From Pontibacter ummariensis (GTDB lineage: Bacteria; Bacteroidota; Bacteroidia; Cytophagales; Hymenobacteraceae), in contig NZ_FZOQ01000005.1 in NCBI RefSeq assembly GCF_900188175.1, positions 124,001-188,000 of the forward strand: a stretch of 64,000 bases of DNA, read 5' to 3'. Below are positions 1 through 64,000 of this stretch, piece after piece. The notes beneath the pieces were generated by a model. The model was not told the origin of the DNA. It saw nothing but the letters and a program-made list of their open reading frames with translations, and ran no database searches. The number at the start of each line of letters is the position of its first letter. The stretch's first letter is position 1. Made by a program: the position numbers and the translations under genes.

Positions 1-694
1 TGAACTGCCCCCAGGCTGGAGCATGAACAGTTTCCTTTCCGCGGCGGTCCAGGAACTGCCGAATAACCGCAACCCCGTTGAGGTAGGAAATAGGGGCAAC
101 GCCCGAATAGGCAGAGCAGCGTTGCCAATGGGAGAATGACTCCGCGTCTTCGTAGTACGCCAAAGACACCGTTTTGCCCTTAAAGCCAACGTTGAAGTCA
201 GGAAGCTCAAAAGGATCACCTGCCTTTGCCAATGTTCCGTCGGCAGCAGACCTTACCCACTCAAGGGCCCTCTGTACATGCCAAACCAAGCGCTCAATAG
301 TGGTGACCGGCTCCGCCTCCATGGCATTTCGGGAGGCAGCCAATCCATGCATTTCATTCAAGCAGCAGATGTGCCCGTTGCGAACGGGCCAAACAGCATG
401 AGGACCGCCGTTATACTGCTGGTGCTCAAAGGTGTGCCTTATGCCCCCCTCCCCAGAATCAGGATGCACCTGTACCTTTCCCCAGGCATCAACCCGGAAG
501 TCCACAACCATTACCCACTCTGTAAAACGAGGAACCTCAGAGGTAGGCTCAGCTTCCAAAAGCTCGAGGCGCAGACGTACCATCCAAGTATCGGAAGAGG
601 GTGCCGGCTCCCAGTTCCCCAGGAGCTGAACACCTTTTATCCTCTCCATCAAAACACGGCTCTGATCAAGTGCCAGTAAGTCAAATTCGCTCAT
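1..694 (-). CDS. E2 (UBC)-like conjugation protein, probable E2-E1 fusion, 3' end outside window
   Basis: The reading frame is open on the minus strand from ATG at 694 to the window edge, giving 231 residues without a stop. The sequence resembles the prokaryotic E2-like domains found at the N terminus of ThiF/E1 fusion proteins. There is an HPDSGEGG stretch near residue 77, then a FEHQQYNGGPH segment, then RNGHICCLNEMHG with two cysteines at about 110 and 111 where the E2 catalytic cysteine sits. It is followed by a helix rich in W and R and a GDPFELP end near residue 165. In the family the E2 cysteine takes a ubiquitin-like protein from the E1 and passes it to a target. The E1 part is inferred, because it would lie left of base 1. 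It starts 13 bases after the UPF0339 gene, so the two are co-transcribed. An E2 without a fused E1 is also possible. Confidence 0.6.
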   Translation of the reverse strand, partial: MSEFDLLALDQSRVLMERIKGVQLLGNWEPAPSSDTWMVRLRLELLEAEPTSEVPRFTEWVMVVDFRVDAWGKVQVHPDSGEGGIRHTFEHQQYNGGPHAVWPVRNGHICCLNEMHGLAASRNAMEAEPVTTIERLVWHVQRALEWVRSAADGTLAKAGDPFELPDFNVGFKGKTVSLAYYEDAESFSHWQRCSAYSGVAPISYLNGVAVIRQFLDRRGKETVHAPAWGQF

Positions 695-707
695 GAAGAC
701 AAGCCAA

Positions 708-1154
708 TTAAGCGAATCGTCCTCCGCCCGTGGCTCCTCCGGAAGCAGGAGGGACATAGCCACCGCCCTGGTTACCGTTGTTCCCGTTTTGCTTGCCTAT
801 CTCGCTGAGCAGCGCCTTGACGTTCTGGAAAGCGCGCTTAACGTTCTGCTCGCTAGCATAGCCCTCTGCACTGTCAGCCAACGTCTTGTTGTTTTTCGCT
901 TGGAAGTGCCAGCGCCACTCGCCTGCTCTGTCTTCAAAGTACTCCCACTCCGGTCCGTGTCCTGACTCTTCTATTTTGGTCACTTTACGCTCTGGGGCGT
1001 TTGGGCCTAACGTTGTGAAAAGGGCAGCCCCTTTCTCACAGTCCTTGCGATCTTTGTAACTCTCTCCCGAGTCAGCCACAATCGCACCATTTCCGTCCTT
1101 CAGGCGCCAGCGCCACTCAAGACCTCTGTCTTGGTAAAAGTTAAATCCTTTCAT
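708..1154 (-). CDS. Tandem UPF0339/DUF1508 (YegP-like) protein with Gly-rich C-terminal tail
   Basis: 148 residues holding two copies of the UPF0339 module. Each has the aromatic EWRWR/EWRWH core, an ADSGESY or ADSAEGY turn and a following helix (about residues 4-50 and 68-115). The modules are followed by a flexible tail rich in Asn, Gly and Pro ending in GGATGGGRFA. UPF0339 proteins are small and of unknown function and often occur as such duplications. Here the gene is the first of a leftward operon with an E2-like gene 13 bases downstream. The glycine-rich end resembles the tails of proteins used as conjugated modifiers, so it could be the modifier or a dedicated substrate of the neighbouring E2. 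That role is inference only. The identification of the repeat is firm. Confidence 0.75.
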   Translation of the reverse strand: MKGFNFYQDRGLEWRWRLKDGNGAIVADSGESYKDRKDCEKGAALFTTLGPNAPERKVTKIEESGHGPEWEYFEDRAGEWRWHFQAKNNKTLADSAEGYASEQNVKRAFQNVKALLSEIGKQNGNNGNQGGGYVPPASGGATGGGRFA

Positions 1155-1197
1155 ACCGTTTTTTGCTAAAAATTGAAAATAAAAATTATATTGTTAC

Positions 1198-1246
1198 CTA
1201 TTGTTCTAAGCGTGACAAGTGTGGTTTGTCACGCTTAGAACAATAG
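1198..1246. promoter_or_regulatory. Perfect 21-bp inverted repeat between divergent operons
   Basis: The arms are 1198-1218 and 1226-1246, each perfectly complementary to the other, with a 7-base spacer GTGTGGT. The inner end of the left arm reads AAGCGTGACAA. The repeat lies between the start of the UPF0339 gene (1154, leftward) and the sigma-like gene (1339, rightward), so it can control both directions. It could be an operator for a dimeric regulator, perhaps one of the products of the rightward operon, or a strong transcribed hairpin. No T-tract follows either side, which argues against a simple terminator. Confidence 0.7.
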
Positions 1247-1338
1247 CAGAGGGACAGTAATAAAGGGAAAACATAAGCGGCAGCTGTGTAGCAAGTATTG
1301 CATCGGTTGCATGGAACTTGGCGAAAGCGTGATAAACT

Positions 1339-2019
1339 ATGGAGCAACAGAAACTAAAGGACAAAAATCTCTATGCAGGCGAGGATGTACAAACTATTTT
1401 ACTATCCCTATCTTACGGGGATCAGTACCCGAACGAGTACAATCAAGCCATTCAGGAGCTCCATAATAGGTATATGGAATTTATTAGTAACGCCAGTATG
1501 TTGGCTTGTAGATTTTTCAGCAACCCTTCTGAGCTTGCTCAGGACATAGCTGGCAATACTTTCGTTACTGCATGTGAGAAGGCGGTGGAGTTTGAACCTA
1601 GGGAAACCTTTGATGAAGAGAGAGAATTTAAGGCATGGCTTGTCGGAATAGTGAAAGAACAGCTAAAGTATTTTACGACTCACAATCCTGAAAGACAGTT
1701 TCATTCCTCTGTGGGCGAACTGTCAATAGGGCTGAGTGCAGGCGATGAGCAGCAAGATGATGAGCTTTTTGTGAAGGAAGACGATTATCCAATTACAAAA
1801 GAAAGCGCCCGTGAAGCCCTTAACTCACTGAAGCCAAGAGATAAAGACATAGTCATGGCTTATTTGAATCATGTGCACCGAAAAAATGCCCATTTGCCCG
1901 ATGATATTATGCAGGACCTTTGCTTACGGTATAAGACAACACCATTCAATGTAAGGCAAGTAAAGTATCGCTTCTTTAAAAAAGTTAGAATGTTAAACGG
2001 GGGTAAAGCTTCATTATGA
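1339..2019 (+). CDS. Sigma-70-like RNA polymerase sigma factor / regulator
   Basis: 226 residues. The middle (about 45-110) looks like sigma region 2, with the pattern LAQDIAGNTFVTACEKA followed by FKAWLVGIVKEQLKYF. The C terminus (about 150-215) resembles sigma region 4, with LNSLKPRDKDIVMAYLN and a later helix that would contact DNA. It starts a three-gene operon and overlaps the next start by four bases (ATGA). It is not one of the usual ECF genes with an anti-sigma partner. As the first gene facing the conjugation operon across a perfect palindrome, it is the natural candidate to control one or both operons. The sigma assignment is by pattern recognition and could be a more distant helix-turn-helix regulator. 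Confidence 0.6.
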   Translation: MEQQKLKDKNLYAGEDVQTILLSLSYGDQYPNEYNQAIQELHNRYMEFISNASMLACRFFSNPSELAQDIAGNTFVTACEKAVEFEPRETFDEEREFKAWLVGIVKEQLKYFTTHNPERQFHSSVGELSIGLSAGDEQQDDELFVKEDDYPITKESAREALNSLKPRDKDIVMAYLNHVHRKNAHLPDDIMQDLCLRYKTTPFNVRQVKYRFFKKVRMLNGGKASL

Positions 2020-2375
2020 AAATAGTTAAAAAAGGTATACCGTCTGCCAGTCAAGATGATACATCATATGAGATCAGACTCCTTCGGTTTCTAGGAGAAA
2101 ACGCTTTCATCATGCCGGAATCTGATAAAGAAATGGATGATTTTATCAGCCTTTGTGACAGCATAAAAATTGAATTGCCACATGCTTTGAAAAACCCTTT
2201 TGACATTGTAAGAAAGGGATTAGTAGAACCAAGGGATATTCTGGACTCTGATAATGAAGATACCAGGGATATAGAAAATAACTTAGCCCAAGCGGCCAGA
2301 GAGGGGAAAGAGATCCCAGCACATATTCTTGAAAAGATGAAGGAGAACAGGAAGAATGCAGAAGACAAGAAATAA
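2016..2375 (+). CDS. Hypothetical 119-residue protein between sigma-like and ImmA/IrrE genes
   Basis: I do not recognise a family. The protein is acidic in the middle and charged at the C terminus (EKMKENRKNAEDKK), with no signal peptide or membrane segment. The start codon overlaps the stop of the sigma-like gene, and the ImmA/IrrE gene begins 12 bases after its stop, so the three are translated from one message. In ImmA/IrrE systems the peptidase usually cleaves a partner regulator made from the same operon. This small protein or the sigma-like protein could be that target, for example as an anti-sigma. That is inference from gene order. Confidence 0.6.
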   Translation: MKIVKKGIPSASQDDTSYEIRLLRFLGENAFIMPESDKEMDDFISLCDSIKIELPHALKNPFDIVRKGLVEPRDILDSDNEDTRDIENNLAQAAREGKEIPAHILEKMKENRKNAEDKK

Positions 2376-2387
2376 CCACGAAACAAA

Positions 2388-3215
2388 GTGCTCCGGAATA
2401 ATCGCGAATTAGAAATAGCTGAACTTGCCGAATCTGTGGCTGATCACTTTTCCTCCGATCAAGTGATAGACTTAGAGGCTATAGCAGGCGCAAATTCTAT
2501 CTCGTATGATTATGGACCTTATGAATCTTATTTTGACGGTATGCTCCAATGTCTTGGTGATAAATTCCATATCTTCCTTAACCTAGATAAACTAGGAAAG
2601 CGAAACTCGCCCCGCGCCAGGTTCACCATGGCGCATGAGCTAGGGCATTATTATATTGATGAGCATCGGAATGCCTTACTGAGCGGCAGAGTCAGGCCAC
2701 ACACATCCATGGTGGAGATATATAATAATATAAATCTTGCTGAAAGAGAAGCAGACTGCTTTGCGTCTAATTTGCTAATGCCAAAGAATAGGTTCTTAAG
2801 TACTTATAAAGCAGGGAAAAAAGTTGGCTTGGCTGCAGTACTACATTTAGCAAATGCTTTTCAGGTTTCTGTGGTGAGTTCCGCCGTTAACTTTGTAAAA
2901 AGTGATGTTAATGTTTGCGCTCTGGTCAAGTGGAGTGCCAAAGGCTATGAGTGGTCTCTGCAGTCAAAGTCATTTACAAACTTATTCTCTAAAAACCTTC
3001 ACATCACTTACTCTCCTGGAAGAGAGACAGCCACTTATAAGGCGCTGCATCAGGAGGATATTTATTCTCTAGACTTTTATAAGTCAGTTACCACGATGTC
3101 TATGTGGAGTAAGTCTATTGCAAAAACTGGCAAGGATAACATTTTTTTAAATGAAGAGGCCATAAAGCTTGGAGCCTACGGCGGCATAACATTACTCACA
3201 AGAAGCAACTTATAA
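2388..3215 (+). CDS. ImmA/IrrE-family zinc metallopeptidase
   Basis: 275 residues starting at GTG. The zinc site is visible as FTMAHELGHYYIDEH near residue 80-95, with the third ligand region EREADCFASNLLMP near residue 125. These are the family hallmarks of ImmA/IrrE peptidases, which cut repressor-type partners in response to DNA damage or phage signals. The C-terminal half (about residues 150-275) is a longer sensory-type extension without a recognised domain. Third gene of the operon headed by the sigma-like gene. It probably acts in the cytoplasm on one of its two operon partners, switching the divergent E2 operon on. The enzyme family is clear, the target is inferred. Confidence 0.88.
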   Translation: MLRNNRELEIAELAESVADHFSSDQVIDLEAIAGANSISYDYGPYESYFDGMLQCLGDKFHIFLNLDKLGKRNSPRARFTMAHELGHYYIDEHRNALLSGRVRPHTSMVEIYNNINLAEREADCFASNLLMPKNRFLSTYKAGKKVGLAAVLHLANAFQVSVVSSAVNFVKSDVNVCALVKWSAKGYEWSLQSKSFTNLFSKNLHITYSPGRETATYKALHQEDIYSLDFYKSVTTMSMWSKSIAKTGKDNIFLNEEAIKLGAYGGITLLTRSNL

Positions 3216-3310
3216 TTTATTTGATACTTAAAACCCTTCTACTTAACATAAGGTAAATTATAAGACTATATTTCTATATTATATTATTTAAACGATATTA
3301 CTGATAGTTC

Positions 3311-3619
3311 CTACAACTGATGCCAGCCTTTTCCTTTTAGCAGGGCATTCCTCAGCCTGCGTAGCTCGTAAAGGATGTGGGCATACTGATCCCCGGCTGT
3401 GTTCGGATCACTGACCATATACTCTGCCAGGGTAGTATAAGCCTTATCCAACGCCTCTGCCACACCCAAGGGTCCATCGTCATCCATCAACACTTCAAGC
3501 AACGGGGCTGCGTCAAATGGCAGGTATAGCGGACATCCTCGCGGGGAGGGAATGGACGTTTGTTGTTCATCTGCAGGTGTAGTTACTTCCGCTTTTTCTC
3601 CTTCTTCGTTTTCTGACAT
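3311..3619 (-). CDS. Hypothetical acidic 102-residue protein
   Basis: No family recognised. The first 30 residues are acidic and low in complexity, and the rest looks helical, ending in a basic segment RRLRNALLKGKGWHQL. It has no signal peptide or membrane segment. A GC-rich hairpin (arms TGCGCCTG/CAGGCGCA, 3639-3662) lies about 20 bases upstream of the start, in the presumed 5' leader. It stands alone between the ImmA/IrrE gene and a lipoprotein gene. Confidence 0.55.
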   Translation of the reverse strand: MSENEEGEKAEVTTPADEQQTSIPSPRGCPLYLPFDAAPLLEVLMDDDGPLGVAEALDKAYTTLAEYMVSDPNTAGDQYAHILYELRRLRNALLKGKGWHQL

Positions 3620-3868
3620 AACATACTGCTTTTAGTTTTGCGCCTGACTTATGCCAGGCGCATTTTAAAAATCTACTGCAGTATAAAATTCTGATTATTA
3701 ATTGCTTAAAGCAAGGGGAAGACACCCCGTTTTGTAACATACTATTTCCCGCCCATTTTAGGCCCTCACTCTATCTAATCGGCTGAAAAGCGGCTTTAAA
3801 AGACAAAATATTAGCCTTTTCGAGGGTATGATGTAACATTACAAAGAATATCTTAAGCAGGTATTTTT

Positions 3869-4309
3869 CTATTTGGCCTTATAAGTAAGCTCTTCCTGAA
3901 CCCCGTCAGACTCCTCCGTGTAGGTGTAGGTCTTCTCTGCTAAAAGCTTATCGTTGCGGTATACCGTTACCTTCAGCTGCATTTCTGCAGGAGCGTCCTC
4001 TATAGGTGAAAAGCCGATCGTGCTTACAACATTTAGTTCCCGCACTCCCTCTGCCTCATAGGAGTAAGTCGTGCCGGTCAGGTCATCATTATAAAGAATG
4101 GTTGGCATCTCTTCCTGTGTTCCCGTTTCGTAGAAATTCCCGCCGCTGATGGTGATGAGTCGGGTGAATTTCTCATAATCTCCTGACTGCTGGAGGTCCA
4201 CTTTGAAGGTAGCAGCGTCTGGAGTAGGGTCATCGCTTCCGGAGTCACCGCAACCTGTGATCAACAGAACGAAAAGGAGTAATAAGGTTAAGTTTGACAG
4301 TGTTTTCAT
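3869..4309 (-). CDS. Small lipoprotein of unknown function
   Basis: 146 residues with a clear lipoprotein signal: a short basic start, a leucine-rich stretch and lipobox LITGC, so cysteine 20 would be lipidated after export. The mature part is acidic at first (GDSGSDDPTPD) and then predicted beta-rich, as in small immunoglobulin-like lipoproteins. No family was recognised. Immediately upstream is one of the 9-bp-phased repeat arrays (4333-4375), so its promoter probably carries that element-wide signal. A role in surface exclusion or mating contact is possible but not shown. Confidence 0.7.
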   Translation of the reverse strand: MKTLSNLTLLLLFVLLITGCGDSGSDDPTPDAATFKVDLQQSGDYEKFTRLITISGGNFYETGTQEEMPTILYNDDLTGTTYSYEAEGVRELNVVSTIGFSPIEDAPAEMQLKVTVYRNDKLLAEKTYTYTEESDGVQEELTYKAK

Positions 4310-4332
4310 GAGCTTGGTTATTTAAGTTATTG

Positions 4333-4375
4333 GATTTACTAAGTTTACTATAGTTACTAAGTAAACATAATAATA
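4333..4375. repeat. 9-bp-phased GTTTACT/AGTAAAC array
   Basis: TTTACT occurs at 4335 and 4344, GTTACT at 4353, and the inverted form AGTAAAC at 4360, all held to a 9-bp spacing. The array lies directly upstream of the lipoprotein gene start at 4309. It is one of about a dozen similar arrays in this window. Confidence 0.65.
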
Positions 4376-4420
4376 TTTGATGTATAGATAAACATGCATT
4401 TACCATCAGGCGGCGTTAAA

Positions 4421-5518
4421 CTACATCTTCATTTCAAAGCTTTTTTTATTCGTATTGGAGGGATGGATGATATCGTTGAAATCCTTGAATCCTCTCGCCT
4501 TGTGGACGTGAAGCCCGCTTCTGACGCCTGATTCCTGCTCAAAGGCGTTCAGGCTTAGCTTGCTTATGGGTAACTCAAACCTTTTGTCGTTTACCGTGAA
4601 GAGCAGGCTGTCGGATTCCTTCCGGAAAGAGACCTGCTTGCTCGAGATGGCAGAGGCAAGGGCTATATCGTAAACCTTGCCCTGGTAATCATTATCGAAA
4701 AGGGTATTCTTTGCAGCCTTTGACCAATGATCAAGCGCAAGGCGTATCTGATTCTTTGAAATACCTCCCCCAAAAGAAACAAAGGCAGCTGAATCCATGT
4801 CCAGTTCCTTCTTTCTGAGCTGATAAAAGCTCATCGCATCGATGGGGCTTTCGGCGAAGAACACATTCCTGGTGTGCGATGGCTTGCCGGCAAAGTCAGC
4901 TATCCACATGCCGCTTTGGCGGTCACTGCCGGCTGCCACGCTCTTAAAGCCATAGTTACGCAGGTCATACCCTATAACAGCGTCAGAGCCCGGTTTTGTA
5001 AGCGGAAAGGCAATGTTAGCATATGCTTTGGAAGATTCCTTCTCCAGATCCTTCACAAGGCGAATGAATGGGAGGAATTTCTCTACTGTCTCCGGCTCAA
5101 GGCCGCGTTCCCTTGTCAGGTAATGGAGCTTGCTGATAGAGATCGTTTGAGGCTCATAGCAACCCTCTACGAAAGGCTTAGGCGGTGGAGGGGTAAGCGT
5201 AGGCTTAATGGTTTGCGGCTCGCTGGCGAAGCGGGAAAGCACCTTATTCACGCCTTCAGCATCGGTGCTGTAGCTCTCTTTGAATTGACTGAGCCTGTTG
5301 GCCACAAAATCAATAACTGAGCCTTTGTCTGTGCTACCGTCACGATTAAAGTACATCTGTTTGGCGCTGTCATGGGGACTATTAATGATCACCGTATCGC
5401 CATCAGGATGCTTGTACTCCAAGCTTCTTCTGCCTTTCCTCAGGTCAGCCGTATAGCCCAGTGACTCGGCAACCTGAATGATGGGTACTTTCTCCCTGTA
5501 CTCACTGAAAGTAGTCAT
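4421..5518 (-). CDS. DUF3991/TOPRIM-domain protein of mobile elements
   Basis: 365 residues. The N terminus (about 1-90) has the pattern of primase-like zinc-ribbon regions without the cysteines, with a KGSVIDFVANRL helix. The DUF3991-like middle includes YLTRERGLEPETVEKFLP, and a TOPRIM-like part follows with NVFFAESPIDAMSFYQLR and AFVSFGGGISKNQI. Such proteins are frequent in Bacteroidetes conjugative elements next to DUF3945 genes and are thought to act in processing or priming transferred DNA. It lies 12 bases downstream of the DUF4099/DUF3945 gene and is probably in the same operon. The exact reaction is unknown. Confidence 0.75.
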   Translation of the reverse strand: MTTFSEYREKVPIIQVAESLGYTADLRKGRRSLEYKHPDGDTVIINSPHDSAKQMYFNRDGSTDKGSVIDFVANRLSQFKESYSTDAEGVNKVLSRFASEPQTIKPTLTPPPPKPFVEGCYEPQTISISKLHYLTRERGLEPETVEKFLPFIRLVKDLEKESSKAYANIAFPLTKPGSDAVIGYDLRNYGFKSVAAGSDRQSGMWIADFAGKPSHTRNVFFAESPIDAMSFYQLRKKELDMDSAAFVSFGGGISKNQIRLALDHWSKAAKNTLFDNDYQGKVYDIALASAISSKQVSFRKESDSLLFTVNDKRFELPISKLSLNAFEQESGVRSGLHVHKARGFKDFNDIIHPSNTNKKSFEMKM

Positions 5519-5530
5519 AACTCACCAATT

Positions 5531-6169
5531 TTACCTCCGGGGGCCGGTAGGCTTCACTTCTTCGGCACTACCTCCTACTCCCCTGCTTTCTGATTGCCCG
5601 AGCACTTCAGGCTTTGTCGTAAATCCGCGTGGCTCGTTGAGGTCCACTCGGGCACGAATGATCTCATCTCCTCCCTTTGACTTAATCTCCAGCACATTAC
5701 CCTGCCGAAGCTGCTCTTTCTGGTCAGGGCTCAGCACAACATCCTTTATGGCACTCGGCACGATGAAGTCGCGCACCCTGGCACGCAGGATCTCATTGGT
5801 TTCCCTGTCGAGTTGGAAGTAATGCGGCTCTCTTTCCCCGTTCAGGGCTATGTGATCCCGGACCAGTAGGCCTCCCGTCTTTAGCTTCTCCATCTCCTCC
5901 GGTGTGGCCCCAATATCATTCTTGATTTGGGCACGAACAGGATGCACGTTCAGTGAAAGGGAGTTGTCAGGGTTGCGAAACAGGGAAAGCTTAGCATCCG
6001 TCTCAAACCGCTGGCCATTTGTCAGCTCCACCGAGAAGGTGAGCAGGCTTGTGCGGTTCCCTGACAGCATTGCAGCAAGGTCCTCCGGCTTCATGTTCAG
6101 GACACCCTTCCTGTTCAAACCCAGCTTTTCAAACTGAGCATACGGGAGATCCTTTATGTCAAAGTTCAT
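5531..6169 (-). CDS. DUF4099/DUF3945-domain protein
   Basis: 212 residues. The first 45 residues match the DUF4099 pattern (FDIKDLPYAQFEKLGL, then a GNRTSLL motif). The centre matches DUF3945: GGLLVRDHIALNGEREP, YFQLDRETNEILRARVR and LSPDQKEQLRQGN. The tail is low-complexity and basic (TGPRR). These domains accompany topoisomerase and TOPRIM genes of Bacteroidetes mobile elements. Their biochemical role is not established. First gene of a two-gene leftward operon with the TOPRIM protein, divergent from the M23 peptidase gene. Confidence 0.8.
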   Translation of the reverse strand: MNFDIKDLPYAQFEKLGLNRKGVLNMKPEDLAAMLSGNRTSLLTFSVELTNGQRFETDAKLSLFRNPDNSLSLNVHPVRAQIKNDIGATPEEMEKLKTGGLLVRDHIALNGEREPHYFQLDRETNEILRARVRDFIVPSAIKDVVLSPDQKEQLRQGNVLEIKSKGGDEIIRARVDLNEPRGFTTKPEVLGQSESRGVGGSAEEVKPTGPRR

Positions 6170-6303
6170 ATGAATACTTTAAACGTATATTTTATTACAA
6201 TTATATGCAAAAAAGGTAAATATAAAGCAAATAAATACTGTTTCATCCTTACTTTTACCCTCTTAAGAAATAAATATGATGCCCTTATTCTACAAATGAT
6301 TAC

Positions 6304-6933
6304 ATGATGTTGAAACTTTGTTTATTCTCCAACTTATTGCTTCTCTCACTCTCATGCTTTGGACAGTTTAACACAGTGAAGAAAGTAAAAAACCTGCCTT
6401 TTGTGCAGATTGACGAGCCAACGGATACAGTTAAATGGGGAAAGTCAGATATTCTGGTGTCAACACATGTTATTGCGCATCCGCTGCAAGTCTCTTTGCC
6501 TCTCCATTCCCCGATCATCAACAGCGAGTACGGGCACAGAATAGACCCCCTCACAGGTAAGACCGCGTTTCACCAGGGCATTGACTTCAAAGCGAAGGAT
6601 GGCTCTGTGCTATCCATCATGCCAGGTAAAGTAAAGAAGGTGGGATACAGCAAAGGGCTTGGGAGCTACATCGAGATAGAGCACGGCGCGTACCGCAGCG
6701 TTTACGGGCACCTTTCCGCTATCCTTGTTCGGGAGTCAATGACAGTACCTGCAGGCGCTGTCATTGCCATCACAGGAAGCACAGGCAGAAGCACTGGCGA
6801 GCACCTTCACTTTGCGATCAAACACAATGGCAGGATAGTCAACCCCACCCCGTACCTGGATTTGATTTACCGCAAGGTAGAGAACAGCAGCAGGGCTACA
6901 GAACCGCTTTCTTCCGTTAAGTACTTCCGTTAA
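6304..6933 (+). CDS. Secreted M23-family peptidoglycan endopeptidase
   Basis: 209 residues with an N-terminal signal peptide (LLLLSLSCFGQ) and a complete M23 domain. The zinc ligands are visible in FHQGIDFKAKDG (H and D) and in GEHLHFAIKHNG (HxH), with the upstream YGHRIDPLTG typical of the LytM group. It would cut peptide cross-links in the periplasm. Next to a transfer region, such enzymes open the cell wall for the mating apparatus. It is the only rightward gene in this part and converges with the XRE regulator gene. The family call is firm; the mating role is inferred from context. Confidence 0.88.
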   Translation: MMLKLCLFSNLLLLSLSCFGQFNTVKKVKNLPFVQIDEPTDTVKWGKSDILVSTHVIAHPLQVSLPLHSPIINSEYGHRIDPLTGKTAFHQGIDFKAKDGSVLSIMPGKVKKVGYSKGLGSYIEIEHGAYRSVYGHLSAILVRESMTVPAGAVIAITGSTGRSTGEHLHFAIKHNGRIVNPTPYLDLIYRKVENSSRATEPLSSVKYFR

Positions 6934-6938
6934 GTAAC

Positions 6939-7295
6939 TTAAGCGATGGAACTGCTCAGCAGCCTCTTCACCTCCACGAGCTGCGCGTTAACCTCCTCAC
7001 CAAGCAAAGACAGTTTCTCCACGGCAATGCTGTTATAGGGGCTGGTGAGCACGTCTCCCGGGGCACTGAGAATGATCTCGAATTCATCTGCAAAGATGAA
7101 CCGGACATTGTAGTTAGTGCCGTAGTAGTTGAGCACCTGGAGAAGCAGCTCAACACTGCTGCCCTCCCCGTTCTCAAACTTAGAGATCTGGGTTTGGTGA
7201 ACGCCCATGGCCACGGCTACCTCCTTCTGAGAGAGGCCCAGTGTCTTTCGGAAAGCGTTTAGCTTCTCCCCAATATCAGACAATGCTATATTCAT
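6939..7295 (-). CDS. XRE-family helix-turn-helix regulator
   Basis: 118 residues. Residues 8-60 form a standard HTH_3 domain (GLSQKEVAVAMGVHQTQISKFENG), followed by a short domain that may pair two monomers. The start overlaps the stop of the coupling-protein gene by four bases (ATGA), so it is the last gene of the transfer operon and should be made together with it. A regulator at the 3' end of a transfer operon would fit feedback control of transfer. This is inferred from position. Confidence 0.8.
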   Translation of the reverse strand: MNIALSDIGEKLNAFRKTLGLSQKEVAVAMGVHQTQISKFENGEGSSVELLLQVLNYYGTNYNVRFIFADEFEIILSAPGDVLTSPYNSIAVEKLSLLGEEVNAQLVEVKRLLSSSIA

Positions 7296-9259
7296 ACTTG
7301 AAACGCAGCTATAAGTGATTCAATATCCTTGTTGATTTTAATGAAGTTTGCTTCAAGTTTGGCAGTACGGGCGGCAACTGTTCCAAATTTATAAAATATT
7401 GGCATATCTACATACTGCTCTTCCTCTTTTGCAACCTCGTCAAGGTTAAGGTTTATCTTACAGTTGTACGTGCTGCTTACATGCCTGCCATCATATACCG
7501 CATTGTCAAAGGCTACCTGCCCCACCATCTCCCCTGCCCTTAGGTTAGCTATCTTGGAAGCCGGTATAAGCGGCCCCATCTCCTCGCTCATGCTCACAGA
7601 TACCCGGCTCCTATCGATGCTTACCCCTTGCTTCTGCTGTCTCACCTTCCCGAATATCTTCTCCAACCAATCCAGTGTCTCCTTATTTCTCACGGACCCT
7701 GAGAGCACGTTAGCGGCCACGGAGCAGATTGTGTCGGCTGTTTCCCTGCCGTACTGTTGTTTGAGCTGGGGAAGCTCCTGAAGGCCCAAAAGAACGGCTA
7801 TTTTGTTGCTTCTCGCTGTCGCTATCAGGTTCTCCACCTTATGCACATAAAGTGTCGGCGATTCATCCACAATAAGACCGCAAGGCAGATTCCCTTTTGA
7901 GTTGATGAGCTTGGTCATGCGATTCAGGATAAGGGCGTTGCAGGCGCTGTTGATGCTCTGCGTGGACGGATCGTTTGCGATCACGAGTACAGACGGGGCT
8001 TGGGGGTTGGTGATCTTTAGGTCAAAGTCATCCCCTGATAGCACCCAGAAGGTTTCTTTCGTGGCCAGGCGCCCGATGTTGATTTTAAGGGTGCCGATCT
8101 GCCCCTCCAGCTGGTCGAAGGCCTTGTTGCGGAAGGCGGTGCGGAAGGGAGAGAGTAGGCTCATCAGCTGCGGCTCTGTGAACAGTAGTTCGAATATCTC
8201 CTCATAGCCCTGGTTGATGAAGGCCATCACGTGCGGGAAAGTAGAATACCTGCCACTTTCGTGCCGGCTTAAAAAGAAGATACAACTGGCAAGGAAGTTT
8301 ACGGCTGACTGCGTGAAAAACTGCGCAGCGCCGGACTCCTTATCGTTTTTTGTCAGCGATTGCAGGAGCGCCTCGGCCGTCTCCGTCGCATCGGCAAGGG
8401 TGGGCAGGTACTCCGGTTTCAGCGGGTTAAATCTCCTGCTGTGTTCTACACTGTTGAAGTTGATCACATGGAATTTGTGGTGCTTCAACGGTCCCAGTTT
8501 CTTGTTCACCAGGTAGTGGTAATAAGCGATCTTTCCCAAATCAGGAAACTTGAAGTCATAAAGGGCCATAGAGAAGCCCTTGGCCAGCATCTGTTTAATA
8601 AAGGGGTTCACGACAGAGAAAGACTTACCCGAGCCGGGAGTGCCAATGAGCAGCGTTGCCCGGAAAGGATTGACGATATTGAGCCAGCCCTTATTGATTT
8701 TCCTCTTGTGATAGTAGAGCATGGGGATGTTCACCGAGTAAGGCGTGTCCACCAGCTCGCGCGACTGCTCAAAGGACTCATTCTCTACGTTGAACTTGTC
8801 CTTCATTAAACTGCTCTGGATGTGCTTGGACACGTTATCAAGCGCTACATGGATCATCACGGCACCGATGAGCGACAGCACCGTGTACAGCAGTTCAAAC
8901 AGCGTAATACCGTAGAACAGCTCCGTCTCACTTACATAGTAGTAGAAGAAACCCGAGCCCAGAAACAGCACCGCCCCAATAAAAAGGGGAAGGAAGACAT
9001 GCTTGAGCGGGTCAAAGTTCAGGTTCTTCTGCGCCTTCGTTCCGAGTGCCACGATCATGATCAGAGCGAATGTGAAGGCTTTGGAGAAGTAGATGTTCTC
9101 GTAGATGGGGAGACGGGCAAGCCTTTCCACAACGGGCCTCACACTCGCCAGAAACGCTGCGTCTGCATACAGCAGCACGGCAAACTCCACAAACAGGGTA
9201 AAGTAGACAAAGCCCTGGAGAAAGCCGTAGAGCTTTTTTAATTCGCTTGATTCTTCCAT
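7292..9259 (-). CDS. Type IV coupling protein (VirD4/TraG-like ATPase)
   Basis: 655 residues. Four hydrophobic segments lie in the first 145 residues, then a cytoplasmic ATPase with Walker A GTPGSGKS at about 206-213, Walker B-like CGLIVDESPTLYV and the TraD/TraG-type motif LLGLQELPQLKQQYG. Coupling proteins dock the relaxase-DNA complex to the transfer channel at the inner membrane. It follows the tra genes and precedes the XRE gene in the leftward operon. The length and layout agree with Bacteroidetes conjugative-element coupling proteins. Confidence 0.9.
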   Translation of the reverse strand: MEESSELKKLYGFLQGFVYFTLFVEFAVLLYADAAFLASVRPVVERLARLPIYENIYFSKAFTFALIMIVALGTKAQKNLNFDPLKHVFLPLFIGAVLFLGSGFFYYYVSETELFYGITLFELLYTVLSLIGAVMIHVALDNVSKHIQSSLMKDKFNVENESFEQSRELVDTPYSVNIPMLYYHKRKINKGWLNIVNPFRATLLIGTPGSGKSFSVVNPFIKQMLAKGFSMALYDFKFPDLGKIAYYHYLVNKKLGPLKHHKFHVINFNSVEHSRRFNPLKPEYLPTLADATETAEALLQSLTKNDKESGAAQFFTQSAVNFLASCIFFLSRHESGRYSTFPHVMAFINQGYEEIFELLFTEPQLMSLLSPFRTAFRNKAFDQLEGQIGTLKINIGRLATKETFWVLSGDDFDLKITNPQAPSVLVIANDPSTQSINSACNALILNRMTKLINSKGNLPCGLIVDESPTLYVHKVENLIATARSNKIAVLLGLQELPQLKQQYGRETADTICSVAANVLSGSVRNKETLDWLEKIFGKVRQQKQGVSIDRSRVSVSMSEEMGPLIPASKIANLRAGEMVGQVAFDNAVYDGRHVSSTYNCKINLNLDEVAKEEEQYVDMPIFYKFGTVAARTAKLEANFIKINKDIESLIAAFQV

Positions 9260-9337
9260 AGGTAGAGATTTTACAAAAGGGAAAGAAAGGATTCAGAAGT
9301 TTCTTTTTACTTATGAAGCAAAAGAACTTTTTGAAAG

Positions 9338-10132
9338 CTACAGCGTGTCGGCGTTCAGTACGTCCCTGTAGTTCACCTTCAAGGAGATGGTGCGGCCTGA
9401 TACCTGCTCCTCTGCCACCTCCATGTGGAAGACCTTCTCATCAGGGAAAGTAAACTTCCGGAACACGAACACATTGCGGTACCTGCGCTTGAAACTGGCT
9501 GTATCATACAAGGCAAAGACCGGCTCCATCTCCAGCTGCTGAAAGTTCGTGGCCTTCACCACCTTCTTATCCTCGATCAGAAAGCGGATCTGGTCAATGT
9601 CGTAGGCAATGTTAGTCTTGTTCTTCATCGACACGTCCATAAAGAAGTAATCCCCCACCGTGTAGATGTTGTTGAGGCGGATCTCCACCTTCTGCTTTGT
9701 GTTGTGCACGTGCGTCACCCTTGGCTTTTCCTGCACGGCCAAAAGGGCAAAGTGCTGCATGTCCTCGGTACTCATGGCCACAGCAGGATTGATGAACGCA
9801 TCCACCTGAGTAGGGTCAATCCTGACCTCTGGTTGTGCGTTTTCGGAGGACGAAGCATAGCTTAGCTTGTACTGGACCATGAACCGCTCGCCCACGATCG
9901 TGACCACACCCAGGGCAGGCTTCCCGTTCTTGGGCTTCACCCGCAGGATGCTGGCTACCGGTATATCGCCGGCCACATCATCAGTGGAGATATCGACATA
10001 CTGGATAGGCTCCGGGCTGATGAAGTGCGTTGATATATCCTTGTGAATGTAGATGGTGAGCGGCTCCTTCTTCTGTCCATACGAGAGCACAGACAGCAGG
10101 AAAAGGGATAGTAGGAAAGTGAGCTTCTTCAT
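9338..10132 (-). CDS. traN: Conjugative transposon protein TraN (DUF4138)
   Basis: 264 residues from the methionine at 10132, chosen because it gives a clean signal peptide (LLSLFLLSVLSYGQ) and lies next to the traM stop. The body matches the DUF4138/TraN family: an all-beta periplasmic protein with segments such as VRINLNN-like EIRLNNIYTVGDYFF and DIDQIRFLIEDKK. TraN acts with TraM in the outer part of the transfer channel, analogous to VirB9. A longer start at 10159 is possible but would overlap traM. Confidence 0.85.
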   Translation of the reverse strand: MKKLTFLLSLFLLSVLSYGQKKEPLTIYIHKDISTHFISPEPIQYVDISTDDVAGDIPVASILRVKPKNGKPALGVVTIVGERFMVQYKLSYASSSENAQPEVRIDPTQVDAFINPAVAMSTEDMQHFALLAVQEKPRVTHVHNTKQKVEIRLNNIYTVGDYFFMDVSMKNKTNIAYDIDQIRFLIEDKKVVKATNFQQLEMEPVFALYDTASFKRRYRNVFVFRKFTFPDEKVFHMEVAEEQVSGRTISLKVNYRDVLNADTL

Positions 10133-10133
10133 G

Positions 10134-11294
10134 TTATCGTTTTTTGGCTTTGTTATCAATCAGGTAGACAATCGTGTTGTACTTGAGCTTTGCTTTGTTC
10201 TTTTTAATGGCGTTACCTGCCGCCCGTGTCGCGGTCTGAGCCATTCGGTCGGCCATGGAGTAGAGCATTTCAGCAGAGTTTGAGGCATCAGATCCGAAGT
10301 TGACAGACTGCCCCTGTGTGGCACGGCTGGCCAGCTCTTTTGTGAATTCCCTGAACTGCGAGTCCGGCACGTACAGCCCTTTCAAACCGTCATTGTCGTA
10401 CACGCTCAGGCTCACAGGCAGCACCTCATCACCATTCAGGATAGAAGTGATCGTGATCTCCACGCGCTGTGCACTGAAGCCTGAAACAAGGCCGTAGAGG
10501 TAGCTTCCCTTTTCTATTTCCATGTCGGCGACATAGATGTCGTCGAGTAGCCTGACGCGGATCCTGCCGCCTTCCCTGACCTTCAGACCCTCATCCAGGA
10601 TGGCTTTGATAAACTGTTCAGCTGGGGCACCCGATACTGTGTTGAAATAAGCGCTATTAGGGTTAGCTGTCTTGCTCACTGCCAGTGCTTCAGGTGCAGG
10701 TTCTGTGGGAAGGGTCGCGTTCTGAACGTGGGCTGGTTTGCTGACTGGTTCGTTTCCTGCTTTAGACAGGCTATCCACGTAAGCCATCTGCTCGCGGAAC
10801 ATGCGCATCTCCTTTTCATATTCGGATTCCGTTTTTCGGGGTGCTCTTCTCGCCGGAACAGAGGCCGAAGCGTAGCGGGTGCGGTCCTGCCGCTGGTTCA
10901 CGCGCTCCATGAAGGGGGCCTGCTGCTGATTGGCAAGGATCTGATTGTTGAGGCTGTCTAAGATGGCCTGCTCCTCGGCTGAGTAGACGCTGCCGTACTG
11001 CTGCTCACGCGTACCGCCTTCTCCCAGCTCGCGAATGGCAGAGTAGTCGGTTCGGTACTTATGCTCTTCCCGGGAAGCGGCAAACTTATCCTTCACCTCC
11101 CGCTTTTTGAGGTTAGCGTCCGGCAGATCTGTATTTAATGAAGTCGTTTCTACCATCAAAGCAGTACCTGGCTCGGAGGCTGTTTCACCTGCGGCAGGGA
11201 ACGTGTCGAGGTAGAGGTAGTTAAAGATAAAAAGGAACGGGAGCACGATAAGCGGAATGATATAGCGCCCTTTCTTGAAGTCTATCTTATTCAT
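10134..11294 (-). CDS. traM: Conjugative transposon protein TraM
   Basis: 386 residues. There is one N-terminal membrane segment (IIPLIVLPFLFIFNYLYL), a long charged linker rich in E, R and Q (about 70-200), and a conserved C-terminal domain with IKAILDEGLKVREGGRIRVR and YLYGLVSGFSAQRVEI. This is the layout of Bacteroidetes TraM, the VirB10-like protein that spans the periplasm. It overlaps the preceding small gene by eight bases and abuts traN, as expected in this operon. Confidence 0.88.
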   Translation of the reverse strand: MNKIDFKKGRYIIPLIVLPFLFIFNYLYLDTFPAAGETASEPGTALMVETTSLNTDLPDANLKKREVKDKFAASREEHKYRTDYSAIRELGEGGTREQQYGSVYSAEEQAILDSLNNQILANQQQAPFMERVNQRQDRTRYASASVPARRAPRKTESEYEKEMRMFREQMAYVDSLSKAGNEPVSKPAHVQNATLPTEPAPEALAVSKTANPNSAYFNTVSGAPAEQFIKAILDEGLKVREGGRIRVRLLDDIYVADMEIEKGSYLYGLVSGFSAQRVEITITSILNGDEVLPVSLSVYDNDGLKGLYVPDSQFREFTKELASRATQGQSVNFGSDASNSAEMLYSMADRMAQTATRAAGNAIKKNKAKLKYNTIVYLIDNKAKKR

Positions 11295-11607
11295 GGATGA
11301 TATTATTTAGCTGTTTGTCTATGTCGTGAAGGAAAGCGCTGTCCTGCACTGTGAGGCTGTCGGGGTTGATGGTCTGCACCTTTGAATAGAGTTGCCACAT
11401 CTCCAGCATATCCGCAGGCACAGAGCGCGTCTGCTGCCTTTTGTTCATGCCGGAGTAGAGAAGCCTGGCCGTATCATCAAAGCTCGCCTGCGCCTTGCTG
11501 CGGGTTGCCACAAGCCATATAATGCCGCATGCCATCAGGCAGAACATGCCTGCGATCATTACCTTCTGGTGAGCATTGGCCCAGTTAGAAATTCTTCTTC
11601 TCCACAT
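11287..11607 (-). CDS. Small single-pass membrane protein in the TraL position
   Basis: 106 residues with one hydrophobic segment near the N terminus (MIAGMFCLMACGIIWLVA) followed by a helical, polar domain. It sits between traK and traM, where Bacteroidetes elements carry the small gene traL, and overlaps both neighbours. Sequence alone does not prove homology to TraL, so no symbol is given. A role in the membrane part of the transfer channel is likely from position. Confidence 0.7.
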   Translation of the reverse strand: MWRRRISNWANAHQKVMIAGMFCLMACGIIWLVATRSKAQASFDDTARLLYSGMNKRQQTRSVPADMLEMWQLYSKVQTINPDSLTVQDSAFLHDIDKQLNNIIHE

Positions 11608-12193
11608 ACTCCAGGTCCTTGTTGAGCACCGTTTTCCAGTTCTTGATTATCAGGCCATGGGGATTGTTATCTGTTCTCGGGACATCCTGCAAATCCCCTT
11701 CTGTGATCAGTGCCCTGGTGGCGATGGAGGTGGGCCGCTCAATGCGCTGTTTGGCGTAGTAGGTGAAGTGGCGGTTCTCATCCACTTTGATGCTGTCGGT
11801 CTGGATCGTGAGCAGGGCAGAACTGGCCAGGATGGAGTTGTAGTAGCCTTTCTCTTTTAAGTTGTTGTACTGCGCAAGCCCCGTGTCATCCACCAGGTAC
11901 ATGGCTTTGTTGAGGTTGTTCTTGATGTAGGCGTCGTCCGGGGGAAGCGTGAAGAAAAGCAGGTGGAACATGTTCACATGGGACGCATACTCTACTTCCC
12001 GGTTGGTGCCCTGGTCTGTCTGCCGCACGAGCACGGGCACGTTGTGGTCGAGCACGTAGATTTTCTTGCGCTGCTCGTTGACGAGGCTGTAGGCGAACAC
12101 GCACACGGCCACCACGACAGCAAGCGAGGTAAGGAAACTGCCCATGCTGACAGCGAAGGCAAGCTTGATTTTCTTTTCTATGTTTTGAATCAT
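11585..12193 (-). CDS. traK: Conjugative transposon protein TraK (VirB8-like)
   Basis: 202 residues. A basic N terminus with an amphipathic start (NIEKKIKLAFAV), one membrane segment (SLAVVVAVCVFAYSL), then a periplasmic domain containing MFHLLFFTLPPDDAYIKNNL. This motif set marks TraK of Bacteroidetes conjugative elements, the VirB8 counterpart that nucleates channel assembly. It follows traJ by 14 bases in the leftward operon. Confidence 0.9.
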   Translation of the reverse strand: MIQNIEKKIKLAFAVSMGSFLTSLAVVVAVCVFAYSLVNEQRKKIYVLDHNVPVLVRQTDQGTNREVEYASHVNMFHLLFFTLPPDDAYIKNNLNKAMYLVDDTGLAQYNNLKEKGYYNSILASSALLTIQTDSIKVDENRHFTYYAKQRIERPTSIATRALITEGDLQDVPRTDNNPHGLIIKNWKTVLNKDLEYVEKKNF

Positions 12194-12207
12194 GGCACTT
12201 GTAACAT

Positions 12208-13203
12208 TTACCTTGAGAGTTTGCGCATGGCCTTTCCGGCGCCTCCGGCCATGGAGCCGATGGCGTTGCCGATGCCGCTTGTAGAGATAATCCAGGTGGA
12301 GATCACAGGAATCGGGAGCATGGCCAGCCCCCCGATGAGGAGGCTCACGATGTAGAAGCTGATGTTACCGGAGGGATAGGACACGTAGGCTAGGAACATT
12401 TCCTCATTCTCCAGCACGGCACGAAGTATCTCTATTTCCTTCATCAGCCCGTACTTCACCAGCACAAAGGAGATCGACATGACGATGTAGGCAATGGTGG
12501 AGTAGAGTCCCACCGCAATGTAGCGGCCCATCCACGTCAGGTAAGAGTCGCGGAAGCCCGGCAGGATGCTCAGCGCAAAGGCGAAGGGACCCAGGATCAC
12601 GAGAATCCCGGCGAAGATGATCTGCAGAAAGAAGATGATGTAAATACAGACCTGATATATTAGAATTACAATATACTCTACTACCCGCATCATCGTGAAG
12701 TGCATCTTGGCCATAAGCATGAGGTAATAGCCCTTCATCTTGTTGAACATCGGCTCCAGGTCGATGCCCATCTTCTCCATCCAGTCCTTGTCCCGGGTTT
12801 CTGCCTGCACCTGCTCAAAGTCCGCACTGGAGTCTGATAATTTTATAGCGACAGAATCAATCAATGCCACTCTTTCAAGATGCATGTCATCGACCTGGTC
12901 TATCTGCTCTGAATACATCCCTTTGGCGCTGTCACGGACTACCGTTAAGGGGAAGTTGAGCACGTCCACAAAGCCGCTCCAGAAGATAATCACAAGCGCC
13001 AGGGCAAAGGGGCGGAACAGGGCCATGTAGCGCAGCTGCTCATCCCCCACCATCATCTTGTAAGCCTCCACCGCAAAGTACAGCAGCATCGCGATAGCGG
13101 CCACTGCCTGCGCGTCTGCAAGGAAGCTACCCGCTAAATCCTGTATGTTAAGAAACAACCCGTCAAATAAGTCAAAAATGGACCTGTCAATTAGCTCTCT
13201 CAT
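12208..13203 (-). CDS. traJ: Conjugative transposon protein TraJ (VirB6-like)
   Basis: 331 residues with several strongly hydrophobic segments: near residue 30-50, 75-95, a cluster at 165-240 (YIVILIYQVCIYIIFFLQII, FAGILVILGPFAFALSIL) and one near the C terminus. A PF-A-S-LPG motif and the Gly-rich end GIGNAIGSMAGGAGKAM fit TraJ, the polytopic inner-membrane channel subunit equivalent to VirB6. The start codon overlaps the stop of a small upstream gene (ATGA), so the two are translationally coupled. Confidence 0.9.
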   Translation of the reverse strand: MRELIDRSIFDLFDGLFLNIQDLAGSFLADAQAVAAIAMLLYFAVEAYKMMVGDEQLRYMALFRPFALALVIIFWSGFVDVLNFPLTVVRDSAKGMYSEQIDQVDDMHLERVALIDSVAIKLSDSSADFEQVQAETRDKDWMEKMGIDLEPMFNKMKGYYLMLMAKMHFTMMRVVEYIVILIYQVCIYIIFFLQIIFAGILVILGPFAFALSILPGFRDSYLTWMGRYIAVGLYSTIAYIVMSISFVLVKYGLMKEIEILRAVLENEEMFLAYVSYPSGNISFYIVSLLIGGLAMLPIPVISTWIISTSGIGNAIGSMAGGAGKAMRKLSR

Positions 13204-13361
13204 TTGCTGGTGCTCTTTCTCTTCTTTTTGGGCGTAACTTGTGCAGACTTGTCCCTGGCGCTTCTCTTCCCATCAACCGCCTCCTGCTCTTTCCCCTTCG
13301 CTTTGACTTCCTTCATTGTGGGTAGGCATATGTGCGGTGCTATAATGATCGGTTTCTCCAT
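13200..13361 (-). CDS. Small basic protein (53 residues) coupled to traJ
   Basis: An open frame of 53 codons fills the gap between the traI-like gene and traJ. It begins at ATG 13361 (MEKPIIIAPHICLPTMKE) and ends with TGA overlapping the traJ start codon. The second half is very rich in Lys, Arg, Ser and Gln (KKKRKSTSK). The overlap and the absence of other use for this gap support a real gene. It could bind nucleic acid or simply couple translation into traJ. No family recognised. Confidence 0.5.
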   Translation of the reverse strand: MEKPIIIAPHICLPTMKEVKAKGKEQEAVDGKRSARDKSAQVTPKKKRKSTSK

Positions 13362-13369
13362 GTTTGCTT

Positions 13370-14074
13370 TTATTTCGATAAGTTGTCGGCTGTTCTAAAA
13401 AGGTGAATGATGCGCCTGTAGTAGCCCCTCAGGGAGAGCAGGTCTGCCAGGTAGCCGCGGAAGGCCTCCCCTTTCACTGCATCATCCTCATAAGCCTCTT
13501 TTGTGAGATCGATATCCGCATTGATCCGGTCTTTTTCCTGCCGGAGCTTAAGGAGCATATCAAAGTCTACCCCTGCCGCAACAGCCTCGGCATTGAGCGC
13601 ATCCAGTTCCGTATTCAGTGTAGCGATCTTATTACCGTAGAGGAGGTGGAAGCTTTTATTCAGGCTGCGGTCAGCCCCCTTGAACACCTCCTGCTCCCAG
13701 ATCGTATGCACCTCCTCCTCTTCCTGCTTCGTTGCCTCCTCATTCAACTGTAGTGCTGCCATGGTGGGCAGCAGCTGGAGCATGTTCCGGCGGTCCTCTC
13801 CTTTGCGGTACTTGTTGTGGAAGAGGATGAAGTACCATTTCGGGTCAAACTTGTTCCAGCGTGTGATCACCTCCCGCTCCATCTGCCGGCGCACGTACTT
13901 ACCGTCTACAATCGTCACAGGAGCCTGTGCCGCGCTCTCCTGTACAGTGAAGGCAAGAGAAAGAGCACACACACAGGAGAAGATATATCCTCTGGTCGGT
14001 CTGCCTTTTTCTGTTTTTTGCGAAAAAGCCCTGTACCCGCTTTTCACTGTTTCTTCAGTAAAAGTCTTAGTCAT
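13370..14074 (-). CDS. Exported conjugation-operon protein, TraI-like position
   Basis: From the methionine at 14074 the protein has 234 residues and an internal-type signal peptide (YIFSCVCALSLAFTV, cleavage near ESAAQ-AP). A longer start at 14182 would overlap the previous gene by 26 bases and is less likely. The mature protein is helical, with a coiled-coil-like part around AALQLNEEATKQEEEEVH and LMLKLRQEKDRINADI. It stands in the block where Bacteroidetes elements carry traI/traH-type periplasmic components, but I cannot assign it to a named family with confidence. Confidence 0.65.
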   Translation of the reverse strand: MTKTFTEETVKSGYRAFSQKTEKGRPTRGYIFSCVCALSLAFTVQESAAQAPVTIVDGKYVRRQMEREVITRWNKFDPKWYFILFHNKYRKGEDRRNMLQLLPTMAALQLNEEATKQEEEEVHTIWEQEVFKGADRSLNKSFHLLYGNKIATLNTELDALNAEAVAAGVDFDMLLKLRQEKDRINADIDLTKEAYEDDAVKGEAFRGYLADLLSLRGYYRRIIHLFRTADNLSK

Positions 14075-14156
14075 TCTTTTTTTCGATTTCTCGATAAAAG
14101 TGGGTGAGGTGCTTTTCGCGCATGATTGCGCATAAGTCTTTAAGAGTCCCACAGTC

Positions 14157-14828
14157 TTACTTTTTAATGGTCTTGTATTCATCCATCAAAGAGTTGATGA
14201 TCGCCTGGCTGTTGTTGGGGTACTTCAGCCCGAGAGGGTTCATCGTTTTCAGCAGGCCGGCATGCTTGGCCACGCGCATCTTCCTCACTATGGAGTAAGA
14301 AAGGCCCCGCATGATGCGCAGTTCATCCACCACGTGGCGAATAAGGGAGAGGCGGTCCGCGTTCGTCATCAGGTTCACATCCGTGCCGATGACGGCTACC
14401 TGGTAGATGTAGGTGAACAGGTCGGCGGTGCGGTTCACCAGCTCGAGTTCCGTTTTAGCGGCGATAATCAGGAGCTCCGGGTCTCCCTGAGCAATGTCCA
14501 TCATCTGCCCCTGATACTTGCCTATGTCCTGCGCAATGGTGGAAGCGTAAACAATGTTCTTGCTCTGCCCCACGATGGACTGAACAGACTTCAGCGAGTT
14601 GTACATCTTCTCCTCAAGCTCTTTAATCTGAATCATCTTATAGTTGATGGATTGCTGCGTGAGAGAGATTTCCGTCTCCTTGTCCTTTATGTCATTTAAG
14701 GCTGTCTGCTGCGCTGTGTGGTTCACCACGAGCGTTGACACTACCGCAGGGTCAAAGACAAGCTGCTGGGCTTGTGAGGAGGTCCACCCGAGGACCAGGG
14801 CGCTAACTAAGTACAGGTATTTTCTCAT
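14157..14828 (-). CDS. Exported helical conjugation protein (VirB5-like, TraI family candidate)
   Basis: 223 residues with a signal peptide (YLYLVSALVLGWTSSQAQ) and an otherwise all-helical mature part: HTAQQTALNDIKDKETEI, INYKMIQIKELEEKM, and later VDELRIMRGLSYSIVRKM. This is the look of periplasmic TraI/VirB5-type proteins encoded right after the VirB4 ATPase in Bacteroidetes operons. It overlaps the VirB4 gene by 26 bases. A minor-pilin or channel-tip role is inferred from fold and position. Confidence 0.7.
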   Translation of the reverse strand: MRKYLYLVSALVLGWTSSQAQQLVFDPAVVSTLVVNHTAQQTALNDIKDKETEISLTQQSINYKMIQIKELEEKMYNSLKSVQSIVGQSKNIVYASTIAQDIGKYQGQMMDIAQGDPELLIIAAKTELELVNRTADLFTYIYQVAVIGTDVNLMTNADRLSLIRHVVDELRIMRGLSYSIVRKMRVAKHAGLLKTMNPLGLKYPNNSQAIINSLMDEYKTIKK

Positions 14829-17247
14829 GACTCTTTGCGTTGATTAAGTTTGTGAATTCGTTTAGCTTCATACCCGACTCCCGGAAGTCCCGCACGAACA
14901 TTTCCAGTGCCTGCCGGTAGGTGGGGTATCGGTCCAGGTAGACCTGAAGGGCCTCTTTCTCCCTTCGCTCTGTGGTGAAGGTGAGGTACTCGTAAATGGA
15001 CACCTCCACGCCATACACTTCGCCGGTGCTGCCCCTTTTAATGTAGACTTCCTTGAAGCGACCGCGCCCTTCCTTGTTGTCGAGGTTGTTGATGGTGAAG
15101 ATTTTCTTCTGCTCCACAGCGTTCAGGGAAAGCAGCCCGGCGATCGCTTCGAAGTTGTCCTTGAACTTGGTCTGGTCCAGCAGACAGAGGGTGTCCGAGT
15201 TGTTGACGATGCTGTTTTTCACGACGGCGTTGCCCAGGATGTCGTCCAGCTCCTGCGTCACCACCACCGCCTCCCCCCAGAACTTGCGCACGGTCTTGTA
15301 GACATAGAGGATATAACCCGCCATCAAGGGGCTGGCGATTGCCTTCCAGGCTTCCTCGATGATGAGCGCCTTGCGGTTTTTCTTGTGGCGCATCTTCTGC
15401 AGGAACACGTCCATGATGATGATCGTGGTGATCGGGAACAGGACCTTGTGCTCCTTGATCGCATCGATCTCAAAGACAATGAACTTCTCATCGAACAGCG
15501 TGGAGTCCATCGCGTTGTTTAAGATGGTACCGTACTCTCCGCCGATGCAGAATTTTTTGAGGATAAAGCGGTAACTGGTGATGTCAAAGGGAATAGCCTC
15601 CGCCTGCGTTATCTCGCCTATCTTCTCAACCGAAAACTCATAAAAGGACTGAAAGCCCAGGTAGCTGCTCTCCTTTCCTGACCGGTAGAAGTCCTCATAA
15701 TAGGCCGCTATGACAGAGGAGAGCACACTGTCTTCTATCTGATTCACCGTACCGTCAGCGCCTTTCCATAAGAGGCTTACCAGTGACTTCAAAAACTCCC
15801 GCTTCTCTTCGTTGAACTCCTCCACTGAAATGCGGAAGGGGTTCATCGTGATAGGCTCCTCTTCTGAATAGGTGATGTACTTGCCCCCATAGTAGCGACA
15901 AAGGCCGCTGTAGCTGTGCCCTGTGTCCACTAAAATCACGTCTGTGTCCTGCAGGGCGTACTGCCGGATGAGGTGGTTCATGAAGAAAGACTTGCCAGCG
16001 CCTGAAGGACCCAGCACGAACTTGTTGCGGTTGTTCATGCGGTTGGTGTTGATGGGCATATCGCTGGTGTCGATGGCCACCGGGATGCCCTGACGGTCTG
16101 AGAAAAAGACCTGAAAGCCAGACTCCTCGTCTTTCAATAAACCTTCTTTAAAGAGCATGCAGATAGCCGCGTCCGATGTGGTTTGAAACTTATCGTAGGC
16201 CTTCAGCTCCGAGGCATTGCCCGGCAGGGAGCAGCGGAAAAGCTCCAGCTGGTTGTAAGCGTTATGAGAGGGGATGATGCCCAGCGAGAACAGCGCGCTC
16301 TCAATGTAATTCACCGCCCTGTCGATGTGCTGCTCACCGGCAGACACAAGTATGTTATAGTGCCCGTGCACAAGCAGCTGGTTGTCCTTTGCAATGTCAG
16401 CCATCACGCGGTCAATATCCTCCACCGCCAGATCATTGGCAGGGTCGGGCATGGAAATATGCCGCTTACGTTTGGCGATAAGCTTGTTGATCTCTGCCCT
16501 TTGGTCCGGGATCTGTATCACCTGGTTATAAATCACGCAGTCCGTGGCCGGGATCTTGTGCAGGAAGTGCATCATATCGACCGGCAGCGAAAAGCCCAGG
16601 TTAACGTCTGTGTGTGGCGTGATGGAGGCGGGGAAGTTGATCTCGTCAATGTCCACCAGGGAGATACTTTTAATCGTCCGCTTGCCTGATTTTATACCCT
16701 CTTCTGATGCGCTGAAGTTGTTGAGGCTGTAGACATCATCTGAGAAGTTAAAGGCCAGCAGGCGGCTGACAAGCCGTTTGATTTCCTTTTCTGTGAGCAC
16801 CTCCGGATGAAAGCCCTTTGACTCCAGCAGCTCTACTACTTTGGTGATGTTGCGCTGAAAGGCTTTGAAGTCTTTCTCGTCATAGGTAAAGAAAGCCGAG
16901 CGCTTTACGTCCTTTGTTAAGGTCAGGTACGTGGTGATGGCGCGGTACTCCCTCCCTTCAAACGCCTCGTTGTACTTTTGGCTGAGGAAATCAGAAGAGG
17001 GCTGCCCTTTGAACTGCTTGCGCGCAAAAATATCCAGTTTTTGCAGGGTATACCCGGAGCCGAGCAGCTTGACGATGTTCGAAAACACGTAATGGAAGTC
17101 CGTGTAAGCATCCACATCGGCGGCGTACTGGAGCACCGGGTTGGTGATCCGTATGATGACGGAGTGGTCGCCTGCCTCATGGTAGAGAACATCATGCACA
17201 TGACGGTCAACGCCAATATATGGCAAGGTAAATTTCTTGTTCTTCAT
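14803..17247 (-). CDS. traG: Conjugation ATPase TraG (VirB4-like)
   Basis: 814 residues. Walker A GPSGAGKS is near residue 410, Walker B near LIIEEAWKAI, and a typical VirB4 motif VVVTQELDDILGNAVVKNS follows. The N-terminal half carries the CagE/TrbE-type domain. VirB4/TraG proteins energise assembly of the transfer channel at the inner membrane. It follows the DUF4133 gene and overlaps the VirB5-like gene, in the conserved Bacteroidetes order traE-traF-traG-traI-traJ-traK. Confidence 0.93.
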   Translation of the reverse strand: MKNKKFTLPYIGVDRHVHDVLYHEAGDHSVIIRITNPVLQYAADVDAYTDFHYVFSNIVKLLGSGYTLQKLDIFARKQFKGQPSSDFLSQKYNEAFEGREYRAITTYLTLTKDVKRSAFFTYDEKDFKAFQRNITKVVELLESKGFHPEVLTEKEIKRLVSRLLAFNFSDDVYSLNNFSASEEGIKSGKRTIKSISLVDIDEINFPASITPHTDVNLGFSLPVDMMHFLHKIPATDCVIYNQVIQIPDQRAEINKLIAKRKRHISMPDPANDLAVEDIDRVMADIAKDNQLLVHGHYNILVSAGEQHIDRAVNYIESALFSLGIIPSHNAYNQLELFRCSLPGNASELKAYDKFQTTSDAAICMLFKEGLLKDEESGFQVFFSDRQGIPVAIDTSDMPINTNRMNNRNKFVLGPSGAGKSFFMNHLIRQYALQDTDVILVDTGHSYSGLCRYYGGKYITYSEEEPITMNPFRISVEEFNEEKREFLKSLVSLLWKGADGTVNQIEDSVLSSVIAAYYEDFYRSGKESSYLGFQSFYEFSVEKIGEITQAEAIPFDITSYRFILKKFCIGGEYGTILNNAMDSTLFDEKFIVFEIDAIKEHKVLFPITTIIIMDVFLQKMRHKKNRKALIIEEAWKAIASPLMAGYILYVYKTVRKFWGEAVVVTQELDDILGNAVVKNSIVNNSDTLCLLDQTKFKDNFEAIAGLLSLNAVEQKKIFTINNLDNKEGRGRFKEVYIKRGSTGEVYGVEVSIYEYLTFTTERREKEALQVYLDRYPTYRQALEMFVRDFRESGMKLNEFTNLINAKSHEKIPVLS

Positions 17248-17278
17248 GCGTTGGGGTGGATGGTGTGGCCGGTAAGGG

Positions 17279-17578
17279 CTAACGTCTGCGGTTCAGCCGG
17301 TTGGGGATGATGTACACTCCGGCAGATCTGGTCTTTGCATGCAGGCCTTTCTTCTGTCGGCTGTTCGTGTAGAGCAGTCCGGCGAAAGAAACGGCAAGCA
17401 GGGCGACAAACCCAGCGAGGAAGTTTACGGCAACGGTCAGGATTACAGCAGAGAGGAAACCTCCCAGCACACTTCCCATTGCCCAGTAGATATAGCGGCC
17501 TTTGAAGGATTTGAAGACAAGAGGCTGTTGCAGCCCCTTGTAAACATTGTATCCTGTGTTGTGCCTCTCGGAGGTCAT
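17279..17578 (-). CDS. DUF4133 membrane protein (TraF-like, VirB3-type)
   Basis: 99 residues matching DUF4133: N-terminal YNVYKGLQQPLVFKSFKGRY, two adjacent membrane segments, and a basic C terminus ending in LNRRR. The protein is the VirB3-like partner of the VirB4 ATPase. It lies four bases downstream of the DUF4134 gene. Confidence 0.88.
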   Translation of the reverse strand: MTSERHNTGYNVYKGLQQPLVFKSFKGRYIYWAMGSVLGGFLSAVILTVAVNFLAGFVALLAVSFAGLLYTNSRQKKGLHAKTRSAGVYIIPNRLNRRR

Positions 17579-17582
17579 GGCA

Positions 17583-17879
17583 CTATACGCCGAAGAACGC
17601 CTTCACCACCACGCCCACCAGCATCAGGAACACGCAGGAGCCAAGCCAGCCCATCAGGGATTTCTGCACGTCCTGGTCGCCGGTGTTCCACTTGATGAAC
17701 ACGCGCACGCCGCCTACAAGGCCCACGATCGCGCCGATGACGATGATAAGGGTTCCAATCGGGTCAACGTAGGTGGTAAGCTCTGAGGAAGCCGCGTCTA
17801 TTCCTGACACGCCCTGCGCCATACCCTGCTGCACTGCAGAAAGCAGTGCCAATGCCATGAAAGAAAGTCTCTTTTTCAT
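17583..17879 (-). CDS. DUF4134 pilin-like protein (TraE-like, VirB2-type)
   Basis: 98 residues with a signal peptide (LALLSAVQQGMAQG) and two hydrophobic segments: LIIVIGAIVGLVGGVRVF and CVFLMLVGVVVKAFFGV, separated by WNTGDQDVQKSLMGW. This is the DUF4134 pattern, the probable pilin or VirB2 counterpart of Bacteroidetes transfer systems. Confidence 0.88.
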   Translation of the reverse strand: MKKRLSFMALALLSAVQQGMAQGVSGIDAASSELTTYVDPIGTLIIVIGAIVGLVGGVRVFIKWNTGDQDVQKSLMGWLGSCVFLMLVGVVVKAFFGV

Positions 17880-17906
17880 AAAGCTGTTAAAATGAATTGT
17901 GTTGAT

Positions 17907-18224
17907 TTAAAATATTGACTTGGAATATGATTTAGCGTCCTTCAGGAAGTCCTCCAAGGGAATCCCCTGCCCTTCCACTCTCAAAGCGGGCTCAGCCGCT
18001 ACCTTTCTCTCTGCCGGATAAACTGCCGCCGGCTCTTCCTCCGGTTCGGCAGCGACCTCCTCAGGACCCTCCTCCTCGCCCATCAGCTCCCGCATGTTGT
18101 AGTGCACACCGCTCTGTGCAGGTGCCTTCTGTTTGCGTGAGAAGAATAGGTCGTAGAGGAAGTTTAGCACATAGTAAATGGCGTACGCTCCTATCACTAC
18201 CCCGAAAAATGTACTCCATGCCAT
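17907..18224 (-). CDS. Single-pass membrane protein, TraD/TraC position
   Basis: 105 residues with one N-terminal membrane segment (FFGVVIGAYAIYYVLNFLYDLFF region) and a cytoplasmic tail rich in Glu, Ala and Pro (EEEGPEEVAAEPEEEPAA). A short conserved-looking end reads IPLEDFLKDAKSYSKS. Located between the RHH-type TraB-like gene and the pilin-like gene, it is part of the transfer operon. No family name is certain. Confidence 0.7.
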   Translation of the reverse strand: MAWSTFFGVVIGAYAIYYVLNFLYDLFFSRKQKAPAQSGVHYNMRELMGEEEGPEEVAAEPEEEPAAVYPAERKVAAEPALRVEGQGIPLEDFLKDAKSYSKSIF

Positions 18225-18294
18225 GGGTTTTTATTTTAAAGTAACACGTTGCTTTATGCGAGTATCAAAATATACGATTCAAGCATACATCAGT

Positions 18295-18732
18295 TTATTC
18301 TAATAGCTTATTGCTTCTTTTATCAATCAGTTCCTGCATAAGGTCCTTGTGCTTCTGAAAGAACTCGCGCAGCAGGCAACTCACCAGCAGGTTAGACCGG
18401 ATTTTAAATTTCTTCCGGATCAGGTCCAGTACTTCAGCCGTTTCCTCATCGATGTAAACGGCGTTTCTTCCAAAGTCCAGCTCTTCCCGCGCAGCCTCTA
18501 ATACCTTGAGTAAATGCGGGAAACCGCCCAACTCAAGCGTCCTGTCTATGTCCGGCACCTCCCGTTTGCCTGCAACCTTCATTTTGCCAGGCTCAGGACG
18601 CGCAGCACGTTCCTCCTTCACAGGCGGCAGTCCACGAACTGGCTCTACTGCTGCTGAAGGCGCATTTTCAGCCCCCATTTTGGCTTTTATGCTACTTAAT
18701 AGTGAATTGTTCTTATTCATTGGTGGGTGCAA
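18295..18732 (-). CDS. DUF3408-like / RHH-type conjugation protein
   Basis: 145 residues: a disordered, Pro/Arg/Lys-rich first half (about 20-60) and a folded second half with YIDEETAEVLDLIRKKFKIR followed by a helix pair, similar to the ribbon-helix-helix region of DUF3408 (TraB/TraC-type) proteins. It follows the ParA-like gene, separated by a terminator, and starts the block of tra genes. DNA binding near the transfer origin or promoter is likely. Confidence 0.65.
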   Translation of the reverse strand: MHPPMNKNNSLLSSIKAKMGAENAPSAAVEPVRGLPPVKEERAARPEPGKMKVAGKREVPDIDRTLELGGFPHLLKVLEAAREELDFGRNAVYIDEETAEVLDLIRKKFKIRSNLLVSCLLREFFQKHKDLMQELIDKRSNKLLE

Positions 18733-18805
18733 TGTATACTACAATAGATTAAAGTCAAAAATAATATTCTTAAAAAGATTAAAAAGTTTTTAAGCAGTAA
18801 AAGAA

Positions 18806-18836
18806 AAACCCCTCAGAATAACATCCTGAGGGGTTT
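18806..18836 (-). terminator. Rho-independent terminator after the ParA-like gene
   Basis: Arms AAACCCCTCAG and CTGAGGGGTTT with a 9-base loop. On the minus strand the stem is followed by TTTTTCTTTT. It separates the mob/parA transcript from the tra genes, although read-through is possible. Confidence 0.8.
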
Positions 18837-18856
18837 AAAGCCTGAGTATATGGTGT

Positions 18857-19483
18857 TTAGCTAATATATCTGTTGTATATGAAGTCAAAGGATTCCTGCA
18901 CCACTTCCCGGGCTTCCGAACTGATGGACACCGTGTCAATGCGCTGCAGGGCCACCCGTTCTGCTATCTCCGGCGCGATTTCCCCGAAGGCTGCCATCGC
19001 TTCCCGGACCTTCTCCTTTGTCTCGTATTTGATAGCCTTGTTGAGTCTGGTAGGCAGGAAAACAATCTTGTTATCAGCATTCAGGTGCCGCGCTACCCTG
19101 GCAAACACGTGGGAGGATTCGAATACGGAACGCTCATAGGCGATCGGGCATATGATCAGGTCTGCGTCTTTGATAACAGAGAGGATCGTGTCATCGTCCA
19201 GCCTTCCCGGCATATCAATAATTACCTGCGTTTCGCCTTTCAGGGCTTCAAGGTCTGCGGCATACTTGGGGTAATCCTCCAGGTCAAGCTTGAGCACCTC
19301 GTAAAGCGGCTCGTTCTCGTACAGTTCCCGGTCCCTCTCCCACTTGGAGTATACCGTTTCCTGCTGGTCCATGTCGAAGATCACCACGCTCTCATTTTTC
19401 TCGAGCGCAAGGTAGTTGGCCAGCAGCACGCAGGTAGTGGACTTGCCTACCCCGCCTTTTTGATTAGCGATTACAATTTTCAT
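18857..19483 (-). CDS. ParA-family ATPase of the transfer region (TraA-like)
   Basis: 208 residues. Deviant Walker A KGGVGKST at about 9-16, Walker A' region VVIFDMDQQE and Walker B VIIDMPGRLDDDT. The short form without an N-terminal HTH matches TraA-type ParA ATPases that stand between mob and tra genes in Bacteroidetes elements. It probably helps position the relaxase complex or the transfer machinery. It lies ten bases downstream of the relaxase gene. It is distinct from the plasmid-partition ParA at 25.9 kb. Confidence 0.87.
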   Translation of the reverse strand: MKIVIANQKGGVGKSTTCVLLANYLALEKNESVVIFDMDQQETVYSKWERDRELYENEPLYEVLKLDLEDYPKYAADLEALKGETQVIIDMPGRLDDDTILSVIKDADLIICPIAYERSVFESSHVFARVARHLNADNKIVFLPTRLNKAIKYETKEKVREAMAAFGEIAPEIAERVALQRIDTVSISSEAREVVQESFDFIYNRYIS

Positions 19484-19492
19484 ATCATTTGT

Positions 19493-21055
19493 TTAGCGTT
19501 TCATCCTTCGTTTGTTCTTCCTGTCCTGCTGCGGCTCACGTGAGCCTTCCTGAGCCAATTGGGCCAGCATGGTGAGCATATCTCCTACGCCCCCACTGGA
19601 GTACGCTGCCTGCTGTGTGGCTGCCCTGCTGCGCGCTTCATCAAGTGACACCACGCCTGCCGCAGAGTAGTCAAGCTGGCGGCTGGTGAGTTCGTTCACA
19701 GGGTATATGGCCTTCTCCCTTTTGTCGATCAGGTAATGCTTGTTGTCCAGTTTGGCGATGCTCCACCCGTTGCTTTCCAGAACGTCGGGTAGCTGCCTGC
19801 CGTTGGCCAGCATACTGTTCAACCTTCCTGACGCGTACTCCCGGGCATCCTCATTCACCGGCCCGTTTATAGCAAGGCTATGGGGCTTTAGGTAGAATAC
19901 CTGGCTAAGTATGCGCGCATCGGCTGCACTGGTGATAGCAAAGCTACGGGCCTGCTTAAGGCGCTCTTTCTGATACAGCCCTTTCATCACCATCTCATCC
20001 ACCTGCAGACTTGGCTCAGCCTCTCCTTTTAGCTTCACCTCCCCGCGCTTGTTTACCGAGAAGCCTACCGCTTTCAGCTGGCTCTTAAACTCACTGAAGG
20101 TAATGTCCGTGTCCTTCGCCACCGCACCGATGATCCCCTGTGCAGAGGCTATTCTTTCCGGTCTGCTGACAGCTGTCATCAGCTCGCTTAGCTTCATCAC
20201 CTGGGAGCCTTTGAGCACCTGCTTTTGCGCGTGGTCAATGATAGAGTAACCGTAAGGCTCCTGCTCTCCCTTTGCTTTGTGAAAGACGATCTCTACGCCG
20301 AACTTTGATTTCATGAACTCCTGGAAAGCTTTAGGCGCAAGCCCCGGCTTGTACTTTGTGAACAGGCTGTGAAGCTGCCTTATGCGCTCGTCAGGTGCCG
20401 TGTACTGCGCTATCTTTTGGCCGACGGTATCTTTATCCATCGAGCTAACCAGGCTGCCGTACTTGACGAAATCATACGTGCTGCCCTTCTCCCCTACCTT
20501 CACCCCGTTTGCCTCCAACAGCATCTTGAACTGCGCCGGTGTGGAGAAGCTATAGCCCATTGCCTTACTGACGTGCGCTTTTATTTCCTCGCCAACGTCC
20601 TGCAGCAGGATCTCTTTGATAGCCTTCTGTGATCGGGTTCGCTCAAAGGAGTCATCGATCTTTCTGCCTTCTTCATTGACGCGCGAAGAGACGATGTGCA
20701 CGTGGTTGTTGGCCGTGTCTGAGTGGAAGTAGATCAGGTACGGGTTCTCTTGATAGCCCATCTTCTCCAGGTACTGTTCAGCAATGAACTTCAGCTCCTG
20801 CGCGTCCTTCTCCCTGCCCTCACACGATAGCACCGCATGAAACTGCGGATGCTTCACAGTTTGCACATGATCCTCGGATGTGGACCATGACTGAAAGTAA
20901 CCTTTATAGTCAGTGTCCCCGATCCCGGAGCGGCCGGTCTGGAGCATGCCGAAGTTCTCTTCTGCCAGCAGCACGGCGGTGCCTTTCTTTACTTTGTCTT
21001 CATTGTAGTTCACCCCGGCAAACGAGCCGGAAGAGGAGAGTATCTTCACTATCAT
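19493..21055 (-). CDS. Relaxase (MobB/MobP-type, histidine triad)
   Basis: 520 residues from the methionine at 21055. An upstream start at 21091 would add a short unrelated stretch and run into the repeat array. The N-terminal 200 residues carry the relaxase pattern: HPQFHAVLSCEGREK, YLIYFHSDTANNHVHIVSSR with the NHVHIV metal-binding motif, and RVNEEGRKIDD. The enzyme nicks the transfer origin and stays bound to the 5' end of the transferred strand. The catalytic tyrosine was not assigned. A heptamer array and the MobC-like gene lie just upstream, so the origin is probably near 21.1 kb. Confidence 0.85.
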   Translation of the reverse strand: MIVKILSSSGSFAGVNYNEDKVKKGTAVLLAEENFGMLQTGRSGIGDTDYKGYFQSWSTSEDHVQTVKHPQFHAVLSCEGREKDAQELKFIAEQYLEKMGYQENPYLIYFHSDTANNHVHIVSSRVNEEGRKIDDSFERTRSQKAIKEILLQDVGEEIKAHVSKAMGYSFSTPAQFKMLLEANGVKVGEKGSTYDFVKYGSLVSSMDKDTVGQKIAQYTAPDERIRQLHSLFTKYKPGLAPKAFQEFMKSKFGVEIVFHKAKGEQEPYGYSIIDHAQKQVLKGSQVMKLSELMTAVSRPERIASAQGIIGAVAKDTDITFSEFKSQLKAVGFSVNKRGEVKLKGEAEPSLQVDEMVMKGLYQKERLKQARSFAITSAADARILSQVFYLKPHSLAINGPVNEDAREYASGRLNSMLANGRQLPDVLESNGWSIAKLDNKHYLIDKREKAIYPVNELTSRQLDYSAAGVVSLDEARSRAATQQAAYSSGGVGDMLTMLAQLAQEGSREPQQDRKNKRRMKR

Positions 21056-21090
21056 ACACTGCCAAAAGTATAGCTTTCTACTTACACACA

Positions 21091-21160
21091 ATCCGCATTA
21101 CGCAATGCGCATTGCGGATTAAGGATTGCGCATTGTGCATTGCGTATTCCGCATTGCGGA
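21091..21160. repeat. Ten-unit heptamer array, consensus TTGCGCA
   Basis: Starting at 21091 the sequence divides without gaps into ten 7-base units: ATCCGCA, TTACGCA, ATGCGCA, TTGCGGA, TTAAGGA, TTGCGCA, TTGTGCA, TTGCGTA, TTCCGCA, TTGCGGA. It fills the gap between the mobC-like and relaxase genes. It may belong to the transfer origin, or be one of the heptameric intergenic repeats seen in some bacterial genomes. Confidence 0.8.
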
Positions 21161-21163
21161 CCG

Positions 21164-21595
21164 TTAGCGGGTAACACGCAGGAAGGCCCTGATGGCTTTG
21201 ACATAGGCATCCTCCACTTTCAGGAACTCCTCAAAGTGCTGGTTGTACTCCGCGATCACCTTCCCCTCCACCATGTTGTTCTTCTCCAGGTAGTGGGCGT
21301 AGCGGGCAATCTGATTGATGTTGTTGCCTATTCTTTTGAGCTCAGTCCCTGTTTTATCGATAGCCCGGAACAAGGGTTTCGGATTGAAGGCAGGCGCGTC
21401 ATCAGCAGAGAATAGCTTCCTGCGCACATAGATGCTCACGTCCTTATAGCCCTGCTCTGCCGTCTGTTTCTTCAGGTCGTTGTGCTCCTGCTTTGTAAGC
21501 CTGACCTGGAGCACACTGTCCCGTTTCTCGTCGGATCCAAGCAGTGGCCTGCCGCCTCTGTAGCTCCAGTCTCTTTCGTCCTGTTCGTTTTCCAT
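21164..21595 (-). CDS. MobC/RHH mobilization accessory protein
   Basis: 143 residues. After a polar start comes VLQVRLTKQEHNDLKKQTAE, a ribbon-helix-helix DNA-binding segment, and VSIYVRRKLF. Further on is the mobilization-protein signature LKRIGNNINQIARYAHYL. Such proteins bind next to nic and help the relaxase open the transfer origin. It is the first gene of the mob operon, 70 bases from the relaxase frame, with the heptamer array between. Confidence 0.85.
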   Translation of the reverse strand: MENEQDERDWSYRGGRPLLGSDEKRDSVLQVRLTKQEHNDLKKQTAEQGYKDVSIYVRRKLFSADDAPAFNPKPLFRAIDKTGTELKRIGNNINQIARYAHYLEKNNMVEGKVIAEYNQHFEEFLKVEDAYVKAIRAFLRVTR

Positions 21596-22504
21596 TTGGT
21601 ATTTCTTTAAGATAATGAGTCGCGAATTATCTGCACCGAGCTTCCACTACGTGGGGAGCAAGGCAAGAGGTTTCTGTATATACATAAACACATCTTGCAA
21701 TGTAAAACCCGAACGTATAAAATCATAGAAATGACAGCCATATTTTATGCCATATCCAGTTAGGGAGAACACCGAAGTTAACAAGTCAGGTTCTGTAATA
21801 TTTCCAAGGAAATGATAATCTGAACAAAAGGGAAAGAAGAGCCAGGATAAAAAATCACAGCTTGAGATGAATAATTTTTTGGCGGCGAAGGGGAAGTGTA
21901 GCACTGGTACTCACTGAAATACATTTAAACTTTTATGCTTGAAATCTTACGTTTGCCACACCTGCCAGCTACTTATAAAAGAAGCTCACGAAGATGGCGA
22001 AACTTTCTAAAAGCACTGAGGGGCGGAACCTATCGTGCTGTTTGAAGGAATCAAAAGAGAGTCGATACAGTGGGTTGGAAACTTTTCACGAAGGTTGAAG
22101 TCCTGGCTTGAGGGTCGTGATGAGCGTTGAGCTATCTATAAGGAACGGTAGTGTAGTTGTATACCTCGGTTCCGGTGGCCTTGCGGATAGGACGATAATT
22201 TTAAAAGACGATTACTACCGGCACATGATAGGGCCTCTTCTGTTCATTCAGTTCAAATGCGCATTGCGGATTATGTATTGCGCAATGTGCATTGCGCATT
22301 GCGCATAAGGTTTCGCCTTTCCCACCACTTCTTTTTTAAATCTTCCTTCCCTTATAGATTCTTTTGAGGGAAAGCGAAACCAAAGTGAAGCCTTTCCCCT
22401 ATCAAATAATCTCAATAGATTATTTCAATGAATATCAGTCGTTTCAAGCTACTCCGTAAAGCGTTGAGGCTCAGTTCAATATTTTATGATTACTCTGTTT
22501 ACTA
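21596..22504. other. Non-coding stretch between mobC and the iterons
   Basis: About 900 bases without a convincing gene. A leftward frame of 85 codons (21647-21904) and a rightward frame starting at 22120 (MSVELSIRNGSVVVYLGSGG) exist, but the second runs into the heptamer array at 22257 and neither resembles a known protein. The stretch lies between the mobilization genes and the replication iterons, where origin functions (oriT, single-strand origin, control RNA) would be expected. Confidence 0.5.
22257..22305. repeat. Seven-unit heptamer array, consensus TTGCGCA
   Basis: ATGCGCA, TTGCGGA, TTATGTA, TTGCGCA, ATGTGCA, TTGCGCA and TTGCGCA follow one another without gaps. It is the same unit as the array at 21091-21160. 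The pair brackets mobC and the adjacent non-coding stretch. Confidence 0.8.
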
Positions 22505-22505
22505 T

Positions 22506-22746
22506 TGCACCCAGGTACGTAGTCACTGCACTCAGGTACGTAAAGTAGGTCCTTTTTCTGCACTCAGGTACGTAACCGCTGCACTCAGGTACGTAGTTGC
22601 AGAACCACTTAAGCCTGCAATGGGTTGAAAGGATTTTGCACTCAGGTACGTAAAGTATGTTACTTTAACCCCCAAGGTTTGCGCCTTTGGGCCATTGCAC
22701 TCAGGTACGTAAATAATGACAAGAGCTTTCTGCACTCAGGTACGTA
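22506..22746. repeat. Seven 16-bp iterons, probable replication origin
   Basis: TGCACTCAGGTACGTA occurs at 22527, 22559, 22580, 22637, 22696 and 22731, with a one-base variant (CCC for CTC) at 22506. All are in the same orientation. Spacings are 21, 32, 21, 57, 59 and 35 bases. Iterons like these bind the replication initiator. They lie at the 3' end of the rep gene (its stop is at 22755), whereas many iteron plasmids have them upstream of rep. Confidence 0.92.
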
Positions 22747-22754
22747 AAAAGTGA

Positions 22755-23831
22755 CTATTCCCAGTCCTTATTCAGAGTGAATACGATCTTCGGTCCGTTC
22801 TGCCCCTGCTTGATTTCAAAGCTCTGCAGCAGGCCCAGCGCTTTCATAGTTTCAATGGCCTTGTCGGTGTACTGCTTTACCTTAGTCTTACGGCTCTCCT
22901 TCATCCACTTGTCGTTGAGCATCCAGTACAGCTTGTCTACTCCTATTTCGCAAGTGTATCGCTTATAGCTGTGCTCACGCAGGAGGTAATCCCGCAGCCT
23001 TAAAGTCGTTTCTGACAGGTTGTGAGATCCGTAGGCAAGGATGGTTCTTCTCAGCAGGTCGCTCGGGTAAAGAATGTACTTGCTATCGATCTGATGCTTA
23101 AAGATAGGGTTGAGCATGATGATGGTGTCCTGCTTGTCGCTGACCTCTTCACCGGTGGCGTCGTACTCCGTCTCACTGAACTGCAGGATCTGAATTAGGC
23201 TGTGGAATCCTTCAATCTTCCTTTCAGTCCTGCCCCCCCCGGCTTTAAAGATAGTTTCCTTATAACTTAGGAGGAACTTCTTCTGCTCCAGCTCACGCAG
23301 GATAGCCTTCACGTTATCAATATCCTTTCCGCCAACATACTCCCCCCCTTTATACTCCTTGGTGAGTTCATAAACGGTGAAGCCGATGATCGGGGCTTTT
23401 TCCTTCGTCCCGCCGTAGCGCACCATCCTGTGGGCCAGGTTCCCTGTGAAGTAGTCCTCGCTTTCGGTATCCGACGTCTGGCTTTTTTCATGAAGCAGCT
23501 TTGTCAGGCAATCGATGATCTTCTGTTCAGAGGGGTTCAGTTTGATGCCCTCCACTACCGCGCTTCGCTCTATACCCTCCACTTCTATGGAGCGCCTGGT
23601 CTCCGGGTCCAGCAGATCGAAAAGAAGCGGCAGCTGCTCTCCCTTCCCTTTTGGGGAGGCGTGCTTGAGCATCTGGTCAGTAAGGTGGCCGGACCTTTTG
23701 TACTTGCTGGTTTTGGGGGCGCGTACCTCCGGCAACCCCTCCTGTGGGGTATTAACGATGTCTAACTCATTAGCTGAGCCTAAGCCCGGTAAGCCATTGT
23801 TCGGTTGCTCATTCTCTTTATTCTTACTCAT
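22755..23831 (-). CDS. Plasmid replication initiator (RepB/Rep_3-like, winged helix)
   Basis: 358 residues. A disordered first 60 residues is followed by two winged-helix-like regions: one around LNPSEQKIIDCLTKLLHEK and FTVYELTKEYKGGEYVG, and a second around LRLRDYLLREHSYKR and VDKLYWMLNDKW. This two-winged-helix layout and the seven iterons directly next to its stop codon identify it as the initiator that opens the plasmid origin. The start overlaps the stop of the next upstream gene by eight bases. The assignment rests mainly on context and general pattern. Confidence 0.8.
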   Translation of the reverse strand: MSKNKENEQPNNGLPGLGSANELDIVNTPQEGLPEVRAPKTSKYKRSGHLTDQMLKHASPKGKGEQLPLLFDLLDPETRRSIEVEGIERSAVVEGIKLNPSEQKIIDCLTKLLHEKSQTSDTESEDYFTGNLAHRMVRYGGTKEKAPIIGFTVYELTKEYKGGEYVGGKDIDNVKAILRELEQKKFLLSYKETIFKAGGGRTERKIEGFHSLIQILQFSETEYDATGEEVSDKQDTIIMLNPIFKHQIDSKYILYPSDLLRRTILAYGSHNLSETTLRLRDYLLREHSYKRYTCEIGVDKLYWMLNDKWMKESRKTKVKQYTDKAIETMKALGLLQSFEIKQGQNGPKIVFTLNKDWE

Positions 23832-24639
23832 AACCGACTACGTTCCTCTTGAAATGGTGATAAGCTGTCATGTCCATTTGAATCTCAGACGGATCGGGGT
23901 AGATGCTAAATAGGTGCTCCCGTTCCATTTCTCTCCTCTTGCTCCCCTGCCTCGTGGGGACCTTCTTCTGCTGAGTGCTGTATTTGGACCAAAGGGCTTT
24001 GTCTGTCTGCACGTCTTTCATCACATCCTTCACCTTGTCCTGGTAAGTTTTCACTTTGAAATCCCGCTCCTCCATATAGTCCAGCAGCGCCTGAGCATAG
24101 CCCAGGGTGCGGCTCAGTTCCTTTTCAGCCTCACGTCTTACGCCAGCTATTGCCTTCAACAGAGAGGCGGTATCGGGTTTTTGAGAAGACTCAGCGCTCA
24201 CCTCTACATAACCCTCCTGATCAATTTTAAGGTCAGCCAGCAGGAAGCTAGAATATGAAGCTGCCTTTTGAGCTATTCTTGTTCGTTCGGCTTTGTCCCT
24301 CGTCTCGTGGAGGATGAAGTTGGCAAGCTCCTCGGCCCGTTGGTATGCCTCCCACATCAGCGCGTATCCCCTTAAGTCGGATATATGCATCCTGTAGAGC
24401 ACACGGCTCTGGTTAAGCACGTAAAGACCCGTGGTGACGGTCTGGTCAATCTTCCGGAACTGGTTGTACAGGCGCCGCTCCTGCGGCCTCTCAACGCTGC
24501 TGAGCAGTGCGTGGAAGTCCTCTTCGGAAAGAATAGGCTCTGATCCTGACTTCCTCCTGGCCACGTCCTCTGTGAGGAGCAAAACTTTCTCTTTCGCCGT
24601 TCCAGAACTGATTGTTTTCGTAATATCCTTCTTGTTCAT
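23824..24639 (-). CDS. Hypothetical helical protein in the replication operon
   Basis: 271 residues, no family recognised. It appears entirely helical, with repeated charged heptads such as REAEKELSRTLGYAQALLDY and a basic segment RQGSKRREMEREH. It overlaps rep by eight bases and starts ten bases after the upstream gene, so it belongs to the rep operon. It may be a replication or copy-control accessory factor. Confidence 0.65.
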   Translation of the reverse strand: MNKKDITKTISSGTAKEKVLLLTEDVARRKSGSEPILSEEDFHALLSSVERPQERRLYNQFRKIDQTVTTGLYVLNQSRVLYRMHISDLRGYALMWEAYQRAEELANFILHETRDKAERTRIAQKAASYSSFLLADLKIDQEGYVEVSAESSQKPDTASLLKAIAGVRREAEKELSRTLGYAQALLDYMEERDFKVKTYQDKVKDVMKDVQTDKALWSKYSTQQKKVPTRQGSKRREMEREHLFSIYPDPSEIQMDMTAYHHFKRNVVGYE

Positions 24640-24648
24640 GTAAGCGCT

Positions 24649-25353
24649 TTAATTTGCGTGCAGTGTCTTGCGTCTCTCATGGTATGCCTCAAAAGCATCA
24701 ATAACGACTGAGTATGGCGCGTTGAGATCATTAGCAATGCTTCTCAGGTGGGGGCTAACTTTGTCGTAGCTCCTGAACGATATCACGTATCCTTCTCCTA
24801 TGGCCCAAAGAATCATGGTTTGCTTATTGGCTTCCTCCCCTGAGGATCCCGTCCAGGATGGAGCTAACCCGAATCCGGCAGGCTCTACCTGCTGAAGATC
24901 AGATAAGACGGCACCGTCCTCTATGGCTTTCCGAAGGGCTCTGAGGTACTTAGACTCCCTGCCGTGCGTTACAACTGATGCCAGGGCCTCCCTGTCCTCT
25001 ATTTCGGTAATACCGGACAAGTGGTCAATGCTTTCTATCTTACTTCCCTGCTGCGCCTCTATCGCGTCAAGGAAAGCCTCTAGCGTCCACAACTCCTGCC
25101 TGCTTACGGCAGAGTCATAGACGGTTTGCCACGTCTGCCCCTGGGAAAGCAGTGCTTCTATTTCCTGTCTTACCTGTACATACCTCAGGTATTCCTTTTC
25201 AATCAGGTCAAACTCAGTGGTGTCTCTCAAATAGCCCATCACCTTGTCTACTGGCAGGCCTTTCCCTTTAAAAAGCTGAAGTGTTGGCTCAAAGGTTTTT
25301 TCTAAGGAAGGGGCATCAGCAACACGCTCGATGCGGAAGTGTTTCTTACTCAT
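24649..25353 (-). CDS. Hypothetical protein in the replication operon
   Basis: 234 residues, no family recognised. The first part is helical (LPVDKVMGYLRDTTEFDLIE), and the C-terminal part has a mixed alpha/beta look (TMILWAIGEGYVISFRSYDK). It overlaps the excisionase-like gene by eight bases and is part of the leftward rep operon. Confidence 0.65.
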   Translation of the reverse strand: MSKKHFRIERVADAPSLEKTFEPTLQLFKGKGLPVDKVMGYLRDTTEFDLIEKEYLRYVQVRQEIEALLSQGQTWQTVYDSAVSRQELWTLEAFLDAIEAQQGSKIESIDHLSGITEIEDREALASVVTHGRESKYLRALRKAIEDGAVLSDLQQVEPAGFGLAPSWTGSSGEEANKQTMILWAIGEGYVISFRSYDKVSPHLRSIANDLNAPYSVVIDAFEAYHERRKTLHAN

Positions 25354-25531
25354 TTTCTACCCCCAAAAAATCCTTTATGGCTTTCTCCGTGATCAGGATA
25401 GGGCGGCCGATCCGCTTCCCCTTGAGTTTGCCGTCCCTTACATAGGAGCGAACCGTCTGGGGGGTGAGATGAAGCGCGTCAGCTGTCTCAGTCACGGTGT
25501 AGAACTTGATGTTTTCTATAACTGTTGGCAT
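25346..25531 (-). CDS. Excisionase-like helix-turn-helix (MerR/HTH_17) protein
   Basis: 61 residues forming one HTH_17 domain: YTVTETADALHLTPQTVRSY followed by VRDGKLKGKRIGRPILIT. Proteins of this size act as excisionases or small DNA-binding regulators in mobile elements. It overlaps the next gene and follows the putative RHH gene, so it may regulate the replication operon or assist an integrase or resolvase. Confidence 0.85.
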   Translation of the reverse strand: MPTVIENIKFYTVTETADALHLTPQTVRSYVRDGKLKGKRIGRPILITEKAIKDFLGVENE

Positions 25532-25535
25532 AGCT

Positions 25536-25853
25536 CTATTTCTTTGGTACTGGTTTTATTTCTCCCGCCTTCTTCTCGTACTTCTCCACGTACTCCTGCA
25601 GGGCGGTGCCGATTACGTCTTTAATGAGCACCCTGTCCCAATAGGCAATCGCTTTGCACTTTTCGAGAAGGTCCTCATTAACAATGAAAGTGGCGCGGGT
25701 CTCGCTCTCTTTTGTGCCTTCCTGTGAAGTTTTAGTTACCTCTTTTGTCGATGTCTTAGGCCTGCCCCTCTTAGTCGGTTCTTCATTGGATTCTCCTATC
25801 AGGGAGCTTAAACCGCCACTCATGGGCATGTTCTTCTTAAAGTCTTTTGCCAT
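25536..25853 (-). CDS. Small DNA-binding protein, likely RHH centromere-binding partner of ParA
   Basis: 105 residues. The first 60 are disordered with an AT-hook-like RGRPKTSTK. The C-terminal 45 look like a ribbon-helix-helix fold: a strand RATFIVNEDLLEKCK followed by two helices through DVIGTALQEYVEKY. It lies 63 bases downstream of parA, with a 9-bp-phased array (25861-25916) in between. This is the gene arrangement of ParA-RHH partition systems such as ParF/ParG and delta/omega, whose RHH protein binds short direct and inverted repeats in several promoters. The partner role is inferred. Confidence 0.7.
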   Translation of the reverse strand: MAKDFKKNMPMSGGLSSLIGESNEEPTKRGRPKTSTKEVTKTSQEGTKESETRATFIVNEDLLEKCKAIAYWDRVLIKDVIGTALQEYVEKYEKKAGEIKPVPKK

Positions 25854-25860
25854 AAATTGA

Positions 25861-25916
25861 TGTTATTGCGTTTACTTATGTTATTTAATAATATGCATAA
25901 ACATAGTAAACAGTGA
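25861..25916. repeat. 9-bp-phased array upstream of the RHH gene
   Basis: Reading from 25861 the bases divide into TGTTATTGC, GTTTACTTA, TGTTATTTA, ATAATATGC, ATAAACATA, GTAAACAGT. Units switch from the GTTTACT orientation to the inverted orientation in the middle, giving overall dyad symmetry. The array fills the whole gap between parA and the RHH gene. Confidence 0.75.
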
Positions 25917-26663
25917 TTACTTCTTATTTAGGATTTCCTTGCTCAGGGCCATATAGTCTTCAGCACCGTTGCTCTTCGGGTTGTATCGGAAGATATCCTG
26001 CCCTACAGCTGGTGCCTCGGCCAGTGCGATGTTGTCCCGTATCTTTGTGTTGAATACAGCACCGTTAAAGTGCTCGTTGATGGTTTCAAACACATTCCGG
26101 TTTAAAACCTTTCGGCCGTCGAACTGCGTGATGAACACGCCGCCTATCTTTAGGTTCTTATTGAGCCTCTTCTGAATTTTCTCTATTACTTCCAGTAGCT
26201 TTGAAAGCCCTTGCATCGCCAGAAACTGTGCCTGCAGCGGGAGTATTACTTCATCGGATGCAGTAAAAGCATTCAGCGTGAGGAGGCCCAAAGAAGGGGG
26301 ACTGTCAATAAGGATGTAATCGTACTTATCACGCAGCGGATCAATAAGCTCTTTCAGAATATACTCTCTGCCAGCTTCTCCACTTAGCTCGATTTCAGCT
26401 CCTGAGAGGTCCAGCGTTGAAGGCACCACATCCAGCCCTTTTACTATCTCCACAGGTGTTAGAGGATAAGCGCCTCTGATAGACCCGTAGATGGTCTTCT
26501 CTGGCTCTATGACGCCTAGACTCTGGCTAAGGTTAGCCTGAGGATCCAGGTCAATTAACAGGATTCTCTTTTTTTGTTGGTTCAGGGCTGCCCCGATATT
26601 AACCGTTGAGGTCGTTTTCCCGACACCTCCTTTGTGGTTACTAATAGTAATGACTTTACCCAT
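25917..26663 (-). CDS. parA: Plasmid partition ATPase ParA
   Basis: 248 residues from the methionine at 26663. That start gives the standard beginning MGKVITISNHKGGVGKT and lies outside the upstream primase gene, unlike the longer start at 26771. Walker A KGGVGKTTS, A' LLIDLDPQANLSQSLG and Walker B YILIDSPPSLGLLTLNA are all present. ParA ATPases form a dynamic layer on the nucleoid that distributes plasmid copies. It stands next to a small DNA-binding partner and between two 9-bp-phased arrays. Confidence 0.93.
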   Translation of the reverse strand: MGKVITISNHKGGVGKTTSTVNIGAALNQQKKRILLIDLDPQANLSQSLGVIEPEKTIYGSIRGAYPLTPVEIVKGLDVVPSTLDLSGAEIELSGEAGREYILKELIDPLRDKYDYILIDSPPSLGLLTLNAFTASDEVILPLQAQFLAMQGLSKLLEVIEKIQKRLNKNLKIGGVFITQFDGRKVLNRNVFETINEHFNGAVFNTKIRDNIALAEAPAVGQDIFRYNPKSNGAEDYMALSKEILNKK

Positions 26664-26670
26664 GTTTTTA

Positions 26671-26715
26671 TGTTTACTAATATTATTTTGTTTATTAAGA
26701 TTATCAAGGTTACAT
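26671..26715. repeat. 9-bp-phased array upstream of parA
   Basis: TGTTTACTA, ATATTATTT, TGTTTATTA, AGATTATCA and AGGTTACAT follow in register from 26671. The array starts eight bases upstream of the chosen parA start and reaches the 3' end of the primase gene. Confidence 0.65.
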
Positions 26716-29169
26716 AGTATACACTTCTGAATAGGAGGCATGGGAGTTGCTGATTTTCCCGCTGTTGCCATGGAAGGACCATAAGTCTTCCGTACCGACC
26801 TCTCCCCCCCTGTTCTTTAGAACAGTCGTGTAGATAGTGTCTCTGCTGTCGCAGCCCTTGCTGTTTATTTCCCTAAGCTCAGCATCCGTTGCGATGGGCT
26901 TGAAGTTGTTGTTCCAGAACCCGACGATCAGGTTGGCCACGCGTTCAATGTCTCCGGCCTCGCTGATCTTGGTTGGGTGGATCTTCAGCTGGCTTGTCAC
27001 CTCGCGGTTAAACTGTGCACCGAGTATAATAGGCAGCCCGGTTTCCACGGAGAGGTCCTTCAGGTCAAGGCAGATCTGCTTTAGCTCTTCCTGCCGTGAA
27101 GGGAACTTGAAGCCTGTTCCCTTTCTGAGCAGCTGCATGTAGTCGATGAACACGCCTCCTATATTTGTTGTCTTGTGAAGGTAGGTGATGGCCTGTAGGA
27201 GTGTGTCGGAGTCATACCCGGAGTAGTGGACGTTTAGCCTTCTTGGGGTCACCAGCTCGTTAAAGAACCGCTGCCGGGCACTGTGGAATAAAGAGGCGTT
27301 ACCAGGTGTGAAGTACCGTTCATCGCCGGATGTGTAGAAATCCTTTATTCTCTTCCGGTTATTATCTGCGACAGGTCTGCCGATGTAAGTGTTTAGTGCA
27401 TTTATAAGGATGCTGTCTGCGTCCTCCTCATAGCTGAAAATATGGAACTCCTTGTTTGGGTAGGCCTCCACAACATTCAGTGCAACGTTCACCAGCACAG
27501 TGGTCTTACCGTGTGAGGTAGGGGCAGCGAATATACTGATGGCCCCGGAAGGCAGGAGCAGGTCCTCGCCGCCTATACTGTAGCCCGTTGCAAGGCTATC
27601 GGGCTTGCTGCGCTGCCTTTGGGTAATATCCGCTTCCTTTACAGGCAAAAGCAAGCTGCTGAACTCTACTTCACGGCCTTTAGCTTTTATTTCAGTGCTG
27701 CGCCTGGAAAGCAGATCGAGTGCTTTGTTTACGTCTCCTTTCCCCTGCAGGCCCTTGACATCCTCTAGCAGTTTTTTGAATTCCTGTTCTTGCTTAGCCC
27801 TATCTTCTTTGTACTGGAGGCGGTCCACCGTTGCGGCCATGCTCTCGGTGGTAATACCGTAGTGACTGATGCCCCCGTGCGTGATGAAAAGACGGATATA
27901 GATGTCGCGTTCTACAGGCCGTTTTATCTTCACAGCCGCCGCTACCACCTCATCCAGTAAGTTGTCAATGTCTTTAGCCTCCAACGTGCCTTTCTCTTCC
28001 TCTACGGCCCCGTATTTTGCCATAATAGACTGTAGCCGGTATTCATAGGAAGGGGAGGCGCTGCGTATCACCTCCCGGAGCGCCTCTACTCCAGCTTCTT
28101 TCAGCAGCCGGTCTGGGTCTGTCTTGCCGTTGCCCAGATCCGGCAGAGTGGCAACGTACACTTTGAGCGCTTCCTCTTGATCCAGGACATCCAGCGCCCG
28201 CATGATCTTCCTTGCTATTTCATCCTGCTTCTTTGCGTCCTCCTCATAATCAAAGCAGAGCGTGATAGCGCGTGCACCCTTGCGCTTAGCATCCTGCACC
28301 TGCTCAGGGTTGATAGATGAACCGCCCGTGGCCACCACATTGTCTATCGTCTTCACTGTGGCATGGAGGCTGTCGAGTTCTCCCTCTACGACAACAAGGT
28401 CTTTATCACCCTTGAGTGAAGAAATGTTGAAGAAGCCTCCGAGCTTATCCAGCCCGGGGTTGTTGAGGTACTTGGGTTTTACCTGCTCGTCAAGTGCCCG
28501 GAACTTGAAGCCCTTGATGGAGCCGCCGCTGCGGTAGGGGAGAGTGAGTTGGTGGGTGGTGCCGATTCTGGTCTCAGGTCTGATGCTAGCCTGCATGACA
28601 CCGAAAGCATCCTCAATGTCCGAGAGCTGGTGTTTTTTATCGCCTTGCAGGTGGTTGTACAGCTTCTGCAGGGAGGGAATGTAGCCTAGCTCCATTTGCT
28701 TTACTTCATCAGCCGTATAGCCTCGTTTATCCAGGTATTCTCTGTAGCGAACGGCAGCGGGGGAGTTCACCAGGCAAAAAGCGAAGTAGCTGTTGGCATC
28801 CTCTAAAACAGCAGCCCTCTGACGGTACTTTTTGAAGGCATCTTCGTCATATTCGTTCCCGCCCGGCATCTCTATTCCCGCAACACTGGCAAGCTTCCGG
28901 AGTGCTTCTACAAGCGTTGAATTGTCGCGTTTGATTACATAATCCACGAGTGTAAGGCTGTCGCCTCCGTGTTCCATTATCCTGCCGGGTACCTTTTTGC
29001 TGATAACGGTTTTATCTTTCCTGTCCCGATGCGGTTCACCAAACAGGTAGGCCTGGCTTCTCCAGCCGTATCTGTACTGCTCAAACCGATGTTCCGGAAA
29101 GGCAAGGCTTACGTGATCGTACAGGGAAGGATAAAGTTCATCGTTTATCCAGGAGGTAACATCACTCAT
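26710..29169 (-). CDS. Primase-helicase fusion (CHC2-like, TOPRIM, DnaB-type ATPase)
   Basis: 819 residues. The N terminus (about 1-130) resembles the CHC2 primase region but without an obvious zinc ribbon. A TOPRIM domain follows at about 255-335 (DLVVVEGELDSLH and ITLCFDYEEDAKK). The C-terminal 280 residues are a DnaB/RepA-type helicase with Walker A APTSHGKTT, Walker B-like NIGGVFIDYMQLL and PIILGAQFNREVTS. Such two-in-one proteins load at the origin, unwind and prime, as in phage T7 and some plasmids. It starts inside a 9-bp-phased array and overlaps none of its neighbours at the start codon. Together with rep and iterons it makes replication of the element largely self-sufficient. Confidence 0.85.
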   Translation of the reverse strand: MSDVTSWINDELYPSLYDHVSLAFPEHRFEQYRYGWRSQAYLFGEPHRDRKDKTVISKKVPGRIMEHGGDSLTLVDYVIKRDNSTLVEALRKLASVAGIEMPGGNEYDEDAFKKYRQRAAVLEDANSYFAFCLVNSPAAVRYREYLDKRGYTADEVKQMELGYIPSLQKLYNHLQGDKKHQLSDIEDAFGVMQASIRPETRIGTTHQLTLPYRSGGSIKGFKFRALDEQVKPKYLNNPGLDKLGGFFNISSLKGDKDLVVVEGELDSLHATVKTIDNVVATGGSSINPEQVQDAKRKGARAITLCFDYEEDAKKQDEIARKIMRALDVLDQEEALKVYVATLPDLGNGKTDPDRLLKEAGVEALREVIRSASPSYEYRLQSIMAKYGAVEEEKGTLEAKDIDNLLDEVVAAAVKIKRPVERDIYIRLFITHGGISHYGITTESMAATVDRLQYKEDRAKQEQEFKKLLEDVKGLQGKGDVNKALDLLSRRSTEIKAKGREVEFSSLLLPVKEADITQRQRSKPDSLATGYSIGGEDLLLPSGAISIFAAPTSHGKTTVLVNVALNVVEAYPNKEFHIFSYEEDADSILINALNTYIGRPVADNNRKRIKDFYTSGDERYFTPGNASLFHSARQRFFNELVTPRRLNVHYSGYDSDTLLQAITYLHKTTNIGGVFIDYMQLLRKGTGFKFPSRQEELKQICLDLKDLSVETGLPIILGAQFNREVTSQLKIHPTKISEAGDIERVANLIVGFWNNNFKPIATDAELREINSKGCDSRDTIYTTVLKNRGGEVGTEDLWSFHGNSGKISNSHASYSEVYTM

Positions 29170-29170
29170 A

Positions 29171-29210
29171 TGATTAGGATTACTTTGATTACTGTGTTTA
29201 CTTAGTAATA
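29171..29210. repeat. 9-bp-phased array upstream of the primase-helicase gene
   Basis: GATTACT at 29178 and 29187 and GTTTACT at 29196 keep the 9-bp spacing, followed by the inverted AGTAATA at 29204. The array overlaps the 3' end of the short ImmA/IrrE-like gene. Confidence 0.65.
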
Positions 29211-29431
29211 ACAGAAATGTACTTTTCGCCCTTTTGTCCGAGCAGCATGAAGCGGTAGGCCATCAGGCCGTATGATACTCCAAAATCACTACAGAGCCTG
29301 TCGTAGGCTTTATTGTCGGACAGGTCTAATGTTTTTAGCCTTTCAAGCAGTATTTCCTCTGGTATCAGCAGGAAGGCGGCAAAGGAATTCGCCTCACTTT
29401 CCTGCTGTCTGTCTTCGTCTTGGTTATCCAT
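29198..29431 (-). CDS. ImmA/IrrE-like C-terminal fragment without the HEXXH motif
   Basis: 77 residues. The start ESEANSFAAFLLIPEEILL matches the third-ligand region of ImmA/IrrE peptidases, and the rest matches the following helical part. The HEXXH zinc site normally found about 35 residues earlier is absent, because the frame begins just before the conserved EAN motif. It may be a degraded remnant or a small protein that keeps only the binding part. It lies upstream of the primase gene in the same direction. Confidence 0.55.
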   Translation of the reverse strand: MDNQDEDRQQESEANSFAAFLLIPEEILLERLKTLDLSDNKAYDRLCSDFGVSYGLMAYRFMLLGQKGEKYISVITK

Positions 29432-29454
29432 GGGTAGAGGAATTTGTACAGGCT

Positions 29455-29668
29455 TTTATTTTACTGTTTACTGTAGTATATCCGTAAATATAGACGAATA
29501 ATATATACTTCCAAAAGAATCGATATTGTTTATATTACTGTTGTTATTAAGATTACTATTATTACCTATGTTACTAAATAAACAGTAAACAACTTTATCC
29601 CTTGCTGCACCTTCCTTGAATATTTTAAGTATAACATAAAATAGTTAAATTGTAAGTAAACAGTAAAT
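29455..29668. repeat. Extended 9-bp-phased arrays upstream of the OmpA/TSP3 gene
   Basis: TTACT/TTATT cores stand at 29535, 29544, 29553, 29562 and 29571, exactly nine bases apart, followed by inverted AGTAAAC at 29584. Further copies are TTACTGTTTACT at 29461 and AGTAAACAGTAAAT near 29654. This divergent intergenic region holds one of the richest clusters in the window. Confidence 0.75.
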
Positions 29669-29678
29669 AGTGGCTGCC

Positions 29679-31352
29679 ATGAAGAAGCGAATCAGATCAA
29701 CGCCATATTTATTATTTCTGCTTGTCATTCTAACAATGTTGGGTGTAACGGCATGTAGGAATAGCGACTCTCCCTCCGCAACTGAAGCTATTCAGGAAAC
29801 TGGTGTTAGAGAACTACCGGATGGCCAACAGGTTACCAAAGAAGGTTCAAGCATAGTAGCTACACAGGATACTACTGCTCATGAAACTGCTGATAAGGAA
29901 ATCCAAAACGACGCATGGGGCTTTTTAACTGATACTACTGATTCAGATAATGATGGTGTACTAAACTTTAAGGATTTATGTCCAGAGGACGCTGGTGGTG
30001 GTAAGTACGGATGCCCGGATACTGACGGGGACGGATTGATAGACATTTGGGATGTTTGTCCTATCGTTGCAGGGCTGTCTGAGAGGGAGGGGTGCCCAGA
30101 ACCTGATGAAGAGACAAAACGACTGATTGAGGAGAAAGTACGGATAGAGTTTGAGCAGGATCTACTACAAGAGCCTTACAAGATTCTATTAGATAGTTTA
30201 GCAGTAGAGATGATTCATTCCTCTGATTTTGGACTAATTATCCAAGGCGGAGCAGAACAAGTAGATTCGGTAGTCTATAATCTTGCTCTGTCTAATGCAA
30301 GAGCACAGAAAGTGAAAGATTACCTTGTTCAGCAAGGAGTTGATGATAGTCTTATAACTATATATGGAACCCCTCAATATATCGAGAGAGAGCTGGTTTA
30401 TGGTAACACAAAATACAATAAGTATGATGGCCCCATGAAAAGAAGAGTTTCCTTCTATTTCTGGAATAATACCTTGGATCCGGTAGATGAATACTACGGC
30501 GGGTTAACTGAAGAAGAGCTTAGTTTTGGGTTTGGTGAAGAAGATGCTTGGGGTGAAGGTTTGGGTTTTGGCGATGATACAGACAGTAACGTAGATATTA
30601 GCATTGAAGAGGAGATAAGTGTACCTCCATCTAAGCAAGAGCCAAATATTTACAAAATTGAGAAGGGAAACTTAGCTCATTTTGTTCCCAGCCCTATGAA
30701 AGTGGATTCAACTGTGTTGGTGTCGTTGGTGATATCAAAAGGCCTGCCGGTTGACAAATTAATAAAGAGTTTAACAAACACCACCACATTTAAGGTTAAC
30801 CCAGACACCTCAAGGTTAATCGTAAAAAAAGGAATCGAAGTTTCAAGGCAGATGAAAGCAAGATTTTTCGCAGTCGATGGGGCTGCTTTCCGCATCAAGC
30901 TACAATCAGAGGAGATTCAACAGGTAGAATTGGGACATGCTGCTGAGACAAAATGGGTTTGGTCTGTTACACCCTTAAAGGCTGGCAAGCATAATCTGAT
31001 AATGAAGGCTTCCATTATGTTTTATGATTTCGGAGAAAAGGTGTGGCGTGAATTTGATGTCTATGATGGAGTAGTACCTGTTGTAGCAGTTGAGGGCACT
31101 AATATGGTTGCTGGAATAGATAACTTGAAACTTGCTCCAGGATCAAATGCGACAACGATTACAGAGCCGGAGAAAGAACCTTCAAAGTGGAAGAAGTTTA
31201 GTGTCTTTATGAAAGACAACTGGGAATGGATAGCTGGAGTTTTAGCGATGATAGGAGGGGCTGCCACTTGGACTTATAGTACCTTTTTTAAGCAGAAAGA
31301 ACCAGCTCCGGAAGTGAATCAGCCGAGAGTTAGAAGGAGAAAAGTGATATAA
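29679..31352 (+). CDS. Lipoprotein with TSP3 repeats, OmpA-like domain and C-terminal membrane anchor
   Basis: 557 residues from ATG 29679. The start MKKRIRSTPYLLFLLVILTM leads to a lipobox VTAC, so it is probably lipidated. Two calcium-binding TSP3-type repeats follow (TDSDNDGVLNFKDLCPED, DTDGDGLIDIWDVCP, about 85-140). A diverged OmpA-like domain runs to about 270, with NARAQKVKDYLVQQGV. After a Gly/Glu-rich linker is a beta-rich domain (about 330-480) with KWVWSVTPLKAGKHNL. The C terminus has a membrane segment (WIAGVLAMIGGAATW) and a basic tail RVRRRK. An N-terminal lipid anchor and a C-terminal membrane helix in one protein is unusual. It stands alone among element genes. Confidence 0.75.
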   Translation: MKKRIRSTPYLLFLLVILTMLGVTACRNSDSPSATEAIQETGVRELPDGQQVTKEGSSIVATQDTTAHETADKEIQNDAWGFLTDTTDSDNDGVLNFKDLCPEDAGGGKYGCPDTDGDGLIDIWDVCPIVAGLSEREGCPEPDEETKRLIEEKVRIEFEQDLLQEPYKILLDSLAVEMIHSSDFGLIIQGGAEQVDSVVYNLALSNARAQKVKDYLVQQGVDDSLITIYGTPQYIERELVYGNTKYNKYDGPMKRRVSFYFWNNTLDPVDEYYGGLTEEELSFGFGEEDAWGEGLGFGDDTDSNVDISIEEEISVPPSKQEPNIYKIEKGNLAHFVPSPMKVDSTVLVSLVISKGLPVDKLIKSLTNTTTFKVNPDTSRLIVKKGIEVSRQMKARFFAVDGAAFRIKLQSEEIQQVELGHAAETKWVWSVTPLKAGKHNLIMKASIMFYDFGEKVWREFDVYDGVVPVVAVEGTNMVAGIDNLKLAPGSNATTITEPEKEPSKWKKFSVFMKDNWEWIAGVLAMIGGAATWTYSTFFKQKEPAPEVNQPRVRRRKVI

Positions 31353-31353
31353 T

Positions 31354-31432
31354 ATGTTACTATAGTTACTAAGTAAACATTATAATACCGTATTACTTAA
31401 TAATACCTGTTTCTGTTGTTTATTAAGCTTTT
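31354..31432. repeat. 9-bp-phased array downstream of the OmpA/TSP3 gene
   Basis: GTTACT at 31356 and 31365, TAAACA at 31374 and ATTACT at 31392 keep a 9-bp register, followed by TAATACC at 31401 and GTTTATT near 31418. It lies between the lipoprotein gene and a small rightward gene. Confidence 0.65.
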
Positions 31433-31552
31433 TAGGGAATCAGTAAAAAAAACACAAAAGGGAGGAAGAGTAGGAAAGGGGCCACTGTAGGGGGATTGCA
31501 ATATGTAGCGGGGTATTGCTTACTATTGCAGGATAACCAAATAATAAGCTAT

Positions 31553-31720
31553 ATGACAGCCGCAGACATTAAAGTAGGTGACGCTGTTCACGCCAAAAAA
31601 GCCCGCCAGCGGATGATGAGAGTAGTCGAAGTTCTACCAGGACCAGAAATAAATTGTCGCATGCCAGACGGGCGGGAAGTAGCCTTTGACCCTGAAGACC
31701 TGGAGAGGGCAGGGGCGTAG
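31553..31720 (+). CDS. Small hypothetical protein
   Basis: From the methionine at 31553 the product has 55 residues (MTAADIKVGDAVHAKKARQR). A longer start at 31496 gives 74 residues. The protein appears to be a small beta barrel: IKVGDAVHAKK, MRVVEVLPGPEINCRMPDGR, EVAFDPEDLERAGA, like the small SH3-type domains that recognise DNA or protein. It ends two bases before the convergent polymerase gene. No family recognised. Confidence 0.55.
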   Translation: MTAADIKVGDAVHAKKARQRMMRVVEVLPGPEINCRMPDGREVAFDPEDLERAGA

Positions 31721-31721
31721 A

Positions 31722-32993
31722 TCAACTGCGGACCCTTATGATGTCCTCCAGTCGGGTAGTGAAGCAGGGGGATACATTCTCCTGCTTCAGCGCCCACTCT
31801 TCTTTTATGCCCTGCACACCGTAGCGCACGCTCTTATGGCCGAACCTGTCCCTCAGGCTGTCGAGCGCCCTCATCAGCTTCATGTCCCGGTCAATGTTGG
31901 GGCTGCACAATAGATTAAGCTGCACCTGGTTATCAGGAACGATATCCTGCAGGATGATGCCCGCCTTCTTATAGCGGTAGCCTTCCCGGTAGATGCTTTG
32001 CAAGGCTCCTGTAGCGTAGCGTAGCAGCTCCAGTTCGCTGGAAGTGGGGCAGTCGAGCTTTATAGTTCTGCTGTTGAAGTAGCACTGGCCAGGATCATTA
32101 AAACGGCTCGTCTGCAGGAACACCGTCAGCACACCGGCACAGCTCTTCTGTGACCGGAGCTTTGAGGCACAGCGGACGGTGTGGGTGGCCAGTGCGCCTC
32201 TTATGTCTCCCAGCTCAGTGAGCGTCTTGCCGAAGCTACGGGAGGTGCAGATGTTCTGCTTGGCAGCAGGGACCATCTCCAGGTCTATGCAGGACATGCC
32301 CCTCAGTTCGCGCACTGTCCGCAGCCCTACTACCGTAAGATGCTTTCTGGCGAAGGCATCCGTCACGTTTCGCAGGTGCCATGCCGTGGTGATCCCGAAC
32401 GCTGCCAGTTTGCGGGTGTACCTCGGCCCTATGCCCCACACGTCGGCTACTTCTGTGCGCTTGAGTGCCTCTTCTATGTGCCGCTCGTCCGTGAGCACCA
32501 GAACTCCGTTCGCCTTCGCAGACTTTTTGGAGATCCTGTTCGCAACTTTGGCCAGCGTTTTAGACGGTGCCACGCCAACAGCTACCGGAATACCCGTCCA
32601 CCGCTTGACAGTTTCTTTGATGGTTCTGGCGTACTCGTTTAGATCCACATTGTAGAAGTCGCCCAGGTCAAGGAAGCTTTCATCGATAGAGTATATTTCG
32701 AGGTTAGGGGTGAAGCGAGAGAGCGTTTCGACCACGCGCCGGGACATGTCCCCATACAACTCATAGTTGCTGCTCAGCACCTTTATATCGTGCCTCCTGA
32801 CGAGGTCTTTTATTTCGAAGGCAGGAACGCCCATCTTTATACCCAATGCCTTTGCTTCGTTACTTCGGGCAATCACAGCCCCGTCGTTGTTGGAGAGCAC
32901 AACAACCGGCCTTCCCTCCAGCTCAGGGTTGAAGACGCGCTCACAGGAGGCGTAGAAGTTGTTGCCGTCTACTATAGCGAAGAGTGAAGTCAT
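31722..32993 (-). CDS. umuC: Y-family DNA polymerase, UmuC subunit
   Basis: 423 residues from ATG 32993, which gives the standard beginning MTSLFAIVDGNNFYASCERV. Palm motifs are clear: FAIVDGNNFYASCE (first catalytic Asp), YSIDESFLDLGD (SIDE), VGVAPSKTLAKVANRISKK. The finger/thumb and little-finger regions follow, and the HhH motif lies in VWGIGPRYTRKLAAFGI. UmuC performs error-prone synthesis past DNA lesions. No umuD was found next to it, so it may rely on a chromosomal partner or act alone, as other element-borne UmuC genes do. Confidence 0.93.
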   Translation of the reverse strand: MTSLFAIVDGNNFYASCERVFNPELEGRPVVVLSNNDGAVIARSNEAKALGIKMGVPAFEIKDLVRRHDIKVLSSNYELYGDMSRRVVETLSRFTPNLEIYSIDESFLDLGDFYNVDLNEYARTIKETVKRWTGIPVAVGVAPSKTLAKVANRISKKSAKANGVLVLTDERHIEEALKRTEVADVWGIGPRYTRKLAAFGITTAWHLRNVTDAFARKHLTVVGLRTVRELRGMSCIDLEMVPAAKQNICTSRSFGKTLTELGDIRGALATHTVRCASKLRSQKSCAGVLTVFLQTSRFNDPGQCYFNSRTIKLDCPTSSELELLRYATGALQSIYREGYRYKKAGIILQDIVPDNQVQLNLLCSPNIDRDMKLMRALDSLRDRFGHKSVRYGVQGIKEEWALKQENVSPCFTTRLEDIIRVRS

Positions 32994-33092
32994 ATAGCCT
33001 GCTTTTACGAGCAATATTAGCAAATCTATATCTAAAACTAATATAGTTAGCAACACAAGCTGTAACAAGGTGAAACAGAGGCTATTTATTTA

Positions 33093-33124
33093 GTTGACAT
33101 TTTGTCAACCACCATGTATCTTTG
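33093..33124 (+). promoter_or_regulatory. Bacteroidetes-type promoter with overlapping operator for higBA
   Basis: TTG at 33094 and TATCTTTG at 33117 are separated by 20 bases, matching the -33/-7 promoter form of Bacteroidota (TTG and TANNTTTG). A perfect palindrome GTTGACA-TTT-TGTCAAC (33093-33109) covers the -33 box, a natural site for repression by the HigA antitoxin. Confidence 0.75.
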
Positions 33125-33150
33125 CCGTATACATCAACACACACCGCGAG

Positions 33151-33444
33151 ATGAATGTAATGAGCCTGAAAAAGCTTCGGGAGTTTTATGAAGCACACGC
33201 AGACTCGGAAGCAGCTCTTACTACCTGGTACAAAGTAGCCGTAAGGGCAGAATGGAAAGACCTGAACGCCCTGAAAAAGGATTTCCCTAGCGCTGACTTG
33301 ATAGCCGACAGCAAAGTAGTCTTCAACATCAAGGGCAACCATTACAGAATAGTGGCGCGGGTGTCCTTCCAGTACAAGAGCATGATGATCAAGTTCGTCG
33401 GCACCCATGCGGAGTATGACAAGTGGACGAAAGAAAACCGCTAA
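33151..33444 (+). CDS. higB: HigB-family toxin (mRNA interferase)
   Basis: 97 residues from ATG 33151 (or 94 from 33160). The sequence matches the HigB_toxin family: MSLKKLREFYEAHADSEAAL, TWYKVAVRAEWKDLNALKKD, and the conserved KVVFNIKGNHYRIVARVSF and IKFVGTHAEYDKW. HigB cuts ribosome-bound mRNA. It comes before its antitoxin, as usual for this family, and the two are 39 bases apart. Confidence 0.9.
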   Translation: MNVMSLKKLREFYEAHADSEAALTTWYKVAVRAEWKDLNALKKDFPSADLIADSKVVFNIKGNHYRIVARVSFQYKSMMIKFVGTHAEYDKWTKENR

Positions 33445-33483
33445 GGAAGACAGTAGTTTTAAGCCTTATGAATAGCTAAAGCA

Positions 33484-33957
33484 ATGGAGATAAGAATTAT
33501 AGAGAATGAGGAGCAGTACGAAGTTTACCTTGCCCGCGTGGAGGATTTGTTTGATGCACCGGAGGGCAGTGCAGAAGCAGAGGAGCTAAAACTGCTAACC
33601 TTGCTCATCAATAAGTATGAGCAGGAGAACTACCCTATCAGCTCTCCTGACCCGATAGAATTCATAAAACTCAGAATGGAGGACCTGGGGCTGATGGATA
33701 AGGACCTTGTCCCTTACATCGGCGATAAGGCGATTGTGTCAAAGGTGCTGAACCGTAAGCGCAAGCTCTCCATTGACATGATCAGAAACCTCCACAAGGC
33801 CTTCGGTTTCCCCCTGGAAGTCTTAGTGCAGGACTATGAAGTAACCAGTGAAAGAAAGGGATCGCCTAATAGTACTCGGGCACATACAAAGCGCAGGGTC
33901 GACAGAGGAAGCAAATCCTATCGTGGTGCACAGAGGCTCTCTGATCTCACCAGGTAA
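33484..33957 (+). CDS. higA: HigA-type antitoxin with XRE domain
   Basis: 157 residues. Helical N-terminal part, PIEFIKLRMEDLGLMDKDLV leading into a HigA-type HTH (VPYIGDKAIVSKVLNRKRKL), and a basic tail that seems to be extended (TRAHTKRRVDRGSKSYRG). The protein would bind HigB and repress the promoter through the palindrome upstream. The basic C-terminal tail of about 25 residues is longer than usual. Confidence 0.88.
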   Translation: MEIRIIENEEQYEVYLARVEDLFDAPEGSAEAEELKLLTLLINKYEQENYPISSPDPIEFIKLRMEDLGLMDKDLVPYIGDKAIVSKVLNRKRKLSIDMIRNLHKAFGFPLEVLVQDYEVTSERKGSPNSTRAHTKRRVDRGSKSYRGAQRLSDLTR

Positions 33958-33970
33958 ATGAAGTATGCCC

Positions 33971-34029
33971 AGTAATAATAGTAAACACGATAAACACGAT
34001 AAACATAGTAAACCCAATAAGCAGTAACC
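33971..34029. repeat. 9-bp-phased array after higBA
   Basis: AGTAATA, AGTAAACA, GATAAACA, GATAAACA, AGTAAACC and AATAAGCA begin at 33971, 33980, 33989, 33998, 34007 and 34016, an exact 9-bp register with six units in the same direction. It is the cleanest single-direction example in the window. Confidence 0.8.
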
Positions 34030-34034
34030 ATCAG

Positions 34035-34062
34035 AACCACTCCTTACAGGGTGGTTTATTTT
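34035..34062 (+). terminator. Terminator after higBA
   Basis: Arms AACCAC (34035-34040) and GTGGTT (34051-34056) with a 10-base loop, followed by TATTTTTT. It would end the rightward higBA transcript. Confidence 0.6.
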
Positions 34063-34157
34063 TTAGCTATACTTGTGTATGACAACCCTAACATAAGGCT
34101 ACTTATAGTGCTAAGCGACTTATTTGGGATTAACCTGCCCAGCGGCCTGAAGACTGC

Positions 34158-34439
34158 ATGAAGCCTTTTGATGAGCTAACACACCGGCAGCAGCTTATCC
34201 GGAAGAACCTTGCCCGCTTTTTTATTCATGGATGTTTTGCCCTCGTCCTGGTCTGGAGCGTGTTTCGGATGGTGGAGAAGCAGGAGCAGGCGAACGCCTC
34301 ACATCAACGTGTTGAAGACACGATGATGGACTTCTACTTGAAGACGAGGGACCAGACAGACACTTTAGGCATGGCCGCATATATGAAACAACACCTCTAC
34401 ACTGCGGAATACCAGCTATGGCTGCGAATGGGTGAATAA
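34158..34439 (+). CDS. Small single-pass membrane protein
   Basis: 93 residues: a basic start (LTHRQQLIRKNLARFF), one membrane segment (IHGCFALVLVWSVF), then a polar helical tail containing EQANASHQRVEDTMMDFYLK. No family recognised. It sits between the toxin-antitoxin pair and a gene-poor stretch. Confidence 0.55.
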   Translation: MKPFDELTHRQQLIRKNLARFFIHGCFALVLVWSVFRMVEKQEQANASHQRVEDTMMDFYLKTRDQTDTLGMAAYMKQHLYTAEYQLWLRMGE

Positions 34440-34548
34440 AGCCACAAGGCGGGAGGAACATATGCGTGTCCTGGTTCCTGGTGGGGGAGGAGTACCAGGA
34501 GTATTTAAGACATTAACTTTCTTTCCTTTCCCTTTTGTAGTAAATGTA

Positions 34549-34646
34549 GATTACTCGTTAATACAGTATTACTACGTTTACTAAGTATCCATGGTAATAT
34601 CATGTTAACCAGTAACACCAGGTTAATTAGTAATACAATGTTCACC
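34549..34646. repeat. Eleven-unit 9-bp-phased array
   Basis: Unit starts at 34549, 34558, 34567, 34576, 34585, 34594, 34603, 34612, 34621, 34630 and 34639 keep an exact 9-bp register. Units include GATTACT, TATTACT, GTTTACT, GTAATAT, TGTTAAC, GTAACAC and GTAATAC, with direct and inverted forms alternating in the second half. It is the longest such array in the window. Confidence 0.8.
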
Positions 34647-34731
34647 TTTACTTTTCCTTAAGCTGTGCTCCATACACGCTTTGCCGTGGAGAAGAAAGAT
34701 GAAGCTGGAAGAAGAAAACAAAGTAGCCCAG

Positions 34732-34770
34732 TATTATTGTGTTTACTGTGCTTACTATGTTTATTCAATA
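34732..34770. repeat. 9-bp-phased array
   Basis: TATTATT at 34732, GTTTACT at 34741, GCTTACT at 34750 and GTTTATT at 34759, all nine bases apart. Confidence 0.65.
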
Positions 34771-35258
34771 ATGTACGGGTGGCGCCTGGTTTTCACGGGG
34801 TGGGGAAGCCACTTTTCCGGCAGCGGAAGAACGGAGAGCAACGCAGAGAGGAGGCTGGCGGAAGGGTGGCCAGCGTACGAAAAGTTCTCTGACAGATTAG
34901 CGTAGTCTGGCGGAGTACTGGACGGTGGGGCAAATCTTGCCGGGGAGGATTGAGTCATACTTATTTCGACTCGGTCAAGAGGACAGTGGAGGGGAGATCA
35001 CCCGTATCTTCAGTATCGGCCGAGGCGCCTGCTACCGTTACCTCAGCCAGGCAGAAGGGCCTGTATTCTCTACACTGCCCTGCCGCCTCTGAAAAAGTGT
35101 AGATAAGGTATAACGCTATAATGGTGTAGAATCGGGCATAACAGTGCTGAAACTGGCCACTCTACTGCTTTTTCATCTTATTCTTCCGCATGTTTTCAGA
35201 CTTGGTGAACTCCTGTATCTGTTAGATACAGTACAAAGCTGCTCCTAAACTCGCTTTC

Positions 35259-35310
35259 CTTTCTAAATGCTATAAAAATATTTTCTGAAGCTACCTAAGC
35301 ATTTAGAAAG
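35259..35310. repeat. 13-bp perfect inverted repeat with 26-base spacer
   Basis: CTTTCTAAATGCT at 35259-35271 and its complement AGCATTTAGAAAG at 35298-35310. It lies about 340 bases before gajA. The widely spaced arms are compatible with a recombinase site or a transcribed hairpin. There is no long T-tract after it. Confidence 0.6.
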
Positions 35311-35645
35311 ACGAGCTGGAGAGGTTACCTGCACTACCTCCTTCTCTCCATTATAACTAATCAGCTCATAAAAAAGGCAATAATCAGTGCCATCAAGATT
35401 ACTGTATTGAAAAAATAATATATAATTATAAAAGATTTAAGGTCATTCTCAATATCTTTAATACAGCATGTCTAAGAGCATAAACAACTTCCGCACATAG
35501 TGTAGATAGAAGGAGTAGACATCATGTTAACAGTAGCTAAAAAACAATACAAATTCGAGCACATTGTTTTTGTATGAAGCAGTGTTAGGAGGGTCAAAAA
35601 AAATTATTTCAAAATAAACTTACAACTAAGGGACATCGGGCTTGT

Positions 35646-37751
35646 ATGAAAATATTTAAAATTGAAATAGATAATTACCGATTATTAAAATGCTTTTCCA
35701 TGGACTTGGAAAAGCATCTTTCCCTAGTTATTGGCAAAAACAACACTGGAAAGACTTCTATTCTTTCTGTTCTTGATAAGTTCTTGTGTCAACCCGATAA
35801 AAATAGATTCACTGTTGACGACTTTAACATTGATTTCAAGAATGAGCTCAGAACTGTAGTTTATGTAGAAGAAGCGTTAACTGAAGAAGGTTATATACGG
35901 TTAGGAATAAGGCTCAAGCTTTTTATAGAATACACAGAGGAAGACAGCTTAGCCAATATCAGTCGGTTAATGATGGATTTAGATCCAAACAATAATGTTA
36001 TCGTTCTGGGTTTTGAATATACAATGGACTTTGCTGGATATTCTCAATTGAGAAAAGAGTACCGCGAGTTTGAAGCTAAAGAATACAAAAAGAAGGAGGA
36101 AAAGCAGCAACAAAACCAAGACTATAAAATCAGGACTTTACTAGACTTCTTAAAAATAAATCACACAGATTATTTTAAAATGAGCAAGTACTCTTTGGGG
36201 TATGATTCGGCTACAAAAAAAGCAAATGAGAATATATACATTGATTTGAATTTAGAAAAAATAAGTATCACTGACATAATTAACTTCAAATACATCAGTG
36301 CCAAGAGAGATGTTACTAATAAAGAAATTGATAAGACACTTTCAGGTCAAACATCACGAATATACAAGCGTACCGAGGCTAGTGATGAGCAGAACAAAGC
36401 CGTTGAAGATTTTAAAGACAAACTAAGTGAAACGGACACCCACCTGAGTGGGATTTACAAGTCTCTTTTTGATAATATAGTAAAGAAGGTTAGGGATTTT
36501 GGTGGGGTAAAAATCAATGAATCGGAGATTGAAATTATCTCTACACTTCAACATCGGGAATTACTTGAAGGGAACACTACTGTAGTTTATAAACATGATG
36601 CGGACAATCATCTACCTGAACACTACAATGGTTTAGGCTACATGAACCTTATCAGTATGATCTTTGAAATAGAGATTCTTGTACATGAGTTTGAACGGGA
36701 AAAAGAGAAAAGGCCTGCAGATATAAACTTGTTATTTATAGAAGAACCGGAGGCACATACCCATCCGCAGATGCAATATGTTTTTATTAAGAACATAAAG
36801 CGACTATTAGGTGAAGGCATCAAACGGAAAGATGGAGAGCACAGGGACTTGCAATATATCATAAGCACTCATTCAGCTTGTATTGTTGCTGATAGTGATT
36901 TTGACGATATTAAGTACTTGAAGAAGGAGAATGAATGTGGAGTGATTGCTAAGAATTTAAAGGATTTGGAGCAGGATTACGATGCTACAACAACCCAATA
37001 CCAATTTCTGAAACAGTACCTGACCATTAGCCGGGCTGAAATATTCTTTGCTGACAAGGCAGTATTAATTGAAGGTGATACAGAACGCATACTTGTTCCA
37101 ACCCTTATGCGGAAGGTGGATATTGAAGAATATAAAAAGCATGCAGCATCAGTCGCCCCTGATGGATACCTGCCATTGCTTTCTCAAAACATTTCTATCA
37201 TTGAAGTTGGAGCATATTCTCAAATATTTGAAAAATTTATTGATTTTTTAGGTATAAAAGCATTGATCATTACAGATCTTGACGCCGTTGATGATGAAGG
37301 GAAAAAGTGCAAAGTAGCTTTAGGCGTTAATTACTCTAATGAGGCAATCAAGTCTTTTTTCAGTGATCCTTCTTTTAATAGTCTTACAGGCTTCCGTCTT
37401 ACAGACAAAATTTTCAGTAAAGTTAAAGGCTCTTGGGTGAATCAGGTAGATGGAAGGCTCTGTGTTGTGTATCAAACCAAAGAGAACGGGTACAATGCTA
37501 GGAGCTTTGAGGATGCATTCATTAACATTAACAAAGACTATATAAAGAATAACAAGAACAGTTTTAGAGGACTTAAAAATAAATCACATTTTGATAATGG
37601 CCTCGGACCTTATGAGCTGGCTGAAAAGTGTATAAAGAAGAAAACACACTTTGCCTTGGACATCCTCTTCAATAGTAATGCAGATTTCAGTAACTGGGAA
37701 ATTCCCTCCTACATTAAAGAAGGTTTATTATGGTTAAAGAAGGATTATTAG
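35646..37751 (+). CDS. gajA: Gabija defense protein GajA (OLD-family ATPase-nuclease)
   Basis: 701 residues. An ABC-type ATPase part carries Walker A VIGKNNTGKTS (about 29-38) and Walker B LLFIEEPEAHTHPQ (about 363). A TOPRIM nuclease part has AVLIEGDTER near 471 and ALIITDLDAVDD near 541. This is the arrangement of overcoming-lysogenization-defect nucleases. With an overlapping UvrD-like gene immediately after it, it forms a Gabija system, which nicks DNA when nucleotide levels fall during phage infection. It is longer than the roughly 580 residues of the well-studied GajA. The gene is visibly richer in A and T than its neighbours, a sign of separate origin. Confidence 0.88.
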   Translation: MKIFKIEIDNYRLLKCFSMDLEKHLSLVIGKNNTGKTSILSVLDKFLCQPDKNRFTVDDFNIDFKNELRTVVYVEEALTEEGYIRLGIRLKLFIEYTEEDSLANISRLMMDLDPNNNVIVLGFEYTMDFAGYSQLRKEYREFEAKEYKKKEEKQQQNQDYKIRTLLDFLKINHTDYFKMSKYSLGYDSATKKANENIYIDLNLEKISITDIINFKYISAKRDVTNKEIDKTLSGQTSRIYKRTEASDEQNKAVEDFKDKLSETDTHLSGIYKSLFDNIVKKVRDFGGVKINESEIEIISTLQHRELLEGNTTVVYKHDADNHLPEHYNGLGYMNLISMIFEIEILVHEFEREKEKRPADINLLFIEEPEAHTHPQMQYVFIKNIKRLLGEGIKRKDGEHRDLQYIISTHSACIVADSDFDDIKYLKKENECGVIAKNLKDLEQDYDATTTQYQFLKQYLTISRAEIFFADKAVLIEGDTERILVPTLMRKVDIEEYKKHAASVAPDGYLPLLSQNISIIEVGAYSQIFEKFIDFLGIKALIITDLDAVDDEGKKCKVALGVNYSNEAIKSFFSDPSFNSLTGFRLTDKIFSKVKGSWVNQVDGRLCVVYQTKENGYNARSFEDAFININKDYIKNNKNSFRGLKNKSHFDNGLGPYELAEKCIKKKTHFALDILFNSNADFSNWEIPSYIKEGLLWLKKDY

Positions 37752-39658
37752 CATTAGAGCCAGAGGTTCAGGAAATTTTCCAGTGCATTGATAACAATCG
37801 CAACTTTTTATTAAGCGGAGGTGCAGGAAGCGGAAAAACTTTCTCTTTGGTTCATGTTATCCGTCAGGTAATTATCGAACATCCAACGGCCAAAGTAGCT
37901 TGCATGACATATACTAATGCAGCAGTTAAAGAAATTGAAGAGCGGGTAAACCATCAGAATCTGAGTGTGTCTACTATTCACGACTTCTTATGGGATAATA
38001 TTAAACATTTCCAGAAGGAGTTAAAGTCTGCCATTATTACTTTAGCGAATGATGTAGAAGCTAAAATTTCTATTGATGAAGAAAGAGCCATCCCGACCGA
38101 TTATTTTGATAATCTTGAAAAGGGAATCCAGTATAAAGAGTATTTGAAACTCAAAGAAGGAATTATTTCTCATGACGAGTTATTAATTATATCGCATTTC
38201 CTTTTCGAAAATCACCCAAAGCTTAGCTCTATTGTTAAAGATAAATTTCAATTTATTTTCATTGACGAGTACCAAGACACGAGCAAGCTAGTCGTTGCTA
38301 TTTTCTTAGATCACTTCAAAAAAAGTCAGAAGATAAACCTTATCGGGTTTTTTGGAGATGCCATGCAATCAATTTATGATGATGGTATTGGGAACTTGGA
38401 TGAATATAAGGGAAATACAGCAGGTATGGTCTGTGAGATTAAGAAAACACAGAATAGAAGAAGCCCCCTAAAAATAATTGAGTTGGCTAACCGACTAAGA
38501 ACAGATGGAATAGTACAGGAGCCTTCAACTGATGAGGGTGCCCCAAACATGTTAGCTGGACAGGTAAAAGAAGGCAATATTCTGTTTATTCATTCCAGGA
38601 ATGGTGATGTTGCAGCAGCGAAGCAGTACTTGACCCTAAACCACAATTGGATTTTTAGTAATGCTAAAGAAACTAAAGAGTTAAATCTTACCCATAACTT
38701 AATTGCTGATAAAGTTGGCTTCCGGACGTTGATGGATATCTATGATGGTGATCCTGTTGTTGGGTTGAAGAACGATATCTTAAATAAAATCAAGAACAGC
38801 AATAAGAAGAGTTTACCTAAAATTGTGATAAACGAAAATGATAGTTTTGATACTATTGTAGATGAATTTCAATTAAGGAATAGGCAAAGGCAACTCAAGA
38901 AGGAGGTACTGCTTCAAGATGACAAAAATGCGAAGCTTTACAATCAACTAAAAAATAAGCCCTTCTCAGAAGTTAGGAAGATCTATCTGTCTAAAGACGC
39001 CTTAGTTGACGACAAAAAGCAAAATGAAGAAGGGGATAGCAAAAAAGGGTCAAAACGTGACAGTTTAATAAAACACCTCTTTAAGATCCAAAATAATATC
39101 GTGTTATACAAAACAGGGCGATACAATGAGTTTCTTAGAGTTACTGATTATAGATACAAAATTAACCAAGTTGCAGATAAGCGAACTTTAAAAAATAATA
39201 TTGAAAGTTTAGTTAATGTAGGTAATAAAACAATTGAGGAGGTAATCAATAATGCTCATGAAAAAGGAATCTGCCTAATAGATGATAAGTTAGAGAGGTT
39301 TATAGTAAAAAATGAGTACTTATATAATAGGGTAAAAGAAGTTCAGTTTGACGAATTCCAAAAATTGTATGACTACTTGGAAGGTAAAACTCCTTTCTCT
39401 ACACAGCACAAAACTAAAGGAACAGAATTTAATAATGTACTTGTCGTGTTAGACAACGGGGGTTGGAATAACTACAACTTTGAAAACCTATTTTTAAACA
39501 AAGGTACAGAAAGCGTTCTCAAAAGAACACAAAAAATATTTTATGTGTGCTGTACCCGGGCAAAAGAAAATTTAGCAGTTTTCTATCATAACCCTAGTAA
39601 GCAAGTGATAGCTTCTGCAACTGAGTGGTTTGGTGCTAAAAATGTTGTAACAATTTAA
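37730..39658 (+). CDS. gajB: Gabija defense protein GajB (UvrD-like helicase)
   Basis: 642 residues, overlapping gajA by 22 bases. Walker A SGGAGSGKTFS lies near 29-39, motif II FIFIDEYQDTSKL near 177, motif V/VI regions THQHKTKGTEFNNVLV-like (text TQHKTKGTEFNNVLV) and FYVCCTRAKENLAVFYHNP near the C terminus. These are superfamily 1 UvrD/PcrA motifs. GajB senses DNA ends from phage replication and activates GajA. The overlap supports coupled translation, and the pair is complete. Confidence 0.88.
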   Translation: MVKEGLLALEPEVQEIFQCIDNNRNFLLSGGAGSGKTFSLVHVIRQVIIEHPTAKVACMTYTNAAVKEIEERVNHQNLSVSTIHDFLWDNIKHFQKELKSAIITLANDVEAKISIDEERAIPTDYFDNLEKGIQYKEYLKLKEGIISHDELLIISHFLFENHPKLSSIVKDKFQFIFIDEYQDTSKLVVAIFLDHFKKSQKINLIGFFGDAMQSIYDDGIGNLDEYKGNTAGMVCEIKKTQNRRSPLKIIELANRLRTDGIVQEPSTDEGAPNMLAGQVKEGNILFIHSRNGDVAAAKQYLTLNHNWIFSNAKETKELNLTHNLIADKVGFRTLMDIYDGDPVVGLKNDILNKIKNSNKKSLPKIVINENDSFDTIVDEFQLRNRQRQLKKEVLLQDDKNAKLYNQLKNKPFSEVRKIYLSKDALVDDKKQNEEGDSKKGSKRDSLIKHLFKIQNNIVLYKTGRYNEFLRVTDYRYKINQVADKRTLKNNIESLVNVGNKTIEEVINNAHEKGICLIDDKLERFIVKNEYLYNRVKEVQFDEFQKLYDYLEGKTPFSTQHKTKGTEFNNVLVVLDNGGWNNYNFENLFLNKGTESVLKRTQKIFYVCCTRAKENLAVFYHNPSKQVIASATEWFGAKNVVTI

Positions 39659-39766
39659 AGGCATGTTTATCACTTGATTAGCACAAGTACCGATTTCTGC
39701 TTGTAACATCGGTGCCATTCTCCCTCCTGTTGTCGAAATTTATCATCTTTGTATAAAGGCCTTACA

Positions 39767-40262
39767 ATGGGAGAACATACAACTGCAGCAGATGATGATT
39801 TATTGGGCATAGGCGATAATGCACACCTCAACGAACTGGAGGCGAAAGGAGTGTTGAGAGCAGAAGAGTATATGATAGACTTGGACTTCCCTGTTGAGAT
39901 CACCACCAGCTTAATCTTGGACATTCATAGAACCGCTTTCGGAGGGGCCTACGAATGGGCTGGGAAATGGAGAAATAAGGACCTGCAGGTAGGAGCTTAT
40001 ATACCCCTAAGCTTCTTTGATGTTCCTCGTCTGATGTCAGAGATCGTTTATCACCTTAACTACCGACTACGAGACTTGAGTAGTACGGATGCATTGGTGA
40101 GGGAGCTGGTGCTTGGGCACACCACCGGATGAGCGCTCAGCACGCCTGATTACAGACCCGCTGGCTTACATGCACAAGAGGGCAGAGAGTTCTGTAGAGC
40201 CAAGAGAGCACCCTCTTGCCAGTGCAATAAGAGCTCTATTCAACGGACATATACAACTGTAG
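39767..40262 (+). pseudogene. Broken fic gene lacking the HPFxxGNGR active site
   Basis: An N-terminal part matches Fic-type proteins (VEITTSLILDIHRTAFGG, AYEWAGKWRNKDLQ, then RELVLGH) and stops with TGA at about 40130. A second part, in a different frame after a 19-23-base foreign patch, reads ARLITDPLAYMHKR and ends at 40262, matching the region that follows the active site in Fic proteins. The catalytic HPF-GNGR segment between them is missing. The missing bases are replaced by a copy of the end of the neighbouring recombinase gene. The gene should not make an active AMP-transferase. Confidence 0.7.
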
Positions 40263-40400
40263 TATATGTGCTAGCTCTTGAGCTTTAAAATAGCACCTTG
40301 TCTTGTGCAGATGAAGTACTCATATTTACATAACGGTACACATCAGCTATGAAAAGGGCTTCTCCATAGGAAAATCCTGCTGAGCGCTCATCCGGTGGTG
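40120..40400. repeat. 23-bp perfect inverted repeat joining broken fic and recombinase ends
   Basis: CACCACCGGATGAGCGCTCA with three more bases occurs at 40120-40142, and its exact complement at 40378-40400, separated by 235 bases. The right copy is inside the 3' end of the serine recombinase coding sequence (residues around IHHRMSAQQ), and the left copy sits in the gap of the fic gene. Confidence 0.85.
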
Positions 40401-41102
40401 GATCCGCTGCACCTGCGTTGCCTGGAACAGTCCTCCCCGGCTGGCCCTGAAACCCGCCTCGTTCAGTTTCCGGGCTATCTCCTTCCAGGGCATCTCCGCT
40501 TTGCCTGTCACCTGTCCCTCGCTGCCTGTGACATCCACTTTGGTGCTGCGCAGGAACTGGATGAGGGCCGCTGCCCGCTTGTTGTTCTCATTGACCCTGG
40601 CATTGTGCTGCAGCACCCGGGTCCCTTCTGCGGAGGCGGCACCCGTCCGGAAGGCCTCTGAGGGCTTGCGCCACTCTCCCGTCTGCTTTATCTTCTCATC
40701 TAGCGCCGCTTTCGTCCGGATGCCGATCAGCTCCCGCTCCCGGTCGGCGATGGCCATGAACAGCGTGAGGGTGAACTTGTCAAGGTTCGGGATATCGCAG
40801 CTCTCCAGCCTGCCCTCCAGCTCGCGGTAGATGCTCAGCGCCTGCTCCGTGTTCCGGCTCAGGCGGTCAATCTTGGCCACGACGAGCGTCGCCTGCCTCC
40901 GCCTGCAAAGCTCCAGCGCCTCCAGCAGGCGCGGGCGGTTGGCGATCTCCTTGCCGCTTATCTTCTCGGTAAATTCCCCAATGATGTTCTTATCCGAGTA
41001 GAAGTGTCGGACGTAGGTGCGCTGCGCCTCCAGGCCCAGGCCGGACTCGCCCTGCTTCTTGGTGGAGACGCGGTAGTAGACCACGTACTGCTGCTCTTCC
41101 AT
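40347..41102 (-). CDS. Serine site-specific recombinase (resolvase/invertase)
   Basis: 251 residues from ATG 41102. A longer frame to 41606 would overlap the divergent gene and is rejected. The resolvase catalytic domain is clear: YYRVSTKKQGESGLGLEAQR (catalytic Ser in the VST motif), LVVAKIDRLSRNTEQAL, and an ADRERELIGIRTKAAL helix. The C-terminal part holds a helix-turn-helix-like region (PWKEIARKLNEAGFRASRGG). Such enzymes resolve cointegrates or invert DNA. A candidate recombination site lies just upstream at 41141-41180. The divergent DUF3800 gene begins 226 bases away. Confidence 0.88.
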   Translation of the reverse strand: MEEQQYVVYYRVSTKKQGESGLGLEAQRTYVRHFYSDKNIIGEFTEKISGKEIANRPRLLEALELCRRRQATLVVAKIDRLSRNTEQALSIYRELEGRLESCDIPNLDKFTLTLFMAIADRERELIGIRTKAALDEKIKQTGEWRKPSEAFRTGAASAEGTRVLQHNARVNENNKRAAALIQFLRSTKVDVTGSEGQVTGKAEMPWKEIARKLNEAGFRASRGGLFQATQVQRIHHRMSAQQDFPMEKPFS

Positions 41103-41140
41103 CGCCTGTTTTTTTTGAGGTTTTCCTAAAGGTAGGGGTT

Positions 41141-41180
41141 GTTTTACATTTCTACAACGAACGTAGTAGGAATGTAAAAC
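41141..41180. promoter_or_regulatory. Candidate res/crossover site of the serine recombinase
   Basis: GTTTTACATT (41141-41150) and AATGTAAAAC (41171-41180) are perfect complements 20 bases apart. Inside them CTAC and GTAG are also symmetric, and the centre reads AACGAAC. The whole is about 40 bases with dyad symmetry, beginning 39 bases before the recombinase start. This size and place match a resolvase binding site, which would also repress the gene. Confidence 0.6.
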
Positions 41181-41327
41181 CCGTGGCCGCGGACGTGACA
41201 AAACGGCACTCCCCAATCCTGTTAGCAAAATATAGCCAAAGACAATATTTTTAGTATATTCAGAGCGGCGCCGGGATCTGCCGCCGGCATCAGGTACGCG
41301 AAGTTCGGTTACACTATATATAGGAGT

Positions 41328-42464
41328 ATGGCAAAGGTTGGTTTTGTCTACGGGGCGGGGGCGCACGGCTTCCGCTTCGAGAGCCCGGGGGACACGCACT
41401 TCTCCCTCACCGTCGTGCTGGTGGAGGAGGAGCACAAAAGGGAAGTGGAGGAGGGGTTCCGCCGCATCCGGGAGCGGCACATCCTCGATGGGAAGCTGTC
41501 TCCAGTAGACGCGCATGGAATAGTACAACGCAGACAGATTTTGGAGGAGTTGAAGAAATTGAATTTTTCCTTTCATGCCCTTTTGGTGGACAAGCGCAAG
41601 CTGCACCAGAAGTCACCGCTCCAGTACAAGGGCACCTTCTACAAATTCCTCTCCGGCCTTATCTACAACAACCTTTACCGCACCGTGCCCCAGCTGGGGG
41701 TGGTGGCCAGCCCGCTGGGCTCGCCGGAGTTCATGGAAAGCTTCCGCCGCTACATTCTGGAAAACCACCAGGTGGACCTCTTCTCCCCGGCCCCCTTCGC
41801 CTTCTCCACGGAAGGGGAGGAGCCGCTGCTGCAGCTGGCTTCCTTTCTTGGCGAAAGCCTGAACTCGTTTCACGCCGGGCTCTCGGAGCTGGACCCGGAG
41901 CAGGAGCTGGCAGGTAAGTGCGTGGGGGTAAACCGCTGGCCGGAGGGATACGTGCCCTATACGGTGGACACGGAGGGCATGGCAGCGGACGCGCAGGACG
42001 AGGCCATCACGGCGGCGGCGCAGCTGCGGGCGCGGGACTACCTCCAGCGGCACGCGGGAAGCGAGGACCCGGTCATTAAAAGCCGGATGGTTTTCGTGGA
42101 GTACCTGCTCATGGTCTTCACCTACAACTACAGGACCCGCTACATCCACACCCACGAGCTGCTGCAGCACCTCAACTCCTACAGGTACGAGAACTACACC
42201 GAGCACCGCTTCCGCTCACTCGTGGTGGGGCCGGTGCGGGACGAGGGCGTGCTCATCGTCTCCTCCAGTGCCGGCTATAAGCTGCCCTGCTCCACTAGGG
42301 ACATATACAGTTTCTTCAACTACTACAACCAGCAGATCCAGCCCATGCTCGCAAGGCTGGGCCAGTGCCACCGGGCCCTGGAGCTGGCCACCGGGGGAGA
42401 GCTGAACGTGCTTGAGCATCCCGAGTATGCAAGCCTGCGGAAACTGCTGGAGAAGCTCTCCTGA
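41328..42464 (+). CDS. DUF3800-like protein, diverged
   Basis: 378 residues. The overall pattern resembles DUF3800, an RNase-H-like fold family: an N-terminal strand VGFVYGAGAHGFRFESPGD in place of the usual YxDESG motif, HFSLTVVLVEEEHKREVEEG, then a helical middle YKGTFYKFLSGLIYNNLY, and YRTRYIHTHELLQHLNSYRY near the end. If it belongs to the family, the classical first acidic residue is not where expected. DUF3800 proteins occur near defense and mobile genes, and function is unknown. It is G+C-rich compared with the Gabija block. Divergent from the recombinase. Confidence 0.55.
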   Translation: MAKVGFVYGAGAHGFRFESPGDTHFSLTVVLVEEEHKREVEEGFRRIRERHILDGKLSPVDAHGIVQRRQILEELKKLNFSFHALLVDKRKLHQKSPLQYKGTFYKFLSGLIYNNLYRTVPQLGVVASPLGSPEFMESFRRYILENHQVDLFSPAPFAFSTEGEEPLLQLASFLGESLNSFHAGLSELDPEQELAGKCVGVNRWPEGYVPYTVDTEGMAADAQDEAITAAAQLRARDYLQRHAGSEDPVIKSRMVFVEYLLMVFTYNYRTRYIHTHELLQHLNSYRYENYTEHRFRSLVVGPVRDEGVLIVSSSAGYKLPCSTRDIYSFFNYYNQQIQPMLARLGQCHRALELATGGELNVLEHPEYASLRKLLEKLS

Positions 42465-42816
42465 AAGCCTTCTTTGCATAGCTTCTATTTCTCTCCTTTT
42501 GCAGTAACATTTAGTTACCTGATAAACTAATATTACTCTGTTTCCTAATATTATTTTATTGGTAAAAATGAAGCAATACCTATTCCATAGTGGATTTGTA
42601 AGTTGTGTAGAATGGCTTCCTCAGTAAGAATGCCGAAGGAAAAGCTTAGAACCACTTCATTTAGAAGAGTAAACCCCGGCACCCAAATCAGCAACGGGAT
42701 ATAAGTGGACAGGTCCTTTTTAGCTGACGGTCAGCTCCGGGTTGACCTGTGTATTGACCGTCAACTGAGATGAAGCAGCAGGTGATGGGGAGAGGCGCCT
42801 CCGGGAAAGGACCGGG
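42465..42816. other. Intergenic stretch between the DUF3800-like and higA genes
   Basis: About 350 bases with no gene. It contains a 9-bp-phased array (42503-42556) and, near 42723-42765, two copies of an imperfect palindrome around TGACGGTCA and TGACCGTCA, which together form an inverted repeat (42725-42733 with 42757-42765). It may contain the ends of both neighbouring transcripts. Confidence 0.55.
42503..42556. repeat. 9-bp-phased array downstream of the DUF3800-like gene
   Basis: AGTAACA, GTTACCT (42514), GATAAAC (42521), TATTACT (42531), GTTTCCT (42540) and TATTATT (42549) fit a 9-bp register allowing one base slip. Its beginning resembles that of the array at 46085. Confidence 0.6.
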
Positions 42817-43131
42817 CTATCCGGCGACCCGTTCAAAGGGTTGTATATCCTGCAGGTCTTCATCGGACTGCTGGCTGATTTCCCACTCGTCACGTTGCTG
42901 CTGCAAACGCAACCAGACACCGGCATTGGTGCCCAGCGCCCGGCCCAGCCGCCGCGCCATCGGCACGGTCACGCGTGCCTTGCCGTTTACTATGTCAGAA
43001 ACCGTCTTCCGCGCCACATGAATGCGCGCTGCCAGCTGGCTGATCGTGATATTGCTGCCTTCCAGGTAATCAGCGAGTATTTCCCCTGGATGGACGGGAT
43101 GGTGCATTTTCATGGTTCTTCCTCTTTTCAA
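42817..43131 (-). CDS. higA: HigA-family antitoxin
   Basis: 104 residues from 43131, overlapping the toxin stop by four bases (ATGA). A start at 43113 (MKMHHPVHPGEILADYL) is also plausible and gives the more usual beginning. The HTH reads ISQLAARIHVARKTVSDIVNG, followed by the HigA-typical VPMARRLGRALGTNAGVWLRLQ. It neutralises the toxin and represses the operon. Confidence 0.92.
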   Translation of the reverse strand: MKRGRTMKMHHPVHPGEILADYLEGSNITISQLAARIHVARKTVSDIVNGKARVTVPMARRLGRALGTNAGVWLRLQQQRDEWEISQQSDEDLQDIQPFERVAG

Positions 43132-43406
43132 TGATACTGTTGGTAATCGACTACTTCGGCATCGCCATTTTCCAGTTTGAAAGTAACGCGCCAGGCTCCG
43201 GAAACCCGGACCGACCAGTGCCCGGCGAGGTTCCCCTTCAAGGGGTGCAGAAACCAGCCCGGCACATCCATTTCCTGTACCGATTTCGCCACATTCAGCA
43301 AAGTGAGGATGCGCCCGATACGGGTGGAATGCTGTGCGTTGATCCCGGCCGTGCTGCCGGTTTCATAGAATTTCTGCAGTCCCTTGTGTGCAAAGCTCCT
43401 TATCAT
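43128..43406 (-). CDS. higB: HigB (RelE-type) toxin
   Basis: 92 residues from the methionine at 43406, giving the usual beginning MIRSFAHKGLQKFYETG. The family motifs LHPLKGNLAGHWSVRVSG and WRVTFKLENGDAEVVDYQQYH are complete. It is a ribosome-dependent mRNA interferase. The toxin precedes the antitoxin, with the four-base overlap typical of higBA. This family differs from the HigB at 33.2 kb, so the element carries two unrelated HigBA pairs. Confidence 0.92.
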   Translation of the reverse strand: MIRSFAHKGLQKFYETGSTAGINAQHSTRIGRILTLLNVAKSVQEMDVPGWFLHPLKGNLAGHWSVRVSGAWRVTFKLENGDAEVVDYQQYH

Positions 43407-43416
43407 ACAACCGCAA

Positions 43417-43435
43417 TGTAACAAAAAAAGTTACA
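43417..43435 (-). promoter_or_regulatory. Candidate HigA operator upstream of higBA
   Basis: TGTAAC and GTTACA are perfect complements around seven A (T on the coding strand) bases, ten bases upstream of the toxin start. A compact palindrome at this place fits autoregulation by the toxin-antitoxin complex. Confidence 0.6.
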
Positions 43436-43937
43436 CCAGCCAAAGACCATGGCGCAGCCTGCGCCGAAAAGGTAGAACAGAAAGGATAAAGGTTTTTGGG
43501 CGTTATTTAGTAGACCCGGTTTCTAGACCGAATGGGGCCAGAAACGGGTAGGGTCGGCGGTGAGGCGGGAGGAGTCCAGAAAACGAACGTTTATTGGACT
43601 CACTGTTTTGTGACTCGTCCTATAAAACATACAGAATGTAGACTTGTTGAACATCCTATGTTTGTACGATGTCCCTTAGATACCCTTTTCCCTTTCGTTA
43701 ATCAGAGAAATGAACTATCTAAAACAGAGAAAATAAGTAGTAAGCTATAGACATAAAGACTGGGTAAGGAATAAGATTTATGTTGAACAGGGGATCTATA
43801 AACCCGCGTCTTATGACAATCCCCTTACCCGGCTTCTTTACCTTGGACAGTTCATTAGGCCAGGAGCCTGCATCAGGATGTTGAGTGCAAGAGAAGCTAT
43901 CTTTTTGTCACCTGTATAACCTCTAAAACATTGTATA
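43436..43937. other. Non-coding stretch before the IS110-type gene
   Basis: About 500 bases without a convincing gene. It has an imperfect inverted repeat ACCCGGTTTCT/AGAAACGGGT (43514-43524 and 43540-43549) of unknown meaning. The last 190 bases, from about 43750, appear to be the non-coding left end of the insertion sequence and hold the bridge RNA candidate. Confidence 0.6.
43758..43900 (+). ncRNA. Candidate IS110 bridge RNA
   Basis: Two stem-loops lie upstream of the recombinase gene. The first has GGGTAAGG (43762-43769) paired with CCTTACCC (43823-43830) and an inner ATAAGA/TCTTAT stem (43771-43776, 43809-43814), leaving a large internal loop. The second has GCTTCT (43832-43837) paired with AGAAGC (43892-43897) around a 54-base loop. 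In IS110 elements the left non-coding end is transcribed into a bridge RNA with two large internal loops that pair with target and donor DNA. The structure and place agree, but the pairing loops were not assigned. Confidence 0.5.
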
Positions 43938-44900
43938 ATGGAGCAAACTTACATTGGTATCGATGTGGCCAAAGACAGCTTTGTGGTTGCTACAAGAGTA
44001 GAAGGCAAAGTCACCACCTCTCTGCACAGCAACGATAGGAAAGGCATTAGCAGTCTTCTCAAGGGGCTGCCAGGTAGTTCCTGGTGCATCATGGAGGCAA
44101 CAGGAGTTTACAGCCTGCAGCTGGCCATCGCTCTGTATGAGAAGGGAATCAAGGTGTCGGTGGTGAACCCTTTGCAGATCAAGCGCTTTGCCCAGACCAA
44201 GCTCAAAAGAACGAAGACAGACAAGGTAGATGCGGCGCTGATCGCCGAATATGGCGAACGCATGCAGCCCAAGCTCTACGAGCCGCCGGCCCCCTTCATG
44301 CGGAAGCTGCAGCAGCAGCGCATGTCATTGAAGCTGCTTGTCAAGAGCAAACGCTCTTTCCTGAACCAGCTGCATGCCCTGGCACAGCTAGACAAAGCCG
44401 ATAAAGCTGCTGTGAGGGCCTGTAAAACGGTCCTGGCTAGCATAGAAAAGCAAATAGTAGAGTTGGAGCGCCAGATGCAGCAAACGGCTGAGGAGCAGTG
44501 TCAAGAGCTATTTAGCTTGCTGCAGACCATTCCCGGCATCAGCACCAAGTCTGCCATAGAGCTCATTGTTGTCTCTGGCGGGTTCAGAAACTTTACATCA
44601 GCCAGGCAGTTCAGCGCCTTTATCGGGATCAGCCCCTGCATCAACGAGTCCGGTACATCAATAAGGGGGTACAGGGGAATCAGCCGGATCGGGGACAAGA
44701 ATATCAGGGCCACGCTCTATATGTGCTCTATGGCGGCAAGGGTGCATAACAAGGCATGCCGGGAGCTATATGAGCGGATGGTGAAGGCAGGAAAAGCAAA
44801 GAAGGTAGCCTTGGTGGCCGTGATGAACAAGCTGATAAAACAGGTGTTTGGCATCGTAAATTCAGGTGAAGTTTACTCAGCAGAATGCCAAGCGCAGTAG
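43938..44900 (+). CDS. IS110-family transposase (DEDD recombinase)
   Basis: 320 residues. The DEDD domain shows TYIGIDVAKDSFVV (first Asp), CIMEATGVYS (Glu), and RTKTDKVDAALIAEYG (two Asp). The C-terminal Tnp domain contains LLQTIPGISTKSAIELIVV and the serine-containing NESGTSIRGYRGISRIG. It is complete and in frame, so the element may be active. The enzyme works with a bridge RNA to insert at chosen targets. Confidence 0.95.
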   Translation: MEQTYIGIDVAKDSFVVATRVEGKVTTSLHSNDRKGISSLLKGLPGSSWCIMEATGVYSLQLAIALYEKGIKVSVVNPLQIKRFAQTKLKRTKTDKVDAALIAEYGERMQPKLYEPPAPFMRKLQQQRMSLKLLVKSKRSFLNQLHALAQLDKADKAAVRACKTVLASIEKQIVELERQMQQTAEEQCQELFSLLQTIPGISTKSAIELIVVSGGFRNFTSARQFSAFIGISPCINESGTSIRGYRGISRIGDKNIRATLYMCSMAARVHNKACRELYERMVKAGKAKKVALVAVMNKLIKQVFGIVNSGEVYSAECQAQ

Positions 44901-44957
44901 CTGAGAAAATAGCACGGATACACTTGCTTTTTAACACAGTTCATAGGTATTGATACT

Positions 44958-45179
44958 GTGTTTGGCAGTATCCCCATCCTCGGTAACATCTTCGACTTTT
45001 TCTTTAAAGCAAACGAGCGGAACGTGCGCTTAATGCGCCGTTATTACGAGGAAGGGAGGTACCAGGGCAGCGGCAAGAATATTGTGGTCGGTGTGCTGAT
45101 AGGGGTGGTCGTGCTGTTTATCCTGTTACTGTGGGGTATATGGGAGTTGGCCGAGTGGCTCTACGCCCTTATCTTCTAG
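44958..45179 (+). CDS. Small membrane protein next to the insertion sequence
   Basis: 73 residues from a GTG start. A basic segment ERNVRLMRRYYEEGRYQG precedes one long membrane segment (IVVGVLIGVVVLFILLLWGI). The gene begins only 57 bases after the transposase stop and has no ATG, so the insertion may have removed its original start. It ends five bases before the convergent uvsE gene. No family recognised. Confidence 0.5.
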   Translation: MFGSIPILGNIFDFFFKANERNVRLMRRYYEEGRYQGSGKNIVVGVLIGVVVLFILLLWGIWELAEWLYALIF

Positions 45180-45184
45180 GTGCT

Positions 45185-46078
45185 TTAGGCCCTGCCCATC
45201 GCTTTTGCCACCTCTATTGCTTTTAGGGCGCTTTCTTCTTTGTCTTTTATTTCTAGCATGATATCCATGTCCATCCCCTCTGTCTCAGCTAGGAAGTCAT
45301 GGAAGAGTTGCTCCTGTATGCTCTGTACATGCTTGCCCTTGCGCTCATCCGGCGCTTGTGAGCTGTAGTCCATCATTAGGATACCGTCCTGCTCCGGGTC
45401 CCATGTTTGCGCTGCCATCTGAACAGCTTCCCGCATGGGCTCTCCGTTGTTTACGCACTCATGGTGCAGGTTGTCAAAGATGACAGGCATGCCCGTTAAC
45501 TCATGCAGTTGCAGGCAGTCCTGCAGGGTATAGGTGCGGTCATCGTTTTCTACGCACAGGCGCGCCTTTACCGCATCGGGTAGCTGGGTATGGTACACTT
45601 CGGCGAAACGCTGTATAGCGGTGGGCTTATCTCCATAGGCACCACCCCCGTGTATCTGCAGCTTTGCCGTGGTGTCCAGTTCCATCAGGTCCAGCACAGC
45701 ACCCTGGTACACCAACTCGGCAATGCTGTTCTTCACGGTTTGCTCATTTGGTGAGTTAAGCACCACAAACTGGTCTGGATGCATGGAGATCCGCATGTTG
45801 TTGCTTTTAATATAGTTGCCCAGCCGCCGGAAGGTCATCTTAAAGTGCTCCTGCCAGTTGTATTGGTTTACCTCGTGCGAGGCAAAAGGGACAAGATCAG
45901 AGGTAAGGCGGAAAAAGAAGAGGCCATGCTGTACGTTATACTCCAGAATGCGGCGCAGGCAGGCCAGGTTTTGTTCCACCGTGCTGATCAGGCGTTCCTC
46001 AGAGTAGGAGGCGAGACGAAACGTCCGGGAAGAACTACAGTCAAGCGTTTGGTTTATGCAGGGGTATCCAATCTTCAT
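45185..46078 (-). CDS. uvsE: UV damage endonuclease UvsE
   Basis: 297 residues matching the UvdE family: MKIGYPCINQTLDCSSSRTF at the start, HGLFFFRLTSDLVPFASHE, MRISMHPDQFVVLNSPNE, LQIHGGGAYGDK, LCVENDDRTYTLQDCLQL and FDNLHHECVN. The His, Asp and Glu residues of the metal cluster in the TIM barrel are all visible. The enzyme nicks 5' to UV photoproducts and starts an alternative excision repair. A repeat array similar to those of the element lies just upstream, which suggests that the gene belongs to it. Confidence 0.95.
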   Translation of the reverse strand: MKIGYPCINQTLDCSSSRTFRLASYSEERLISTVEQNLACLRRILEYNVQHGLFFFRLTSDLVPFASHEVNQYNWQEHFKMTFRRLGNYIKSNNMRISMHPDQFVVLNSPNEQTVKNSIAELVYQGAVLDLMELDTTAKLQIHGGGAYGDKPTAIQRFAEVYHTQLPDAVKARLCVENDDRTYTLQDCLQLHELTGMPVIFDNLHHECVNNGEPMREAVQMAAQTWDPEQDGILMMDYSSQAPDERKGKHVQSIQEQLFHDFLAETEGMDMDIMLEIKDKEESALKAIEVAKAMGRA

Positions 46079-46082
46079 GCGT

Positions 46083-46135
46083 AAGTAACGTTTAGTTACC
46101 TATAACCTACGCAGGTAACTGTTGTTTAGCTACTT
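46083..46135. repeat. Last repeat array, upstream of uvsE
   Basis: AGTAACGTTTAGTTACC (46084-46100) resembles the start of the array at 42503, followed by CAGGTAACTG and GTTTAGCTAC. The 9-bp register is looser than in the others. It is the rightmost member seen, which would place the edge of the element near 46.1 kb. Confidence 0.5.
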
Positions 46136-46200
46136 TTTAGTTCCTTTCAGCAGGCCTTTGTTCTTGTAGAGCAACGGCAGCATGGCAATGAGGTTGCACA

Positions 46201-46240
46201 GCAGAAAGGGCTTGCAGATTTAACTGCAAGCCCTTTCTGC
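46201..46240. terminator. Strong hairpin between uvsE and the next gene
   Basis: Perfect 17-bp arms (46201-46217 and 46224-46240) around ATTTAA; the left arm begins GCAGAAAGGGCTTGCAG. It overlaps the stop codon of the downstream-facing 46240-46875 gene and has no long T-tract, so it may act as a strong transcript end for that gene. Confidence 0.65.
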
Positions 46241-46875
46241 TATTGGTATCCGGTGTTATCCTTAAAAAACTTGTTATACTCTTCCCGCTCTTTCCTCCTT
46301 TTTTCTGCTTCCTCTAACAGTAGCAGCTCCTGAAGCTTTTTCTTTTCTTTGCCTTCCTTCGAGAACATGTCATACATCAGGCCAATAGGGCTGGCGATGG
46401 TTGGGGCAGGGGCTGGTGGCGGTGGGGGAGGCTCTGAGCCGGGGATATAGCCCGGGTTCTTTACCTGGCTGCTTTGCTCCCGTTTCATGTTCCGTAAAGC
46501 CCGCCCTATCATCTCAGGAGATGGCCGGCTGGTTACCTCTACCTCGCCTAGCATCACACTATCCTCCTGCAACACAATGTTTACCCGAAGCTCAGAAACA
46601 GGCAGCTGTTTTGGTAAGTACAGTAAGGGTTTATAGCCGATAGCACGGACCATAAGGGTGTCTTTCTGCGCCACGTCGATAAGAAACTTACCCTGCTCAT
46701 CAGAGATAACGCCCATGTTCGAGTTGATCTTTACGATACTAGCCCCGGGGATAGGCGTTTTCTTGTCTGGCTGCAGCACGGTGCCGCTTATCCGGATGCT
46801 TTTCTGTGCCTGAGCAGGCAGCATGAAGCATGTTAGCAGCAACGTAAGGATGTAAAGCAGGGGGTGTCGGAGCAT
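46240..46875 (-). CDS. Secreted protein with carboxypeptidase-regulatory-like (CarboxypepD_reg) domain
   Basis: 211 residues with a signal peptide (LLYILTLLLTCFMLPAQAQ). The beta-sandwich domain follows: IRISGTVLQPDKKTPIPGAS, IVKINSNMGVISDEQGKFLI, and LMVRAIGYKPLLY. This is the repeat seen at the start of TonB-dependent receptors and in small envelope proteins of Bacteroidota. The rest has a proline-rich linker (PPPPPPAPAP) and a charged helical tail. Likely chromosomal, role in the envelope unknown. Confidence 0.85.
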   Translation of the reverse strand: MLRHPLLYILTLLLTCFMLPAQAQKSIRISGTVLQPDKKTPIPGASIVKINSNMGVISDEQGKFLIDVAQKDTLMVRAIGYKPLLYLPKQLPVSELRVNIVLQEDSVMLGEVEVTSRPSPEMIGRALRNMKREQSSQVKNPGYIPGSEPPPPPPAPAPTIASPIGLMYDMFSKEGKEKKKLQELLLLEEAEKRRKEREEYNKFFKDNTGYQ

Positions 46876-47016
46876 TTAATTCGTACGATGGAGCAACACG
46901 AGTCGCCACGGGTTTTTATTTATTACGCCAGAAAGGGCCAAAAAGTATGCCAACCCTAAAAAAGAAGAACAGGCACTTTGTAAAAGTATAAAGATAAACA
47001 ATGTAAGGATAAAACA

Positions 47017-47053
47017 GCAAAAGCCTGTAGCAGTAGTTGCTACAGGCTTTTGC
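47017..47053 (-). terminator. Terminator after the 47.1-kb lipoprotein gene
   Basis: Arms GCAAAAGCCTGTAGCA and TGCTACAGGCTTTTGC are perfect 16-base complements around GTAGT. It lies 18 bases after the lipoprotein stop codon. Confidence 0.7.
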
Positions 47054-47071
47054 CTATACGCTTGCGGTATG

Positions 47072-47599
47072 TTACATTTCGTTTTCTTCTGTTTGTAGTG
47101 TTTCCCCTCTTCCTCTTTCCAGGATCTGGTCGTACTTAGACCGGTTTTGCTCATAGGTCCTGTACTGCTCCGGAGAGAGTATTTCTCTTATCTGCCGGTC
47201 CGTCTCCTGTTCTATTGCCTGCCGCTGGCGTTCGGCTTCATCTGTGGCAGGCTCTCCCTCTACGTTTAACTTCGCCTCTAGTTCGCTCAACTGCATGCTG
47301 CGGTCATAGTATACTTCAACTATGCGTGATGCCAATTCTGCATCTCCCACAAAGTCGGCCTCAATTTCATTCAGCAGGTTATCCCGGTCAAAGCCGTAGT
47401 ACTGGTCTGCCTCAGGGTCGGCAGGGGGTAGCCCTCCGTGTTCACGGTCTCCGTACCCTCTGAGGTTGTCCGGGTCTACGTTATTTTCACTGTTCTCCTC
47501 AGTGAGCTCTACCGTTTCCCCGTCACCTCCTTGTCCACAGCCCACCATGGTAAACTGTAGTATGCTGATAGTAAGTATGGTATAAAATACTTTTCTCAT
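47072..47599 (-). CDS. Lipoprotein with a Spy/CpxP-like end motif
   Basis: 175 residues. Signal ending in lipobox MVGC, then an acidic disordered part (about 25-75). The last third is helical with ILSPEQYRTYEQNRSKYDQI, reminiscent of the LSPEQ-type motif in Spy/CpxP-like periplasmic proteins. The function is unknown. It stands alone between two hairpins. Confidence 0.75.
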   Translation of the reverse strand: MRKVFYTILTISILQFTMVGCGQGGDGETVELTEENSENNVDPDNLRGYGDREHGGLPPADPEADQYYGFDRDNLLNEIEADFVGDAELASRIVEVYYDRSMQLSELEAKLNVEGEPATDEAERQRQAIEQETDRQIREILSPEQYRTYEQNRSKYDQILERGRGETLQTEENEM

Positions 47600-47838
47600 G
47601 GAATAATTTGTTTCGTTTTGCTTTATTTCTGATCGTTAACAGCAGCCTTAACTGCTCTTCACTTTTTACGCGGTACAGTGCTTTATGTTTGAAACAGGAG
47701 GAGGCGGGGATAGTGGAGAACTTCTGGGAAACGTGCCTTTAACGTGCGAAACGTGCCATTAAAGGGGGGAGGAATATAAGGTAACTTGTTACTTCCTCTT
47801 ACCGCTTTTGGCAATACAAACAGGGCCGGTAATAAAAA

Positions 47839-47859
47839 AACCAGCTGTTGAGGCTGGCT
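47839..47859 (-). terminator. Terminator after the metallophosphoesterase gene
   Basis: On the minus strand AGCCAGC and GCTGGTT pair (one G-T wobble) around CTCAACA, followed by a run of T. It lies 18 bases after the stop of the metallophosphoesterase. Confidence 0.6.
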
Positions 47860-47876
47860 TTTCAAAGTAAATGGCA

Positions 47877-49109
47877 CTACGCTTTCTGCAGCTCAAACAC
47901 CGTAATTTCAGGTAAAAAGCCTACGCGGCCCGGGTACCCCAGGAAGCCGAGGCCAGTGTTTACATACAGGTACTGCCGGCCTTTCTGATACAAGCCCGCC
48001 CACTGCTTATACACGTATTGCACCGGGCTCCACTTTAACCCGGGGATATTAAGCCCAAACTGCATGCCGTGCGTATGGCCAGCCAGCATTAAGTCTATGT
48101 CCTGGTACTTTTGGTTCACTTCGCCGTCCCAGTGGGAAGGGTCATGGGAGAGGAGCACTTTAAAGGGAACCCCTTCTGTACCCCGGTAAGCCTCCTCTAA
48201 GCGGCCATACTTCGGAAAGCCCGCCCGGTTACCCCAGTTCTCTACACCCAGTACCGCTATCTTCTGTCCGTCCTTCTGTATGACGCGGTGCTCGTTCAAT
48301 AGCAGTTGCCAGCCCATTTTGCCATGGCTCTGGATCAGAGTCTGTAAATTTTGCCGCTTTGCCTCAGGGCTCTCCCACCGCACATAGTCAGCATAGTCAT
48401 GATTGCCCAGTACAGAGAAGACCCCTTCTTTGGCACGAATCTGCTTCAGGGTCGGTATGTGTTGCTGTACCTCCGATGCCAGGTTGTTCACTAGGTCACC
48501 GGTAAAAAACACCAGATCGGCCTCTTGCTTGTTAATCAGAGCTACCGCCTCTTTTAAGGGGGCCGTAGAGTTGAAGCTTCCCGTGTGCAGGTCCGAAATC
48601 TGTAGCATCTTATACCCGTCAAAAGCCTGTGGCAGGTGGGGAAGGCGCAGTTTAATTCGCTTTACGCGGTAATCATAGGCACCCTTCATCATGCCATACA
48701 TAAAGGCGACGAAAGGAACTGCCGCCACTAAAAGCGCCACCTGATTCAAGAGCACGGAGCGAGAAGGGTCAAAGTCAGGCACCGTGCTCATGCTGTTGAG
48801 AGCTACTTTGCCAAGTCGTACAGCATCGTCCACCAAAAGAAACAGCACCACCACTAGCTTAGAGCCAAAAATGATAAACAGCGTGCTGATCAGGTAGGTC
48901 AGAAAGGGGCTACGCGTCGCGCCTCTCTCACGTGAGGTGAATACAAAAGTACCTGCGGTGAGGGCGCAAACCGCCCAATAAATAAAGTAAATACTCCCCC
49001 GTAGGGTGAGGGGTAAGCTTTGTGTTACAGTGCTAATCGCCTGAAAAACATAGAGGTCTAGCAGGAGGAGAAGCAGCACCGCAATGCCCGGTGATATGAT
49101 TCGTCGCAT
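47877..49109 (-). CDS. Membrane-anchored metallophosphoesterase
   Basis: 410 residues. About four membrane segments occupy the first 130 residues. The catalytic domain has every motif of the calcineurin-like family: MLQISDLHTGSFN, LVFFTGDLVNNL, FSVLGNHDYADY, VLLSHDPSHWDG and LMLAGHTHGMQFG. The fold is YkuE/YaeI-like, which in other bacteria hydrolyses phosphates of lipid or nucleotide substrates. The catalytic part would face the periplasm or cytoplasm, which cannot be decided here. Substrate unknown. Confidence 0.88.
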   Translation of the reverse strand: MRRIISPGIAVLLLLLLDLYVFQAISTVTQSLPLTLRGSIYFIYWAVCALTAGTFVFTSRERGATRSPFLTYLISTLFIIFGSKLVVVLFLLVDDAVRLGKVALNSMSTVPDFDPSRSVLLNQVALLVAAVPFVAFMYGMMKGAYDYRVKRIKLRLPHLPQAFDGYKMLQISDLHTGSFNSTAPLKEAVALINKQEADLVFFTGDLVNNLASEVQQHIPTLKQIRAKEGVFSVLGNHDYADYVRWESPEAKRQNLQTLIQSHGKMGWQLLLNEHRVIQKDGQKIAVLGVENWGNRAGFPKYGRLEEAYRGTEGVPFKVLLSHDPSHWDGEVNQKYQDIDLMLAGHTHGMQFGLNIPGLKWSPVQYVYKQWAGLYQKGRQYLYVNTGLGFLGYPGRVGFLPEITVFELQKA

Positions 49110-49261
49110 ATTAGATAAAATAGCCAGCGACTGCTATACAGTCGCCATTGCTGTTTTTTTAAAGTTTATTTTGAATTATTGCATGCCTGTGCTGAACTAA
49201 TTTCTACTGAAAGTGCTTGCACTAGCATCTTGCAGAATAATACAAAATCTATACCGCATTG

Positions 49262-49981
49262 ATGGAAAACGAAGCCACTGCCATTCCGTCTTACCAGCAG
49301 GCCCTGAACATCAAAACATGGGCAGAGGAGGATCGTCCGCGCGAGAAACTCTTGCTGAAAGGCAAGGCTGCTTTAAGTGATGCTGAACTGATCGCTATCC
49401 TGATCGGCTCTGGTACCCCAAAGCTAACGGCAGTGGATGTTGCCAAACTTATTCTGGCGGCAGTCGGGAACGACCTGAATGAACTTGCCAGGCTGACTGT
49501 GAAGGACCTGATGAAGCACAAGGGCATCGGGGAGGCAAAGGCCATTGCGATTGTAAGTGCCCTGGAGCTAGGCCGCCGACGGAAAGAGACAGCCGTGGCT
49601 GCTAAAACCCGCATCACCTGCTCTACGGATATCTACAACTACATCAAGCCGCAGCTGCTGGATTTGCCCCACGAGGAGTTCTGGGTGATCTTACTGAACC
49701 GCGCTAATGTGGTGATGAAGAAAGAAAGCATCAGTATTGGAGGAGTGGCTGGTACGGTGGCAGATCCTAAAATTATCTTTAAAAAAGCGCTGGAGCAGCT
49801 GGCTAGTTCTATTATCCTCGTGCACAACCACCCAAGCGGTAACACCAAGCCCAGCGCGGCTGACATTGCTTTGACTAAGAAAGTGAAGGAAGCCGGCCAG
49901 TTCCTGGATTTGCCGGTGCTCGACCACATCATCTTTACGGATAACGATTACTACAGCTTTGCAGATGAGGGATTGCTGTAA
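49262..49981 (+). CDS. radC: RadC-family JAMM protein
   Basis: 239 residues from ATG 49262 (a TTG three bases upstream is the longer alternative). A UPF0758 domain with EDRPREKLLLKGKAALSDAE and a helix-hairpin-helix region is followed by the JAMM metal site: EFWVILLNRANVVMK, then IILVHNHPSGNTKPSAAD. The HxH and Ser/Asp residues are conserved. The protein is named for DNA repair, but its biochemical role is unsettled. Confidence 0.94.
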   Translation: MENEATAIPSYQQALNIKTWAEEDRPREKLLLKGKAALSDAELIAILIGSGTPKLTAVDVAKLILAAVGNDLNELARLTVKDLMKHKGIGEAKAIAIVSALELGRRRKETAVAAKTRITCSTDIYNYIKPQLLDLPHEEFWVILLNRANVVMKKESISIGGVAGTVADPKIIFKKALEQLASSIILVHNHPSGNTKPSAADIALTKKVKEAGQFLDLPVLDHIIFTDNDYYSFADEGLL

Positions 49982-49984
49982 GGG

Positions 49985-50185
49985 CTAATCTTCCGGCAGG
50001 ATCTCTTTTACACGGCCTACTTCGCCTGTTTCCAGCCGCACTTTAATGCCGTGTGGGTGCGTGGGCGATTTTGTCAGGATGTCCTGTACATAGCCTTCTG
50101 TTAGGGTGCCTGTACGCTGGTCTTCTTTTAGCACGATGTTCACGTGCAGGCCAGGCTTTATGTTTGTACGCTTTGTTCCGTCCAT
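49985..50185 (-). CDS. YwbE family protein
   Basis: 66 residues matching the YwbE family: a small beta-rich protein with GLHVNIVLKEDQRTGTLTEG, LTKSPTHPHGIKVRLETGEV and a GRVKEIL end. The function is unknown. It converges with radC, with the two stops three bases apart. Confidence 0.88.
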   Translation of the reverse strand: MDGTKRTNIKPGLHVNIVLKEDQRTGTLTEGYVQDILTKSPTHPHGIKVRLETGEVGRVKEILPED

Positions 50186-50321
50186 GTTAATTCTTTGTGG
50201 TAAAGTTAAGCAAATAACTACTTTGCCGTTACTGCTGGCGTTCGTAGCTCAAGACAAGGAACACTAAGAAGGTAATTACCAGCTTCGCAAGGCGGAGGTC
50301 CATACGGTTGCTGTGCGAAAG

Positions 50322-50816
50322 TTATAGGCTTGTCACAATATTCAGGTAATGCTCGTCGGGAACAAAACTCCACCTTGCCGGGGCTGTTACCGCCTGTTGC
50401 TTTACCTCTACCTTCTCTATCTTACGTAAATCAGCCAGAACTAGCTCCGGGTTAGCCACTAACCTGTCGTCTACGGCTACCTTTAGCCTTTGCTGCTTCG
50501 GGGAGACCTTAAAATGCATGTAGACTTGCTCTAACCTGACAAGGGGCACTTCTTCCTTCAGGCTTAAAATGATCACCCCGTCTTTGCCTTTCTCCCCAAA
50601 CTGGCTTACCGCATCTTCCCCTTTGTAGACACGAATGCTTTCTATGCTGTTTCGGTCTAGTATGATAGCATTCGAAGCAGTTTCCTGCCCCTCGATGAGC
50701 ATCAAGGGAGAAGGACTGCTGACGCTTACAGAAGCAGGATTGCTTTGGCCCTGCTGTTGCGCTTCGGCACACAGGAAAAGGCACAGTAGTAGGGTGCTCA
50801 GGAAAATAAGCTTCAT
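50322..50816 (-). CDS. Secreted protein with a TonB-plug-like segment
   Basis: 164 residues with a signal peptide (LLLCLFLCAEAQ). The middle part SIESIRVYKGEDAVSQFGEK and GKDGVIILSLK resembles the plug-domain segment of TonB-dependent proteins. The C terminus has NPELVLADLRKIEKVEVKQ, a second copy of a similar motif. No receptor barrel follows. It is the kind of small envelope protein frequent in Bacteroidota. Confidence 0.7.
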   Translation of the reverse strand: MKLIFLSTLLLCLFLCAEAQQQGQSNPASVSVSSPSPLMLIEGQETASNAIILDRNSIESIRVYKGEDAVSQFGEKGKDGVIILSLKEEVPLVRLEQVYMHFKVSPKQQRLKVAVDDRLVANPELVLADLRKIEKVEVKQQAVTAPARWSFVPDEHYLNIVTSL

Positions 50817-50826
50817 CGGGGAGTAT

Positions 50827-51060
50827 TCAACGTTTGATTGTGGGCACTTTCTGTTTTAAGGCCTGCTTTTTCCGCTCCATGTCGTTAACATACTTCATGT
50901 ACAGGAAGATGGCAACGACACCTGCTATATGCCCGGCCAGGATAAGGTACAGGCCCAGGTAATTTTCGGAGAGGTGCAGAAAACGCACGACAGCACCCAA
51001 TATGACCAATAGAACAGCAATTTTGTAAAGCAGCTTTTCAATGGTTCTCAGTTGCATCAA
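50827..51060 (-). CDS. Small two-span membrane protein
   Basis: 77 residues with two hydrophobic segments (LLYKIAVLLVILGAVVRFL and LGLYLILAGHIAGVVAIFLY) and a lysine-rich end. It shows some resemblance to the GldL N-terminal region, but no family is certain. It follows a hairpin that ends the upstream pfpI-like gene. Confidence 0.65.
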   Translation of the reverse strand: MMQLRTIEKLLYKIAVLLVILGAVVRFLHLSENYLGLYLILAGHIAGVVAIFLYMKYVNDMERKKQALKQKVPTIKR

Positions 51061-51081
51061 ACTAAAGTTTGGTTAAACATG

Positions 51082-51122
51082 ACGCTGTAGCTCAACTCTT
51101 GCAACAGGTTGAGCTACAGCGT
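51082..51122 (-). terminator. Hairpin after the PfpI-like gene
   Basis: Perfect 15-base arms ACGCTGTAGCTCAAC (51082-51096) and GTTGAGCTACAGCGT (51108-51122) around an 11-base loop. It stands 24 bases after the PfpI-like stop. Confidence 0.7.
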
Positions 51123-51145
51123 AATTAAAACTGGTATCTCCAGTT

Positions 51146-51757
51146 TTATACTGAAGCCAGACGAATAGGTTGGTCTAACTCAATTTTAGCGCCCATCACA
51201 TCCAGGAAGGCCCGAATAAATTTCGGGTGGCCAGGCCAGGCCGGTGACGTCACCAGGTTGCCATCCACCACTGCTTCGGTTGCCTCTACCGCAACGTAGG
51301 TGCCGCCTGCCAGTTCTACCTCGGGGCCAACGGCGGGGTAGGCTGTCAGCTTACGGCCCTCTACTACACGGGCTGCTGTTAGGATCTGTATGCCATGGCA
51401 CACAGCGGCCAGCGGTTTGTTGTTTTCGGCAAAGTGCCGCACCAGGTCCAGTACCTCCTTGTTCAAGCGCAGGTATTCCGGGGCACGCCCTCCGGCAATC
51501 ACCAGCCCTGCATAGTCAGCAGGGTTCACGTCCGAGAAAGAGTAGTTAAGCTGGAAGTTGTGCCCTGGCTTTTCGGAGTAAGTCTGGTCGCCCTCAAAGT
51601 CATGAATGGCTGTTTTAATGGTGTCTCCCTTTTTCTTGTTGGGGCACACGGCGTGCACCTCGTAACCTACCATCAGTAGCATCTGAAAGGGGACCATGGT
51701 TTCATAGTCTTCGGCAAAGTCGCCGGTCAGGAAGAGGACTTTCTTTGTGTTTTCCAT
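51146..51757 (-). CDS. DJ-1/PfpI-family protein
   Basis: 203 residues. The Rossmann-type start [20 protein letters not shown] and the nucleophile elbow [17 protein letters not shown] with its cysteine are clear, followed by [20 protein letters not shown]. Members act as proteases, glyoxalases or deglycases, and the substrate cannot be told from sequence. Its own hairpin ends the transcript. Confidence 0.9.
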
Positions 51758-51925
51758 AGGTATAATCGTTTATATAGGCCTAAAAAGCAATTCCTGGTGT
51801 CGGGGCGCTTAGTACGGCAGCAAGAGAAAGATAGGAATAAACTTTTTAAAAGTACAGTTTATGCTGTTGAATTACACTGTGTTGTGCTGTAGGTTAGACT
51901 CTTGCTGCGCTAAGGTGTGAGCCGG

Positions 51926-53773
51926 CTATGGCTGGAGCTCTTTCATATCCGAGACGTGGAGGCTGCGCAACATCGAGGTCTTTTTGTGCTGGTGCTCCTG
52001 CATGCGGGTCAGGATGTCGTGCAGCATCTCGATCGCCTGAACCACGTGGGGGCCTTTGTTTAGCATCACGCAGTCGGCGCGCTGGGCCATGGCCGCGTCG
52101 GTAATTTCTGCCCTGGAAGGACGCCCTTTTTTGGCCAGTGTCTCCAGTACCTGCGTGGCCCATACAGCAGGGAGGTGCGCTGCCTCGCAGAGCCACAGGA
52201 TCTCCTCCTGCACCTCGGCCAGCCGCTGCCAGCCGCACTCCACCGCCAGGTCACCCCGGGCTATCATGATGCCGGCAGGATAGCGCTTCATAACAGAAAG
52301 CAACAGGTGAGGTAAGTTACGGAAACCCTCCTGTGTTTCGATCTTCAGCATTACCCCCAGGTCCTTCGCCCCGAGCTCTTCCAGTTCCTGATGGAGGGCC
52401 TCTACTGTTTCGGCGTTATTCACAAAAGAGAGGTTCACGATGTCGGCGTGCTGGGCTACGAAACGGAGGTCCTGCTTGTCCTTCTCCGTTAGCCCATTCA
52501 TATGGAATTTTGTCTCAGGGAGATTGATGCCTTTGTCCTCGCCGAGCTTGCTGCCTTTCTCGCTGGCGTAGGTGATTTTCACCAGCAGGGTATTCTTGTT
52601 TACTTCCTGTATCTGCCCCTCTATCTTGCCATCGTTGAACAGGATCGGCTGCCCTTTCTTTACTTGCGAGAACACCTCTGGTAAAGTGCAGGAGATATGG
52701 GCTGGCTGCACCACATGACCTCGCGCGTTATACCGGGCTGACTCACCGGGGGTAGGGGCTTTGGTCAGTATCATTAAATCATCCTTTTTAAGGAGAAGAG
52801 GAGCAAAGGTAGGTGGTAGTTCCCCCACTGTTACCTTTCGTTCCTGCACAGTTTTACTCTTTAAGTGGAGCACTGTTCCGGTCTCAATGTAGGAGGTCTT
52901 AAACAAATGGGCCAGGCAACCATTCTGCTCTCGTTTGATAACGGAGAGGGAGCGCTTGCGGCCCCGGGTGTCCTTAAAATAAAGCTTGTCGCCCTCTTGC
53001 AGTTGTGCCAGCCACTCTGCCTCTACCGGTAACCAGGCATCCGTATTTTTAGGAGGAGGGGCGCCGGGCGGGGCCAGCCACACACGGGCAGCCTCGGTTA
53101 TCTGGCCCAGGTCGTTTTGCATAGGGCGTATGACCACGAGTTTGGGTCCTTCTTTCAAGGGGCCTGTCCGGAGTTTGGGACCCATCAGGTCCATCAGGAT
53201 TTTACAGGGGATGCCTGTCTCTTGTACGGCCTGCTGTACATGCTGTATCATGCGCAGCCATGCCTGCTCACCGTCGTGGGCGCAGTTAATGCGGGCGCAG
53301 TTCATCCCGGCTCTTAAAAGGCGGGGGAGTAATTCGTATGTGTCGGCAGCCTCGCTTGGGAGGGTCACCATAATGCGGGTACTCCGCTTGGCCGGCTGGG
53401 GGCCCAGCAAGACTTCTGTGTGCGTAGCCAGCAAGTCTCTGTTCTCAAAGAAGGATACAGGAAGTTGCTTATCAGTAGGTGCACATTCGGTCAGGTAACA
53501 GAGCTGCTTTCGTACGGCCTGCAGGCTTGCCAGCACGTGGCCCTCTGCCCGCCCCAGAGAAGACAACCCGAGATGTGCCAGGTGCTCCTGCAGTTGCCGG
53601 ATGTCGTGATGGCGCAAAGCCAGGTAATGGAGCAGGTTTTGCGCGCTTTTCCGGAAGGCAGGGTGCACTTGCTGTACGGCGGGGGCAAATTTTTGCTCCA
53701 GCGTAATCGCCTCCTCGTGTAAAGCATCTAACTGTTGGATTAGATCCTGAAGCTGTTCTTTTTCCTGCTGCAT
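51926..53773 (-). CDS. Atypical pyruvate kinase
   Basis: 615 residues. The first 125 form a helical extension (QQEKEQLQDLIQQLDALHEE). The kinase barrel then shows TRIMVTLPSEAADTYELLPR, GMNCARINCAHDGEQAW, ILMDLMGPKLRTG, and later VMLKIETQEGF (catalytic Lys region), IMIARGDLAVE, VWATQVLETLAKKGRPSRAE and ADCVMLNKGP. The usual C-terminal allosteric domain of about 120 residues is missing. The N-terminal helical extension sits in front of it. Activity as pyruvate kinase is likely, but a regulatory or specialised role is possible. A standard pyk would be expected elsewhere. Confidence 0.85.
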   Translation of the reverse strand: MQQEKEQLQDLIQQLDALHEEAITLEQKFAPAVQQVHPAFRKSAQNLLHYLALRHHDIRQLQEHLAHLGLSSLGRAEGHVLASLQAVRKQLCYLTECAPTDKQLPVSFFENRDLLATHTEVLLGPQPAKRSTRIMVTLPSEAADTYELLPRLLRAGMNCARINCAHDGEQAWLRMIQHVQQAVQETGIPCKILMDLMGPKLRTGPLKEGPKLVVIRPMQNDLGQITEAARVWLAPPGAPPPKNTDAWLPVEAEWLAQLQEGDKLYFKDTRGRKRSLSVIKREQNGCLAHLFKTSYIETGTVLHLKSKTVQERKVTVGELPPTFAPLLLKKDDLMILTKAPTPGESARYNARGHVVQPAHISCTLPEVFSQVKKGQPILFNDGKIEGQIQEVNKNTLLVKITYASEKGSKLGEDKGINLPETKFHMNGLTEKDKQDLRFVAQHADIVNLSFVNNAETVEALHQELEELGAKDLGVMLKIETQEGFRNLPHLLLSVMKRYPAGIMIARGDLAVECGWQRLAEVQEEILWLCEAAHLPAVWATQVLETLAKKGRPSRAEITDAAMAQRADCVMLNKGPHVVQAIEMLHDILTRMQEHQHKKTSMLRSLHVSDMKELQP

Positions 53774-53887
53774 GGTGCTTGTGGTCTGGTACTTAGCCTA
53801 TAACTACAGATAAAGAGGGAGGGTTGCTGGAAACAGGGCGAAATTTTGTTCCCTGCTAAAAGCCCCGCTGCTTTAACAGACAAACAA

Positions 53888-53928
53888 AAAAGCCTCGCGT
53901 AACAGAGGTTTCTGCACACAAGGCTTTT
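53888..53928 (-). terminator. Weak terminator after the GH2 gene
   Basis: AAAAGCCT (53888-53895) and AGGCTTTT (53921-53928) pair around a 25-base loop, followed on the minus strand by TTTTTTGTTTG. It lies 20 bases after the GH2 stop. Confidence 0.5.
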
Positions 53929-53947
53929 AGTAGAGCAGCAGGAGCTG

Positions 53948-55291
53948 TTACTTCTTTACATAGAAAGGAATATTGGCAGTGGCTACGTTATTCTGACCAT
54001 CATAGGCGTACACAAACAAACGGTAAGCCCCTTCCTGCTCAGGAGTTTTTAACGTAGCCTGCCCCTCCCTTGTGCTGGAAATGCGGTCAGGCACGGCGGC
54101 GGGTCTGCTTTCACGGTCGCCGCCCTCCTTCAGGTCAGTGCTCTCATGCAGTAACTCCCAGCGGTAGCTTAGCTTGTCCTGGTCCGGGTCTGTCACCTCA
54201 GTGCTTACAGCGTAGCTTTTGCCTGGCTGCAGGTACACCTGGTCGGTGGCCTTCTTGCCGTCTAGGAGGAACGAACTCAGGTGGGGTGCCCGGTTAGCGG
54301 GCCAGCTTCCGGTCCAGAGGTACTGCATCACATCCACTACTTCCGACTCCTGTCCCTCCTCTGTAAACAGCCCGTACCAGGTCGGCGTTCTTTCCTGCTT
54401 TTGTCCCCACAGGAAAACATAGGAACCCAGGTTCCGCTCCCTGTCCTGCTGCATGGCGGCTTCATAGCGGCTCTTATACACAGCGGCCTTTTGGGCACTG
54501 GTTTCTTCTACGGATGCGCCCCAGGGCGTTTGTGGTCCTTCCCAGTGTCCGGTTGGTCCCCACTCGGTAATCATATAAGGTCCTTCCCAGCCAAACTCCC
54601 GCACACGCTTTGGCACATCCGGCAGGCCACCGTAGGCGTTCACAGCCAGGATGTCCAGTTCAGGTACCTTTGCCCTGATGTGGTCTATTTCTTTTTGGTT
54701 GATGCCCGCCAGCATGGTACTGGTTGGGTGGTTGGGGTCCACCTCATGGATCATCCTGGCAATGTCGTTCACGGCGTCCCACACCTTGGGATTGGTATAG
54801 CTCAGGTTCAGTTCGTTGCCGATGCCCCATACAAGTAGGGCCGGGTGGTCTTTGTACTTTAGTACCTCTTCCCGTAAGCGTTCCAATTGCTGGGCTACGG
54901 CGGCTGAATCGTTATAGTCGAAGCCATGGCGCTCCCGGGCCACGTCCAGTCCCATCGTCACGGTTAGGCCGTGCTTTTGCGCCTCGTCCAGTACCTCCTG
55001 CGCATTATGTGTACTCCAGGTGCGGATAGAGTTACCTCCATAAGCTTTTAAGCGCTCCATATAGTTGCTGCCTCCTGCCCCCTTGATGTAGTAGGGCTGA
55101 CCGTCTCTATACAGTTGATAGGCACCGTTTTTTTCCCGCACCGCTACTTTCAGAGGGCCTGTCGCGGAGGTACTACCAACGGCTTCCGTTGTCTGTTCTG
55201 TGTCAGCTACCTGCCCTGAATTCCCAACGCAGGCTTGCGAGAGCGCGGCTACCGCGCATAGGAAAAGAACTTTTGTAAAGGTGTGTTTCAT
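53948..55291 (-). CDS. Lipoprotein glycoside hydrolase, GH2 TIM-barrel type
   Basis: 447 residues from ATG 55291, which gives a clear lipoprotein signal (KVLFLCAVAALSQAC). The GH2-type barrel shows YYIKGAGGSNYMERLKAYG, SIRTWSTHNAQEVLDEA, the acid/base region LLVWGIGNELNLSYTNP and the nucleophile region PYMITEWGPTGHWEGPQ. A C-terminal beta-sandwich domain (about 345-447) with YRWELLHEST and AYRLFVYAYDGQNNVATA probably binds carbohydrate. It would act at the cell surface on beta-linked glycans. The exact substrate cannot be told. A longer start at 55354 adds 21 residues before the signal and is less likely. Confidence 0.85.
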   Translation of the reverse strand: MKHTFTKVLFLCAVAALSQACVGNSGQVADTEQTTEAVGSTSATGPLKVAVREKNGAYQLYRDGQPYYIKGAGGSNYMERLKAYGGNSIRTWSTHNAQEVLDEAQKHGLTVTMGLDVARERHGFDYNDSAAVAQQLERLREEVLKYKDHPALLVWGIGNELNLSYTNPKVWDAVNDIARMIHEVDPNHPTSTMLAGINQKEIDHIRAKVPELDILAVNAYGGLPDVPKRVREFGWEGPYMITEWGPTGHWEGPQTPWGASVEETSAQKAAVYKSRYEAAMQQDRERNLGSYVFLWGQKQERTPTWYGLFTEEGQESEVVDVMQYLWTGSWPANRAPHLSSFLLDGKKATDQVYLQPGKSYAVSTEVTDPDQDKLSYRWELLHESTDLKEGGDRESRPAAVPDRISSTREGQATLKTPEQEGAYRLFVYAYDGQNNVATANIPFYVKK

Positions 55292-55384
55292 CTTGTGGAT
55301 CGCATCCGTTAGGTTTTTGAACATGTTAGAAGGCACACTCATGCTCTGTGCCATCTCTTTGAGAAGGCCTGTTTGCCGGCGGTC

Positions 55385-55771
55385 TTACAGGTCGTCCTCG
55401 TAGAACTCGATGAGGGCACCAAAGTAGGCGTTGTTCCAGCCTTCCACAATGTCCTCGAAATCCTCGTCTGGGATGTTCGTGTGCCGTAATTCTGCCGAGG
55501 TGCCGGCTTTGTGCGGGTGCAGTTTAATCGTAACAATAGAGGGCTCTGCCTGCTCTCCGAAATACCACTGCTGCACGATCTTCTTGCCTTCTTCAAACTC
55601 CAAGTTCTTGCCGACGATGCTTCCTTCCCACAAAGAGAACTCAGACCCCGGTTCTGTTGACATCTCTGCCTCTTCGCCCGACCATGCCTGTATGGTAAGG
55701 GGGAGGGTTAGCGCCAGGTAAACTTCCGCTGGAGGAGCTGGCACGATATAGTATTTTTTGAAATCTTTCAT
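55385..55771 (-). CDS. SRPBCC/START-domain protein
   Basis: 128 residues of the SRPBCC fold (AHSA1-like group): YIVPAPPAEVYLALTLPLTI, AWSGEEAEMSTEPGSEFSLW, IVQQWYFGEQAEPSIVTI and the C-terminal helix FEDIVEGWNNAYFGALIEFY. It probably binds a small hydrophobic ligand. No neighbour indicates which. Confidence 0.85.
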   Translation of the reverse strand: MKDFKKYYIVPAPPAEVYLALTLPLTIQAWSGEEAEMSTEPGSEFSLWEGSIVGKNLEFEEGKKIVQQWYFGEQAEPSIVTIKLHPHKAGTSAELRHTNIPDEDFEDIVEGWNNAYFGALIEFYEDDL

Positions 55772-56085
55772 CCGTTAATGGAGGCTGGTATAAGATGGTG
55801 AGCGAACAGCTTTCGCATGAATGTGAATACTGTGCAGACGTAACTGTTGCTATACTTAAATATTGTATAAGACCTGTAGCCAGGAGAAGCACCATCCTTT
55901 AAAAGGAGACTACCCTCGTGTAGCGTATACACAAAGATAGGCAGGAAGCCGTAAGTACACAAAGCTTGGAATGGGTAGCCGCTTGTAGTCCCCAGCCGAC
56001 TCTCTCCTAAGTAAAAGCCTGCTTACCCTTCCTTTTGCTGTACTTTGGCAGCGCAAGCCACGAAGTTGCATAGACTAAGACGAAC
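55772..56085. other. Intergenic stretch
   Basis: About 310 bases between the SRPBCC and ketoacyl synthase genes. No open frame resembles a protein and no repeat or clear hairpin was found. Confidence 0.5.
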
Positions 56086-57168
56086 TTACATCTTATAGAT
56101 CATGGCATTTACGTTCATGCCCGCACCAACAGACGCGAAAACCAAGGTATCGCCTTTGTTTATTTTGTGCGTGTCCAGCTTGTCTTTTAACAGGAGGTCT
56201 AACAGGGTAGGCACGGTGGCAACAGACGAATTGCCTAGCCACGAAATCGTCATCGGCATAATATCATCAGGCACAACAGCCATGTCATAAAGGCCATAAA
56301 GCCTGCTTAAGATAGCGTCATCCATCTTTCCGTTTGCCTGGTGGATGAGTACTTTCTTAACTTCGCTCAGGTGCGTACCATTCTTCTCCAGACAGGCTTT
56401 GATGGCCTGAGGCACTGTTTCGAGGGCATATTGATACAGCTTCCGGCCATTCATTTTTAAGAAAAGGTCATCCTTGTGTTCGCTGTCAGGTTTATAAGAC
56501 TTATCCATGTATAACATCTGCGAATATAGGTAGGCGTCTGAGCGCGTTTTATGCGCCAGTATGCCAACAGGAGTGTCGCTCTCTCTTGCTTCCAGCACAA
56601 TAGCCCCGGCACCGTCAGCGTACAGCATACTATCTCTGTCATGCGGGTCTGACACTCTGGATAAGACCTCTGCGCCGATCACCAGCACCTTTTTGGCATC
56701 TCCTGACTTGATAAAGTAGTCGGCCTGGATAACGGCTTGTAACCACCCCGGGCAACCGAAAGGCAGGTCGTAGGCAACCGCATAGGGATTCTTTATCTCT
56801 AACTTATGCTTTACGCGGGCTGCTAAGCTAGGCACAATGTCTACCTGCTTGTTATCCTTCCGTACATCCCCGAAATTATGTGCCACGATAACGTAGTCTA
56901 AGTCTTCCTGGTCGATCCTGGCGGATTTAATCGCATCAACAGCGGCATAGTAAGCAATATCCGATGTCACCAAGTCATCTGCCACATACCGTCTTTCTGC
57001 AATTGTGGTAATCTCCAGAAACTTGTCAACGATCTCCTGGTTGGTCTTCTTCAGCTTTGTCCCGTCAGTGTCGTAAAACTCATTGTGCAGGAAGTTTTCG
57101 TTCTGAATACGTTTGGGCGGGATGTAGCTTCCTGTTCCTGTAATTACACTGTAAATAGTATTCTTCAT
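56086..57168 (-). CDS. 3-oxoacyl-ACP synthase III-like protein
   Basis: 360 residues of the thiolase-fold KAS III type. The active cysteine is at about 139 in DLPFGCPGWLQA, the His is in VLIHQANGKMDDAI, and the Asn is in WLGNSSVATVPTLLD. A DGAGAIVLEA segment is also present. The enzyme condenses an acyl-CoA with malonyl-ACP or makes a specialised product. This type, longer than FabH, is often separate from the fatty-acid genes. No biosynthetic neighbours, so the role is open. Confidence 0.9.
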   Translation of the reverse strand: MKNTIYSVITGTGSYIPPKRIQNENFLHNEFYDTDGTKLKKTNQEIVDKFLEITTIAERRYVADDLVTSDIAYYAAVDAIKSARIDQEDLDYVIVAHNFGDVRKDNKQVDIVPSLAARVKHKLEIKNPYAVAYDLPFGCPGWLQAVIQADYFIKSGDAKKVLVIGAEVLSRVSDPHDRDSMLYADGAGAIVLEARESDTPVGILAHKTRSDAYLYSQMLYMDKSYKPDSEHKDDLFLKMNGRKLYQYALETVPQAIKACLEKNGTHLSEVKKVLIHQANGKMDDAILSRLYGLYDMAVVPDDIMPMTISWLGNSSVATVPTLLDLLLKDKLDTHKINKGDTLVFASVGAGMNVNAMIYKM

Positions 57169-57454
57169 CTTTATCTGTGAAATCGCTCACTCTTGGAATC
57201 TGCAAGCAGTTATTTAGAAATGTTCTAGCTGTAGAATCCAATATAAGAGGTTAACCGGACAATATAGCTATCTATAGATGTCTTTGTTCAGGGAGGGGTG
57301 TCTGCTTGCCTGATTTTCCAGAAACATCTCCAAAGCTCAATAGCTGGGGCAGTAGGTTAGGGGATAAACACGTGGTGGTGGAAAGCATCCCTTATTTTCT
57401 CCAACACCCTCTCCAAAAATTTCCGACCTTTGCCTGGTAATAGCTTTTTATTTT

Positions 57455-58075
57455 ATGAAACGACCATTAAGGCTGATTATAGGGGCTGGCATTGCGCTGG
57501 TGCTGTTTTACTTTGTGCAGGAAGTGTTCTTCAACGAGGATAATTACCTGAAGCCCCTCTTGCAGGAACGAAAGGACAAGGACTTGTCTTTTCGGAGCCG
57601 TGCCAATAGCCCATTTACCGACGAAGGGCGTCGCGCCTTTACAAATCTTACCTACTATGAGCCGGACCTGGACTACCGCGTGCAGGCGAAGGTGGAGCCG
57701 CCGGCTCAGCAAGACACATTGCTGATTACCCTTACCAACGGGAGTTATGAGCCTTATCTGCGGTATGGCATCGCGACCTTTGAAATAGAGGGGCAGCCGC
57801 AGCAGTTGACGCTCTACAAAAAGCTGAGTGGCGATGAAGGCAAGCTTTTCGTGCCTTTTACGGATAAGACAAACGGCTTTGAGACGTATGGAGGCGGGCG
57901 TTACCTGGACGTGCCTTACGAGGAGGGTGACAAAACTGTGGTGCTGGACTTTAACCGTGCCTATAGCCCTTTTTGTGCCTTTAACCCGGAGTACGTGTGC
58001 CCGGTGCCTCCCAAGGATAACCGCTTAAGCATCGCCATTCCGGCAGGGGAGAAAACCTACGAAGCAGCACACTAA
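57455..58075 (+). CDS. DUF1684 protein with N-terminal membrane anchor
   Basis: 206 residues with an N-terminal hydrophobic segment (LRLIIGAGIALVLFYFVQEV) and the DUF1684 core: the lysine-aspartate start LLQERKDKDLSFRSRANSPF, LTYYEPDLDYRVQAKVEP, FVPFTDKTNGFETYGGGRYL and NRAYSPFCAFNPEYVCPVPP. The function is unknown. It is the last gene before pheT. Confidence 0.88.
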   Translation: MKRPLRLIIGAGIALVLFYFVQEVFFNEDNYLKPLLQERKDKDLSFRSRANSPFTDEGRRAFTNLTYYEPDLDYRVQAKVEPPAQQDTLLITLTNGSYEPYLRYGIATFEIEGQPQQLTLYKKLSGDEGKLFVPFTDKTNGFETYGGGRYLDVPYEEGDKTVVLDFNRAYSPFCAFNPEYVCPVPPKDNRLSIAIPAGEKTYEAAH

Positions 58076-58287
58076 TGTTGCCGCAGGACTTGTAGATAAA
58101 GGACAGGCCAGGTAAGTTCAGGCAGCAGGCACAGATAATTCTTAAGCCTTTTGTCCAGCAGTCCGTTGTCTTTCCGCCTAAATTTTCTTTCCTCAAAAGT
58201 CTTTCATCCTGTAAGAGAATTATCCTTAATTTTGAAAAACATGGGCCTGTCGTAAGGAGGCCTTTTTATAGATCAACAGAAAAGAAC

Positions 58288-60708
58288 ATGCTGATTTCAT
58301 TCGACTGGCTGAAACAACTTATTTCGATAGATAAACCCGCTGAGGAGGTAGGCGCTTTGCTAACCGGCGCCGGCCTGGAAGTAGAGGGTATCCATACGTT
58401 TGATGTGGTACAGGGAGGCCTGGAGGGCATTGTGATCGGGGAAGTACTTACCTGCGAATCGCATCCGGATGCAGACCGCTTAAGAATTACCACAGTAGAC
58501 ATCGGTACAGGTACCCCTTCGCAGATCGTTTGCGGTGCGCCCAACGTAGCTGCAGGGCAGAAAGTAGTGGTAGCCACTGTAAATAGCACGCTTTACCCTG
58601 CAGAGGGGGAGCCTTTCAAGATAAAGAAGTCCAAGATACGCGGGGCTGTTTCGGAGGGCATGATCTGTGCCGAGGATGAAATTGGTATCGGGCAGTCCCA
58701 TGCTGGCATTATGGTGTTGGACACGGACCTGCCAAACGGTACTCCTGCCGCCCAGTTCTTTGGCCTGGGTTCTGATAAAGTCTTCGAGATCGGCCTGACG
58801 CCGAACCGGGCGGATGCCGCTTCGCACTATGGCGTGGCCCGCGACTTACATGCGCTACTAAAAGAGCCTGTCATGCTGCCTAAAGTAGCTGACTTTAAAG
58901 TAAACAACACCACCAGACCCATTGCGGTAGAGGTAAAGAGCCCCGAAGCCTGCCCGCGCTATGCCGGTGTAACCTTATCAGGGCTTACAGTAGGTCCATC
59001 GCCAGAGTGGATGCAAAAGCGTCTGCGTGCCATTGGTTTGTCACCGATCAATAACGTGGTGGACGTGACCAACTACGTGTTGCATGAGTTGGGCCAGCCG
59101 CTCCATGCCTTTGATGCCGACAAGATCAAAGGAAACAAGGTTGTCGTGCAGACAGTGGAGGAGGATACAGTGTTCACGACACTGGATGGGGTAGAGCGCA
59201 AGCTAAAGGCCTCGGACCTGATGATCTGTAATGCAGCGGAGCCGATGGCCATTGGTGGTATTTTTGGTGGGCTGGTGTCTGGCGTAACAGAGGAGACAAC
59301 AAGTGTTTTCATTGAGAGCGCTTACTTCTCTCCGGATTGGGTACGCAAAACAGGAATGGTGCATGGCCTGAAGACCGATGCCTCTTTCCGTTTTGAGCGG
59401 GGAACAGACCCGCACATGGTACTTCATGCGCTAAAGCGCGCTGCCTTGTTGATGCAGGAAGTAGCCGGTGGTGAGATCAGTTCTGAGATCGTAGACGTGT
59501 ACCCGAACCCGATCGAGAACCGGGAGATCAGGCTAAGCATCGAGCGTGCGCACACGCTTATCGGGCAGCACATTGGGGCAGCGCGCATCAAAGAGATTCT
59601 AACAGACCTCGGCATCCAGATCACCAATGAAACCGACACGCACCTGTCGCTGTCGGTGCCGCCTTATAAAGTGGATGTAACCCGCGAGGCCGATGTGGTG
59701 GAGGAGATCCTGCGCATCTACGGCTTCAACAACATAGAGATGGATGAGAACCTGGCTACTTCTTACCTGGCTAAGTTCCCGAGACCATATGCCGAGAACG
59801 TGATGGAGACCATTATGAACTACATTTCGGCGAATGGCTTCCATGAGATCATCACCAACTCTATCAGCAACTCCAAGTACTACGAAGCGACCGGGGAGGA
59901 GGAGACAAAAGACTTGGTACACGTGGTGAACTATAACTCCGAAGATCTGGATGTGCTGCGCAAGAGCATGGTGTACTCTGGTCTGGAGGTATTGCGCCGC
60001 AACATTAACCGCCGTCAGCGTGACCTGAAGCTCTTTGAACTAGGTAAGATCTACGAACTGCTGGAGGATGGCAGTACCAAAGAGAGCCGCAAACTGGCGT
60101 TTTACATGGTAGGCAACACCACTGCCGAAAGCTGGAAGCAGGCCAGTATGAAAGCTTCTTTCCACGATTTGGCTGGTGTGGTACAGAACGTGCTGCGCAA
60201 GCTGAATGCCGGGGACTATGAAGCACAGGCGCTGGAGCCGAACAGCCACATGCGCCAGGGCGTGGCTTACGTGAAGAACGGCACGGTGATCGCGGAGCTA
60301 GGTCCGCTGGATGCCGGCCTGACCCGCCGCTTGGAAGTAAAAGAGCAGGTATGGTATGCGGAGCTGAACTGGGACTACCTGCTGAAGAAGTACAAGGATA
60401 ACCTGGTGGCCGGAGAGCTGCCGAAGTTCCCGGAGGTACGCCGCGACCTGTCGCTGGTGCTGGATAAGAACGTTAGCTTTGATCAGGTCAAACAGGTGGC
60501 CTTTAAAGTGGAGCGGAAGCTGTTGCACGAGGTGAATGTGTTTGACGTGTATGAAGGAAACAAGATAGAGGAAGGCAAAAAAGCCTATGCCCTCAGCTTC
60601 ACGTTGCTGGACAAACAGCAAACCCTGACCGATAAGGTGATCGATAATACCATGAATCGCCTGATGCAACAATTTGAGAAGCAGCTGGGAGCTTTTATCC
60701 GCAAATAG
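58288..60708 (+). CDS. pheT: Phenylalanine-tRNA ligase beta subunit
   Basis: 806 residues, the full length of bacterial PheT. The N-terminal ISFDWLKQLISIDKPAEEVG is followed by the tRNA-binding domain (SHPDADRLRITTVDIGTGTP region), the B3/B4 and B5 domains, the catalytic-core-like region and the C-terminal FDX-ACB anticodon-binding domain (LPKFPEVRRDLSLVLDKNV, VFDVYEGNKIEEGKKAYALS). With PheS it charges tRNA-Phe. Confidence 0.97.
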   Translation: MLISFDWLKQLISIDKPAEEVGALLTGAGLEVEGIHTFDVVQGGLEGIVIGEVLTCESHPDADRLRITTVDIGTGTPSQIVCGAPNVAAGQKVVVATVNSTLYPAEGEPFKIKKSKIRGAVSEGMICAEDEIGIGQSHAGIMVLDTDLPNGTPAAQFFGLGSDKVFEIGLTPNRADAASHYGVARDLHALLKEPVMLPKVADFKVNNTTRPIAVEVKSPEACPRYAGVTLSGLTVGPSPEWMQKRLRAIGLSPINNVVDVTNYVLHELGQPLHAFDADKIKGNKVVVQTVEEDTVFTTLDGVERKLKASDLMICNAAEPMAIGGIFGGLVSGVTEETTSVFIESAYFSPDWVRKTGMVHGLKTDASFRFERGTDPHMVLHALKRAALLMQEVAGGEISSEIVDVYPNPIENREIRLSIERAHTLIGQHIGAARIKEILTDLGIQITNETDTHLSLSVPPYKVDVTREADVVEEILRIYGFNNIEMDENLATSYLAKFPRPYAENVMETIMNYISANGFHEIITNSISNSKYYEATGEEETKDLVHVVNYNSEDLDVLRKSMVYSGLEVLRRNINRRQRDLKLFELGKIYELLEDGSTKESRKLAFYMVGNTTAESWKQASMKASFHDLAGVVQNVLRKLNAGDYEAQALEPNSHMRQGVAYVKNGTVIAELGPLDAGLTRRLEVKEQVWYAELNWDYLLKKYKDNLVAGELPKFPEVRRDLSLVLDKNVSFDQVKQVAFKVERKLLHEVNVFDVYEGNKIEEGKKAYALSFTLLDKQQTLTDKVIDNTMNRLMQQFEKQLGAFIRK

Positions 60709-60712
60709 TGTT

Positions 60713-61009
60713 ATGGCAAAAGAAAAGCAACTACAACAGCTCCAGCATATTGAAAATAAGCTGCGTAAGCTCCTGACCCATTATACCGAGGTGCAGCAGC
60801 GGCTGGCCCAGGCCCAGGAGGAAATTAAGTTTCTGGAGGGCTTAGTGGAGGAGAAAGAACAGCAGATAAAAAATTTTCAAAATCAGGAGAATATTGTTAA
60901 AATTGTAGACACGATAGCAGGAAACCCTGCGAATTCGACAGAGTTAAAGCTCAAACTAAACGAATATATTAGGGAAATCGATAAGTGTATCGCTTACCTA
61001 CAGGACTGA
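60713..61009 (+). CDS. Small coiled-coil protein upstream of zapA
   Basis: 98 residues from ATG 60713, four bases after the pheT stop, so it is probably translated from the pheT message. The first 60 residues form a coiled coil (LQHIENKLRKLLTHYTEVQQ, RLAQAQEEIKFLEGLVEEK), followed by a conserved IVKIVDTIAGNPANSTELKL. Commonly found before zapA in Bacteroidota. A role with ZapA in cell division is likely from conserved position. Confidence 0.85.
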   Translation: MAKEKQLQQLQHIENKLRKLLTHYTEVQQRLAQAQEEIKFLEGLVEEKEQQIKNFQNQENIVKIVDTIAGNPANSTELKLKLNEYIREIDKCIAYLQD

Positions 61010-61088
61010 GCAAGAGCATGTAAGGAGCCTTCGGGCTCCGAAAGCTATGAAAGCACCTGAGCAAGCACTACCATAAACTACGCAACGG

Positions 61089-61376
61089 ATGGGTGAATTA
61101 TCTATAAAAATCCGCATCGCAGAACGCGAGTATCCGATGCGAGTGAAGGAAGAGGAAGAAGAAAGAATTCGTGTTGTTGGAAAGGTCCTGAACGAGCGCA
61201 TGCGCTTTTACAAGGATCAGTTTGGGATACAGGACAAGCAGGATCTGCTGGCTATGGTGGCGTTTGAGACGATGGCCGAGAAGATGAAGCTGGAGGATGA
61301 GAAAACCTCCCATGTATCCGACATAGGCCAACAGCTGAATGTTTTGGACGAACTTTTATCATCGGCAAGTAAGTAG
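61089..61376 (+). CDS. zapA: Cell division protein ZapA
   Basis: 95 residues of the ZapA fold: LSIKIRIAEREYPMRVKEEE, EERIRVVGKVLNERMRFYKD, DLLAMVAFETMAEKMKLEDE. ZapA cross-links FtsZ filaments at the division ring. It sits between the coiled-coil gene and rny, an arrangement common in the phylum. Confidence 0.92.
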   Translation: MGELSIKIRIAEREYPMRVKEEEEERIRVVGKVLNERMRFYKDQFGIQDKQDLLAMVAFETMAEKMKLEDEKTSHVSDIGQQLNVLDELLSSASK

Positions 61377-61380
61377 CCTT

Positions 61381-61461
61381 TGTAGCATTCCGGCGCACTG
61401 CTTAACACCCAACGTTTAGGCCCAAGGCCTTACCTGTCTTATTTAGCAAGGCACTGCTATA
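61381..61461 (+). ncRNA. Candidate small structured RNA between zapA and rny (6S-like?)
   Basis: The gap folds into one long interrupted hairpin: an outer stem TGTAGCA/TGCTATA (61381-61387 with 61455-61461), a middle stem GCTTAA/TTTAGC with one mismatch (61400-61405 with 61442-61447) and an apical AGGCC/GGCCT stem (61418-61422 with 61426-61430). It is followed by GTTTTTAG, a possible terminator tail. A long hairpin with internal bubbles next to zapA resembles 6S RNA, which lies next to zapA in other bacteria. No consensus was compared, so the identity is tentative. Confidence 0.35.
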
Positions 61462-61490
61462 GTTTTTAGTTAACCCAAAAACGTATAGTT

Positions 61491-63089
61491 ATGCCCGATA
61501 TCCTTTATTTAGTATTAACAGCCATCGTAGCGCTCGGAGTGGGCGTGTTCATTGGGCGATCGCTGCTGCAGAAAGTGTACAAGCAGCAGGAGGAAGAGGC
61601 ACGCCAGCGCGCCAAGAACATTGTCCGTGAGGCGGAGATCAATGCCGAGAGTATTAAGAAAGACCGCATCCTGGAGGCCAAGGAAAAGTACCTGAAGCTG
61701 AAGTCGGAGTTTGAGGAGGAGATGAGCAAGAAAAAGAACATCATCATCCAGAACGAAAACAAGGTAAAGCAGCGCGAACAGCAGGTGCAGAAGCAAATGG
61801 AGCAGGCCAAGCGCCTGGAAGCAGACCTGCACAAAGAGAAAGAGCAGCTAACCGCGCAGGTAGACAAAGAAAAAGAGCACCTGCATACCCAACTGGAGCA
61901 GCTTAAGAAGCGCAAAGAGGAGGTAGAGCAGCAGCACAAGGAAATAGTGGGGCAGCTCGAGAAGATCGCCGGCCTGACGGCTTCCGAAGCCCGCGAGCAG
62001 CTGGTGGAGGCCCTCAAAAACGAGGCACAGACACAGGCCTCTTCGCACATCAAAGATGTGGTGGCACAGGCCAAGCTTACCGCTACCAAAGAGGCGAAGA
62101 AGATCGTGATCGAGACCATCCAGCGCACGGCCGCGGAGCATGCCATCGAGAACTGCGTGTCGGTGTTCAACATCGAAAGCGACGACATCAAGGGCAAGAT
62201 CATCGGCCGGGAAGGCCGTAACATCCGCGCCCTGGAGGCGGCCACAGGCGTGGAGATCATTGTGGACGACACCCCGGAGGCCATCATTATCTCTGGCTTT
62301 GACCCGGTTCGCCGTGAGATCGCACGTCTGTCCTTGCACCGCCTGGTAGCCGATGGCCGTATTCACCCGGCTCGTATTGAGGAGGTGGTTTCCAAAACCC
62401 GTAAAAACATCGAAGAGGAGATCGTGGAGATTGGTGAGCGTACTGCCATTGATTTAGGTATCCATGGACTGCACCCTGAGCTGATCAAGATGGTGGGCCG
62501 CATGCGTTTCCGCTCATCTTATGGGCAGAACCTGTTGCAGCACTCCCGTGAGGTAGCCAACCTCTGCGCCACCATGGCGGCTGAGCTGGGCCTGAACGTG
62601 AAGCATGCGAAGCGTGCCGGTCTGTTACACGACATTGGCAAAGTAACGCCAGACGAGCCGGAACTGCCACACGCCATCATCGGTATGGAGCTGGCCAAGA
62701 AGTACAAAGAGCATCCGGATGTGTGCAACGCCATTGGGGCGCACCACGATGAGGTTGAAATGACAGCCATGATTTCTCCGTTAGTGCAGGCTTGCGACGC
62801 CATTTCCGGTTCTAGACCAGGCGCCCGTCGTGAGATCATGGAGTCTTACATCAAGCGTCTGAAGGAGCTGGAAGAAGCCGCCGTGTCGTTCGACGGTGTA
62901 AACCAGTGCTACGCCATCCAAGCCGGCCGTGAGCTGCGCGTGATGGTAGATGCCGATAACGTGACAGATGAAAGAGCAGCACAGCTTTCTTTTGATATCT
63001 CCCAAAAGATCGAAAAAGAAATGCAGTACCCTGGTCAGATAAAGATTACCGTTATCCGGGAAATGCGTGCCATCAGTTATGCCAAGTAA
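61491..63089 (+). CDS. rny: Ribonuclease Y
   Basis: 532 residues. An N-terminal membrane segment (about 1-22), a long coiled coil (25-200) rich in Glu, Lys and Gln, a KH domain near 215-275 ([20 protein letters not shown]) and an HD domain near 335-430 ([29 protein letters not shown]). RNase Y starts mRNA decay at the membrane. Confidence 0.96.
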
Positions 63090-63115
63090 GCTTACCCCTG
63101 ATATAAATTAAGGTT

Positions 63116-63147
63116 AACCGCCTGCCGCTCTCGTGGCAGGCGGTTTT
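63116..63147 (+). terminator. Terminator after rny
   Basis: AACCGCCTGCC and GGCAGGCGGTT are perfect complements around GCTCTCGT, followed by TTGTTTT. It lies 27 bases after the rny stop. Confidence 0.85.
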
Positions 63148-63233
63148 GTTTTGCAGGAGCAGTAAAAAGAGGGCAGGGGCTCTCTTCTTTTCTGATTTTA
63201 TACTATACTTGTTCTTGCTAAACCCCGAAGCCC

Positions 63234-64000
63234 ATGGCGCTCCCTTACAACAGAATTATTATTAAGATTGGCTCAAACGTGCTCACCCAGGCGAATGGCA
63301 TGCCGGACCTGGACAGAATAGCGCACCTGGTAGAGCAGATCACCGAGATAAAAAAGCAGGGCAAAGAGGTAATCCTGGTTTCCTCGGGGGCTGTGGCATC
63401 GGGTAGGAGCCTGGTCACCGTTTCTGAAAAGTTCGATGCTGTGGCTACCCGGCAATTACTGGCAGCAGTGGGGCAGGTAAAACTTATTAACACCTATACT
63501 GCACTGTTTGGGAAGCATGATCTGGTGTGCGCGCAAGTACTCGTAACGAAAGAGGACTTCCGCGACAGGCAGCATTACCAGAACATGCAGAACTGCTTTC
63601 AGGTCCTGTTGCAGCACCACATCATCCCGATCGTTAATGAGAATGATGTGGTGTCGGTTACAGAGCTGATGTTTACGGATAATGACGAGTTGGCTGGTTT
63701 GGTTGCTTCCGCCTTGAACGCCGACGCCCTGCTTATTCTCTCGAACGTGGACGGCATCTACAACGGGAATCCGAAGGAGGAGGGGACGAAGGTGATAGAA
63801 GAGATAGGCCATGATGCCACGGACCTGGCCTCCTTTATCAGCACGCAGCGTTCGCAGTTCGGCAGAGGCGGCATGCTGACCAAAAGCTACATGGCCCGCA
63901 AAGTGGCCGCTTTAGGCATTGCAGTGCACATTGCTAACGGCACAACCCAAAACGTGCTGACCCGCTTATTAGATGAGGAGTTGATCAACACCAGGTTTAC
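63234..64000 (+). CDS. proB: Glutamate 5-kinase, 3' end outside window
   Basis: Frame open from ATG 63234 to the window edge, 255 residues. The amino-acid kinase fold is clear: YNRIIIKIGSNVLTQANG, EVILVSSGAVASGRSLV, VNENDVVSVTELMFTDNDEL, and LLILSNVDGIYNGNPKE. The enzyme carries out the first step of proline synthesis, phosphorylating glutamate with ATP. A C-terminal PUA domain, present in many ProB proteins, would lie beyond the window or be absent. Confidence 0.92.
   Translation, partial: MALPYNRIIIKIGSNVLTQANGMPDLDRIAHLVEQITEIKKQGKEVILVSSGAVASGRSLVTVSEKFDAVATRQLLAAVGQVKLINTYTALFGKHDLVCAQVLVTKEDFRDRQHYQNMQNCFQVLLQHHIIPIVNENDVVSVTELMFTDNDELAGLVASALNADALLILSNVDGIYNGNPKEEGTKVIEEIGHDATDLASFISTQRSQFGRGGMLTKSYMARKVAALGIAVHIANGTTQNVLTRLLDEELINTRF

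What the first reader, a model, noticed from the sequence alone, without database searches (positions are those of the whole stretch)
1..3215. Divergent E2/UPF0339 and sigma/ImmA-IrrE operons: a possible undescribed conjugation system
A leftward operon pairs a tandem UPF0339 protein with an E2-like protein (probably fused to an E1), facing a rightward operon of sigma-like, unknown and ImmA/IrrE genes across a perfect 21-bp palindrome. Bacterial E1-E2 systems (Cap2 of CBASS, Bil) act in phage defense, and ImmA/IrrE peptidases derepress defense operons in response to damage. I know no named system with UPF0339 plus E2 plus sigma plus ImmA/IrrE. The set lies on a conjugative element, as most defense islands do. 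The E1 and any JAB protease would be left of the window.
Basis: partly seen in the sequence, partly recalled or inferred. Interest (0 to 1): 0.85.

Follow-up and report, generated by a model that had tools for sequence, protein, structure and literature searches.

The report
YegP-based bacterial ubiquitin-like conjugation locus
A stretch of bacterial DNA carries what looks like a ubiquitin-style protein-tagging machine whose tag is probably a protein of unknown function (YegP) instead of ubiquitin, placed beside a switch that seems to join a sigma factor to a DNA-damage protease, which would be a new twist on known bacterial immune systems.

Summary
Left of base 1 the E2 protein continues into a ThiF-type E1 (598 aa). 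It is homologous over nearly its whole length to Cap2 of type II CBASS, and a Cap3-like JAB gene follows with an ATGA overlap. No CD-NTase or effector was seen there. The tandem UPF0339/YegP protein occupies the CD-NTase's place. In 8 of 8 YegP+E2E1 loci YegP ends in ...FA, as 9 of 10 proteins encoded just before a CBASS Cap2 end in F[A/G]; YegP-domain proteins away from E2E1 do so in 1 of 19. Most likely YegP is a non-beta-grasp modifier conjugated through its C-terminal alanine and removed by the JAB.

The rightward operon is a separate, swappable controller: ECF-like sigma, a small protein X, and a CapP-type protease. Of 18 genomes with this trio, 11 have a CBASS, Bub/Bil-type or YegP-Cap2 operon divergently beside it. 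Other YegP loci use HTH+M78 or CapK/CapS-like pairs. X shows no HTH; it is probably an anti-sigma that CapP cleaves. The inverted repeat is probably the shared promoter/operator. PADLOC's capH model already covers X. No function was tested. New variant of a known kind.

The parts
1..694 (-). N-terminal (E2) part of a 598-aa E2-E1 fusion (Cap2-like); the gene runs on left of the window to G000:C59:122898 (L005:6898-8694)
   Evidence: ORF; PADLOC E1-E2 PDLC00848 5.9e-142; PDB Cap2 7to3 4.6e-113 for the 4-row profile, 1.6e-63 for the single sequence; ThiF 3.7e-18
365..367 (-). Codon of Cys110, presumed E2 catalytic cysteine
   Evidence: invariant in the 4-row alignment A2; aligned with an alanine of the 7to3 chain; that this is the mutated Cap2 E2 cysteine is recalled
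708..1154 (-). Tandem UPF0339/DUF1508 (YegP) protein, 148 aa; presumed conjugated modifier
   Evidence: Pfam DUF1508 1.4e-20; PDB YegP 2k8e 4.6e-19 for the profile; AF2 pTM 0.72, YegP fold
711..785 (-). Flexible C-terminal tail of YegP (residues 124-148) ending ...GYVPPASGGATGGGRFA
   Evidence: pLDDT under 50; F[AG] end in 8 of 8 YegP+E2E1 loci, 1 of 19 controls
1198..1218 (.). Left arm of the 21-bp inverted repeat
   Evidence: the pattern TGTCACGCTTNNNNCAATA occurs exactly only at these two arms in the genome, plus one 1-mismatch site elsewhere
1226..1246 (.). Right arm of the inverted repeat (TTGTCACGCTTAGAACAATAG), 92 nt before the sigma start
   Evidence: arms with the core TGTCACGCTT also in L035 and L063
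1339..2019 (+). ECF-like sigma factor, 226 aa
   Evidence: Sigma70_r2 8e-5, just below cut-off; sigma-factor structures by profile, best 7.2e-6
2016..2375 (+). Protein X, 119 aa: presumed anti-sigma factor with a C-terminal CapP target (AAREGKEIP..ILEKM)
   Evidence: no Pfam HTH in 13 of 13 members; PADLOC capH match 5e-4; a sigma gene lies next to X in 20 of 20 fetched genomes and in viral contig L039
2388..3215 (+). CapP-type M78 (ImmA/IrrE) metallopeptidase, 275 aa
   Evidence: PADLOC capP 1.1e-41; PDB CapP 7t5t 8.2e-19, the only hit of the profile at E up to 0.01; HExxH invariant in 5 rows

Best explanation
The locus has two modules. (1) A YegP-Cap2-Cap3 conjugation module. SHOWN by sequence: a Cap2-type E2-E1 enzyme, a JAB peptidase with the JAMM motif, and a tandem YegP protein with a tail that is modelled as disordered and ends Arg-Phe-Ala, in the order modifier, E2-E1, JAB, as in type II CBASS where the CD-NTase comes before Cap2. 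INFERRED: the E1 adenylates the C-terminal Ala of YegP, passes it through the E1 and E2 cysteines to amines of target proteins, and the JAB removes it. YegP thus replaces the CD-NTase as modifier, and no cyclic nucleotide is involved. (2) A controller. SHOWN: sigma, X and CapP-type protease genes, mostly with overlapping ends, found again and again divergent from CBASS and ubiquitin-like operons. INFERRED: X holds the sigma factor inactive through its N-terminal part; single-stranded DNA from damage or infection activates CapP, which cuts X in its conserved C-terminal segment; the freed sigma reads both operons from the palindromic promoter at 1198-1246.
For: E2E1 = Cap2 over positions 22-579 of 608 (also 79); JAB with GEWHSHP...D. 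YegP+E2E1 in 8 loci (window, L013, L021, L022, L023, L010/L026, L027, L011), JAB in 6 of 8. Terminal F[A/G]: YegP beside E2E1 8/8; proteins encoded just before CBASS E2E1 9/10; CD-NTases of CBASS loci where only an E2-like gene was seen 0/5 (a sixth, L103, ends NYGG); YegP-domain ORFs without E2E1 1/19. Longer shared tail [GS][FY][TVAS]x(11-15)F[AG]: 6/8, 8/10, 0/5, 0/19; 1.5-2.5% in shuffled tails. Published: Cap2 joins cGAS through a conserved C-terminal Gly/Ala though cGAS has no beta-grasp fold (PMC10097602, passages). YegP body modelled with YegP fold, tail disordered. Controller: sigma, X and CapP-like genes together in 18 genomes, 11 with a divergent CBASS, multi-ubiquitin/Bil-like or YegP-Cap2 operon. 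In 2 further loci without CapP in the fetched stretch (L063, L103) the N-terminal part of X stays with sigma but is fused to other sequence. Inverted repeat with core TGTCACGCTT also in L035 and L063; in this genome the pattern TGTCACGCTTNNNNCAATA occurs exactly only at the two arms.
Against: No experiment. The tail pattern was written after seeing the tails; 7 of 19 control YegPs also end in A or G (only the Phe before it separates them, and one of those ends FG); the two Rhodothermales YegPs lack the aromatic motif, and near-copies (L021/L022, L010/L027) inflate the counts. In the E2E1 tree YegP-type enzymes form two groups, so one origin is not shown. JAB was not found in 2 of 8. For the controller: X has no similarity to a known anti-sigma factor and its model is poor (pLDDT 66, pTM 0.26); PADLOC's capH profile matches 12 of 13 X proteins. 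The leave-one-out motif test was not significant in 6 of 13 regions, the window included (p 0.31); in several trio regions the best inverted repeat is no better than in shuffles (L036, L037, L038, L102); 5 of 18 trios have no immune operon in the stretch read.
Confidence: 0.6

Rival explanations
1. YegP is a bound substrate, adaptor or effector of the Cap2-like enzyme, which conjugates something else (a host protein or an unlinked modifier), and the RFA tail only docks YegP on the enzyme.
For: YegP also occurs alone beside the same kind of controller (L038 here; 57 of 443 capK+capS cases with a yegP homologue in PMC13373217, passages), so YegP may have a function without conjugation.
Against: The L038 YegP has no RFA tail; the full tail pattern was seen only beside E2E1 (0 of 19 controls), and its match to CD-NTase tails, which are known to be conjugated, points to conjugation. 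No other candidate modifier gene was seen in the operon.
Confidence: 0.2
2. The controller works as plain CapH+CapP: X is a diverged CapH that itself binds the palindrome and represses, and the sigma-like protein is an accessory or a repressor.
For: PADLOC capH matches X nearly end to end in several members (8.4e-19 in L055); palindromes suit dimeric repressors; CapS palindromes are known (PMC13373217, passage).
Against: 0 of 13 X proteins match an HTH family in Pfam; a sigma gene accompanied X in 20 of 20 fetched genomes; the N-terminal part of X stays with sigma where CapP was not found (L063, L103).
Confidence: 0.3
3. The inverted repeat is an RNA hairpin (terminator or leader structure) or a mobile-element remnant, unrelated to the sigma factor.
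For: 21-bp arms with a 7-nt loop should fold strongly (not computed); several trio loci have no such repeat.
Against: It lies between divergent starts, where a terminator has little use; two different operons in other genomes (L035 CBASS, L063 multi-ubiquitin) have repeats with the same core in the same place; no further exact copies in the genome.
Confidence: 0.15
4. The locus is a general stress or protein-quality module, not anti-phage immunity.
For: The trio has no immune neighbour in the stretch read in 5 of 18 genomes; [quoted passage not shown]
Against: A short pAgo pair lies about 11 kb away, and relatives of the enzyme are CBASS parts.
Confidence: 0.3

Closest known systems
Type II CBASS (CD-NTase-Cap2-Cap3)
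   Same: Cap2-type E2-E1, Cap3-type JAB, the gene before Cap2 ending in a flexible ...F[A/G] tail, same gene order, DNA-damage-type controller
   Different: No CD-NTase and no effector gene seen; the conjugated protein would be tandem YegP
[quoted passage not shown]
   Same: Cap2/Cap3-like enzymes with a partner other than a CD-NTase; NF058523 matches E2E1 and JAB at 1.2e-33 and 1.7e-32
   Different: Both matches (116.6 and 112.8 bits) far below the family cut-off of 320 bits; partner is YegP; no MBL gene seen. That the MBL protein is the conjugated partner there is my assumption
Bub and Bil operons
   Same: Ubiquitin-like conjugation, JAB, same kinds of controllers
   Different: These have beta-grasp/multi-ubiquitin modifiers; none seen here
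CapH+CapP controller
   Same: CapP-type M78 protease, small protein in front of it that PADLOC's capH profile matches, divergent immune operon, palindrome
   Different: The small protein shows no HTH and comes with an ECF-like sigma factor
capK+capS followed by yegP (EMBO J 2026, PMC13373217)
   Same: A yegP homologue next to a DNA-damage controller in 57 of 443 cases; L011 here looks like one
   Different: The passages read do not mention an E1-E2 or JAB with yegP; the controller here is sigma/X/CapP

Membership tests
Cap2 (E1-E2 of type II CBASS) | E2 and ThiF-type E1 fused, homologous over full length | tested here: met
   7to3 4.6e-113, profile positions 22-579 of 608; PADLOC E1-E2 5.9e-142
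Cap2 (E1-E2 of type II CBASS) | Catalytic cysteines in E2 and E1 | tested here: met
   Cys110 and the Cys of GLGCWHP align with alanines in the 7to3 chain; that these are its mutated cysteines is recalled
Cap3 (JAB isopeptidase) | JAMM motif | tested here: met
   Prok-JAB 8.7e-13, PADLOC JAB 7.1e-36; ETGG...GEWHSHPSSSPSPSTVD
Type II CBASS | CD-NTase gene in the operon | tested here: not met
   First gene is DUF1508; none of the neighbouring proteins scanned matched a CD-NTase family
Type II CBASS | Nucleotide-sensing effector gene | tested here: not met
   JAB is followed by a convergent 355-aa gene without a family match and a ResIII/DEAD helicase
Type II CBASS | Protein before Cap2 ends in Gly or Ala | tested here: met
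   YegP ends in Ala, 8 of 8 loci
Bub / Bil | Ubiquitin-fold modifier gene | tested here: not met
   YegP model matches YegP-family structures; no ubiquitin among the 50 PDB matches listed (of 1060 at E up to 10)
UPF0339 / DUF1508 (YegP) | Tandem DUF1508 domains | tested here: met
   two stretches, 1.4e-20
CapH+CapP | CapP-type M78 protease | tested here: met
   capP 1.1e-41; 7t5t 8.2e-19
CapH+CapP | CapH with helix-turn-helix | tested here: not met
   0 of 13 X proteins with an HTH in Pfam, though PADLOC capH matches 12 of 13 at E up to 0.1
CapH+CapP | ssDNA-triggered cleavage of the regulator | not testable with these tools
   needs purified proteins
ECF sigma factor | Sigma regions 2 and 4 | tested here: met
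   profile of 6 against ECF and other sigma structures, best 7.2e-6; single-sequence Pfam score just below cut-off
Anti-phage system | Protection from phage | not testable with these tools
   needs plaque assays

The most novel reading that the evidence does not exclude
YegP/UPF0339 is a new, non-beta-grasp ubiquitin-like modifier with its own Cap2/Cap3 enzymes, joined to targets through a C-terminal alanine by a tail code shared with CD-NTases; and its expression is switched on by a sigma factor freed when a DNA-damage-activated CapP protease destroys an anti-sigma factor, a fourth kind of immune-operon controller that turns genes on by sigma release instead of by lifting a repressor.
Probability: 0.35. 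Interest if true: 0.88.

Novelty: new variant of a known kind. Interest (0 to 1): 0.72.

Why it matters
If right, Cap2-type enzymes are a general tail-tagging platform that can load unrelated proteins (CD-NTase, YegP, possibly MBL), with the C-terminal code as the common feature. It would also give a first role to the YegP family, which PMC13373217 calls uncharacterised. The controller half would add sigma-factor release to the known ways in which DNA damage switches on bacterial immune operons. Both ideas can be tested directly in laboratory strains.

Tried and rejected
One five-gene system: rejected. The trio pairs with several operon types and the YegP core with several controllers.

Plain type II CBASS: rejected, no CD-NTase or effector seen. 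Bub/Bil: rejected, no ubiquitin-fold gene seen.

Led nowhere: E2E1 in viral contigs (two narrow pattern scans) and in 50,697 phage records, no relatives; X and sigma by tblastn in plasmids, none; L011's E2E1 in plasmids, 32 records, and no YegP is annotated under the matches other than Spirosoma's; X against PDB, nothing credible; AF2 of X, too poor for a fold search. The genome-contig scan used only two peptide patterns and gave 7 loci, so the true number of YegP-Cap2 loci is unknown. A motif matrix over 11 hand-aligned sites was only partly supported (7 of 13 regions at p<0.05; not the window).

Rows dropped: G163 and G320 hits (inside 904- and 1346-aa frames, E 2.8e-4 and 7.3e-4) were not fetched. 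L024's CD-NTase was left out of the tail count because its end contains masked bases; L103's CD-NTase (ends NYGG) was read after the group of five was chosen. Of 32 plasmid records, 8 were fetched. L081 (the window's own YegP) was removed from the 20 ORFs, leaving 19 controls, 7 of them longer than 180 aa; a few weaker DUF1508 matches had no locus and were not controls. The CapK/CapS reading of L011 is by eye: the one of its two proteins that I sent to Pfam (L011:9750-10604) gave no match. The E2-like genes of the E2-only CBASS loci are by eye too; the two that I sent to Pfam (L034, L035) gave no E2 family. A resemblance of the fused domain in L063 and L103 to DUF4065/Panacea is recalled and has no Pfam support.


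Full report
WHAT IS THERE. The window is G000:C59:124001-188000. Extending it to the left shows that the E2-like ORF is the start of a 598-aa protein with a C-terminal ThiF domain (Pfam 3.7e-18), followed with an ATGA overlap by a JAB gene (L005:6416-6901, Prok-JAB 8.7e-13). Downstream come a convergent 355-aa gene without a family match and a ResIII/DEAD helicase. The gene before the fusion is the tandem DUF1508/YegP protein (1.4e-20; NCBIfam HVO_2922 1.2e-29). The rightward operon has a sigma-like gene, a 119-aa protein (X) and an M78 peptidase.

THE ENZYMES ARE CAP2 AND CAP3 RELATIVES. The E2E1 profile matches solved Cap2 (7to3) at 4.6e-113 over positions 22-579 of 608, and the single protein at 1.6e-63. 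Both presumed catalytic cysteines (Cys110 and the Cys of GLGCWHP) align with alanines of that chain; that these are its mutated cysteines is recalled. PADLOC names it E1-E2 (5.9e-142) and the JAB as JAB (7.1e-36). So the E2 part is UBC-like by homology; I did not model it.

YEGP TAKES THE PLACE OF THE CD-NTASE. E2E1 relatives at E up to 1e-20 were found in 4 of 395 sampled genomes of the phylum, the own genome included, in 7 loci from the genome-contig scan and in 32 plasmid records (8 fetched). Read out, 8 distinct loci have YegP directly before E2E1: the window, Spirosoma plasmid L013, Hymenobacter rubripertinctus L021 and L022, Bacteroidetes MAG L023, Rhodothermales MAGs L010 (the same locus as L026) and L027, and L011. 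A JAB relative was found by phmmer in 6 of the 8, not in L010 and L027. The other fetched relatives look like CBASS: 5 plasmid loci have an annotated SAVED protein and 2 an annotated nucleotidyltransferase; L012, L024 and L025 are so read from sequence.

THE TAIL. All 8 YegPs beside E2E1 end in Phe-Ala. Of 10 proteins encoded just before a CBASS E2E1 (L012, L014-L020, L025, L059), 9 end in Phe-[Ala/Gly] and all 10 in Ala/Gly. Five CD-NTases of CBASS loci where I saw only an E2-like gene do not (0 of 5); a sixth (L103) ends NYGG. Nineteen YegP-domain ORFs from the same phylum, with no E2E1 by tblastn in the loci held (about 1.5 kb on each side), end in F[A/G] once; 7 of the 19 end in Ala or Gly, so the terminal residue alone does not separate them. 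A longer pattern, [GS][FY][TVAS], 11-15 residues, F[AG], is in 6 of 8 YegPs, 8 of 10 CD-NTases, 0 of 5 and 0 of 19, against 1.5-2.5% in shuffled tails. The pattern was written after seeing the tails, and near-copies exist among the rows. Published work (PMC10097602, passages read) shows that Cap2 makes a thioester with the C-terminal Gly of cGAS, that the last residue is highly conserved as Gly or Ala among 1,583 cGAS proteins of operons with Cap2 and Cap3, and that cGAS lacks the beta-grasp fold. A model of the window's YegP has a confident body (10-residue means 84-94, 67 in the linker) and a disordered tail, residues 124-148; Foldseek finds YegP-family structures first and no ubiquitin among the 50 rows shown.

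ONE OR SEVERAL ORIGINS. In a 19-row tree the YegP-type enzymes form two groups, one of 5 rows (window, L013, L021-L023) and one of L010, L027 and L011; one origin is neither shown nor ruled out.

THE CONTROLLER. Relatives of X occur in 6 of 291 genomes of the order sample, 16 of 395 of the phylum sample and 6 of 249 of one family: 22 distinct genomes, of which two (G163, G320) have doubtful hits and were not fetched. Profile searches of the other 20 loci find a sigma gene next to X in 20 and a CapP-like gene in 18; in two (G049 = L063, G740 = L103) X is fused to other sequence and no CapP-like gene is in the fetched stretch. Of the 18, 11 have a divergent operon that Pfam supports as CBASS (L034, L035, L056, L057, L058, L059), multi-ubiquitin or ubiquitin-like with E1 (L036, L037, L055, L102; in L037 the E1 match, 0.0052, is below cut-off) or YegP-Cap2-Cap3 (window) (with 9 for the window). 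One has YegP alone (L038), one a KAP NTPase and a 414-aa gene (L101), and five none in the stretch read (L060, L061, L062, L064, L065). The two fused variants face multi-ubiquitin/Prok-E2_E (L063) and CD-NTase (L103) operons. A viral contig (L039) carries the trio among phage-like genes, as I read them. With the longest ORF starts the genes overlap in most of the 16 loci measured (sigma-X in 12 of 16, X-M78 in 13 of 16; L060-L062 were not measured). The M78 protein is CapP-like (PADLOC capP 1.1e-41 in the window, 2.4e-37 to 5.1e-66 in the six other trio members tested), and solved CapP 7t5t is the only structure found at E up to 0.01. X has no HTH family in Pfam in 13 of 13 but matches PADLOC's capH in 12 of 13 at E up to 0.1. 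So others may already count X as CapH. I saw no mention of a sigma factor working with CapP in the search listings or in the passages of PMC13373217 shown (one search showed 12 of 23 places, 12 of 18).

OTHER CONTROLLERS OF YEGP LOCI. Six of the 8 YegP+E2E1 loci have a divergent HTH+M78 pair (L013, L021, L022, L023, L010, L027; the M78 of L010, L021 and L023 and the HTH of L010 were tested with PADLOC; L013 by annotation; the rest by reading). L011 has what looks like CapK+CapS (by eye; no Pfam match for the one protein sent). PMC13373217 (passages) reports yegP homologues after capK+capS in 57 of 443 cases and says yegP may be an immune pathway or a more global stress response; the passages do not mention E1-E2 with it.

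THE PALINDROME. The 21-bp inverted repeat exceeds all of 200 shuffles. L035 (26-bp arms) and L063 (10-bp arms) have inverted repeats with the same core TGTCACGCTT in the same intergenic place; L055 and L058 have related ones with ACGGTTTT or CACGCTTTT. A core CACGCTT or ACG[CG]TTTT (or its complement) occurs in 10 of 15 regions (post hoc pattern). A leave-one-out matrix was significant in 7 of 13, not in the window. In this genome the pattern TGTCACGCTTNNNNCAATA is found exactly only at the two arms, plus one 1-mismatch site elsewhere. A local bidirectional promoter or operator is the best reading; which protein binds it is not shown.

HOW IT PROBABLY WORKS. Damage or infection yields ssDNA; CapP cuts X; sigma is freed and transcribes both operons; YegP, E2-E1 and JAB are made; YegP is joined through Ala148 to targets and removed by the JAB. 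The ssDNA step is taken from work on CapP summarised in PMC13373217; sigma-X binding, the cut in X, promoter use, conjugation and its purpose are inferred.

LITERATURE LIMITS. The library holds no bioRxiv preprints and few subscription papers; the CapH+CapP paper was not held, and Gong 2025 and Ye 2026 on Bub were seen only as citations. Searches for DUF1508 with ubiquitin (1 paper, on a phage), UPF0339/YegP (21 papers; of the 20 listed only PMC13373217 looked relevant to immunity) and 6A-MBL (0) turned up no description of YegP with Cap2.

Noticed in passing
L004:6582-9375 (G000:C59:110582-113375), about 11 kb left of the window: Short Argonaute pair: PIWI-like protein (PADLOC pAgo_I 3.6e-182) and SMEK-nuclease/APAZ-like partner (PADLOC 4.7e-160; SMEK_N in Pfam 1e-46).
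   Followed up: partly
L039:5868-7897 (IMG/VR 3300044453_000224): The sigma/X/M78 trio lies on a viral contig among phage-like genes (as read), perhaps as a prophage induction switch.
   Followed up: partly
L060, L061, L062, L064 (genomes G272, G390, G125, G133): One family carries the trio in a housekeeping neighbourhood (read by eye as ribF, truB, rbfA, infB in three of them), suggesting a chromosomal damage response.
   Followed up: partly
L063:5617-7567 and L103:6319-7053: The X N-terminal part is fused to other sequence and no CapP-like gene was found; in L063 a caspase-like gene (Peptidase_C14 3.4e-14) lies two genes on. Another proteolysis route may replace CapP.
   Followed up: partly
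L013:6032-7537 (Spirosoma plasmid NZ_CP087140.1): A heme peroxidase family gene sits between the HTH+M78 pair and YegP, and the E2E1 gene there is interrupted in its reading frame.
   Followed up: no
L038:6843-7196: A tandem YegP gene without RFA tail and without E2E1 in the stretch read faces a sigma/X/CapP trio.
   Followed up: partly
window 7292-9259 (-): A 655-aa protein with a P-loop that I read as a conjugation coupling protein (TraG-like, recalled, not searched) suggests a conjugative element.
   Followed up: no
L021 and L022 (NZ_QYCN01000035.1): Hymenobacter rubripertinctus has two copies of the YegP-E2E1-JAB locus on one contig.
   Followed up: no
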